NCBI GenBank assembly: GCA_005882995.1
Contig: VBCY01000024.1
Location: forward strand, 20,332 to 58,461
Reading direction: 5' to 3'
Source: Betaproteobacteria bacterium
GTDB taxonomy: Bacteria > Pseudomonadota > Gammaproteobacteria > Burkholderiales > Casimicrobiaceae
Length of the DNA stretch: 38,130 nt
The first letter of the stretch is position 1. Every line of letters begins with the position of its first letter. The notes under the pieces were generated by a model, which was not told the origin of the DNA, did no database searches, and was given only the letters and a program-made list of their open reading frames with translations. This document shows, piece by piece, positions 1 to 38,130 of this stretch. Both the position numbers and the translations under genes were made by a program.

Positions 1-1968
1 AAATGCCCCCACCAGTGCGGTGAGGGTGTAGTCACTTTGGATTTGGGCCGGCACGCCGGCGCAGCCGGCGCCGCCGCCACGACCACACCAAGGTACCGCA
101 CCCAGACCGAAGCCGGTCGACGGGGCGGCTTGCTGAAACCACGTTACCAGCGCGAGCTGATCGTTCGCCGAAGCGAATGGCGCGGCCAGATTCTCCAGCC
201 GGCCGGCGGTGACCTCGTCGAGCGATCCCAACTCGAACAGCCCGTAGGTGATGGCGAAGATCCAAGCCATGAACAGCGCCATAACCAAGGCAAATGCGGA
301 GATGTACGCGCCGCTGCGCTGATGCCACCACATGGCCACTGAAGCCGCGACAAACGCACCGCCGCCGTAGCAGGCGATAAGGAGCGGCCCTTTGTCGTGG
401 GTGATCAATTGCGCGCCTACGAGCACCAATGCGACGCAAAGCAGTGGCCAGGTGTAGCGCAGCAGCGAACCGACAGAACCGCCGCCTCGGGCGAGCCGCT
501 CGGTGAGTGGATCCCCGCGCAGGAAAAAGAACCACGACGCGCCGATGATGAGCCACAGCCGCGCGATTTCGGAAGTGAGCTGTGGAAGGTTTGCCGGCAA
601 GGCACCGATCGCCGCAACGACCCCCGCCACCAGCGCGAGAGCGGCCGCGCCCATGGCGGAGCCGCCGATTTGGCGGCGAATGGCGCTCGCCAACGCATCG
701 ATCATCGAAAGCGTCCACGCAAGCGCGCGACCGATCGCCTGGCGCAGGAAGACGATCACGCAAAAAATCATCATGCCGAGCCAGAGATGACCATGGTGAT
801 AGAGCGCGAGGTAGCGATTGCTCGGATTGCCGTTGGCCGACAAGTCCAACAGCAAGAGCCAGCCGATGCCGGTCATGATTACGAATCCCGGATAACCGAT
901 GCGCGAGGAGAGCGTTTGCGCCCCGGAGGGCAGGCGTCTCTGCAGCCAAGGGGAAAGGATCAAGGCGAGGGCCGCTGCCGCGAGCAACCAGAGCACGAAT
1001 GGGTGAGGCGGTCCCAAAGCGGACCCCGTCGTCGACCGTGCGAGCTCGAAGCCGTGCTCGAGGCCGAACGGCCATGGCACCCGACCCGCCCATGCCGCGA
1101 ACGCCCATATCGCAAGCGACAAAGCTGCGCCCAGCACCGCGCGGTTCTGTTTGCGGCTCATCTTGAGCAAAAGCAGACCCACGAGCATCCACGCAGCCCA
1201 CTGCCAGCCGGCGCTACGCAATAGCGCCCGCATCGCCTCGTTCTTGGCGATGCGCGTCTGTGCCTGACGCGCATCGGCCATCAGGGCCGAAGCGGCGGAC
1301 AGCGCGTCGCCCAGCGCCATGCGCCCGCAGTGGTTATTCAGTCGTGACGGCGCCGGCAGAAGCGCCATCGAGGCCAGCGCCGGTGTTGCGCCGTGGCCAT
1401 CCAGCGCTCCGCCGAGCAACAGTAGCGCTGTGGCAGAGACGCTGCCGCCCGGATCGGCGATTGCTCCGGTGCCAACAACGCGCCTTACCATTTCGAAAGC
1501 GCAAGCCAGGGGCAGCGGCGCGCGGGCGTCGGGCGCGGCAAGCGAGTAGCGTTCGATGTAGGGAGACAGATCGCTATCGATAGCGTCGATCGCATTGCCC
1601 AGTGCGAGCAGGTCTCCCAATCCCTCCCGCTGTTGCAGGCGCAGCTCGGCGCGATGTCGCTCCGCCTCCGCAACCGGACGCATGAAAGCCCTCCCGGCTT
1701 GTGCAAATGAATCGACGAGTACTCGCGGCATCGTGTCTGGCGCGGTCGCTCCCGGGTGTAATTCCGATCGGCGACACAGGCGATCACGTACTGCGGGTTC
1801 GGCCAGAGCGCCAAGAGCTGCGCAAAGCGCCGGAAGCACTCGATCAGGCAGCCCGGAAATTGCAATGGCGGTGTCGGCAAATCGGCCGTCACGCCCGTCG
1901 GCGGAAGCAAGGCGATCGAAGAGAGGAAGCAGTGCCGCAATCGCGGCCAGGGTGAGCAGCGACTCCAT
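1..1968 (-). CDS. FtsW/RodA/SpoVE-like polytopic membrane protein (3' end beyond window)
   Basis: The minus-strand frame ending at base 1 stays open for 656 codons and runs off the left edge, so the protein is incomplete at its C-terminus. It starts with a hydrophobic segment (MESLLTLAAIAALLPL), then about 200 mostly soluble, Ala/Arg-rich residues, then many membrane helices. Late segments such as LITHDKGPLLIACYGGG and QIQSDYTLTALVGAF resemble the D-x-G-P-x-L and SDF-type loops of SEDS (FtsW/RodA) glycosyltransferases, which polymerise peptidoglycan. I chose ATG 1968; an in-frame GTG at 2040 is possible, and an in-frame stop lies just upstream at about 2080. No strong ribosome binding site is visible at either start. 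The open frame and its composition are clear; the family assignment rests on a few motifs from memory. Confidence 0.6.
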   Translation of the reverse strand, partial: MESLLTLAAIAALLPLFDRLASADGRDGRFADTAIAISGLPDRVLPALCAALGALAEPAVRDRLCRRSELHPGATAPDTMPRVLVDSFAQAGRAFMRPVAEAERHRAELRLQQREGLGDLLALGNAIDAIDSDLSPYIERYSLAAPDARAPLPLACAFEMVRRVVGTGAIADPGGSVSATALLLLGGALDGHGATPALASMALLPAPSRLNNHCGRMALGDALSAASALMADARQAQTRIAKNEAMRALLRSAGWQWAAWMLVGLLLLKMSRKQNRAVLGAALSLAIWAFAAWAGRVPWPFGLEHGFELARSTTGSALGPPHPFVLWLLAAAALALILSPWLQRRLPSGAQTLSSRIGYPGFVIMTGIGWLLLLDLSANGNPSNRYLALYHHGHLWLGMMIFCVIVFLRQAIGRALAWTLSMIDALASAIRRQIGGSAMGAAALALVAGVVAAIGALPANLPQLTSEIARLWLIIGASWFFFLRGDPLTERLARGGGSVGSLLRYTWPLLCVALVLVGAQLITHDKGPLLIACYGGGAFVAASVAMWWHQRSGAYISAFALVMALFMAWIFAITYGLFELGSLDEVTAGRLENLAAPFASANDQLALVTWFQQAAPSTGFGLGAVPWCGRGGGAGCAGVPAQIQSDYTLTALVGAF

Positions 1969-2262
1969 CACCGACGGCCAAGCCGAGACGGCTCGGGCCG
2001 CTGGTGCGCGCTCTATCGCGGCAGTCGCAGCTATGCCCACGCGCGGCCACTCGCGCCCGCAACGGAGGCTTGGTGTCTGCTACGGCGTGCAGAAAAGGCG
2101 TCCCGCTGCACGGGTGAGGCTCCAGCAAGGCAAAAAACGAGAGTCGGTAGAACTCGCAGCGCGCTGTTGTTAGACGCCGTTACAGCGCAAGACCCAACGT
2201 TGTTCGCGCTTCTGCAGCCGCTGGCAACGTAACAATTGCAATGTAGCTTGTCAAGCCGCTGC
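1969..2262. other. Intergenic region between divergent genes
   Basis: About 400 bases separate the start of the FtsW-like gene (minus) from the DUF3309 gene (plus, start 2373). I see no convincing open frame here. The right part carries regulatory site A (2263-2292). Promoters for the minus-strand gene presumably lie here, but no clear sigma-70 boxes are recognisable. Confidence 0.5.
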
Positions 2263-2292
2263 TCCTACAGTTGAATCAGACGTGCTCTGATT
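2263..2292 (+). promoter_or_regulatory. Composite regulatory site A (TCCTACA-N4-AATCAG-N7-CTGATT)
   Basis: TCCTACA at 2263-2269, AATCAG at 2274-2279 and CTGATT at 2287-2292. The last two boxes form a perfect inverted repeat with a 7-nt spacer. The site ends 80 nt before the ATG of the DUF3309 gene. It is one of six matching sites in the window with identical internal spacing. Confidence 0.7.
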
Positions 2293-2372
2293 GTTGCCGA
2301 GTGGCGATGATGCAGAATCCTTCGCAAGCGTCGCCCAGCGGTCGCCGGGCGTATCCACAGAGGAGAATTCGC

Positions 2373-2525
2373 ATGCGTGCGCTGCTGTTCATCATCGTGA
2401 TCGTCCTGCTGATAGGGGCGTTGCCGACATGGCCCTACAGCACTGCATGGGGATACTACCCCAGCGGTGGTGTCGGCTTGCTGCTGCTGGTGCTCATCAT
2501 CCTCGCAGTTGCAGGCGTGATATGA
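2373..2525 (+). CDS. DUF3309 family small membrane protein
   Basis: A 50-residue protein made of two hydrophobic stretches (RALLFIIVIVLLIGALPTW and GVGLLLLVLIILAVAGVI) around a turn with PYSTAWGYYPSGG. This is the typical DUF3309 pattern: a tiny, usually inner-membrane protein of unknown function, often found among stress genes. The start at 2373 is set by AGGAG at 2361-2365, seven bases upstream; a longer frame from 2271 has no such signal and lacks family-like sequence. Site A lies 80 nt upstream. The stop codon overlaps the start of the next small gene (ATGA), so the two are probably translated together. Confidence 0.85.
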   Translation: MRALLFIIVIVLLIGALPTWPYSTAWGYYPSGGVGLLLLVLIILAVAGVI

Positions 2526-2659
2526 AGCCCCTCAAGCATCAACCGCCGAAGCCGCGTCCCGAGGAACCGATTCCGGCTCCGCCGCGTCCGGAACCCGACA
2601 AGCAATCTCCGCCGGAGGATCCGCCCCTCGACCAAGGCGACAAGCGTCCGGGCCGCTGA
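2522..2659 (+). CDS. Small proline-rich protein coupled to DUF3309
   Basis: A 45-residue, highly charged, proline-rich peptide (starts MKPLKHQPPKPRPEEP, ends DQGDKRPGR) with no hydrophobic segment. Its ATG overlaps the DUF3309 stop codon in an ATGA arrangement, which favours translational coupling. I recognise no domain. A soluble partner of the DUF3309 membrane peptide is possible but is inference; the frame could also be non-functional. Confidence 0.5.
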   Translation: MKPLKHQPPKPRPEEPIPAPPRPEPDKQSPPEDPPLDQGDKRPGR

Positions 2660-2688
2660 AGTCTTGGCCTCTGCAAACGCTCATCGCT

Positions 2689-2718
2689 TCCTACACGCGA
2701 ATCAGTGATCGACTGATT
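2689..2718 (+). promoter_or_regulatory. Composite regulatory site B (TCCTACA-N4-AATCAG-N7-CTGATT)
   Basis: TCCTACA at 2689-2695, AATCAG at 2700-2705 and CTGATT at 2713-2718; the inner pair is a perfect inverted repeat. The site ends 101 nt before the ATG at 2820. Spacing is identical to site A. Confidence 0.7.
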
Positions 2719-2819
2719 TCACCCGCGCTTTGATTCGCGCATCCTTTTGCCACCGGAAACGCGCCGGCCTAGGCGTTTTTCTCCGGATGGACAAATTCAA
2801 TCATTGAGAAGGACGGATC

Positions 2820-3182
2820 ATGAGATGTCAATCGATACAAGCTCTCGTCGTGGCCTCATTCGCGGCGATCGCGTTCAATGTCGGAGCGCAAACCAGTACT
2901 CCATCGACCACGCCGTATGGAGCGCAGGGAACGCCTTCAACAACTGCTCCCGCAGCCACCGGCACCATGGGTACAACTGGAACCTATACGCGAATGACGA
3001 GCGACCAGATACGTGAATACGTCGCCGCGCGCAAATCGTGCAACGCGCTACCTGCGTCACAGCAGCCTAGGTGCAATAACGACCTGAACCAGAAATTCGG
3101 TTCGGTGGATCCCAAGTGCCAAAAGCTCTCGGACGCGGCGTTGGCTGATTGTCTAAGGGGCGCAGACCGCGGCGCTCAATGA
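2820..3182 (+). CDS. Small secreted protein of unknown function
   Basis: A 120-residue protein with an N-terminal signal peptide (MRCQSIQALVVASFAAIAFNVGAQ, probable cleavage after VGA). A Thr/Pro/Ser/Gly-rich low-complexity part follows, then a C-terminal region with four Cys (KSCNAL, QPRCNNDL, DPKCQKL, ADCLRG) that may form two disulfides in the periplasm. The start is supported by AAGGA at 2809-2813, six bases upstream. It shares the Cys-pair layout with the secreted protein at 7518-8087 (ARCNAQ...TTCMSD). First gene of a three-gene run (2820-4397) below site B. No named family recognised. Confidence 0.75.
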   Translation: MRCQSIQALVVASFAAIAFNVGAQTSTPSTTPYGAQGTPSTTAPAATGTMGTTGTYTRMTSDQIREYVAARKSCNALPASQQPRCNNDLNQKFGSVDPKCQKLSDAALADCLRGADRGAQ

Positions 3183-3190
3183 CCCGATCG

Positions 3191-3212
3191 CCTTGACGGG
3201 TAAGGGTCAAGG
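3191..3212 (+). other. Intergenic hairpin between two co-directional genes
   Basis: CCTTGAC (3191-3197) pairs perfectly with GTCAAGG (3206-3212) across an 8-base loop, ending just before the GGAGG of the next gene. There is no T-tract. It could be an mRNA processing or stability element that separates expression of the two genes. Confidence 0.35.
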
Positions 3213-3229
3213 CTTCCATGGAGGAAATC

Positions 3230-3694
3230 ATGAATTTGGTAACTGTTATGCGCCGGAGCGCAGCGGTGGCCCTTGCCGTGCTGGTTGCGAGTTGTGCGAC
3301 CTGGCACGACATGGATCGATCCGAGAAAGGCACGGCGGTCGGCGCAGTGGGCGGCGGAGTGGTTGGAGCAGTCGTCGGCGGACCGGTGGGCGCCGCAGTC
3401 GGAGCGGGCGTCGGTGGCTACGCTGGCCATTATGAGGCGCAGCCGGGTGGCATTGCTCAACCGAACACTTCCGCGCCGTCCACTGGCGGAACGACCATCA
3501 GCAATAGCTCTGAGCTCGTGCGTTCAGCCCAGCAGTCGCTCAACGATAAGGGCTACGATGTCGGTCCGGTGGATGGGCAGCTCGGACCGAGTACGCGGAA
3601 CGCAGTATCGCGGTTCCAACAGGCGCAGGGGTTGCCGCAAACGGGTGAGCTTAACTCGCAGACGCTGTCCGCGCTTGGAGTGTCGCAACGATGA
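3230..3694 (+). CDS. Glycine-zipper lipoprotein with peptidoglycan-binding domain
   Basis: A 154-residue protein. Residues 1-21 form a lipoprotein signal ending in the lipobox LVASC, so the mature protein should be lipid-anchored on Cys. Residues about 30-65 form a glycine zipper (GAVGGGVVGAVVGGPVGAAV). Residues about 90-150 match peptidoglycan-binding domain 1 (VRSAQQSLNDKGYDVGPVDG, TRNAVSRFQQAQGLP). This suggests an outer-membrane lipoprotein that contacts the cell wall. The start is fixed by GGAGG directly upstream of ATG 3230; the longer frame from 3218 would overlap that ribosome binding site. It lies 47 nt after the 2820 gene and 34 nt before the next. Confidence 0.85.
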   Translation: MNLVTVMRRSAAVALAVLVASCATWHDMDRSEKGTAVGAVGGGVVGAVVGGPVGAAVGAGVGGYAGHYEAQPGGIAQPNTSAPSTGGTTISNSSELVRSAQQSLNDKGYDVGPVDGQLGPSTRNAVSRFQQAQGLPQTGELNSQTLSALGVSQR

Positions 3695-3728
3695 ATGTCG
3701 GAGCTTGGCCGGATGTGGACCTCGTCTG

Positions 3729-4397
3729 ATGGCTCGAATTATTGCCGGAAGGTTCGAACAGAAGCAGCAGGCAGACCGCGCGGTCGAAGCATTGCGGCAG
3801 CGCGGTTTCGAATCGGATCAGCTAAGCGAATTTTTCGTCAATCCTCCGGGGCAGCACGACCGGTTTCCGGTGGGCGGAGACCGTGACGTGTCGCCGGGCG
3901 CCGCCAAGGCAAGTAGCGGCGTGGCGAAGGGCGCGTTGATCGGCGGAGCCGCCGGGCTGGCCATCGGTCTGGCGGCGGCGCCCGTCGCAGGGATCGCTGC
4001 ACCCCTCGCTGGCGCCGGGGTGGGAGCCTACACCGGCTCGTTGATGGGTGCGCTCAGAGGGATGAAGGAACCCGCGGAAGAAAACGGTGGCGCGCCGGCA
4101 AACGGTGCACCGCCAGAAAGCGCTGGAGCGCGGGCGCAGGCCGGCGACGAGCAACGAATTGACGAGCCACAAAAATCAAGCAGCAATGATGCCTATTCGT
4201 CGACGAAGCTCGCTCGTCCCGGAGGCATCATGGTCGCGGCCCAGGTCCCGGACGACAAGCATCGTTCAATGGCAATCGACGCCTTGCGTGCAGCGGGCGC
4301 TCGCGATATCGAGAATGCCGCCGGCGACTGGCAAGCCGGAAGGTGGGTGGACTTCGATCCGTTGAAGGCGCCGGAGCTCATCGAACACACCGCATAG
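3729..4397 (+). CDS. Glycine-zipper protein, unknown function
   Basis: A 222-residue protein. The N-terminal 35 residues (MARIIAGRFEQKQQADRAVE) look like a small alpha/beta fold of the kind found in general stress or SPOR-like proteins. Residues about 60-105 are a Gly/Ala-rich zipper (GALIGGAAGLAIGLAAAPV) that may insert in a membrane. A charged linker follows, then a second alpha/beta-like segment near the C-terminus (MVAAQVPDDKHRSMAIDAL ... ENAAGDWQAG) that resembles the N-terminal one. I chose ATG 3729; the same frame extends back to 3273 but would overlap the lipoprotein gene. The ribosome binding site is weak. Third gene of the run below site B. Confidence 0.75.
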   Translation: MARIIAGRFEQKQQADRAVEALRQRGFESDQLSEFFVNPPGQHDRFPVGGDRDVSPGAAKASSGVAKGALIGGAAGLAIGLAAAPVAGIAAPLAGAGVGAYTGSLMGALRGMKEPAEENGGAPANGAPPESAGARAQAGDEQRIDEPQKSSSNDAYSSTKLARPGGIMVAAQVPDDKHRSMAIDALRAAGARDIENAAGDWQAGRWVDFDPLKAPELIEHTA

Positions 4398-4435
4398 TCC
4401 GCGGATCACGCCCCTGGCTGCAGAGGGAGCGATGC

Positions 4436-4463
4436 AAAAAAGTGGCTCCCGCGTGCGGGAGCC
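4436..4463 (-). terminator. Rho-independent terminator of the DUF4142 gene
   Basis: An 8-bp stem GGCTCCCG (4444-4451) / CGGGAGCC (4456-4463) with a 4-base loop. On the minus strand it is followed within a few bases by six T (A-run at 4436-4441 on plus). It lies between the converging ends of the genes at 3729-4397 and 4489-5082. Confidence 0.8.
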
Positions 4464-4488
4464 AGCTTGGCTTCTTGCACCGCGACGG

Positions 4489-5082
4489 TCAGGAAGCCTT
4501 GGCTGTCGTTTGTTTTTCGTTCTTCGCCGCTGCCTCTGCCCGCTTAGCCATGTTCAGGTGGTCTTCCAGCGTCGGAAGCGTACCGTCGGCAAAAGCCTTC
4601 ACGTCAGCGTCCTTGCCCGACTTCGCCTCTTTTTGAAACTCCTTGATGTCCTTCTGGTGGTCCGACACCATGGTCTTCATGTATTCACGGTCGAACTGCG
4701 CACCAGAGAGCTTCTGAAGCTTGTCGTACTCGCGTTTGCTCGATGAGTCCATTTCGGTGGGAAGGTTGATGTTCTTTTGACTGGCGACTTGTTTCAGCTT
4801 GTCGTTGGCTTTCGAATGGTCGCTTACCATTCGTTGTCCGAACTGCTTCACTTCGTCGCTCTGCGCTTTTTGCGCCGCGAGTTGCCCTAACTGCACTTCA
4901 CCCACGCCGCCACGTGCCGCGTCCTCGATGAATTTATGGTCGGTCGACGACAGCGAGCTGGTCTGGGTTTGGGTCGATGATGCGTTGGTGCCTGCCGCCT
5001 GCGCTGCCAGGGGCAGCCCCACTGCAAACACGAGCGAGAGCGCGCCGGCCAACAACGATTTCCTGAAATGTTCATGCGTCAT
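4489..5082 (-). CDS. DUF4142 domain protein, periplasmic
   Basis: A 197-residue protein with a signal peptide (FRKSLLAGALSLVFAVGLPLA, cleavage near AQAA), a short Ser/Thr/Gln linker, and a helical DUF4142 domain: DHKFIEDAARGGVGEVQLGQLA, FGQRMVSDHSKANDKLKQVA, REYMKTMVSDHQKDIKEFQK, TLPTLEDHLNMAKR. The repeated SDH motifs are typical of this ferritin-like family, which is common in stress-induced loci; its biochemical role is unknown. I chose ATG 5082 because AGGA lies 6 bases upstream; an ATG five codons earlier (5097) has no such signal. A clear terminator follows. No composite site is visible upstream. Confidence 0.85.
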   Translation of the reverse strand: MTHEHFRKSLLAGALSLVFAVGLPLAAQAAGTNASSTQTQTSSLSSTDHKFIEDAARGGVGEVQLGQLAAQKAQSDEVKQFGQRMVSDHSKANDKLKQVASQKNINLPTEMDSSSKREYDKLQKLSGAQFDREYMKTMVSDHQKDIKEFQKEAKSGKDADVKAFADGTLPTLEDHLNMAKRAEAAAKNEKQTTAKAS

Positions 5083-5304
5083 AAGTGATCCTTTCATCTG
5101 TGTTTTCGCACCTTAAGCGCGGGCGCGCATCGTCGCGCCACTCGCCGCGCTTAGGTATTAACAGACCGGCGCAGCGAAGTCCGGGTTCCGCCGACCGTGG
5201 CGCTCACGACGATTCCGGGGCACGGCTGGGCAACGCCGAGTGCCCGGCAGGATGGCGACGAAGAACCGCGTCAGGCAGTGGACGACGACGCGCTTGATTC
5301 GCGA

Positions 5305-5598
5305 CTAAGGCTTTGACGAGCGTTTCGAAGCGAGCTCGGCTTCTGCTTCGAGCCAATCTACCAGGTCACGTCCATGAACCCAACCGCTCGCTTCGAACCT
5401 CCGATAGGCCGCGTCCCGAATTCTGTTCTGGCGGTCCGCCTGGGATGTTGCAGCATCGTCTTGCCACTGCGTCGGCTCATTGCGAGGACTCGCACGGGTA
5501 TCCGCTGCCGCAGCGTCCCTCTGTACAGCTTCGGCCTTCGCGGATTGAGGAGCTTGGGTCGTCGTTGATGCTTTCGCGCGGCTGCTGCGGGGTGTCAT
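5305..5598 (-). CDS. DUF2934 domain protein
   Basis: A 97-residue protein. The first 60 residues are low-complexity Ala/Ser/Thr/Gln. The C-terminus holds a DUF2934 motif (RIRDAAYRRFEASGWVHGRD, then a DWLEAEAEL ending). This is a short helical domain common in small proteobacterial proteins linked to stress regulons; no biochemical role is established. GGGAG lies upstream of the ATG. Regulatory site E (5689-5718, minus strand) points at this gene and ends 90 nt from its start, as for the other site-associated genes. Confidence 0.8.
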   Translation of the reverse strand: MTPRSSRAKASTTTQAPQSAKAEAVQRDAAAADTRASPRNEPTQWQDDAATSQADRQNRIRDAAYRRFEASGWVHGRDLVDWLEAEAELASKRSSKP

Positions 5599-5688
5599 TG
5601 CGGTCTCCCGTTGAGTGGCATTGGATGGACCGGAAATTCGTCAGGCACCGGCGCGCATTTCAGCATCGTCGTCTTAACGAGACGGCGG

Positions 5689-5718
5689 TATCAGATAAAC
5701 CCTGATTCGCTTGTAGGA
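5689..5718 (-). promoter_or_regulatory. Composite regulatory site E (TCCTACA-N4-AATCAG-N7-CTGATA)
   Basis: Read on the minus strand: TCCTACA (5718-5712), N4, AATCAG (5707-5702), N7, CTGATA (5694-5689). It ends 90 nt before the start of the DUF2934 gene. Its first 17 bases are identical to site D, in inverse orientation. Confidence 0.7.
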
Positions 5719-5779
5719 GAGGAAATTGGGAGCTCGTACTAGTGTCCTGAGTCAGAAATTCGCATGATGCTCGAGAATC

Positions 5780-5876
5780 GTCGTCCCCGCGAAAGCGGGG
5801 ACCCAGAGTCGTTGATCTTCACTGGTTCCATTTATTTTCAAAGCCACTGGATTCCCGCCTGCGCGGGAATGACGAC
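5780..5876. repeat. Pair of inverted dRS3-like repeats
   Basis: The right unit at 5851-5870 is a perfect match to the ATTCCC-N8-GGGAAT palindrome layout known as dRS3 in Neisseria. It is flanked by CTGG on the left and GACGAC on the right. The left unit (5783-5802, GTCCCCGC-GAAA-GCGGGGAC) is a variant with flanks CGTC and CCAG, so the two units face each other in opposite orientation. Such elements are dispersed in betaproteobacterial intergenic regions. They sit immediately before a gene remnant. Confidence 0.65.
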
Positions 5877-5929
5877 AAGAAATATGCCGCGCATTTTTGA
5901 TTCACCACACTTAGCAAGGCGCCTACAGT

Positions 5930-6126
5930 AATGACGTGCAGGAGCCGCCGGCAGAGTTCGTCGCTTCGCAATCCATACCGGACTTTCCCTATGCAGACTA
6001 TGCGCGGCTCCGCCGCACCTCACATTCAGACAGTCAAAAGCGCTTGCAAAATCGCTCCTCAAGGACGACCCGCATGCAATGGAGATCATTCGGGCATCTT
6101 ATCGCGAGCTCTACCCGAGCCATTGA
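5930..6126 (+). pseudogene. C-terminal remnant of a thiamine-pyrophosphate-dependent enzyme
   Basis: Two segments typical of the C-terminus of acetolactate synthase/pyruvate oxidase-like TPP enzymes are present in different frames. In one frame, from about 5936, there is FVASQSIPDFPYADYARL. Beginning at about 6010 in another frame there is PPHLTFRQSKALAKSLLKDD, continuing to an SYRELYPSH ending at TGA 6124-6126. The stretch that normally joins them (about 45-50 residues) is missing and the frame is shifted. No N-terminal part is present; repeats lie immediately upstream. The fragment cannot encode a working enzyme. The family is recognised from motif memory only. Confidence 0.6.
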
Positions 6127-6194
6127 ACGCATTGCACACCGCTTGCCTTCCGGCCCTTCGGGTTAGGCAGTGTCGTGCAGGCTTTCAGGCAACG

Positions 6195-6224
6195 TCCTAC
6201 AGGAAAATCAGAGCCGAACCGATC
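6195..6224 (+). promoter_or_regulatory. Composite regulatory site C (TCCTACA-N4-AATCAG-N7-CCGATC)
   Basis: TCCTACA at 6195-6201, AATCAG at 6206-6211 and CCGATC at 6219-6224. It ends 107 nt before the ATG of the YXWGXW gene at 6332, with spacing identical to the other sites. Confidence 0.65.
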
Positions 6225-6331
6225 CCCGGTGGAAACGCAGCGGTTCGTATTTGCACGACGGTTCGGAAGATTGCTCCGGGTGGGTCCGGATCTATTGACA
6301 CTTCATCAAGACTCATCGAAGGAGACTAGAG

Positions 6332-6643
6332 ATGCGTTACAGCGAAATATTTGGAGTGCTAGCGATTGCAGCGCTCGCCACTGCCATACCGGTGCGCGGA
6401 CATGCTGCTAACGTCAGCGTCGACGTCAATGTCCGTCCCCCACCCGTCGTCGAAGAAACCGCCCCGCCGCCGCGCGAGGGATACACCTGGGCGCACGGCT
6501 ACTGGGATTACGACAACAACAAGCACGAGTGGCGCAAGGGCCATTGGGAAAAGAATCATCCTGGCGAGCACTGGCGCAATGGCGAATGGCACGAGCACGA
6601 GGGACACTGGACGCTCGAGCGCGGCCGTTGGGATCGCGATTAA
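6332..6643 (+). CDS. YXWGXW-repeat secreted protein
   Basis: A 103-residue protein. The signal peptide is residues 1-25 (EIFGVLAIAALATAIPV, cleavage near GHA). The mature part has a Pro-rich start (VRPPPVVEETAPPPREG) and then repeated aromatic/His units: GYTWAHGYWDY, HEWRKGHWEK, EHWRNGEWHE, GHWTLERGRW. This matches the YXWGXW/WXXGXW repeat family, periplasmic or surface proteins of unknown role. AAGGAG at 6319-6324, seven bases before ATG 6332, fixes the start. Site C lies 107 nt upstream. Confidence 0.85.
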   Translation: MRYSEIFGVLAIAALATAIPVRGHAANVSVDVNVRPPPVVEETAPPPREGYTWAHGYWDYDNNKHEWRKGHWEKNHPGEHWRNGEWHEHEGHWTLERGRWDRD

Positions 6644-6681
6644 GCAGCGCAACCTATTGAGCGTTTCCTAACTGTGTGACA

Positions 6682-6747
6682 TCGGTTGCAATGCCGATGA
6701 GCTGGACCTCACCCCTAACCCCTCTCCCGCGGGGAGAGAGAGGTGCG
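6682..6747. repeat. Dispersed two-hairpin repeat, copy 1
   Basis: About 65 bp, present again at 18361-18424. First hairpin TCGG-N8-CCGA, then GAGCTGG, a conserved CTCACCCCTAACCCCTCTCCC core and a second GC-rich hairpin ending in GGGGAGAG. It lies between co-directional genes and may act as a terminator or processing element. Confidence 0.7.
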
Positions 6748-6805
6748 CGACAGCGCGGCTTTAGTTGCGTAATCCTCAAATAGTTTAAGGACTGCCGGGC
6801 GACCC

Positions 6806-7372
6806 ATGAGCTATATCGACCGAGACCTTCTCCCGGGAGAACATCTCGTTTACCGAACCCGTCTTTACTGGTTGGTATTCCTGGTTCCGGTGCTGCTCTC
6901 GATTGTCGTATTGCTTCCAGTTGCCTGGTTGTTTTTTGACAGTACGTGGAGAAACTACGCCTGGGTGCCGGCCGCATTTGCTGCCGCCCTCATCGGAAGC
7001 GCGATCCTGCGACGACAAAGTTCGGATTTCGCGGTCACCGATCGCCGTGTGATCATGAAACTGGGGATTCTGTCGACCCGATCGATTGAGCTTCTCCTCG
7101 ACAAGATCGAGGCGATTACGGTCAATCAGAGTCTGATCGGTCGGCTGTTTCGCTACGGGGACATCATTGTTAGCGGAAGCGGCGGAACCAAGGAAGTGTT
7201 CCATCGCATTCAATCGCCGTTTGAATTTCGTCGCGCCGTCCAGTCTGTAACAACCGCGGGTATTGGATTGCCCGCTGGATCAAAGAGCAAGGTGCCCCAA
7301 AGCGAAAGCGTTTACCAGCTTCGCCGCCCGGTCTCCCGCGAACAGATCGTGCGGGATCGACTTAGGCAATGA
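6806..7372 (+). CDS. PH-domain (bPH_2/YdbT-like) membrane protein
   Basis: A 188-residue protein with two membrane helices near the N-terminus (LYWLVFLVPVLLSIVVLLPV and WVPAAFAAALIGSAI). A bacterial PH-like domain follows (FAVTDRRVIMKLGILSTRSI, ELLLDKIEAITVNQSL, RLFRYGDIIVSGSGGTKEVF). The layout (LLPGEHLVYRTRLYWLVF, then TDRRV, then DKIE) is typical of the family; such proteins sit in the inner membrane and have no defined biochemical role. The C-terminal 40 residues are basic and probably disordered. The ribosome binding site is weak. It follows the YXWGXW gene by 162 nt, separated by a repeat. Confidence 0.8.
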   Translation: MSYIDRDLLPGEHLVYRTRLYWLVFLVPVLLSIVVLLPVAWLFFDSTWRNYAWVPAAFAAALIGSAILRRQSSDFAVTDRRVIMKLGILSTRSIELLLDKIEAITVNQSLIGRLFRYGDIIVSGSGGTKEVFHRIQSPFEFRRAVQSVTTAGIGLPAGSKSKVPQSESVYQLRRPVSREQIVRDRLRQ

Positions 7373-7517
7373 TGACCCATAGTCGGTGAGGATTTTTTTG
7401 AACGAGGACAGGGTCAATATTTGCGGGCGAGATGATTGCAGTCCCCGGGATGGGTGCGCTTGCGAACCAATCGCCCGTATTCAATCTGAGGCTTTCACCA
7501 CGAGAATGGAGCGGTTT

Positions 7518-8087
7518 ATGAAACACAAATTTCTACCATTGATCGCTGCGGCGATCAGCGCCATCAGCTTCGCGGCGTTCGCGCAAACGAGCACCTCGAA
7601 TGCGGGCACCGCCACTGAGCCAATGACCCCCAATACCCCGAAGATGACCGGCGATGCGCAAGTCGAAAGCGACTATCAGGCAGCGCAAGCCCGCTGCAAT
7701 GCGCAAAGCGGTGCGGCGCGAACCACGTGTATGAGCGATGCGAAAGCAGCCTACGATCGCGCTCTAGGTGGATCGACCAATAACTCGACTCCGCGCGCCG
7801 GCGGCGGCACTAACTCCTCGAGCGGGACCACTGGCGCAGCCGGTCAGTCCGGATCATCGAGCGCGGGCGGTACGTCGGGTACCGGCGCCGGTATGGGCGC
7901 ATCGGGCGGAATGTCGGGTGGAGCTTCGGCGGGACCATCTTCTGCCAGCCCGGGCACGTCGGGCGCCGGCGGTAGCAACGGCAGCACCGGCGGTGATTCC
8001 GCTGGCGCGTCGGGCGGTGCGTCCGGCGGTGCCTCGGGAGGTATGTCCGGCGGTACGTCAGGCGGCGGAGCCGGTGGCAACAAATAA
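7518..8087 (+). CDS. Secreted Gly/Ser-rich low-complexity protein
   Basis: A 189-residue protein with a signal peptide (MKHKFLPLIAAAISAISFAA, cleavage after AFA), a short conserved-looking segment with two Cys (VESDYQAAQARCNAQSGAAR and TTCMSDAKAAYDRALGG), then about 95 residues of almost pure Gly/Ser/Ala/Thr. The end consists of repeats such as GGASGGASGGMSGG. Similar short secreted proteins with DYQAA-type helices occur in betaproteobacteria without assigned role. ATG 7518 is preferred because GGAG lies just upstream; the frame opens at 7386 but the extra part is not signal-like. A strong terminator follows at 8112-8138. Confidence 0.75.
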   Translation: MKHKFLPLIAAAISAISFAAFAQTSTSNAGTATEPMTPNTPKMTGDAQVESDYQAAQARCNAQSGAARTTCMSDAKAAYDRALGGSTNNSTPRAGGGTNSSSGTTGAAGQSGSSSAGGTSGTGAGMGASGGMSGGASAGPSSASPGTSGAGGSNGSTGGDSAGASGGASGGASGGMSGGTSGGGAGGNK

Positions 8088-8111
8088 TAGCGGCTGACTT
8101 CCAACAAACCA

Positions 8112-8138
8112 GTGGGGCGGATGATCCGCCCCACTTTT
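8112..8138 (+). terminator. Rho-independent terminator
   Basis: A 10-bp perfect stem GTGGGGCGGA (8112-8121) / TCCGCCCCAC (8125-8134) with a 3-base loop, followed by TTTT. It terminates the gene at 7518-8087 and, with its A-poor other side, probably not the remnant on the minus strand. Confidence 0.85.
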
Positions 8139-8160
8139 ATGTGACATGTTAGATGGCCGC

Positions 8161-8540
8161 CTACTGGCGTGTCGCCTGTCGGGTGTCGCCTCCGGTGACT
8201 CGCCAGATGACGTTGCCGACGTCATCCGCGACGAGCAATCGGCCTTCTTTGTCGATGGCGACGCCAACCGGACGTCCTAATGCCTTCCCTTGATCATCGA
8301 CAAAGCCGGTGAGCACGTCGACCGGTGCACCCGACGGCTTGCCGCCATCGAACCGAACGAAGATCACCTTGTATCGCTCCTTGGCCGACGATTCCACGAT
8401 CCGTGCTGTCCTACAAACATGCCGTGCGCGAATTGCGGCGACAGTTGCTCGCCTTCCGATGATGTCAATCCCAGGGACGCAGTGTGAGGTCCCAACGCGT
8501 AGTCCGATTTGGCGTAGGACCAGGACCAAGGCTTAAATCC
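8161..8540 (-). pseudogene. C-terminal remnant of a PQQ-dependent sugar (sorbosone) dehydrogenase
   Basis: On the minus strand one frame reads [20 protein letters not shown], then [20 protein letters not shown]. After a one-base frameshift near 8375, a second frame reads [40 protein letters not shown] and ends [10 protein letters not shown]. Together these follow the C-terminal third of YliI/sorbosone-dehydrogenase-like beta-propellers, including HGSWNR and LLVADDVGN. The N-terminal two thirds are absent: the homology breaks near 8540, next to an inverted repeat and site D. It is therefore a truncated, frameshifted relic. Confidence 0.7.
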
Positions 8541-8566
8541 TACGAGGTTGTAGGTCCTAGTCCTAC
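8514..8566. repeat. Imperfect inverted repeat beside site D
   Basis: GTAGGACCAGGACC (8514-8527) and GGTCCTAGTCCTAC (8553-8566) pair with one mismatch across 25 bases. The right arm runs into the TCCTACA box of site D, and the left arm lies at the break point of the PQQ-dehydrogenase remnant. Confidence 0.5.
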
Positions 8567-8590
8567 AAGCGAATCAGAAAAAGTCCGATA
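8561..8590 (+). promoter_or_regulatory. Composite regulatory site D (TCCTACA-N4-AATCAG-N7-CCGATA)
   Basis: TCCTACA at 8561-8567, AATCAG at 8572-8577 and CCGATA at 8585-8590. It ends 96 nt before the ATG at 8687. Confidence 0.7.
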
Positions 8591-8686
8591 GTCACGAAGC
8601 CTCTTCTGAAGGAAATTCAACACGCCAGGCGTCAGCGGGCACGCATTTAAGTCAGCGCTCGGCGCAAAGTTTGGAGGAAAAGCTTC

Positions 8687-8920
8687 ATGTTCGATGATTT
8701 TACCTACAGAAATTATCGTGTCAGGGCGGGAGTCCGCCAAAGTCGCACCGACAAGCTCGGTCGCTGGTACGGCGTCATTTCCCTGGTGCATGATGCCGAG
8801 CAGGACATCTTTGCTCTGGAAGATCATTTGTTCGAATGGCCAGCCGGTGCGCGCCGTTACGCGGTCCACCACGCCAAGCAAGTCATCGATTCGCGTCGCG
8901 CCACTCAAGCGGGCGCTTGA
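8687..8920 (+). CDS. Small protein of unknown function (77 aa)
   Basis: A 77-residue soluble protein (starts FDDFTYRNYRVRAGVRQS, then GRWYGVISLVHDAEQDIFAL, FEWPAGARRYAVHHAKQVID). Alternating hydrophobic/charged strands followed by a C-terminal helix suggest a small beta-plus-alpha domain. No signal peptide and no membrane segment. The start is well supported: GGAGG lies upstream of ATG 8687. An opposite-strand frame covers the region but lacks such signals. Site D lies 96 nt upstream, placing it in the proposed regulon. No family recognised. Confidence 0.7.
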   Translation: MFDDFTYRNYRVRAGVRQSRTDKLGRWYGVISLVHDAEQDIFALEDHLFEWPAGARRYAVHHAKQVIDSRRATQAGA

Positions 8921-9222
8921 CTCGCTCGCTCGTAGAGCAGCGCGTTTTCCATCCAGAGTGATCGTCGAGCGAGGGATCTTGTCCCTCGCTGCGACTATTC
9001 GATCATCAAGCAGGCTTGACTTCCCTTAGCACGACGCAGCAGCGCGCTGCCGCCCCGTTGAAGTCGTAGAAATTCGGGTGGGCGCCACGGCCCGGGGAGA
9101 GATCTGCCTCGCATTGTCGAACCTACAACGGCCAGGCCGGGCACCCTGCCCGAAACTCGCAAACCGCGGGAGAACTCCAAAGGGTATCGCTCGTTTCAAG
9201 AGCCCTTCTACAGGAGTTGACC
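8921..9222. other. Intergenic region with a hairpin
   Basis: 302 bases with no convincing coding sequence. AGCGAGGGA (8968-8976) pairs perfectly with TCCCTCGCT (8982-8990) across 5 bases, 48 nt after the preceding stop; it lacks a T-tract but may mark the transcript end. A degenerate partial match to the composite site (CCTACA near 9120) was not accepted. Confidence 0.45.
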
Positions 9223-9732
9223 ATGGCTAATATCGACATTCATCACGATAAGCCCGCGTTCAGCCTGCACTCGATCCATTGGAGCGCAGCCATCTGGGCA
9301 AGCGTGATCGCAGGTCTTGTGTTCGCGGCGCTCGAAGTGGTTATGGTTCCTCTCTTCCAGGGGAAGTCCCCCTGGGCGCCGCTGCACATGATTGGCGCCA
9401 TCGCGCTCGGCCCCGGTGCGATGGCATCGCCCGAGACCTTTGACGTCGGAATCATCGCGACCGCTGTCGTGGTCCACATAGTTCTCGCCGTCATCTACGG
9501 CGTCATTCTCGCCTACATCATCATGAAGATGGATATGGGAACGGCGGTCCTGGTCGGAGGTGTCTACGGTTTGGCTCTGTACTTCATTAATTTCTACGGA
9601 TTCACCAAGTGGTTTCCGTGGTTTGCAGACGCGCGTGACTGGATCAGCATTTTCACGCACATCGTGCAAAGTGCCCTGGTGGCGTACTTCTACAAAGTGA
9701 TCGAGCGGAACTATCCGCGAACGGCGGCGTAA
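9223..9732 (+). CDS. Small integral membrane protein
   Basis: A 169-residue protein with a short hydrophilic start (MANIDIHHDKPAFSLHSI) and about four membrane helices: AIWASVIAGLVFAALEVVMV, MIGAIALGPGAM, IIATAVVVHIVLAVIYGVIL, TAVLVGGVYGLALYFINFYG, then a C-terminal amphipathic/TM segment ending in IERNYPRTAA. AGGAG six bases before ATG 9223 sets the start. It resembles an unnamed family of about 170-residue proteobacterial inner-membrane proteins, sometimes loosely annotated as transporters; no transport motif is visible. The function is unknown. Confidence 0.75.
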   Translation: MANIDIHHDKPAFSLHSIHWSAAIWASVIAGLVFAALEVVMVPLFQGKSPWAPLHMIGAIALGPGAMASPETFDVGIIATAVVVHIVLAVIYGVILAYIIMKMDMGTAVLVGGVYGLALYFINFYGFTKWFPWFADARDWISIFTHIVQSALVAYFYKVIERNYPRTAA

Positions 9733-9822
9733 CGGATCGAAGACGCGAATACATTGGCCAATCGGGGGGTGAGCTTCGCCGGCGCGACCGAAGGCCATGC
9801 CGCGAAGCATGGTGGCCTCCCG

Positions 9823-11142
9823 ATGCGCATCTCTCGTTCCTATATCGAGCGCAAACGTGGTGAACTGTTGCTGCTCGCCAGTTGCCTTGCCGGGCCGCCG
9901 GACGCGATTGATCTCGACGCGCCGGACGTTGCGGTCGAACGGAAGTTTCGACTGGCTTCGCTCCTGAAGGCCGAGCAGTTGCTCAAGAGCTGGTCGGTTA
10001 CCGAAACTGCACGGCCACCGGCACGCTGGCGGCGCGTGGGCGATTATCGATTCAGCTTCGGCTATCAGCGGGCAGATTTGGAAATCCAGGGCCCACCGAT
10101 ATACCGTGCGGCACCGCAGGCGCGAGAGCAGTCGATTATCTATGCTGCATCGGGCATGAGCGCGATTGCAGCGCTGTTGATGGCGTCACTGCAGCTTCGC
10201 GAGACGATCGATGTCCTCGCACCGAGCGACTGCTACAGCGAAACACGTGAGCTCATGAGAAGTTTCGGGCGGCGTATTCGAACCGTGTCGAGCGGACAAG
10301 AACAACGCGCGGAATTGGAGGAGGCAGCGGTGCGGTTCTTATGGCTCGACTCATCGACGCATTCATCATTTCAATCCTGCGTGGCGCAGATCGGCCCTGG
10401 CGTCGACTTTGTGGCGTTCGACACGACCTGCTTCTGGCGGGGTTCCAACAAGATCACGCACGCCATCGATCGGGCGCTTCAAATTGGCATTCCGGTCGTT
10501 CTCGTACGCAGCCACGCCAAGCTCGACAATCTCGGGATCGAATACGGCCGTCTGGGATCCATTGTCGTGCTCTCGCCCGAACGCTCTCGAAGGACGAGGC
10601 GATCACTATCGACGCTCGCTTTGGTGTCCAAGCTACGAGATGCGGTGCGGTTGATGGGCGCTGCCCCGGTACTCGCGCATCTTCCTCCGTTCGAAAGCCA
10701 TGTTGACTACCGCGTTTACAGCGCAGCGCGAACCGCCTCGATCATTCGCAATACGCGGCGACTCGTGCGCACGCTCAAGGCGCGTCTGCCATCGGTGCAG
10801 CTCTCCACTTTCCAGCATGGGCTCTACTTCACCATCGCTGCCTGCCACGGTATTTCAGTCGATGAGGTGCGGCGGGCTATCGGCGCGATGGCGCAGGATC
10901 TTGCGCGGCGGGGATTGCCGTTCAAACACGCGGGTTCGTTCGGGTTTGATTTCACCGCCGCGGAATGGTGTGCCGACGCGGTCTGCGGGGACAACCTGAT
11001 CCGTGTTTGCGGCGGCGACCTTCCACTCGATGTAAGCGATGAGATTGGGCAGGCGGTCGCAAGCTGGTGCCTGAGCCACCATTTAGCAGCGAGGTCTCGC
11101 TACAACAACAACGTGAGCACGAACCAGAGAGCCGCCGCTTGA
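9823..11142 (+). CDS. PLP-dependent fold-type-I enzyme, substrate unknown
   Basis: A 439-residue protein (from ATG 9823). Features of the aspartate-aminotransferase/Cys-Met-metabolism fold are visible. IIYAASGMSAIAALLMASLQ near residues 105-124 is the phosphate-binding helix start. VDFVAFDTTCFWRGS has Asp200 placed to contact the pyridine nitrogen. VRSHAKLDNLGIEYGRLGS has Lys233 as the probable Schiff-base lysine. The first 80 residues and the C-terminal 100 are unlike common family members. The upstream TTG at 9754 is a possible alternative start; neither has a strong ribosome binding site. It could be a lyase, transferase or amino acid racemase-like enzyme. It lies upstream of the Ku operon but is separated from it by site F. 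Confidence 0.65.
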   Translation: MRISRSYIERKRGELLLLASCLAGPPDAIDLDAPDVAVERKFRLASLLKAEQLLKSWSVTETARPPARWRRVGDYRFSFGYQRADLEIQGPPIYRAAPQAREQSIIYAASGMSAIAALLMASLQLRETIDVLAPSDCYSETRELMRSFGRRIRTVSSGQEQRAELEEAAVRFLWLDSSTHSSFQSCVAQIGPGVDFVAFDTTCFWRGSNKITHAIDRALQIGIPVVLVRSHAKLDNLGIEYGRLGSIVVLSPERSRRTRRSLSTLALVSKLRDAVRLMGAAPVLAHLPPFESHVDYRVYSAARTASIIRNTRRLVRTLKARLPSVQLSTFQHGLYFTIAACHGISVDEVRRAIGAMAQDLARRGLPFKHAGSFGFDFTAAEWCADAVCGDNLIRVCGGDLPLDVSDEIGQAVASWCLSHHLAARSRYNNNVSTNQRAAA

Positions 11143-11241
11143 ATGACTTAAAAGCATGCCTATCAAGTGGTAATTGCTACAACATCGTGCCGGCAATTCG
11201 CGCCGTTCTGAGTCCCTTCGCATGCTGAAAGTGCTCAGCTG

Positions 11242-11271
11242 TCCTACACATAAATCATCGATCCGCCGATA
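11242..11271 (+). promoter_or_regulatory. Composite regulatory site F (TCCTACA-N4-AATCAT-N7-CCGATA)
   Basis: TCCTACA at 11242-11248, AATCAT at 11253-11258 (one mismatch) and CCGATA at 11266-11271. It ends 67 nt before the Cys-rich ORF and about 265 nt before Ku. It is the weakest of the six but keeps both spacings. Confidence 0.6.
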
Positions 11272-11338
11272 CCGCGAGAAGCCCGTAATAGCGATATTCG
11301 CCGCATGTGATCGGAATCGGTACGCTGAGCCGGCTCGG

Positions 11339-11533
11339 ATGGTGGTCTGCCCTTTTGATTGTCATTGGTGCGGTCTGCAGGGTTGCCGCGCCGGCGGATG
11401 CGAGATGACAGGTGAGCCGGTGCTGGTGGCGTGCTCTCTCTGCGGAGCACTGGTCATTCGCACCGCTGGCCTGGGCGCCTGCGTCGATTGCACGGCGGCT
11501 GAACTGCACATTGCAGGGAAGGAGGTCAACTAA
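11339..11533 (+). CDS. Cys-rich small protein, probable zinc binder
   Basis: A 64-residue frame with nine Cys. The N-terminal half has VVCPFDCHWCGLQGCRAGGC. The C-terminal half has a CxxC...CxxC pattern: ACSLCGALVIRTAG, then ACVDCTAAELH. The second half looks like a treble-clef or zinc-ribbon. Its stop lies 2 nt before the Ku ATG, and the AAGGAGG that serves Ku is inside its last codons, so translation of the two is linked. The start is uncertain: ATG 11339 has no clear ribosome binding site and ATG 11405 would give only the C-terminal zinc-ribbon half. Function is unknown; a role with Ku is inference from position. Confidence 0.5.
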   Translation: MVVCPFDCHWCGLQGCRAGGCEMTGEPVLVACSLCGALVIRTAGLGACVDCTAAELHIAGKEVN

Positions 11534-11535
11534 AG

Positions 11536-12462
11536 ATGGCTCGCGCGCTCTGGAAAGGCGCGATCAACTTCGGCCTGGTGAACATTCCCGTCGAGCTCTA
11601 TCCAGCCGAGGAGCGCAAGGAATTCAAGTTCTCCATGCTCGACAAGCGCGACTTCTCGCCGGTTGGCTACAAGCGCTACAGCAAGAAAACCGGCAAGGAC
11701 GTCGAATGGAAGGACGTCGTCAAGGGATACGAGTACGAGAAAGACGAATACGTAGTGCTCTCCGACGAAGACTTCAAGCGAGCCAACGTCAAGGCCTCGC
11801 AGACCATCGATATCGCGGCGTTCGTTCCGCTGGAAGAGATCCCGCCGCAATTCTACGAGAGCCCGTACTACCTTGCGCCGACCGAACGCGGTCAGAAGGT
11901 GTATGCGCTTCTCAGGGAGACGCTCAAGTCCACGGGGCTCGCGGCAGTAGCGCAGGTTGTCATCCGGACGACGCAACATCTTGCGGTGGTCGTTCCAGTG
12001 GGTCGAGCGCTGGTGCTCAATACGCTGCGCTATGCCGATGAGCTGCGCGATCCCAAGAACCTCGAGCTACCCGAGAGCGGCCTCAAGGGAGCGCACGTTA
12101 CCGCCAAGGAAGTCGAGCTGGCCAAGCGGCTGATCGACGACATGACGGAGCACTGGAAACCTGAAGAATTCAAGAATACCTATCACCAGGATCTGATGCA
12201 GCGAATCCACGAAAAGATCAAGAGTGGAGAGACGCGCGTGATCACCGAGCCTGAAGCGGAAGAAGAAGCGCCGAAGCGCAGTGCGCAGGTGATCGACCTT
12301 GCCACGCTGCTTAAGCAGAGCCTCGAGCAAGGAGGCTCACGGCGTAAGGCGGGCGATGCACGCCATGCCAGATCCTCTTCGTCGCAGAAGCCGAGCTTGC
12401 GTATGGTTTCAGGTACCAAAAGCTCCGGGCGCTCTCCTGCAGCAAAGCGAAAGCGGGCGTAG
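11536..12462 (+). CDS. ku: Ku, non-homologous end-joining DNA-end-binding protein
   Basis: A 308-residue bacterial Ku. It opens with the family hallmark ARALWKGAINFGLVNIPVEL, followed by RDFSPVGYKRYSKKTGK, the beta-barrel core (IDIAAFVPLEEIPPQFYESP, YYLAPTERGQKVYALLRETL) and the bridge region (MTEHWKPEEFKNTYHQDLMQ). The last 55 residues are a Lys/Arg/Ser-rich tail ending SPAAKRKRA, typical of Ku that recruits LigD and slides on DNA. Ku homodimers bind double-strand ends. AAGGAGG at 11519-11525 gives a strong start signal. LigD follows after 28 nt. Confidence 0.95.
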   Translation: MARALWKGAINFGLVNIPVELYPAEERKEFKFSMLDKRDFSPVGYKRYSKKTGKDVEWKDVVKGYEYEKDEYVVLSDEDFKRANVKASQTIDIAAFVPLEEIPPQFYESPYYLAPTERGQKVYALLRETLKSTGLAAVAQVVIRTTQHLAVVVPVGRALVLNTLRYADELRDPKNLELPESGLKGAHVTAKEVELAKRLIDDMTEHWKPEEFKNTYHQDLMQRIHEKIKSGETRVITEPEAEEEAPKRSAQVIDLATLLKQSLEQGGSRRKAGDARHARSSSSQKPSLRMVSGTKSSGRSPAAKRKRA

Positions 12463-12490
12463 GGCCTGTTAACGCGTGCAAGCCTGAACA

Positions 12491-14104
12491 ATGGCGCTGG
12501 AGAGATATCGGCACAAACGCGATTTCGGGATCACACCCGAACCGCGAGGTCGCGTTGCCGCGCGCCAGGCGAAGGAGCTCGCCTACGTCATTCAGAAACA
12601 CGCTGCGAGCCACCTCCACTACGACTTCAGACTCGAGCTCGGCGGAGTGCTCCTTAGCTGGGCCGTGCCGAAGGGTCCCAGCCTCGACCCGCAGGACAAA
12701 CGCCTCGCCATGCACGTCGAGGACCATCCTCTCGAGTACGGTGGATTCGAGGGCGTGATTCCACCGAAGCAATACGGCGCCGGCACGGTCATGCTGTGGG
12801 ACCGTGGCACCTGGATCCCGGAAGGCGATCCGGTGGATGGATACAGGCGAGGACGTCTCAAGTTCGAGCTCGACGGCGAGAAACTCAAAGGCGGATGGAT
12901 ACTCGTCCGTACGCACAGCAGCCGCTACAACGACGGAAAGCAGGCTTGGTTGCTCATCAAGGAGAACGATGAGTACGCCCGGCGAGGCGTTGATGCGCGT
13001 ATTGTCGATGAGCAACCAGATAGCGTCGCTTCCGGCCGCAGCCTGGAGAAGATCGCCGAGGACCAGCAGCACGTCTGGCGCTCCGACGCTTCAGTCGAAG
13101 CCAACATGCGCTCAGGCGCGGTTGCTGCGAAGTCGACGAAGGAACGCGCGCAGAAAAGCGGTGCACAGAAATCGCCAGTGGTTTCCGCTCGGCGCAAGCA
13201 AAACGCTGCGTCGGAAACCGAAATCGCCGGGATCACCTTGTCGAATCCCGACAAGCTCATGTTTCCGGAGACGAAGTACTCCAAGCGAGACCTCGCACAG
13301 TATTACGAAGCCGTCGGCGATTGGATCGTGCCACATCTCGCGCGACGGCCATTGATGCTCATGCGCTGCCCCGACGGCTGGAAGGGCGAGTGTTTTTACC
13401 AGAAACACGCGAACAACAGCGTGCACGCCTCCGTGGGTCGCGTTCAGGTCCCGGAACGCAACGGAACCGCGACCTACTTCGCCGCAAACTCGGTGTCTGC
13501 AGTGGTCGGACTGTTGCAGTGGGGCGTGCTCGAGTTCCATCCGTGGGGCTCGCGCGCTCCGCGACTCGATCGACCGGATCGTCTGATTTTCGACTTCGAT
13601 CCGGACACCGGCGTCGACTGGCGAGAGCTGGTCGAAGCGGTGCAAATGCTGCGTGCTCTGCTCGATGACCTGGGGCTGGAAGGTTTTCTCAAGACCACCG
13701 GCGGCAAGGGATTGCACGTCGTCGTACCCATCCGTCCCACGCTCGATTGGGAAGTCGCCAAGGGTTTCACGCGAGCGATCGCCGAATCTCTTGTGTCTAC
13801 GTTCCCGGATCGCTTCACGGCGGTCATGTCGAAGTCGAAGCGCAAAGGAAAAATCTTCGTCGATTATCTCCGTAACGGCGAAGGCGCGACGGCGATCGCT
13901 GCCTATTCACTACGCGCGCGGGCCAAGGCACCGGTATCGACGCCGATCGCCTGGTCAGAGCTCGATTCGGATGTCCGTTTCGATCATTTCAATCTGAGCA
14001 CGGTGCTGGCGCGTCTCAAGGCAATGAAAAAAGACCCCTGGGCCGATTTCTTCAGCACGCGGCAATCGGTGACCAAGGCAATGTTCGCGCGCGTGGGTCT
14101 CTGA
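12491..14104 (+). CDS. ligD: LigD lacking the ligase domain (PE-POL architecture)
   Basis: A 537-residue protein. Residues about 20-180 form the 3'-phosphoesterase domain: KHAASHLHYDFRLEL with His37, His43 and Asp45, and VEDHPLEYGGFEG with His79, corresponding by offset to the catalytic residues of Pseudomonas LigD. Residues about 180-245 are a Lys/Ser/Ala linker. Residues about 245-530 form the primase-like polymerase: NPDKLMFPETKYSK, IFDFDPD (metal Asp pair near 365), TTGGKGLHVVVP, VDYLRNGEGATAIAAYS. The central ATP-dependent ligase domain (about 300 residues, with KxDG) found in standard 800-900-residue LigD is completely absent. Sealing must come from another ligase. It lies 28 nt after Ku and 18 nt before the next gene. 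Confidence 0.9.
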   Translation: MALERYRHKRDFGITPEPRGRVAARQAKELAYVIQKHAASHLHYDFRLELGGVLLSWAVPKGPSLDPQDKRLAMHVEDHPLEYGGFEGVIPPKQYGAGTVMLWDRGTWIPEGDPVDGYRRGRLKFELDGEKLKGGWILVRTHSSRYNDGKQAWLLIKENDEYARRGVDARIVDEQPDSVASGRSLEKIAEDQQHVWRSDASVEANMRSGAVAAKSTKERAQKSGAQKSPVVSARRKQNAASETEIAGITLSNPDKLMFPETKYSKRDLAQYYEAVGDWIVPHLARRPLMLMRCPDGWKGECFYQKHANNSVHASVGRVQVPERNGTATYFAANSVSAVVGLLQWGVLEFHPWGSRAPRLDRPDRLIFDFDPDTGVDWRELVEAVQMLRALLDDLGLEGFLKTTGGKGLHVVVPIRPTLDWEVAKGFTRAIAESLVSTFPDRFTAVMSKSKRKGKIFVDYLRNGEGATAIAAYSLRARAKAPVSTPIAWSELDSDVRFDHFNLSTVLARLKAMKKDPWADFFSTRQSVTKAMFARVGL

Positions 14105-14122
14105 GGAGAGATTCCAGGACCG

Positions 14123-14896
14123 ATGCCATCCACCGCGGACGTCGAGCCGGCGACTGCACACACCCGAAGTCGGGCGCTTCATCTGCCGGTCAGGACACTG
14201 CCACAGCCTGATGAAACGACATGCGGGCCGACCTGTCTGCATGCCATTTACGCGTACTGGGGCGACGACGAACCTTTGGCAGGTGTGGTTTCGCGCATGT
14301 GGCGCCTTCAGCACGGTGGCACATTCGCCGTTTTCCTGGGCTGCGACGCGCTGCGCAAGGGTTATCGCGCCCGCATCTACACCTACAACCTCACCGTTTT
14401 CGATCCAACCTGGTTCACGCATCCTCGCGTCGACATCGCTGAGAAGCTCATGCAGCAGCGGAAGATAAAGAACGATGAGCGGCTCCAGTACGCCACGGAG
14501 GGCTATCTGGAGTTCCTGGGCCTCGGCGGCAGGCTGCGCCTCGCAAATCTTTCACAATATCTGATCCGCGGCCTGCTCAGCTGCAGGCTTCCCATCCTTA
14601 CCGGACTCTCGTCGACCTATCTCTATCGTTCGGCGCGGGAATTCGGACCCCAGGACACGCCGGATGACGTTCGCGGTCTTCCCGCCGGTCATTTCGTGGT
14701 CATCGCGGGGTGGGAACAACAACGCCGGCGCGTGCTGGTCGTAGATCCCTATCAACCCAATCCCTACGGTCCTGCGCATGAATACTGGATCGACGTCGAT
14801 CGGGTGCTCGCGGCGACCCTGCTGGGCATCGTCACGCACGACGCCAATCTGCTGGTCGTCTACCCGGCACAAGGACGAGAGACAGGTCAGCGATGA
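14123..14896 (+). CDS. Papain/C39-like cysteine peptidase of the amidoligase cassette (DUF3335-like)
   Basis: A 257-residue protein. The catalytic triad of a papain-like peptidase is visible: Cys34 in DETTCGPTCLHAIYAYWGDD, His190 in LPAGHFVVIAGWEQQ and Asp208 in VLVVDPYQPNPYGP. No signal peptide, so probably cytosolic. Peptidase_C39-like/DUF3335 proteins are found next to RimK-type and GCS2-type ligases and are thought to trim or hydrolyse the amide or peptide products. Gene order here agrees: its stop overlaps the ATP-grasp start (ATGA). It starts 18 nt after LigD, so it probably belongs to the same transcript. The substrate is unknown. Confidence 0.8.
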   Translation: MPSTADVEPATAHTRSRALHLPVRTLPQPDETTCGPTCLHAIYAYWGDDEPLAGVVSRMWRLQHGGTFAVFLGCDALRKGYRARIYTYNLTVFDPTWFTHPRVDIAEKLMQQRKIKNDERLQYATEGYLEFLGLGGRLRLANLSQYLIRGLLSCRLPILTGLSSTYLYRSAREFGPQDTPDDVRGLPAGHFVVIAGWEQQRRRVLVVDPYQPNPYGPAHEYWIDVDRVLAATLLGIVTHDANLLVVYPAQGRETGQR

Positions 14897-16353
14897 ACGT
14901 GTTTCTAGTGGTCAATCGTCAACGCGACTGGCCGGTCGAGGTCGCCGGCGCCAACGTGGTGTCGGCGCGCGAATATCTCACCGATCCTGCGTACAGCGAA
15001 AGCCGTCCGGCACGCGTGATCAACCTGTGCCGCACCGACCGCTATCAAGGCCGTGGCTACTATGTCTCGCTGCTGGCCGAAGCAAGAGGCCACCGCCCGT
15101 TACCGGAAGTCAAGACCATCGGAGACATTCAAGGCGACGATCTCGACAAGCTGCTCGGTGCAAGCTTCAAGGACCAGCTGCAGCATGCGTTGGCGGATCG
15201 TTCAGAAGAGCGTTGCATCGTCGATTCCTACTTCGGCCGCGATCCACAGCACGCCAACGACTCCTTAAGCCAGCAGCTTTTTTCCGCGCTGCACGTCCCC
15301 CTGATGCGGGCGACCTTCGTGCGCGACAAAGGGCAATGGCGGCTCAAAGACCTGCGCTCGCTGAGCCCGCCCGACATCGCCAGGGAGCACCGCATGTTCG
15401 TCGCCGAAGTCGCGACCGACTACATCACGCGCAACCGCACCCGTACACGCGAGGCGCCGCCGGTGAGCCCGATGATCGCGATCCTCTACAACCCCGACGA
15501 ATCCGACCCACCGTCGAACTCAAGGGCGTTGGAGAAATTCCGTAAAGCCGCCGATGCCATCGGACTGCGCGCCGAATTCCTGCGCAAGACCGACATCGAG
15601 AAAGTCCAGCAATTCGACGCGCTGTTCATTCGCGATACCACCGGCGTCAACCATTACACCTATCAATTCGCCCGCCGCGCTGCCAGCGAGGGCCTCATCG
15701 TCGTCGACGATCCGGATTCGATTCTCAAGTGCACCAACAAGGTATACCTCAACGAGCTCCTGACGCGTCACCGAGTTCCGGTGCCCAAGACGCTGATGAT
15801 CCACCGCGACAACGTCGACCAGATCGTGCCGGTGCTCGGTCTGCCCTGCATTCTCAAGCAGCCCGACAGCGGCTTCTCACTCGGAGTGAGCAAGATCGAA
15901 TCGCTCAATGACTTGCGCGGCTGCATCGAGAAACTCTTCGCCAAATCGGATCTCGTGATCGCGCAGGAGTGGCTGCCGACCTCGTTCGACTGGCGCGTAG
16001 GCGTCTACGACCGGCGACCGCTCTACGTCTGCAAGTACTTCATGGCGCCCGGACACTGGCAGGTCATCAAACGTGAAGCAGGACGCAGGTTCGAGGGACT
16101 CACCAAGGCCATGAGCGTCGGCGAAGCGCCGGAAACAGTGGTGAAGACGGCAGTACGTGCGGCCAACCTGATCGGCGATGGGTTTTATGGCGTCGATCTC
16201 AAAGAGGCGAACGATCAATGCTACGTCATGGAGGTCAACGACAATCCCAACGTCGACGCTGGCAACGAAGACGCAGTGCTTCATGACGCGCTGTACCGCG
16301 AGATCATGGGCGTATTCCTTCGCCGCATCCGCGATACCAAGAGGACCGCCTGA
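14893..16353 (+). CDS. RimK-family ATP-grasp ligase with RimK-associated N-terminal domain
   Basis: A 486-residue protein. Residues 1-200 are the RimK-associated N-terminal domain (MNVFLVVNRQRDWPVEVAGA, VINLCRTDRYQGRGYYVSLL). Residues about 200-480 form an ATP-grasp ligase: YNPDESDPPSN, DALFIRDTTGVNHYTYQFAR, CTNKVYLNELLTRHRVPVPK, PCILKQPDSGFSLGVSK (ATP-binding loop), and VMEVNDNPNVDAGNED with the metal-binding E-x-N-x-N. Family members join an amino acid to a carboxylate through an acyl-phosphate. The start overlaps the preceding gene (ATGA), and the stop overlaps the next (TGATG). The product is not predictable from sequence. Confidence 0.88.
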   Translation: MNVFLVVNRQRDWPVEVAGANVVSAREYLTDPAYSESRPARVINLCRTDRYQGRGYYVSLLAEARGHRPLPEVKTIGDIQGDDLDKLLGASFKDQLQHALADRSEERCIVDSYFGRDPQHANDSLSQQLFSALHVPLMRATFVRDKGQWRLKDLRSLSPPDIAREHRMFVAEVATDYITRNRTRTREAPPVSPMIAILYNPDESDPPSNSRALEKFRKAADAIGLRAEFLRKTDIEKVQQFDALFIRDTTGVNHYTYQFARRAASEGLIVVDDPDSILKCTNKVYLNELLTRHRVPVPKTLMIHRDNVDQIVPVLGLPCILKQPDSGFSLGVSKIESLNDLRGCIEKLFAKSDLVIAQEWLPTSFDWRVGVYDRRPLYVCKYFMAPGHWQVIKREAGRRFEGLTKAMSVGEAPETVVKTAVRAANLIGDGFYGVDLKEANDQCYVMEVNDNPNVDAGNEDAVLHDALYREIMGVFLRRIRDTKRTA

Positions 16354-17585
16354 TGACGGCGCGCTGGACCATTCCTGCCTTTTCCGGCTACGGCATCGAG
16401 CTCGAATACATCATCGTCGACGCGGAAACGCTCGATGTGCGCCCTGCCGCGGGTGAGCTGCTGAAGGCGTTCGCGGGCGGCAACGATGCATCCGACGTGG
16501 AACGAGGCGCGCTTGGCTGGTCGAACGAGCTCACCTCACACGTCATCGAAGTCAAGAACATTGCGCCGACAACCGCCATGAAGATGCTTGCCTCGGACTT
16601 CCAGCATGAAGTGCAGGCGGCAAACCGCATGCTGCGACCCATGGGAGCGCGTCTCATGCCCACAGGAATGCATCCATGGATGGATCCCAGATCCGAGACG
16701 GTGTTGTGGAAACGGCAATATGCTGAAATCTACGAAACCTACGACCGCATCTTCGATTGCAGACGCCATGGCTGGTCGAATATCCAAAGCATGCATATCA
16801 ACCTGCCTTTCGCGGATAGCGCACAGTTCGCGCGACTACACGCGGCGATCCGGCTGCTGCTTCCGCTCTTGCCGGCGCTCGCCGCGAGCTCGCCGGTGGT
16901 CGATGGCCGAGACAGCGGTGTCCTGGATTATCGCGTCGAGGCTTACCGAGGCAGTGCCACACTCGCGCCTGCGGTGGCCGGCAAAGTCATCCCCGAGACA
17001 GTGGTCGACCGCCGCGAATACCAGGAGCTGATCCTGGACCCGATGTATCGTGAGATCGAGAGCTACGATCCAAGCGGCGTGCTGCGGCATGAGTGGCTCA
17101 ACTCGCGCGGCGCGATCGCGCGTTTTGATCGAAACGCGATTGAAGTGCGGCTGGTCGACACCCAGGAGCATCCTGCCGCCGATGTCGCGATCGCCGCTGC
17201 GACAGGCGAGGCGGCGCGCTCTCTCTATTCCGAGACATGGTCAACGCTCTGGCAGCAGCAGGCCGTTCCGACCGACACCTTGGTCGATGCGATGCTCGCA
17301 TGCGTGCGTAGCGCGGAACAAGCCGTGATCGACGACGCACAATTCCTCGATGTTCTGGGCATCAGGCCGCGGCGCTCCAGGGCGAGCGAAATCTGGGACC
17401 ATTTACTGGGCGGCGTCGACGACAACAACGCATGGTGGCGGTCGCACATCGCCTTCATCCTCGAGCGCGGAACGCTGGCGCGGCGCATCCTGAGCGCGAT
17501 CAACGGTGAATTCTCCAGGGCCAGGCTTCGGCAGGTTTACAGCCGGCTCTGCTCCTGTCTCGAAGCTGGCGCGACCTTCGAATGA
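16353..17585 (+). CDS. GCS2-type carboxylate-amine ligase (glutamate-cysteine ligase family)
   Basis: A 410-residue protein of the glutamine-synthetase fold GCS2 group (YbdK-like). Visible motifs: FSGYGIELEYIIVDAETLDV (metal-binding Glu residues), NELTSHVIEVKNIAPTT, LMPTGMHPWMDP, SMHINLPFADS, DSGVLDYRVEAYRG and IEVRLVDTQEHPAADVAIAA. Family members make an amide bond between a glutamate-like carboxylate and an amine using ATP. This one is fused into a four-gene coupled cassette rather than a glutathione pathway (no gshB neighbour), so a non-glutathione product is likely. Starts and stops overlap both neighbours. Confidence 0.85.
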   Translation: MTARWTIPAFSGYGIELEYIIVDAETLDVRPAAGELLKAFAGGNDASDVERGALGWSNELTSHVIEVKNIAPTTAMKMLASDFQHEVQAANRMLRPMGARLMPTGMHPWMDPRSETVLWKRQYAEIYETYDRIFDCRRHGWSNIQSMHINLPFADSAQFARLHAAIRLLLPLLPALAASSPVVDGRDSGVLDYRVEAYRGSATLAPAVAGKVIPETVVDRREYQELILDPMYREIESYDPSGVLRHEWLNSRGAIARFDRNAIEVRLVDTQEHPAADVAIAAATGEAARSLYSETWSTLWQQQAVPTDTLVDAMLACVRSAEQAVIDDAQFLDVLGIRPRRSRASEIWDHLLGGVDDNNAWWRSHIAFILERGTLARRILSAINGEFSRARLRQVYSRLCSCLEAGATFE

Positions 17586-18322
17586 GCAACGCGTCCCGGC
17601 GCCGACGAAGGCCGCCGGCGACGATGCCCGTCCGCTTCGTGATCAGTTGCGAGCACGGCGGAAATCGGATCCCGCGCGCCTATGCTTCGCTGTTCCATCG
17701 ATATCGCAGCCTGCTCCAATCGCATCGAGGCTATGATGCCGGTGCGCTCACCATGGCGCGTTCGCTGTCGCGCGCGCTTGGCGCGGTGCTTATCGCCTCG
17801 ACGACCAGCCGCCTGCTCGTGGAATTGAACCGTTCCCCGGGCCACCGCGACCTTTTTTCGCCGGTCATGGTGGGCGCATCGGATCAGGTGCGCCGCGCAA
17901 TCCAGCGCCGCTACTATCTGCCTTATCGGAGAAAGGTCGAAGCCGCCGTACGAGCATCGCTCGCGCTGAGCAATCGCGTCGTGCACATTTCCTCGCACAG
18001 CTTCACGCCGGTTTTGGGCGGCATGATCCGAAACGCCGATATGGCGCTGCTCTATGATCCCCGGCGACCGAGCGAACGTCGGCTGTGCATGTGCTGGCAA
18101 GCCGCGCTGCGCACGATGGACCCGGCGTGGCGCGTGCGCCGCAACTATCCCTATCGAGGCAGCGACGACGGACTCACGCGCCATCTTCGCCGTCTTTTTC
18201 CGGACGGTCTGTACAGCGGCATCGAGCTGGAGATCAATCAACGCATCGTTCGCGCGGGGGACCGCACCTGGCGCGACGCACGGTCGAAGATCATCGACGC
18301 CTTGCGCATCGCTGTGGACTGA
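17582..18322 (+). CDS. N-formylglutamate amidohydrolase-like protein
   Basis: A 246-residue protein with N-formylglutamate amidohydrolase (HutG2-like) motifs: RFVISCEHGGNRIPRAY near residues 18-34, SHRGYDAGALTMAR, LLVELNRSPGHRDLFS, VVHISSHSFTPVL and YSGIELEINQR. These are zinc-type amidohydrolases. In amidoligase cassettes they are predicted to cleave or edit acyl-glutamate-type products, not to work in histidine degradation; no hut genes are near. A basic N-terminal stretch (NASRRRRRPP) precedes the domain; an in-frame ATG at codon 15 could be the true start. ATG 17582 overlaps the previous stop. Last gene of the operon; repeat copy 2 follows. Confidence 0.85.
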   Translation: MSNASRRRRRPPATMPVRFVISCEHGGNRIPRAYASLFHRYRSLLQSHRGYDAGALTMARSLSRALGAVLIASTTSRLLVELNRSPGHRDLFSPVMVGASDQVRRAIQRRYYLPYRRKVEAAVRASLALSNRVVHISSHSFTPVLGGMIRNADMALLYDPRRPSERRLCMCWQAALRTMDPAWRVRRNYPYRGSDDGLTRHLRRLFPDGLYSGIELEINQRIVRAGDRTWRDARSKIIDALRIAVD

Positions 18323-18360
18323 ACACAATGGGCCTGCGAATCGCCATCATCAGCTGGGGA

Positions 18361-18424
18361 TCCGTTGCAATTCGGATGAGCTGGCCCTCACCCCTAACCC
18401 CTCTCCCGGCGGGAGAGGGGTGCG
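18361..18424. repeat. Dispersed two-hairpin repeat, copy 2
   Basis: The same element as at 6682-6747. First hairpin TCCG-N8-CGGA, then GAGCTGG, the conserved CTCACCCCTAACCCCTCTCCC core, and a second hairpin CCCCTCTCCCG/GGGAGAGGGG. It lies exactly between the converging stops at 18322 and 18427, where it may serve as a bidirectional terminator. Confidence 0.75.
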
Positions 18425-18426
18425 CC

Positions 18427-21400
18427 TCAGGTCATTTCGCGCGACACGAGGAATTGCTGCAGAGCAGTGATTTCCATCGGCTTGACGAAGTGCGCGTCGA
18501 AGCCCGCCTCGAGCGAGCGTGCCCGGTCCTCCGGGGCACCGTAACCGCTGACGGCGATCAGCACCATGTTGCCATTGCCGAGTTCACGACGCAGCGCCCG
18601 TGCAACCTCGTATCCGTTCATGCCGGGCAGTCCGATGTCCAGCAGCACGAGATCCGGGCGATATTCCCCCGCAACGTGCACCGCTTCGGGGCCTGTCGTC
18701 GCGACGCGGACGTCGTTGTCCATGAGCTTCAGCAGCGAGGAAAAGCTGGCGACCGCGTCGGCGTTATCATCGACGACGAGAATGCGACGACCCTTGAGTG
18801 GAGGTAGCCTCGTTTTCGGTGTCGCCGAGGTTGCGTTGGCGGTTGCGACGGGAAGCCTCACCACGAACTCGCTGCCCTTGTCCTCGCCCTCGCTCCTCGC
18901 GTGGACCGTCCCACCGTGCAGCTTGACGAGACTCCTCACAAGGGTGAGGCCGAGCCCCAGCCCGCTGCGCCTGCGCTCGATCGAAGTGTCCGCCTGCACG
19001 AAAGGCTCCCAGATGCGGGGGAGATGCTCTGGAGCGATGCCAATGCCGGAATCGCGAACGTGCAGGATCGCGCTGCCATCCTCGCGCGCGACTACGACCT
19101 CGATTTTGCCGCGATCGGTGTATTTGATGGCGTTATGCAATACGTTTTCCACGATCTGCGCGAGTCTGACGGGGTCCGCATCGACCATCAGCGGCTGCTC
19201 CGGCAGGTGAGTAGTCATGTTGTCGTGAGCGGCTTCCGCCATGCCATGCAGCTCCGCAGCCACCTCCTTGACCACTGCGACGATGTCGACCGGCTCCTTG
19301 CGCAGCTCGATATGGCCGTGAGTGATGCGCGAAACGTCGAGCAAGTCGTCGATCAGGCGCGTCATGCGCTTCACATTACGCTCGATGGTCTCGCGCATTC
19401 GGGCTGCTTCCGGCGCATTGCTTTCGAGCCTGCGCAGGATCTCCATGCCGTTGCGCAGCGGCGTGAGCGGGTTGCGCAGTTCGTGTCCGAGCGTGGCCAG
19501 AAAAGTGGTCTTCGCCCGATCCGCCTGCGCCAGTTCATCGAGCATCCGCTTACGCTCGCTCACGTCGCGGTTGATCTCCAGGATCTCAAGCACTTCGCCC
19601 TCGGGCTCACGATGCACCACCTGTCTGCTGTCGACTACGATGCGCGTGCCGTCGCGCTTCACATGCGTGATCTCGCCACTCCAGCGGTCGTGCGTGCGCA
19701 GGGCGGCGTCAATATCTTCGCCGGTGCGGGTCAGTGCGCCCTCGAGCAGCGAGCGGCAGTTCTTGCCGATCGCCTCTTCGGCCTTCCAGCCGTAGGTCAG
19801 CTCCGCGCCGCGATTCCAGAACGTGATGATGCTGTCCTTATCACGTGTGATGATCGCATCCGACGACAGCTCGAGCAGTTTCGCTTTGACCCGCAGCCGT
19901 TCCGCCTGCGCCGTAATCTCCTCGATGTCGACCAGCGTGACAACGGCGCCATCGATTCTGTTGTCCGCCGTCCGGTACGGATGAAGACGCAGCATGTGGT
20001 GTCGGCCTTCTCGGTCGCGCACCTCATGCTCATGTGCCTTCACGGTTTCGATGACCTCGGCAATCAGCGTCTCCAGATCGGGTATGTCGATGGCTGGTTT
20101 CAGATTACCGATCGGCCTCCCGATGTCGGTAGGGAGGATGCTGATTAGCTTTGCGGCGGCCGGCGTCACGCGCCGGATGCGCAGATCCACGCCGACGGCG
20201 ACCATCGGTATGCTGGTGCTGGTGATCAGGTTGTTGACATCGTCGTTGAGACGCGAGAGTTCCGTGTTACGTGTCTGAAGTTGCTCGTTGACGGTTGTCA
20301 GCTCTTCGTTAATGGACTGCAGTTCCTCTTTGGCGGTCTCCAGCTCTTCGTTGGTGCTCTGCAGCTCTTCGTTGGTGGAAAGGACCTCCTCGTTGGCGGA
20401 TTTCAATTCCTCGTTCGATGCATCCTGCTCCTCGATCACCGATTGCACGTACTCTCGTGTCGATGCCAGCTCCTGCTGCAGCGTCTTGACGTCCTCCGCA
20501 TCGTCTTCGCTCGGCGTGGCGCGCCGGCGTTTGAACCACTGCGCCATCTTCGTTCCCGTTGCTGAAGCGGCGCCGGCTCCCGAGGTCTCGCGTGCCGTCG
20601 CATTGGCCGCTTCGACCCGGGTCTGAGGATCCTCGAACAGAACAAGAAAGCATTCCTCCCTCCTGCCGGGCAGGAGTATCGGAAGCACACGCAAATCGAT
20701 CCTGCGCGTCTCGGAGTCACCGCGTACCCGGACGTTGCTGCGCCGTGCCTCTACCTTGCGAGTGTGGGATTCGGCGATGGCGCTGCGCAGTTCGAGGAAA
20801 AGTCCGTCCCGTGCCATCTTCAGGATATCGAGGCTTGCCTCCCCTGGCGAAGGCTTCAGATAGGCACCGGTCTCGCCACGGAATTGCAGCACATGAAATT
20901 CGCTGTCGACCAGTGCGCCCGGCGGCGAATACTGGGTCAACACCATCCGGTCCGCCTCGTGCAGCCAGTCCGTGGGTTCGCCGGGCTTCTCGCGTACTTG
21001 CCTCGCCATGCCTGAGCGGGTGTCTTCGGCGAGGAAATTCGGATAGGGACGTGCCGCGGCAGCTCTCTTGCGGTAGATGCGATGCGTGCGATCGACCAGT
21101 GTAAACAGATCGCTTGACGTCCCGATGGTCTCGGAGGCGCCGAGGAGAAGGAAACCATCGGGATTGAGCGCGTAGTGAAACGTCGGAATCACGCGCCTTT
21201 GCAGCGCGGGCGCGAGATAGATGAGCAGATTGCGACAACTGATGAGATCGAGCCGCGAAAATGGCGGGTCGGCCGCCACATTTTGCTTGGCGAAGACGCA
21301 TATGTCGCGAATCGCCTTGTTGACGCGATACTTCCCATCGTCCTTGGTGAAAAACCGGCGCAGCCGCTCAGGCGTGACTTCAGCCGCGATGCTATCGGGA

Positions 21401-22554
21401 TAGATGCCTTCGCGCGCTTTTTGCAGCGAAGTCGTATCGGAGAGATCGGTGGCGAAGATCTGAATCTCAGGATTGACCGGCTTGTCCTCGAGGAATTCGC
21501 TGAGCGTGATCGCCAGCGAGTATGCTTCCTGGCCCGTCGAGCAGCCGGGGACCCAGATGCGCAGCGGAGCACCGGACGACTTACCCTTGAGGATCTCGGG
21601 GAACACGCTGTGCTTGAGCACCTCGAAGGTCTCGGGCTCGCGGAAAAAGCTGGTCACGCTGATCAGGATGTCGTGATAGAGCGCGTCCAGCTCCGGGCGG
21701 CTCTGTTCGAGGTGTTGCGCGTACTCGGCCATGCTGTCATTCATGTTCAGTACAACGCGCCGCATCATGCGCCGGCGGATCGTCGTATCGCGGTAGGCGC
21801 TGAAGTCCACGCCGAAGGTGGATCGCAACAATCCCAATATCTTGCGAAAGCTTGCCTCATCGACGGTGAGCGATGACCGGTCGCCGTCGCTATCAGGTGT
21901 CGTTACATAGGGATGCTTCCCGATGCGGGCGAGCTCTCTCGCAATCTGCGCCGGCGGCAGAGCGACGTCGACGCAACCGCTGCGCAGCGCGGAGAGTGGC
22001 ATCCCGCTGTACTTCGCGGACTCTTCATCCTGGGCGAGGGTGATGCCCCCGACCGCCTTGATATCCTCCAGGCCCAGCGTGCCGTCGGATCCGGTGCCGG
22101 ACAAGACCACGCCGATCGCGGCGGTTTGCCGGTCTTCGGCGAGCGACTTGAAGAACGAATCGACCGGCAGATGGTGGATCTTGACCTCGCCGCGTGGCTC
22201 CAACTTAAGCACGCCACCGGCGATGGTCATGGTCGTGTTCGGCGGGATGATATAGACGTTGTTGGGCTCGACCTTCATGCCGTGCGAGGCTTCGCGCACC
22301 GGCATCGGCGTTGCCTTGGCGAGAATGATGTCGAGCTTGCTCTCGTGCCTGGGGTCGAGATGCTGCACGACGACGAAGGCCATGCCGGTGTCGCCCGGCA
22401 GGGCCTCGAGAAGCTGTTTCAGGGCTTCGAGCCCTCCCGCGGACGCGCCGATGCCGGCGACGGCAAAGGCACTGGTTCGTTCCGCTCGAGGCGTTTGCCC
22501 GGGTGCGCTCGCCGCGCTGCCCCTCTTCTCAGGCGCGGACGGCTGTTCGGCCAT
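18427..22554 (-). CDS. CheB-CheR-PAS-histidine kinase-receiver hybrid
   Basis: A 1375-residue fusion. In order: a CheB methylesterase (about 30-215: GIGASAGGLEALKQLLEALP, VVQHLDPRHESKL, VLSGTGSDGTLGLEDIKAVG); a CheR methyltransferase (about 230-490: VPGCSTGQEAYSLAI, DLISCRNLLIYL); a PAS-like part; a long coiled coil with EELKSANEEVLSTNEELQST heptads (about 690-760); two PAS domains (about 780-1000); HisKA with the phospho-accepting His in FLATLGHELRNPLTPLRNG; HATPase (DSGIGIAPEHLPRIWEPFVQ and SGLGLGLTLVR); and a C-terminal receiver with phospho-Asp in PDLVLLDIGLPGMNGYE. No chemoreceptor gene or N-terminal receiver is present, so this is probably a cytosolic sensor rather than a chemotaxis protein. 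Its target is unknown. It converges on the Ku operon. Confidence 0.92.
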   Translation of the reverse strand: MAEQPSAPEKRGSAASAPGQTPRAERTSAFAVAGIGASAGGLEALKQLLEALPGDTGMAFVVVQHLDPRHESKLDIILAKATPMPVREASHGMKVEPNNVYIIPPNTTMTIAGGVLKLEPRGEVKIHHLPVDSFFKSLAEDRQTAAIGVVLSGTGSDGTLGLEDIKAVGGITLAQDEESAKYSGMPLSALRSGCVDVALPPAQIARELARIGKHPYVTTPDSDGDRSSLTVDEASFRKILGLLRSTFGVDFSAYRDTTIRRRMMRRVVLNMNDSMAEYAQHLEQSRPELDALYHDILISVTSFFREPETFEVLKHSVFPEILKGKSSGAPLRIWVPGCSTGQEAYSLAITLSEFLEDKPVNPEIQIFATDLSDTTSLQKAREGIYPDSIAAEVTPERLRRFFTKDDGKYRVNKAIRDICVFAKQNVAADPPFSRLDLISCRNLLIYLAPALQRRVIPTFHYALNPDGFLLLGASETIGTSSDLFTLVDRTHRIYRKRAAAARPYPNFLAEDTRSGMARQVREKPGEPTDWLHEADRMVLTQYSPPGALVDSEFHVLQFRGETGAYLKPSPGEASLDILKMARDGLFLELRSAIAESHTRKVEARRSNVRVRGDSETRRIDLRVLPILLPGRREECFLVLFEDPQTRVEAANATARETSGAGAASATGTKMAQWFKRRRATPSEDDAEDVKTLQQELASTREYVQSVIEEQDASNEELKSANEEVLSTNEELQSTNEELETAKEELQSINEELTTVNEQLQTRNTELSRLNDDVNNLITSTSIPMVAVGVDLRIRRVTPAAAKLISILPTDIGRPIGNLKPAIDIPDLETLIAEVIETVKAHEHEVRDREGRHHMLRLHPYRTADNRIDGAVVTLVDIEEITAQAERLRVKAKLLELSSDAIITRDKDSIITFWNRGAELTYGWKAEEAIGKNCRSLLEGALTRTGEDIDAALRTHDRWSGEITHVKRDGTRIVVDSRQVVHREPEGEVLEILEINRDVSERKRMLDELAQADRAKTTFLATLGHELRNPLTPLRNGMEILRRLESNAPEAARMRETIERNVKRMTRLIDDLLDVSRITHGHIELRKEPVDIVAVVKEVAAELHGMAEAAHDNMTTHLPEQPLMVDADPVRLAQIVENVLHNAIKYTDRGKIEVVVAREDGSAILHVRDSGIGIAPEHLPRIWEPFVQADTSIERRRSGLGLGLTLVRSLVKLHGGTVHARSEGEDKGSEFVVRLPVATANATSATPKTRLPPLKGRRILVVDDNADAVASFSSLLKLMDNDVRVATTGPEAVHVAGEYRPDLVLLDIGLPGMNGYEVARALRRELGNGNMVLIAVSGYGAPEDRARSLEAGFDAHFVKPMEITALQQFLVSREMT

Positions 22555-22748
22555 GAAAGACTCGGATGGAACCGCCCGTTAGGAGCGGCGGCAAAGTCCA
22601 AACCACCAGAATAACGCTACCGCCAATGTACGGCAATCGGTCCTGATTGTTCGCAGTGGGTAGTTGATGGTTATCGAGCGGCGAGAACCCTATAGTCCAA
22701 GGACAAGCAGATCCCTTGCTCGAAATGACAGGAGCACGTGGCCTTGTC
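22555..22748. other. Intergenic region
   Basis: 194 bases between two minus-strand genes. I see no coding sequence and no clear terminator. The promoter of the hybrid kinase should lie here. An AATCAG-like hexamer occurs but lacks the rest of the composite site. Confidence 0.4.
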
Positions 22749-23186
22749 CTATCCCGCCGCCGACACGGCGGCGCGCAGGGCGAGCAAATAGCTGTCGACA
22801 CCAAAACCCGAGATCTGTCCCAGGATGATCCCGGCGAAGACCGACTTGTGGCGAAATTCCTCGCGCGCATGGATGTTCGACATGTGCAGCTCGACAACCG
22901 GCACGGTAAGGATGGCGAGTGCGTCGCGGATGGCGTAGCTGTAGTGCGTCCAGGCGCCGGCGTTGATCAGCACGCCGTCGACTTTGTCCTTGTAGGCCTG
23001 ATGAATGCGCTGACACATCTCGCCTTCGCTGTCGGTCTGGAACACCGTCACCTCGACCCCCAGCTCCTTCGCGAGCGCTTGCAACTTGCCGTTGATCTGT
23101 TCCAGCGTGATCGTCCCGTACTGCTTGGGATCGCGCTTGCCGAACATGCTGTGGTTGACGCCGTGCAACATCAGGAACTTTTTCAT
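22749..23186 (-). CDS. aroQ: Type II 3-dehydroquinate dehydratase
   Basis: A 145-residue protein of the AroQ/QuiB family that interconverts 3-dehydroquinate and 3-dehydroshikimate. Motifs: LMLHGVNHSMFGKRDPKQYG (usual LNGPNLNLLG-REPxxYG, here with the Tyr at residue 23 but an altered loop), GVLINAGAWTHYSYAIRDAL, VELHMSNIHAREEFRHKSV. The length is normal. GGAG lies six bases before ATG 23186. Its placement with shikimate dehydrogenase, QuiC and a transporter points to a catabolic role in quinate/shikimate use. The gene follows the oxidoreductase gene by 12 nt, so both are probably on one transcript. Confidence 0.92.
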   Translation of the reverse strand: MKKFLMLHGVNHSMFGKRDPKQYGTITLEQINGKLQALAKELGVEVTVFQTDSEGEMCQRIHQAYKDKVDGVLINAGAWTHYSYAIRDALAILTVPVVELHMSNIHAREEFRHKSVFAGIILGQISGFGVDSYLLALRAAVSAAG

Positions 23187-23198
23187 GATGACTCCAAT

Positions 23199-24254
23199 TT
23201 AGTCAGTATCGACGTTGACGACTTTTCCGGTCTTGGCCGCTTCGACGATCGCGTCGGTGACGCGCAGATTCTGCAAGCCGTCGCGGCCACTGACTATCGG
23301 TGTGGCATCGCCGCGGATTACAGCGGCGAAATGCTCGATCTGCAGCGCGAGCGGGTCGGCGCGCTCGAGCGGAATGGTTTTTTCCTTGAAGGGCTTGTAC
23401 CACGAACGGTCTTCTTTCTTTTCGTAATACTTGAGGCGCATGGTCGGAACGCCTAGCGAGCCGTCGGTTCCCATCACCACGTACGCGTCTTCATCCGGAT
23501 AGGTCGCATAGTCCGTGTTTTCCTGCGAAGTCTGCTCCCAGCTCTTGGGCGACGCCACTGTGTCGGAGAGGAGGAACGTGCCCAACGCGCCATTTTCGAA
23601 GCGAAGCGTGATCGCCGCAGTGTCCTCCACCGCGAGTTTCCGCGTCGCGTTGGAAGTGAAGGCTTGCACGGCGACGATCTCACCCACCATCGCGCGCAGG
23701 TTGCCGACTTCGTGGATCATGTTGAGGAGAATCGGTCCGCCTCCCGCCACTGTGCGCCATTCATTGGGACCGTCGTAATAGCTCGCGGGCTTGTAAAAAA
23801 CCGCGCTGCCGACGACGGCCACGATCGGTCCCAGAATTCCCGACCGGATCGTTTCTACGGCTTTGTTCAGGATCGGGCTGTGCCGACGGTGGTGCCCCAC
23901 CAGCAGCCTGGCGTTGGCATGCTCGGCGCTTTCCACCAGGCGTTTGCCTTCCGCTAGCGTGTGCGCAATGGGCTTTTCGATGAGTACCGGGATGCCCGCG
24001 GCGATGCATTGCAGCGATTGCTCGACATGCATCGAGTTGGGTGTTGCCAGGACAATGCCGTCGGGACGATCCTTCGCAATCAGGGCGTCAAGCGTTTTGT
24101 AGATCGGAACCCCTTCCTTCCCGGCGACTTCCGTCGCTTTAGGCGAAGGGTCGACGATCGCCGATAGCCGAGCCGACTGGCTCCTTTGCGTTTCCTCGAT
24201 ATGGCGCAGCCCGATCAATCCGGCGCCCGCGATCGCAATTCGTAGCTTTGGCAT
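23199..24254 (-). CDS. Gfo/Idh/MocA family oxidoreductase
   Basis: A 351-residue NAD(P)-dependent oxidoreductase. Rossmann motif near residue 10 (IAIAGAGLIGLRHIEET), GIVLATPNSMHVEQS, and the family EKP signature at 93-95 (VLIEKPIAHTLAEGKRL); DEVGN-like segment NMIHEVGNLRAMVGEIV. Family members oxidise sugar- or cyclitol-like alcohols. In this locus a quinate, shikimate or related polyol substrate is plausible but not shown. ATG 24254 is chosen because AGGAG lies eight bases upstream; an earlier frame extends to 24308. It probably shares a transcript with aroQ. Confidence 0.88.
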   Translation of the reverse strand: MPKLRIAIAGAGLIGLRHIEETQRSQSARLSAIVDPSPKATEVAGKEGVPIYKTLDALIAKDRPDGIVLATPNSMHVEQSLQCIAAGIPVLIEKPIAHTLAEGKRLVESAEHANARLLVGHHRRHSPILNKAVETIRSGILGPIVAVVGSAVFYKPASYYDGPNEWRTVAGGGPILLNMIHEVGNLRAMVGEIVAVQAFTSNATRKLAVEDTAAITLRFENGALGTFLLSDTVASPKSWEQTSQENTDYATYPDEDAYVVMGTDGSLGVPTMRLKYYEKKEDRSWYKPFKEKTIPLERADPLALQIEHFAAVIRGDATPIVSGRDGLQNLRVTDAIVEAAKTGKVVNVDTD

Positions 24255-24336
24255 CGATGAAGCTCCTGGCAGTGAATCAGCGTAACGCCGCGATCGCGAT
24301 CTCGTCACCCAACCTAAAACCGCCGAGGAAGTGAAC

Positions 24337-25146
24337 TTACAGGGAGCGTAGCAACTGCCGCGTTTTCGCGAGCATCTGGCGAGTCCGTTCGACGGCAGGG
24401 ACGCTCTTTGACAGCGCCTCCATGGGTATTTCCAGGCTGAGCGGAAGATCGGCGGGCAGCGCCCGCAGGATGCCTTTGAGATCGAGGCCTCCGTCGCCGG
24501 GCATCAGCCTTTCTGCCCGAGCCTGGAACAGGAGCCCTTTGACGTCGGCCGGGCGCTCCGCGGGCGCATCGCACAGCTGCGCGTAGCGAAAGAGCGTTCG
24601 CGATACGCGGGGGATTTCGCCTGCGCTGCTGCCGCCGCGATCGAAATGAATGGGATCGATCAATACGCCGCCGTTTTCGTGCGCTGCCGCCTCGACGATA
24701 CGCACGCCCTTGGCGAAATTCTGGCAGTCGGTCCAGGGCATCGGTTCGAGATTGGCGCCGATGCCATAACCTTGCGCGAGCTCTCAGAAGGCCGCGAAAT
24801 TTACCGTGAGACGCGCTTCATCGGGATCGTTTCCGGCGATCAGCGCCTGTTTCGCGCCCAGGCGCGCGCCCGTCGCCAACGCCGCTTCGTAATCCGCGAC
24901 GGTGGTATCAGGTCGCAGGCGAAAAATCTCGATGTCCAGGACCCGCATCCCGCTTTGCTTCAAGCGGCGCTCGGTCTCGCGCACCAGAGGCGTCTCTCCG
25001 ATCATCGGGTGTTGCACTTCCTCAGCTATTGCGGGGATGAGCCGCAGGCCAACGCAGTCGAAGCCCGCGTCGACCGCGCACGACACCATGTCCGGCGGGG
25101 AGAGCTCCAGCACGGTCAATGCCGCCAGACCGATGGCGTGGGTCAT
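24337..25146 (-). pseudogene. TIM-barrel sugar phosphate isomerase/epimerase interrupted by an in-frame TGA
   Basis: Two minus-strand parts lie in the same frame, separated only by one TGA at 24786-24784. The N-terminal part (25146-24787) has THAIGLAALTVLELSPPDMV and GARLGAKQALIAGNDPDEA and ends VNFAAF. After the stop the frame continues ELAQGYGIGANLEPMPWTDC and runs to MLAKTRQLLRSL. Together they make a normal AP_endonuc_2/xylose-isomerase-like barrel of about 269 residues. Homologues commonly have a non-stop residue (often Cys) here, so a point mutation, sequencing error or recoding are the options. GAGGGA lies before ATG 25146. It is separated from the MFS gene by a terminator. Confidence 0.75.
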
Positions 25147-25164
25147 TGCCGGATCCCTCAATAG

Positions 25165-25205
25165 AAAAAACAACCGGGTCCCTGCGTTGGCAGGGAGACC
25201 CGGTT
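25165..25205 (-). terminator. Rho-independent terminator of the transporter operon
   Basis: A long stem: AACCGGGTCCCTGC (25172-25185) with GCAGGGAGACCCGGTT (25190-25205), one small mismatch/bulge, 4-base loop. On the minus strand it is followed by six T (A-run at 25165-25170). It ends the transcript that includes the MFS gene, 18 nt after its stop. Confidence 0.85.
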
Positions 25206-25222
25206 ACGCGTCGTTGCAAACC

Positions 25223-26626
25223 CTAGGCGGCCGCAGCAGCCACCGATTGCTCCCGCATCCGGTCGTATTCCGCTTTGGGAACGGGCACGGCATTCGGATT
25301 ACCGAGATCGTTCAAGTGGATCCGATATGTCTCGCGCGCGGTCCACGCAGCAATCGCCGAAATGCAAGTGATGCCGAAGGTGATCGCGCCGATGGTCATC
25401 GGGATGTTGGTCGCTCCGGGTGGCGCCACTGTGACGAACAGTGCAGGAAGAAGCGCGGTGACGAGCGTCCCGAGGTTCTGCGAAATCGCCATTCCCGAAA
25501 CTCTCGTGCGCGTCGGAAACATTTCGGGATAGAAGCTCGGGAAGATCGCGTTGTAGCCCTGATAGACCACGCCCCACATCAGCAGCGACATGGCGAAGGC
25601 CAGAGTCACGCTCTGGATGCTGATCGCGTAGAGGTAGCCGAAGGACAACAACCCCGATACCAGTGCGCCGACGATGATCAGCAGCCGGCGGCCGATCTTG
25701 TCCGCCAAGTTGCCGACGAACGGGATCACCAGCACGGCCACGATGTTGCCGACCACGGGGATCCAAAGGTAGACGTCGGTGTGAAAGCCGATCTTGTACC
25801 CGGGCTGCACCGCGTACGCCGCGCCGAATATGGTCGTGACGACTGGAATGACGTTCATCAGCGCCATGCAGATCACGCGAAGCATGTCCGCCCAATTGTC
25901 GCGGATAGCCTGGACGACCGGCGCCTTCGGAACCTCCTGGTGCTGACTTTCTTCGGCGAAGGCAGGCGTCTCATCGACCTTGCTGCGGATGATGTAGCCC
26001 GCGATGATGACGACGACGCTGAGCAGGAAGGGAACACGCCACCCCCAGCTCATGAACGACTCGGGCGACATGTAGTGCGCGAGCGGCAAAAACACCGCCG
26101 CGGCGAGGATCTGCCCGGCCTGCACGCCCTGCAGCGTAAAGCTTGCGAAGAATGCTCGCCGGCCGAACGGAGCGTGCTCCAGGATCATGGAGCTTGCGCC
26201 GGAAATCTCACCGGCGACCGCAAAGCCCTGGATCAGCCGCAGGACGACCAGCAGCAGCGGCGCCAACCAGCCGACCTGTTGATACGTCGGCAGAATCCCG
26301 ACAGCCATGGTCGAGAAACCCATGAGGAACATGCAGACGAGGAGCACGGTCTTGCGGCCGTGGGTGTCGCCCCAGTGACCCAGAAAGAATGCACCAATCG
26401 GACGAGCGACGTAGCCGACACCGTAGGTCGCCAACGAGGCGACGATGGCGACCGTCGGGTCCCCTTTGGGGAAGAAGATTTGCGGGAAAACCAGCGACGC
26501 TGCGGTCGCATAGATAAAGAAATCGTAGTACTCCAGCGCGGAGCCAATCCACCCGCTGGCGGTGGCCTTCCTGGTCTGGTGTGTACCGTGCGGCTCATGT
26601 TCCATGGAGCTGGCCGTAGTAGCCAT
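25223..26626 (-). CDS. MFS transporter, MHS family (shikimate/alpha-ketoglutarate permease type)
   Basis: A 467-residue protein with about 12 membrane helices. MHS-family features: GWIGSALEYYDFFIYATAAS in TM1, ARPIGAFFLGHWGDTHGRKT (the D-R-x-GR-K loop between TM2 and 3), and QGFAVAGEISGASSMILEHA. Members move small organic acids with protons (ShiA, KgtP, ProP). The locus context favours quinate, shikimate or protocatechuate as substrate. A soluble N-terminal start (MATTASSMEHEPHG) and an Ala-rich tail are normal. A strong terminator follows. Confidence 0.88.
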   Translation of the reverse strand: MATTASSMEHEPHGTHQTRKATASGWIGSALEYYDFFIYATAASLVFPQIFFPKGDPTVAIVASLATYGVGYVARPIGAFFLGHWGDTHGRKTVLLVCMFLMGFSTMAVGILPTYQQVGWLAPLLLVVLRLIQGFAVAGEISGASSMILEHAPFGRRAFFASFTLQGVQAGQILAAAVFLPLAHYMSPESFMSWGWRVPFLLSVVVIIAGYIIRSKVDETPAFAEESQHQEVPKAPVVQAIRDNWADMLRVICMALMNVIPVVTTIFGAAYAVQPGYKIGFHTDVYLWIPVVGNIVAVLVIPFVGNLADKIGRRLLIIVGALVSGLLSFGYLYAISIQSVTLAFAMSLLMWGVVYQGYNAIFPSFYPEMFPTRTRVSGMAISQNLGTLVTALLPALFVTVAPPGATNIPMTIGAITFGITCISAIAAWTARETYRIHLNDLGNPNAVPVPKAEYDRMREQSVAAAAA

Positions 26627-26644
26627 TGAGTCCTCCGATATCGG

Positions 26645-26767
26645 TTAATCGAGTGGGGTCTGCCGTGATGCCTGCGGCGATCTGCGGGCCGGTTTCTTTC
26701 GGTCCTGGCACCTGCTCGCAACTAATCTGTCCGCAACTATCTTCGATTCGTAAGGTGCTTCCGGCAT
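26645..26767 (-). CDS. Possible small ORF (40 aa) between dioxygenase and transporter
   Basis: On the minus strand AAGGAG stands six bases before ATG 26767. The frame encodes 40 residues (begins MPEAPYESKIVADRLVAS, ends RQTPLD) and stops 18 nt before the transporter start. It lies 28 nt after the dioxygenase stop, in operon-like spacing. It has no hydrophobic segment and no recognised domain. It may be a genuine small protein or the leftover 5' end of a deleted gene; the good ribosome binding site fits both. Confidence 0.35.
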   Translation of the reverse strand: MPEAPYESKIVADRLVASRCQDRKKPARRSPQASRQTPLD

Positions 26768-26795
26768 TGCGCTCTCCTTTGCAATAGGGGCGACG

Positions 26796-27434
26796 TCAAC
26801 GCAAATCCATCCGCTCGAGGACGACAGATACCGGCGGCTCCCCGGTCGCTTTGCCGGTGATCGGCGGCCGCGGAAGCTTGGCCTCCCCGGGCTCGATCAC
26901 GAACTGGTGATCCAGCGAGTACCAGGTCCCCTTGACGTCCGGGGCTGGCGCGGGTTCGTTGTCGTGACGAACGTAGTTGCCGATCAGCGCCCCGGTGACG
27001 CCGAATTGCGCGTCGGTCTCCAAATTGGGATCGTCGCCCGAATAGACCTGCGAGAACTGTGTCTTGAACCCAGGCTTGTAAATCAGGAAATGAATGTGCG
27101 CCGGGCGCATGTTGTGCCGGCCCTGTGCGCGCAGCAGCTCACCGACCGGACCATTGACCGGGATGGGATAGCCGGCGGGCTTGACGCTGCGAAAGCTGAT
27201 TCGACCATCCGGGCCGGTTTTGAATTTGCCGCGCAGGTTCATGTCGGCCTGCGTCGGATCCTGGTTTTCGTAGAGGCCTTCGGCGGAGGTGTTCCATACG
27301 TCGACCTCGGCATCCGCAACCGGCCGTCGTTGCAGGTCCTTGATGCTCATGATCTCCCGAAAACGCGGGTTGGGAGCGCGCTCGATCTCGCTCAATACCG
27401 ATGCGGTGACGTCTTCGTGTGTCTTGATGATCAT
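26796..27434 (-). CDS. Intradiol ring-cleavage dioxygenase with an apparent internal deletion
   Basis: A 212-residue protein of the catechol/hydroxyquinol 1,2-dioxygenase group. All candidate Fe(III) ligands are present: Tyr in SAEGLYENQDP, Tyr in VKPAGYPIPVNGPVG, and two His in GRHNMRPAHIHFL. Homologues usually have about 290-310 residues. Here the normal start (IIKTHEDVTASVLSEIERAP) is joined after REIMS directly to DLQRRPVADAEVDVW, so roughly 80-105 residues of the N-terminal helical (dimer) domain and first strands are missing, in frame. Activity is doubtful. It cleaves catecholic rings made from dehydroshikimate in this pathway. It is 15 nt after quiC. Confidence 0.8.
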   Translation of the reverse strand: MIIKTHEDVTASVLSEIERAPNPRFREIMSIKDLQRRPVADAEVDVWNTSAEGLYENQDPTQADMNLRGKFKTGPDGRISFRSVKPAGYPIPVNGPVGELLRAQGRHNMRPAHIHFLIYKPGFKTQFSQVYSGDDPNLETDAQFGVTGALIGNYVRHDNEPAPAPDVKGTWYSLDHQFVIEPGEAKLPRPPITGKATGEPPVSVVLERMDLR

Positions 27435-27449
27435 AGCGTTCCGCTACAC

Positions 27450-29321
27450 TCATTCCGTCGGAGCATGCTGCGCTTGCGACGCCATTCGCGCAGGCGCATT
27501 GAGCGCACCGTAGGCATCGTAGCTTCCGACGCGCTGCACGATCTCGAAAAAGAAGCGGTCAGCGAAGCTACGGCTGTAACTGTGAAAATATTCGCCGGCG
27601 GGTGATCGGTCATAGAGGATCCCAAGAGCGCGCATCCGCTCGACCTGTTCCTGATCGATGTCGAGCCGGGCGACCAGATCGTCGTAGTAATTGGGCGAGA
27701 TCGGCACAAACTCGACTCCAGCGACCCGCAGCTTCTCGATCGACGCGAAGATGTCGCCCGATGAGAGCGCGATGTGGTGCACGCCGCCGCCGCCGCCACT
27801 CGCGCTGATGGTACGCGCCGTGGTGGTTTTCTGGCTCGACGACACGTTGAGCACCAGGCGCACGCTGCGATCCTCGTTGGATACGCCGCAGCTTCGAATC
27901 AGGCCGAAGGGATCGGAGAGCTCGAGGCTCTCCCCCGGTTTCAATCCCAGAACCGCGCGGCAGAACAGAACCCAGGTATCGAGCTGATCGTGCGGGAGTC
28001 CCAGCGCGACATGGTCGATCCGCTGCAGTCCGGCACCCGGGCCATTCGCCGCATCGGCGCCCTCGAGATTGAAGTCGATATCGAACAGACCGTTCGCTCC
28101 CAGCGACTGCGGAACAAAGTGAATCACGCTGCCGTTGGGAGCGCGTATCCCGCAGATTTGCGCTTCATTGCGCCCGATCCGGCTGTCGAACCGGGAACAC
28201 TGCAAAGCGGTGCCGCGATTGAGCGCGCGCACCGGATCGTCAGTGCGCAGGGCCATGGCGCAAACCGAAGGACCATGCTCGCTAAAATAATTTCGAACGA
28301 AAGCATCCGCTTCGGCATTGAGGATCAGGTTGATGTCTCCCTGCCGATACAGCGTGACGCGTTTGGAGCGGTGCACGCCTGCCCGGGCGAAGCCAAGGCC
28401 TTCGAGCAGGCTCGCCAATGCCCTGTCGGACGCTGCGTCGACGGCGAATTCGATGAACGAAAAGCCCGACAGCACGGGGATTGCCGGAGGATCGAACAAC
28501 TCGATGCGATCGATCACGCGCGAACGCCTGGCGTCAGATTCTCCGTCGGCAGCTTCGAAGCGGCTGCGGACCTGTCCTTCGAGATAGAGCAATGAACGCA
28601 TGGCGTCGACGGCGGTACGCCGGTTAGGCGCTTCACGAAACAGGTCGTTGAAGACTTCGAGCGACATCGGGCCGGTATAACCCGCGCGCAGGACCTGCTC
28701 GAAGAAATTTTCCAGGTCGAATTGTCCCTGGCCGGGAAAGCTGCGGTAGTGACGCGCCCACTGCAGAACGTCCATGGCCAACAGCGGCGCATCGGCGAGC
28801 TGCATGAAGAAGATCTTGTCACCGGGCAGTTTTGCGATCCCGGATGGATCGTCGCGCAAGGAAAGCGTGTGGAAGCTGTCGAGGATCAAACCGAGATGAG
28901 GATGATTGGCGCGCTTGACGATGCTCCAGGCTTGCGACCAGAGGTTGACCAGTCGCCCCCAGGCAAGCGCTTCGAAGCCGATGCGCAAGTTGCGCTTGGC
29001 GGCGCGCTCGGCGAGCTCGTAGAGTTGCGCCGCCATACGCTCCTCATCGGCGATCACCTGGGGCGAAGTGTTCGAGCACACCAGCATGAGCTGCGCCGCA
29101 AGCGCGCCCATCACGTCGAACTTGCGTTCCGCACGATCCAGATTGCGCCGGAACAGCGGATCAGGGACGCCCTCGAAATCGCGAAACGGCTGATACAGCT
29201 CGCAGGTGAGCCCGAGGTCGGCAGATAGCGAGGCAACCTCGGCCGGCGAGCCGTTGAAATACAGGAGATCGTTTTCCTTCAAGGTGCCGCTCATGGAAAC
29301 GGTGGCGATCGACTTTCTCAT
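27450..29321 (-). CDS. quiC: 3-Dehydroshikimate dehydratase, QuiC-type (TIM barrel + HPPD-like domain)
   Basis: A 623-residue protein that converts 3-dehydroshikimate to protocatechuate. Residues 1-270 form an AP_endonuc_2-type TIM barrel with metal-ligand segments IGFEALAWGRLVNLW, GLILDSFHTLSL, KIFFMQLADAP, MSLEVFNDLF. Residues about 290-600 form a VOC/4-hydroxyphenylpyruvate-dioxygenase-like part (RIDHVALGLPHDQLDTW, VHHIALSSGDIF, DRFFFEIVQRVG). At the N-terminus SGTLKENDLLYFNGSP joins two parts that in homologues are separated by about 17 residues (the KLEAIAAAGFDGVEIFE-like strand-helix), so a small in-frame deletion is likely. ATG 29321 matches the family start; ATG 29339 is also possible. 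Confidence 0.85.
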   Translation of the reverse strand: MRKSIATVSMSGTLKENDLLYFNGSPAEVASLSADLGLTCELYQPFRDFEGVPDPLFRRNLDRAERKFDVMGALAAQLMLVCSNTSPQVIADEERMAAQLYELAERAAKRNLRIGFEALAWGRLVNLWSQAWSIVKRANHPHLGLILDSFHTLSLRDDPSGIAKLPGDKIFFMQLADAPLLAMDVLQWARHYRSFPGQGQFDLENFFEQVLRAGYTGPMSLEVFNDLFREAPNRRTAVDAMRSLLYLEGQVRSRFEAADGESDARRSRVIDRIELFDPPAIPVLSGFSFIEFAVDAASDRALASLLEGLGFARAGVHRSKRVTLYRQGDINLILNAEADAFVRNYFSEHGPSVCAMALRTDDPVRALNRGTALQCSRFDSRIGRNEAQICGIRAPNGSVIHFVPQSLGANGLFDIDFNLEGADAANGPGAGLQRIDHVALGLPHDQLDTWVLFCRAVLGLKPGESLELSDPFGLIRSCGVSNEDRSVRLVLNVSSSQKTTTARTISASGGGGGVHHIALSSGDIFASIEKLRVAGVEFVPISPNYYDDLVARLDIDQEQVERMRALGILYDRSPAGEYFHSYSRSFADRFFFEIVQRVGSYDAYGALNAPARMASQAQHAPTE

Positions 29322-29392
29322 GCTCTCAACATCGGCCATTCATGCTGCGGAAACAGTTTGTGCGACCGTGAGCATTCCAGTGCGGCATGCCT

Positions 29393-30169
29393 TCAGCGAT
29401 GCTTGAACGACGCTTTGCGCTTGCCGGTGAATGCCTGCATGCCCTCCTTCTGATCCTCCGTCGCGAACAGGGAGTGAAAAACCCGGCGCTCGAACAGAAT
29501 TCCCTCGGCGAGCGAGCTCTCGAACGCCCGGTTCACCGATTCCTTCGCCATCATCACCGCCTGCAGCGGATACTCACAGATCGTATTGGCGACCGCGAAT
29601 GCTTCGTCGAGGAGCTTCTCAGCGGGCACGACGCGCGACACCAGCCCTGCCCGTTCCGCCTCCTGCGCATCCATCATGCGGCCGGTAAGCACAAGATCCA
29701 TCGCCTTGCTCTTGCCTACCGCTCGCGGCAGCCGCTGGGTACCGCCGGCGCCGGGCATGATCCCGAGCTTGATTTCGGGCTGCCCGAACTTGGCATTTTC
29801 AGAGGCGATCACGATGTCGCACATCATCGCGAGCTCGCATCCTCCTCCCAACGCGAGACCGCCGACCGCCGCGATGACCGGCTTGCGCACCGTTCGCAAT
29901 CGTTCCCAGTTGCGGGTGATGAAGTCACTGCGGTAGACGTCCATGTATGAAGAGTCTTTCATCGCCGTCACGTCGGCACCGGCGGCGAAGGCCCTTTCAC
30001 ATCCGGCGATGACGATGGCACCGACGTTGTCATCGCCGTCGTATACCCCCAGCGCCGCGCCTAACTCGTTCATCAACGAGTCGTTCAGCGCGTTAAGCTG
30101 CTTGGGACGATTGAGCGTGATGACGCCGACCCGGCCGCGCACCTCGATGATGATGTTTTCGTAGCTCAT
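29393..30169 (-). CDS. Enoyl-CoA hydratase/isomerase (crotonase family)
   Basis: A 258-residue protein of normal length. Crotonase motifs: [36 protein letters not shown] (oxyanion-hole and acid region), [40 protein letters not shown] with the catalytic Glu pair, and [20 protein letters not shown]. It hydrates 2-enoyl-CoA. It is nearly identical in layout to short-chain EchA proteins, and its role within a quinate locus is unclear: possibly downstream aromatic degradation. ATG 30169 is chosen by family length; a TTG at 30193 would overlap the aroE stop. Confidence 0.9.
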
Positions 30170-30189
30170 GGGCACACTCGAAGTCGATT

Positions 30190-31023
30190 TCAATACTTGA
30201 TCGTGGAAACGGCACGCAGGTCCTCCGGCGTCGTGGTTCCGAAGCCGAAGAATTCAAGATACGCGGGGATCTGCTCGAACAGCATGTCGGTGCCGACCTG
30301 CACCTGGCATCCCTTTTCCTTCGCGGCCTTCAGAAAGGGAGTGTATTCCGCCTTCATCACCACTTCGCCTACAAAGGTGCTCGGCGAAACCCGGGTCACG
30401 TCGATCGGCAGCGGGTCTCCCTCCTTCATGCCGAGCGGTGTGGCGTTGACAACGACATCGTAGCCGGTCGGGTCGGCAGATCCGGTCTTTACATCGAGAT
30501 CGGGATAGTTTTCCTTCAATCTCGCGCCCAGTGCTTCGGCCGCAGACGTGCTGGCGTCGAAGAGGCCGATGCGTGCGGTGCGCGCCGCAGCAAAGGACTC
30601 GGCAATCGCGCTTCCGACGCCGCCGCTGCCGACCACCAGCGCACTCGCGCCTTCGAGCTTGCGCCCCTTGCGCTCCACACCGCGCACGAAGCCTGCGCCG
30701 TCGAACATGTCGCCCAACAGGGACCCGTCCGGGCGGCGCAGGATGGCGTTGCATGATCCCGCGACACGCACCGTCGGCGTGAGCTCGTCGAGCAACGCGA
30801 CGGTGGCGACCTTGTGCGGCATCGTCACCAGAGCGCCGCGAATGTTCGACAATCGGAAAAGCAGAGGCAGGAACTGCGAATAGTCCTCAGACTTGACTCC
30901 CATCGGCATCACCACGGCGTCGATCCCGGCCTTTTCGAACCACGGGTTGTAAATCATTGGCGCCTTGAAGGCTTCGGTGGGATAGCCGAGATGCGCAATC
31001 AAAGTCGTCTTGCCGCTGATCAT
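30190..31023 (-). CDS. aroE: Shikimate (quinate) dehydrogenase
   Basis: A 277-residue shikimate dehydrogenase-like enzyme: substrate residues Lys71 (GALVTMPHK) and Asp108 (GDMFDGAGF), Asn92 (GSCNAI), NAD(P) loop [17 protein letters not shown] near 131-147, and [14 protein letters not shown]. The usual SxS motif near the N-terminus is altered ([14 protein letters not shown] instead of G-x-P-I-x-H-S-x-S-P), which is typical of catabolic or quinate-type paralogs. CAGGAG lies seven bases before ATG 31023. It probably starts the catabolic transcript aroE-echA-quiC-dioxygenase-MFS. Confidence 0.88.
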
Positions 31024-31179
31024 GTGCGTCTCCTGAGATATCCCGGTTGCGGCTTTTGGCGATGCATTGCAGGCGAGCGCGAAGGTCGCGATGCCAGAGG
31101 ACTTTCCGGCGATTGTCCCGCCGCGTTCATCTCTCAATCACCTATCCAAAGATAGCCCGGTTGCGGGTTACTGTCGATT

Positions 31180-33822
31180 TCAAAGCAGTCGAAGCTGACG
31201 GGCGCGAGCCAGCGCTTCGATACGATTGCGTACCTGCAGCTTGCCGAAGATCTGATTCATTCGCCATTTGGTCGTACCCACGGTCATCGCCAGCCGATCT
31301 GCAATCTCCTGGTTGGTCATGCCCTTGTCGAGCAGACCGAGAATCTCCACTTCGATCTTGCCCAATCTTTCGACCAAGGGACCCGCCGGACGTACGCCCT
31401 GCTCGGGCGTCCGCGGCTCGAGTAGACTTTGCACGAATGCAGGTGCGACGTGGCGCGCCTGTTCCAGCATAGGCGTCAAGTTCGCCCCTTCGTCGAGAAA
31501 TAGCCGCCGATATCCCGCCGTTGCTGCAAGCGACACTGCCGACAGGAGGTATTCCTGCGCGCCCGTGGGCTGGTTCAAGCTTCTCTTGCACAGCGCTTGA
31601 AGAATGTGAATCGCGATCAGGCTGCCGTCGCTGCGTTGCCGCAAGGCCGATTCTTCCAGCGCCGACAGAATTTTCCATGCAGCGCTGGGGCTGCGCTGCG
31701 CGAGCAGCAGACGCGCCCGCAGGATCGATTCCTGCTCCAACGGCAGGCCCACGAGGTTGCGCGCGTCCTCCAGCGTGCGAGCCGCAGCCTCGAGATTGCC
31801 TTCCCGAAGTTGAAGCTCGGCCGTGGTTGCCGCAACAAGCCGCTGCCGACGTGGGCTCTCCGGGCGGTCGGAAACTTCGCGTGCAGCGGCCAGCGTCGAC
31901 CATGCGTCGTTGACCTCGCCCCCCGTATGCTGCAACTTGGCCAATGCGCACTTGCCCACAACCTTGAAATACACCATGCCGAGTTGTTCGCAGAGGTTGA
32001 TGCCGGTGACAAGCGATAGTCGCGCCGAAGGCAGGTCGTCGGCTTCGTACTGCAGTGCTCCCAGGGGGATATGTACCAGGCCGGCGATGGGAAGGGGATG
32101 ATCCTCGCTGTCGACCGCTTCATCGGCCGCCTCACGACACAACAGGATTGCCTCCCGAAGCTGGCCTTGCGCGTTCAACACGATCGCGAGATGCCCGAGC
32201 GCATCGAAGGCCATGAAGCGGTTTCCCAGTTGCTTTGCCAGAGCAACGGCTTTGCGCAAGGTGATGACAGCCGCGCGACGGTCCCGAGTCAGGCTTTGCG
32301 CCTGGCCCATCATGCAAAGCACGTAGGCATGGAAAAAAGACGCTTCGTCTCCCAGACGCTGCAGCGCTTGCTCCGCCAGAGGAATCGCTTCCTGCGGATC
32401 GGACCAGTTGAGTGCCAGGAACGCCTGGAAGGAAAGGAGTTTCCCGAGGTGCTCCGTCGGGCCCTTGAGCTTCACATCGGAGCGCGCAAGCGCCGCGTAC
32501 GATTCTGCTTCCGCGCTCTGCCCGCGCATATACAGCAGCCACGCCTTGTAGCCGGCGAGATCAGGATTGGCGCGTAACGCGCTCTCAGGCAGCTCGCGCA
32601 ACCATGAAAGAACGGTCGGTATCTGTCCGCGCGCCAAAGTGTTTTCGGATTGGGCGCGAATCAGACGCACCGATGCATCGATGTCCTCCGCCGCGAGCGC
32701 GTGCCTGATCGCTTCCTCGCCAAATCCGTTCGTCTCGAACCATGCGCTTGCAATCAGGTGCAGCTCGCGCTTTTCATCAGGCGAAACGCCGCTGCGCAGG
32801 TAGTCGGCAAAGAGCTGGTGGTAGCGGTACCACTGCCGATCGTCGTCGAGAGGCACCAGGAACATGTTGCGCTGATCAAGGCGTGCGAGCTGCGCTTCGC
32901 CGTCAGTCCTTCCGGTGAGCGCATTGCAAAGTGGCGCGCAAAGCCGGTCCAGGATCGACGTGCGATGCAACAATGCGCGCGTCTCGTCCGACTGCCCTTT
33001 CAGGACTTCCGATGCAAGGTAATCGACCAGATAACGGTGGCGTGCGCTGAACGTCGAGGGGACCTCCGCCGCCGGCAGCGCCGCAACGTTCTTTCCATGC
33101 AAGCGCATCGACAGCGCGGCCATCTGCAACGCGGCGATCCACCCTTCGGTGCGCGCTTCCAGCGTTCGCGCCGCCTTGGCGTCTATGTCGAGGCCCATGG
33201 TCTGCCTGAAGAACACGACGGCTTCTTCGTAGGAAAAGCGCAGTTGCTCGACGCCAACGTCGAAAACGCGTTCCAGGGACCGCCAGCGTGCAAGTGGAAG
33301 ACTTGGCTCCTCGCGGGTGCAAATCACCAGTCGGAGCTTCTCCGGCATGCGCTCGACCAGCGAGGCGACCGCGGGGTTGACTTCGTCGCTGCTCACGGTG
33401 TGATAGTCGTCCAGCACCAGCACCAAGGGCTCTTCCGCTTCCGCGATCTCATTCAGCAGCAGCGACACGAGATCGACGGGCCCTGGCATCTTCAGGCTGC
33501 CAAGCAGAAAAATCGGCGCTCTTCCTACTCGAGGCTCGACCGCCTGCAGAGTCGCCGTCAGGTAGTAGACGAAATGCACGGGATCGCTGTCGTCGGCATC
33601 CACTGAGAGCCAGGCAGTGCGCGCATCGCGACCGGTTTCGTTGAGCCAGCTGGTGATAAGCGTCGTCTTGCCGAAACCTGCAGGGGCGGACACCAGTGTC
33701 AGAGGTCGAGTCACCGCCTCCTCCAGCAGTTCGAGCAGGCGCTGGCGAACGACCGTGTGCGGCCGCAGGGGCGGCGTCGCGATCTTGGTCTTGATGAGCG
33801 GAATGTAGGCGGAGGCGTTCAC
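31180..33822 (-). CDS. MalT/LuxR-type ATP-dependent transcriptional activator
   Basis: An 880-residue LAL-type regulator. Walker A near residues 46-54 (VSAPAGFGKTT) and Walker B (LVLVLDDYHTVSSDEV) in a STAND ATPase, a long TPR-like helical region, and a C-terminal LuxR helix-turn-helix (KIEVEILGLLDKGMTNQEIA, RLAMTVGTTKWRMNQIFGKL). Related proteins bind an inducer on the helical part and activate neighbouring catabolic genes. Its position right before aroE suggests it controls the quinate/shikimate operon; it also lies 19 nt after cydB. The start is GTG at 33822 with a poor ribosome binding site. Confidence 0.88.
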   Translation of the reverse strand: MNASAYIPLIKTKIATPPLRPHTVVRQRLLELLEEAVTRPLTLVSAPAGFGKTTLITSWLNETGRDARTAWLSVDADDSDPVHFVYYLTATLQAVEPRVGRAPIFLLGSLKMPGPVDLVSLLLNEIAEAEEPLVLVLDDYHTVSSDEVNPAVASLVERMPEKLRLVICTREEPSLPLARWRSLERVFDVGVEQLRFSYEEAVVFFRQTMGLDIDAKAARTLEARTEGWIAALQMAALSMRLHGKNVAALPAAEVPSTFSARHRYLVDYLASEVLKGQSDETRALLHRTSILDRLCAPLCNALTGRTDGEAQLARLDQRNMFLVPLDDDRQWYRYHQLFADYLRSGVSPDEKRELHLIASAWFETNGFGEEAIRHALAAEDIDASVRLIRAQSENTLARGQIPTVLSWLRELPESALRANPDLAGYKAWLLYMRGQSAEAESYAALARSDVKLKGPTEHLGKLLSFQAFLALNWSDPQEAIPLAEQALQRLGDEASFFHAYVLCMMGQAQSLTRDRRAAVITLRKAVALAKQLGNRFMAFDALGHLAIVLNAQGQLREAILLCREAADEAVDSEDHPLPIAGLVHIPLGALQYEADDLPSARLSLVTGINLCEQLGMVYFKVVGKCALAKLQHTGGEVNDAWSTLAAAREVSDRPESPRRQRLVAATTAELQLREGNLEAAARTLEDARNLVGLPLEQESILRARLLLAQRSPSAAWKILSALEESALRQRSDGSLIAIHILQALCKRSLNQPTGAQEYLLSAVSLAATAGYRRLFLDEGANLTPMLEQARHVAPAFVQSLLEPRTPEQGVRPAGPLVERLGKIEVEILGLLDKGMTNQEIADRLAMTVGTTKWRMNQIFGKLQVRNRIEALARARQLRLL

Positions 33823-33841
33823 GGCTCAGTGCGGCACCCTT

Positions 33842-34846
33842 TCAGTGGTAACCAGCGTCGCCCTTCACCTTGCCGCGAAACACATAGTACGACCATCCGG
33901 TGTACATCACGATGATGGGCAACAGAAACAGCGTCCCGATCAACAGAAAGGCCTGCGACTTGGTCGACGACGCGGCGTCCCAAAGACTGATGGTATGCGG
34001 AACGATATTGGGCCAGATGCTGATCGAGAGACCGGCGTATCCCGTAAGAAACAGCGCCATCGCTGCAAGAAACGGCGTGCCCTCGCGAACGCTGTAAAGG
34101 GAATGCCACAACCACCCGGCGATGATCGCGCACGCAATCGGCACGGGCGCCAGCCAGGCGATGTTCGGCCAGGAGAACCATCGCTGCGCGATACGTGGCT
34201 CGAGCAGGGGCGTCCAGATACTCACGACAACGATAAAAATCACGACTCCGTAGAGCGCGAGACGCGCCTTGCTCCTGGCCCAATGCTGGAGTGCGCCTTC
34301 GGTCTTGGTCACCAGCCACGTCGCGCCCAGCAGGACATAGCCAAAAACCAGGCCGACCCCCACAGCGAGTGGAAACGGGCCAACCCAGTCGAACATGGAT
34401 CCCGCGAAGTGCCTTCCTTGCACCGTATAACCCCGCACGAAGCTGCCGAGCACGACGCCTTGCGCAAAAGTCGCCAGCAAGGAGCCCCAGAAAAAAGCGT
34501 TGTCCCAGACAAAGCGAGCCCGATGCTCTTTCATCCGAAACTCGAACGCGACGCCGCGAAAAATGAGTCCGAGCAGCATCACCAGGATCGGGAAATAGCT
34601 GGCCGGAATGATGATGGCGAAGGCGAGCGGGAAGGCGGCGAACAACCCGATGCCGCCAAGGATCAGCCAGGTCTCGTTGCCATCCCAGATCGGCGCCACT
34701 GAATTCATCATCGCGTTGCGCGACGCGTCGTCGGGCGCAAAGGGAAACAGGATGCCGACGCCCAGGTCGAAACCGTCAAGCAGCACGTACATGAAAACCG
34801 CGAGCGCGAGGATAAGCGTCCATACGGGGACGAGGTCGATGGTCAT
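33842..34846 (-). CDS. cydB: Cytochrome bd-type quinol oxidase subunit II
   Basis: A 334-residue CydB/CioB protein with about eight or nine membrane helices. Motifs: VFMYVLLDGFDLGVGILFPF, MNSVAPIWDGNETWLILGG and RGVAFEFRMKEHRARFVWD. It pairs with CydA to reduce O2 to water from quinol in the inner membrane. The start lies 2 nt after the cydA stop, so the two are coupled. No cydX-like third subunit is seen after the stop; the MalT-type gene starts 19 nt further. Confidence 0.94.
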   Translation of the reverse strand: MTIDLVPVWTLILALAVFMYVLLDGFDLGVGILFPFAPDDASRNAMMNSVAPIWDGNETWLILGGIGLFAAFPLAFAIIIPASYFPILVMLLGLIFRGVAFEFRMKEHRARFVWDNAFFWGSLLATFAQGVVLGSFVRGYTVQGRHFAGSMFDWVGPFPLAVGVGLVFGYVLLGATWLVTKTEGALQHWARSKARLALYGVVIFIVVVSIWTPLLEPRIAQRWFSWPNIAWLAPVPIACAIIAGWLWHSLYSVREGTPFLAAMALFLTGYAGLSISIWPNIVPHTISLWDAASSTKSQAFLLIGTLFLLPIIVMYTGWSYYVFRGKVKGDAGYH

Positions 34847-34848
34847 GA

Positions 34849-36228
34849 TTAATCAGCCTCGGCGGCAGAAAACGGCCGCGCCGGACGCTGGTCGGTACGT
34901 GGCGCGGTAGCTTCCATCAGCGCCGGTCCTGATCCGATCAGCTTGAACAGGTAATACAGACCCGCTCCGAAGATGAACACGTAGACCAGCGCGTACATGG
35001 CGAGGGAAATGGTCACGTCACTAGAGCCCAAGTTCGGCGTAACCGCATCCGCGGTCCGCAGGAATCCATAGACCACCCACGGTTGGCGTCCGGCCTCGGT
35101 CGTTACCCAACCTCCCGTGACTGCAATAAAGCCGACCGGGATCGCGTAGTTGCAGACCCGGAGATAGAGCGATGTGTCGTAGAGTCGCCGCTTGAAGGCG
35201 AGCCACCAGCCCCAGACGGTGATGAGCAGCATCAGCCCCCACATGCCCAGCATGATGCGGAAGGCGTAGAACACGACGGCGACCGGCGGCCGGTCTTCCT
35301 TGGGGAAGTCGCGCAAGCCGACGACGCGACCGTCGATGCTGTGCGTGAGATACAGGCTTGCGAGGCCGGGGATTCCGATCTCGGCACGGTTAGTCTCCGT
35401 CGCTTCGTCAGGAATCGCGAACAGCACCATGCTCTGTCGCGTGCCTGTATCCCATAGACCTTCCATCGCCGCGAGCTTCTCCGGCTGGTAATGCAACGTG
35501 TTGAGCCCGTGCAAGTCGCCCAGGCCGGCCTGTAACGGGACAAGGATCGATGCGAGCCCGATGCCCATTGCCAGCATCACCTTGCTTTCCTCGACGAAGC
35601 GGCCGCGACTCAGGTAATGCGCAGCGATCCCGATGACCGTAAAAGCGGTGGTCAGATAGACCGCCGTGAGCGTGTGCATGAAGCGGAACGGAAACGATGG
35701 ATTCCAGATCACTTCCAGCCAGTCGAAGGGAAAGAAGCGGCCGTTGACCATGGAGAAGCCGTTCGGCGTGTGCATCCAGCTGTTGGCGACCAGGATCCAG
35801 AAGGTCGACAAGAGCGTTCCGACCGCAACCATCAGGGCAGCGAAAAAGTGCACCCACGGCGGGACGAGCTTGCGACCGAACAGCAGTACGCCGAGGAAAC
35901 CGGCTTCCAGAAAAAACGCCGTCAGCCCTTCGTATGCCATCAACGGTGCGAGAACGTCGGCCACCATGTCGGAGTAACGGCTCCAGTTGGTGCCGAACTG
36001 GAACGGCATGACGATCCCCGAAACCACGCCCATGCCGAAAGACACCGCGAAGATCTTGATCCAGAAGTTGGAAATGCGCAGGAAGACAGGTTTCCGGGTG
36101 ACGAAGTGCAGTCCCTCCAGCACCGCGATGTACGACGCGAGGCCGATGGTGAACGCGGGCAACAGGAAGTGGAACGCCACCACGAAGGCGAACTGCAATC
36201 GCGACAGCAGGACCGCGTCGATGTGCAT
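34849..36228 (-). CDS. cydA: Cytochrome bd-type quinol oxidase subunit I (CIO-like)
   Basis: A 459-residue CydA/CioA protein. Heme-ligand helices are visible: LQFAFVVAFHFLLPAFTIGL with the b595/d His near the N-terminus, MAYEGLTAFFLEAGFLGVLL with Glu residues near 100, and NGFSMVNGRFFPFDWLEVIW. GGWVTTEAGRQPWVVYGFLR is the GRQPW signature. The quinol-binding Q loop is of the short type, as in cyanide-insensitive oxidases (459 residues versus about 520 for E. coli CydA). Such oxidases work at low oxygen or under respiratory poisons. It follows phaC by 29 nt. Confidence 0.93.
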   Translation of the reverse strand: MHIDAVLLSRLQFAFVVAFHFLLPAFTIGLASYIAVLEGLHFVTRKPVFLRISNFWIKIFAVSFGMGVVSGIVMPFQFGTNWSRYSDMVADVLAPLMAYEGLTAFFLEAGFLGVLLFGRKLVPPWVHFFAALMVAVGTLLSTFWILVANSWMHTPNGFSMVNGRFFPFDWLEVIWNPSFPFRFMHTLTAVYLTTAFTVIGIAAHYLSRGRFVEESKVMLAMGIGLASILVPLQAGLGDLHGLNTLHYQPEKLAAMEGLWDTGTRQSMVLFAIPDEATETNRAEIGIPGLASLYLTHSIDGRVVGLRDFPKEDRPPVAVVFYAFRIMLGMWGLMLLITVWGWWLAFKRRLYDTSLYLRVCNYAIPVGFIAVTGGWVTTEAGRQPWVVYGFLRTADAVTPNLGSSDVTISLAMYALVYVFIFGAGLYYLFKLIGSGPALMEATAPRTDQRPARPFSAAEAD

Positions 36229-36257
36229 GGTGCGTCAACCGTTTCGCGAGAGATCGG

Positions 36258-37952
36258 TCATTCGTCCTCCTGCAACACGTAGCGCCCGGGCGCGTCCTCG
36301 ACGCGCTTGTACTGGCGATTGCCGAGCGTCTTGCCGGCCGGCACCATCGCACCCGCGTGGCCGTCGAGCCATTGCGTCCAGGTCGGCCACCAGCTTCCGG
36401 GCATGCTCTGCGAACCCTCGAACCAGCGATCGGGATCGGGATCCGTGACGCTGTTCACCCAGAAGTTGCGCTTGTTCTTCGCCGGCGGATTGATGACTCC
36501 AGCGATGTGCCCGCTTGCGCCAAGGACAAAGGTCGACTCGCCCGCGAGCAGCTCGATCGACGCATAGGCGGTATGCCAGGGAACGATGTGGTCTTCCCGC
36601 GATGCGTAGACAAATGCCGGGATGTCGATCAGCGAAAGATCGACCGGCACGCCGCACTGGGTCGTCTTTCCGGCGATGCGAAGATTGTTCTCGAGATAGG
36701 TATTACGCACATACCAGCAGAACATGGGGCCGGGAAGATTGGTGCTGTCGGCATTCCAGTAGAGCATGTCGAAGGCCGGTGGCCCCTTGCCCTTGAGATA
36801 GCTGTTCACCACGTATTGCCAGATCAGATCATTGGATCGCAGCGAGGAGAAGGTGAAGGCGAGCTCCTTGCCCTTCATCAAGCCGCCGGAACCGATCGAG
36901 GCCTCGCGCGCCGCGACACTCTGTGGGGTCACCAACGCGCCGATCTCGCCGGTATCGGTGAAATCGAGCATGGTGGTGAGCAGCGTGATCGAAGCGACCC
37001 TGTCAATTTCCTGCGCGCGCTGAACCGCGATCGCGCAGGCAAGCAACGTTCCGCCGACGCAAAATCCCAGCGCATTCACCTTGTCCGCGCCACTCACTCC
37101 CAGCGCCACGTCGATGGCTCGCATGACACCTTCGCGAAGGTAATCGTCCCAGGTCCAATGTCCCTGCTCCGGTCCGGCGTTGCGCCACGAAACCATGAAC
37201 ACCGTGTGCCCCTGGCCGACGACGTGGCGCACGATGGAATTTTCCGGCTTCAGATCGAGAATGTAGAACTTGTTGATGCATGGGGGGATCATCAACAGAG
37301 GATGTTCATGTACTTCAGCGGTGGTCGGCGCGTACTGGATCACCTGCATCAAGTCGTTTTCGAAGATGACGGCACCGGGCGTCGTCGCGAGGTCCTTGCC
37401 GACGACATAGGCCTTTTCGTCGGTGGATGAGACCTGTCCCTTGCCGAGATCCTCGAAGAACAGGTTCATGCCTTGCACAACGCTCTGGCCGCCAGTCTCT
37501 GCGGCGAGCTGCATCGCTTCCGGATTGGTTGCGAAGAAATTGGATGGGCTCATGGCGTCGACGAATTGGCGCATGCCGTAGCGCATTTGCGCCTTGGTGG
37601 TGTCGTCGAGCGGCACCGATTCCACCGCTCCTTTCAGGAAATCCGAATACGCGAGGTACGTCCGGCGCACGAGATCGAACCGTGGATCGTTTCTCCAGGC
37701 GTCGGCAGCAAAGCGCTTGTCTTCGCCGGGGGTGGGCTTGCTTTGGGCGTCCGTCTCATCGCTTGCCGCGGATTTACCGGACCAGAAATCGGTCACTTGT
37801 TTCATGAATTGCTGCTGTGCTTCTGTCATCTGCCGAGTCAGCGCGGTGAAGCCGGCCATCGGATCGACGTGCGGCGCATTGCCGAAGACGTCCTGCCCAC
37901 CCTTGAGCAGATTTGCGAACATTTCAATCGGATCGTTCGGCGTCGTACTCAT
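36258..37952 (-). CDS. phaC: Class I poly(3-hydroxyalkanoate) synthase
   Basis: A 564-residue PhaC. It has an N-terminal domain (SNFFATNPEAMQLAAETGGQ, GMNLFFEDLGKG) and an alpha/beta hydrolase catalytic domain with the lipase-like box NALGFCVGGTLLACA, nucleophile Cys298, then Asp in YASREDHIVPW and His in VLGASGHIAGVINPP. It polymerises (R)-3-hydroxyacyl-CoA into storage granules. ATG 37952 is supported by CAGGAG seven bases upstream; the frame extends to 38093 but that part is not family-like. No phaA/phaB adjoins in this window. Confidence 0.95.
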   Translation of the reverse strand: MSTTPNDPIEMFANLLKGGQDVFGNAPHVDPMAGFTALTRQMTEAQQQFMKQVTDFWSGKSAASDETDAQSKPTPGEDKRFAADAWRNDPRFDLVRRTYLAYSDFLKGAVESVPLDDTTKAQMRYGMRQFVDAMSPSNFFATNPEAMQLAAETGGQSVVQGMNLFFEDLGKGQVSSTDEKAYVVGKDLATTPGAVIFENDLMQVIQYAPTTAEVHEHPLLMIPPCINKFYILDLKPENSIVRHVVGQGHTVFMVSWRNAGPEQGHWTWDDYLREGVMRAIDVALGVSGADKVNALGFCVGGTLLACAIAVQRAQEIDRVASITLLTTMLDFTDTGEIGALVTPQSVAAREASIGSGGLMKGKELAFTFSSLRSNDLIWQYVVNSYLKGKGPPAFDMLYWNADSTNLPGPMFCWYVRNTYLENNLRIAGKTTQCGVPVDLSLIDIPAFVYASREDHIVPWHTAYASIELLAGESTFVLGASGHIAGVINPPAKNKRNFWVNSVTDPDPDRWFEGSQSMPGSWWPTWTQWLDGHAGAMVPAGKTLGNRQYKRVEDAPGRYVLQEDE

Positions 37953-37998
37953 GAAGGCTCCTGCAATAGTTGACACGCGCCGCCAGCCACGTTCCGCT

Positions 37999-38130
37999 CT
38001 AATGCAGCTTGACGTGAGGATCCGTCCGGCGCGTGATGATTCGTGCGGCGGTGTCGAGCGAGACTTTCCACCAGCCGTGCAGCGCGAGCTCATGCATCTT
38101 GTAAAGCGACAGGTACATCAATCGCGCGAA
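37999..38130 (-). CDS. C-terminal end of an unidentified protein (5' part outside window)
   Basis: A frame open from the right edge ends at TAG (38001-37999) after 43 residues: FARLMYLSLYKMHELALHG, then WWKVSLDTAARIITRRTDPH and VKLH. It lies 46 nt before phaC on the same strand, so it may be part of the same transcript. The sequence looks natural (amphipathic helix, no rare composition), but I cannot assign a family from so short a tail. Confidence 0.5.
   Translation of the reverse strand, partial: FARLMYLSLYKMHELALHGWWKVSLDTAARIITRRTDPHVKLH

Follow-up and report, generated by a model that had tools for sequence, protein, structure and literature searches.

A four-gene cassette of two ATP-dependent ligases, a papain-like enzyme and an FGase-superfamily hydrolase, conserved across bacterial phyla and proposed to act on a small gamma-glutamyl-type compound

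The window, that is, the whole 38,130-nucleotide stretch of DNA analysed here, carries on its plus strand at positions 14123-18322 four intact co-directional open reading frames, which overlap by 4, 1 and 4 bases with the stop/start junction sequences ATGA, TGATG and ATGA in gene order (Table 1). Such overlapping codons indicate that the four genes are co-expressed and probably coupled, and bear out the translational chaining put forward in the initial annotation. The Pfam matches of all four proteins exceeded the curated cut-offs; those to PF14401/PF08443 and PF04107 confirm that two different ATP-dependent C-N ligases are present, and that to PF05013 confirms an amidohydrolase, both having been proposed at the outset. 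Against the NCBIfam functional models, the two ligases and the FGase-superfamily protein scored far under the cut-offs and the peptidase matched no model, hence the families of the cassette are clear, yet no function is transferable to it.

Table 1. Genes of the cassette and the two genes preceding it (positions in the window).
Gene or product	Position	Strand	Remarks
ku	11536-12462	+	upstream of cassette; 28-base gap to ligD
ligD	12491-14104	+	18-base gap to peptidase gene of cassette
C39/papain-like cysteine peptidase or acyltransferase, 257 aa	14123-14896	+	PF13529; Q28/C34/H190/D208
RLAN + RimK-like ATP-grasp amino-acid ligase, 486 aa	14893-16353	+	PF14401, PF08443
GCS2-family (YbdK/GCL-fold) carboxylate-amine ligase, 410 aa	16353-17585	+	PF04107
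FGase-superfamily amidohydrolase, 246 aa	17582-18322	+	PF05013

The ku and ligD genes possibly share a transcript with the cassette and lie outside the conserved module; elsewhere in the genus, genome L039 shows the same adjacency, and in genome L038 it was not found. By Pfam, LigD has phosphoesterase and polymerase domains and no ligase domain. In L039, about 950 extra coding bases, split over two frames and reading like a ligase domain, lie between the two LigD regions, and a separate ATP-dependent ligase domain is located on the contig of the window, outside the window itself (C169:3380-3886). On the other side, a 1375-aa CheB/CheR/PAS/histidine kinase/receiver hybrid is encoded on the minus strand (18427-22554) and runs toward the cassette. 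The 13 codons that follow the FGase gene (18328-18366) correspond to the first codons of an intact 201-aa gene found at the same position in L038, after which the window enters a G+C-rich palindromic stretch; this segment looks like the remnant of a lost fifth gene. The intact fifth gene (L038:12762-13364) gave no Pfam, NCBIfam or PDB family match and showed no linkage to the cassette in other loci. Its product may resemble gamma-glutamylcyclotransferase.

In the ATP-grasp protein, the PF08443 match marks a RimK-type ATP-grasp domain, whose ATP/Mg residues are conserved: K283, K322, R368, D435, E447 and N449 are invariant in 81 of 81 sequences. By sequence, the closest solved relatives of the protein were RimK-type ligases, a D-alanine ligase and LysX, and its score against the RimK model TIGR00768 was 61.9 bits, under the cut-off of 143.4. 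In the phylogenetic tree, the cassette ATP-grasps, which were picked via their GCS2 gene, split from 15 solo RLAN ligases with an SH-aLRT value of 99. A solo RLAN ATP-grasp gene was also observed on a Pseudomonas aeruginosa plasmid (L058), near pagP and amino-acid transport genes.

The second ligase is encoded by the only GCS2 gene of the genome. Its GxExE motif reads GIELE (residues 14-18), and the acidic pair of this motif and the arginines are invariant or nearly so among cassette relatives. The solved structure nearest to its AF2 model (pLDDT 96) was YbdK (1r8g), with a VIA-align Z of 39.7 over 348 aligned residues at about 16% identity; Z was 35.7 for the plant glutamate-cysteine ligase, about 20-21 for PafA/Dop and about 14 for glutamine synthetases. 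The protein therefore has the motif and, as modelled, the fold of the YbdK family, and it scored 74.6 bits against the YbdK model TIGR02050, below the cut-off of 176.4. No match to it was found in the viral contigs searched.

These comparisons bear on the main rival to the pathway proposed below, a RimK/RimB-type tagging cycle, in which the ligases would attach amino acids (e.g. glutamates) to a protein, at its C-terminus or on a side chain, for the papain-like enzyme and the FGase to take off again. RimK and PafA are tag-adding ligases, and RimB and Dop are removing enzymes. The match of the ATP-grasp protein to RimK-like domains and the fold that the GCS2 protein has in common with PafA/Dop would fit such a cycle, and a writer/eraser pair is known, RimK adding glutamates to RpsF and RimB removing them (PMC12239564). 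The GCS2 model is, however, far closer to YbdK and the glutamate-cysteine ligase than to PafA/Dop, and the flanks of 70-72 loci show no recurrent small ORF of the Pup or carrier type, although the target could be encoded elsewhere. We consider a tagging cycle unlikely.

The peptidase contains Cys34, His190 and Asp208, together with Gln28 at papain-like spacing, so that Gln, Cys, His and Asp follow one another in papain order. All 79 cassette peptidases compared share these four residues (as do 74 of 74 in a second tally), and the intact triad noted in the initial annotation is confirmed. The AF2 model of the protein (pLDDT 91) was aligned with the glutathione-acylated form of the phytochelatin synthase Alr0975 at a VIA-align Z of 16.9 (rmsd 2.7, 163 aligned residues, 14% identity) and with C39 peptidases at Z of 16.0-16.6, which amounts to a tie: the predicted model fits the phytochelatin synthase fold over the catalytic domain, and C39 equally well. 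C39 peptidases are enzymes acting on ribosomal peptides, and the tie would suit a RiPP-like system in which the C39-like enzyme serves as leader peptidase and the ligases modify the peptide. Such a system seems highly improbable, given that neither a small ORF nor an ABC transporter recurs among the neighbours and that the gene order is near-identical across phyla, unlike in diversified RiPP clusters.

The FGase protein gave a profile match to the uncharacterised structure 2odf (Atu2144) with an E value of 9e-34, and 15.2 bits against the HutG equivalog TIGR02017, the cut-off being 278.75. A far stronger FGase match (240 bits) is found elsewhere in the genome, as are gshA (PF04262, 477 bits) and gshB (PF02955, 242 bits), located on other contigs (C1 and C154). 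The cassette ligases match neither PF04262 nor PF02955. With all three genes present elsewhere, the cassette is unlikely to be the glutathione or the histidine-degradation pathway. A search of the genome for a PF08886-type GshA gave no match but carries no weight, as the search control likewise failed to match. An alternative glutathione pathway, yielding the known gamma-glutamylcysteine or a glutathione-type thiol, would explain why the two-ligase logic and folds of GshA and GshB are seen together with a peptidase fold near that of phytochelatin synthase. Nevertheless, we regard it as distinctly improbable, since gshA and gshB are already there at full strength and the ATP-grasp protein is unlike GshB, reaching 27 bits with the closest glutathione synthetase model (cut-off 408).

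With one genome scanned per species, at least 532 GCS2 relatives were obtained, and in 58 of the best 80 on genome contigs the order and orientation peptidase, ATP-grasp, GCS2, FGase were kept; an in-order tally of 61 is reached with three loci from other sources (L037, L038 and L041). With an ATP-grasp ligase, a glutamine-synthetase-fold ligase and a peptidase encoded side by side in the same direction, the cassette has the arrangement expected of an Iyer-type amidoligase neighbourhood. Hosts listed among the best relatives include Pseudomonadota (Oxalobacteraceae, Nitrosomonadaceae, Thiobacillaceae, Rhodocyclaceae), Bacteroidota, Planctomycetota, Thermodesulfobacteriota, Verrucomicrobiota and Hydrogenedentota, many of the genomes being metagenome assemblies with taxon labels that may err. 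With the order kept across phyla and the catalytic residues essentially invariant, the cassette is neither a product of chance nor a local accident. At the same time it is patchy, occurring in 8 of 64 genomes of the window's own family. Cassette-type GCS2 was detected in 17 of the 369 sampled genomes of the class, all 17 of which also have an RLAN match; the RLAN domain as such occurs in 81 of the 369, mostly without the other cassette genes.

Several individual loci deserve mention. The cassettes of two metagenome-assembled genomes labelled Rhizobium and Klebsiella (L065 and L137) group with those of Thiobacillus and uncultured Gammaproteobacteria, so these labels may be wrong. Legionella adelaidensis carries a three-gene part of the cassette; on its 'plasmid 27' (L059), fur and dapF lie beside the cassette genes, and the sequence may thus be a piece of the chromosome deposited under a plasmid name. 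At one locus (L077), an 814-aa insert separates GCS2 from FGase and matches SelO only, weakly. Fusions of ATP-grasp and GCS2, suggested by open frames of 893 and 922 aa, were rejected because the two matches sit in different frames.

Among the 66 loci that have 2 kb of downstream sequence, FGase adjoins the cassette in 55 and is absent beside 11. It is the least constant member, and the tight core consists of the peptidase, the ATP-grasp ligase and the GCS2 ligase. At one locus of Nitrosospira multiformis (L078:7276-9227), which has no ATP-grasp gene, the peptidase gene runs directly into the GCS2 gene with an overlap. A start codon allowing the 4-base overlap was available in 36 of 72, 51 of 74 and 18 of 60 cases at the three junctions in turn. 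The fixed stoichiometry of the products, which the initial annotation had read from the coupling, is an overstatement: overlapping codons speak for co-expression and probable coupling only, the overlaps vary among relatives, and FGase may be missing. The pairwise distances of the four proteins correlate over 56 loci (r 0.69-0.84, shuffled maximum 0.23), a correlated divergence that partly reflects common host ancestry.

Clustering of 888 neighbour ORFs revealed no recurring fifth gene, only lineage-bound or scattered families, although ORF picking in G+C-rich flanks can take an antisense frame (as happened in L038), which limits this negative result. Pfam tallies of 221 flanking genes likewise gave no recurring family, GATase_4 being found in 3 of 96 upstream genes. 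A small carrier, precursor or Pup-like ORF was sought in the flanks of 70-72 loci, and no small ORF was shared by more than 5 of 72. No transporter, regulator, catabolic, consuming or biosynthetic partner gene recurs around the cassette in the related loci surveyed, so the earlier remark that no substrate-defining gene is near applies both to the window and to 80 related loci. The PADLOC anti-phage defence models had no match among the four cassette proteins. This neighbourhood also bears on a catabolic or salvage module, in which N-acyl or gamma-glutamyl compounds taken up by the cell would be broken down by the hydrolases, and the resulting fragments trapped or activated by the ligases. Two of the four genes encode hydrolase folds and the distribution is as patchy as in accessory catabolism, but two tightly coupled ATP-dependent ligases point to synthesis and no transporter or catabolic gene recurs alongside; we find such a module improbable.

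The cassette would fall among the amidoligase neighbourhoods predicted computationally. The 2009 work of Iyer et al. (Mol Biosyst 5:1636) is said to describe ATP-grasp and glutamine-synthetase-fold ligases beside unrelated peptidases, and to predict novel peptides or tags from them; we know of no product assigned to these neighbourhoods. Our literature search, whose reach did not include Iyer et al. 2009, returned nothing specific on this neighbourhood and no product contradicting the initial claim that the product is unknown.

Multi-step synthesis and editing by the cassette enzymes is plausible. Alongside the observed gene order, coupling geometry, active-site residues, co-conservation across phyla and independence from the gsh genes, and the folds predicted for two of the four proteins (the peptidase and GCS2), we infer the substrates, the direction and order of the steps, the product and the biological role as follows. 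With a probability of about one half, the cassette would constitute a complete pathway of its own, building and turning over a small peptide or amide of the gamma-glutamyl type. Its GCS2 ligase would activate a side-chain carboxylate by phosphorylation, the gamma-carboxylate of glutamate or a glutamyl compound being the likeliest candidate, and couple it with an amine; the RLAN/RimK-like ATP-grasp ligase would then use a carboxylate to attach a second amino acid, the two mirroring the two-ligase logic of GshA and GshB. The papain-like enzyme may attack an amide of the product via a Cys34 acyl-enzyme, followed by hydrolysis or by acyl transfer comparable to that of phytochelatin synthase with glutathione. 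A terminal acyl or amide group on glutamate would be split off by the FGase-type hydrolase, returning the building blocks. The gamma-glutamyl chemistry is suggested by fold analogy, as no NCBIfam functional cut-off was reached. Several points argue against a gamma-glutamyl pathway: the modelled peptidase is equally near to the C39 peptidases of ribosomal peptides, FGase is not constant, the Nitrosospira locus has no ATP-grasp gene, and the surroundings show no recurrent transporter, regulator or consuming enzyme.

Going one step further, and only tentatively, the product might be a gamma-glutamyl cofactor or protective peptide not described before, common to many phyla and remodelled by the phytochelatin-synthase-like enzyme, a parallel to glutathione that was overlooked for want of a neighbouring substrate gene; we rate this as rather doubtful. 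A compact, near-invariant set of genes in at least six phyla, found here in a genome that retains its ordinary glutathione genes, suggests that metabolic maps still lack some conserved small molecule or modification, and its size of three to four genes makes the function of the cassette directly testable.

Compared with known systems, the cassette hydrolase shares the FGase superfamily with HutG/N-formylglutamate deformylase and differs from it by its very low score against the HutG model. Unlike in pupylation, no small protein tag recurs beside the ligase, though a tag encoded elsewhere is possible. YbdK (1r8g) is the nearest structure to the GCS2 ligase, from which the latter is set apart by the low identity and a score under the TIGR02050 cut-off. 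The coupling of a RimK-like ATP-grasp ligase with a peptidase is also found in RimK/RimB and RloA/RloC, whose peptidase is, unlike that of the cassette, of the aspartic retropepsin-like type and whose described operons are without GCS2 and FGase genes (PMC12239564). Although the cassette sequences are far removed from GshA and GshB, and canonical gshA and gshB sit elsewhere in the genome, the cassette resembles glutathione synthesis joined to phytochelatin synthase: in both, a GCL-fold ligase and an ATP-grasp ligase would be combined with a papain-fold enzyme acylated by their product, the folds being predicted ones in the case of the cassette.
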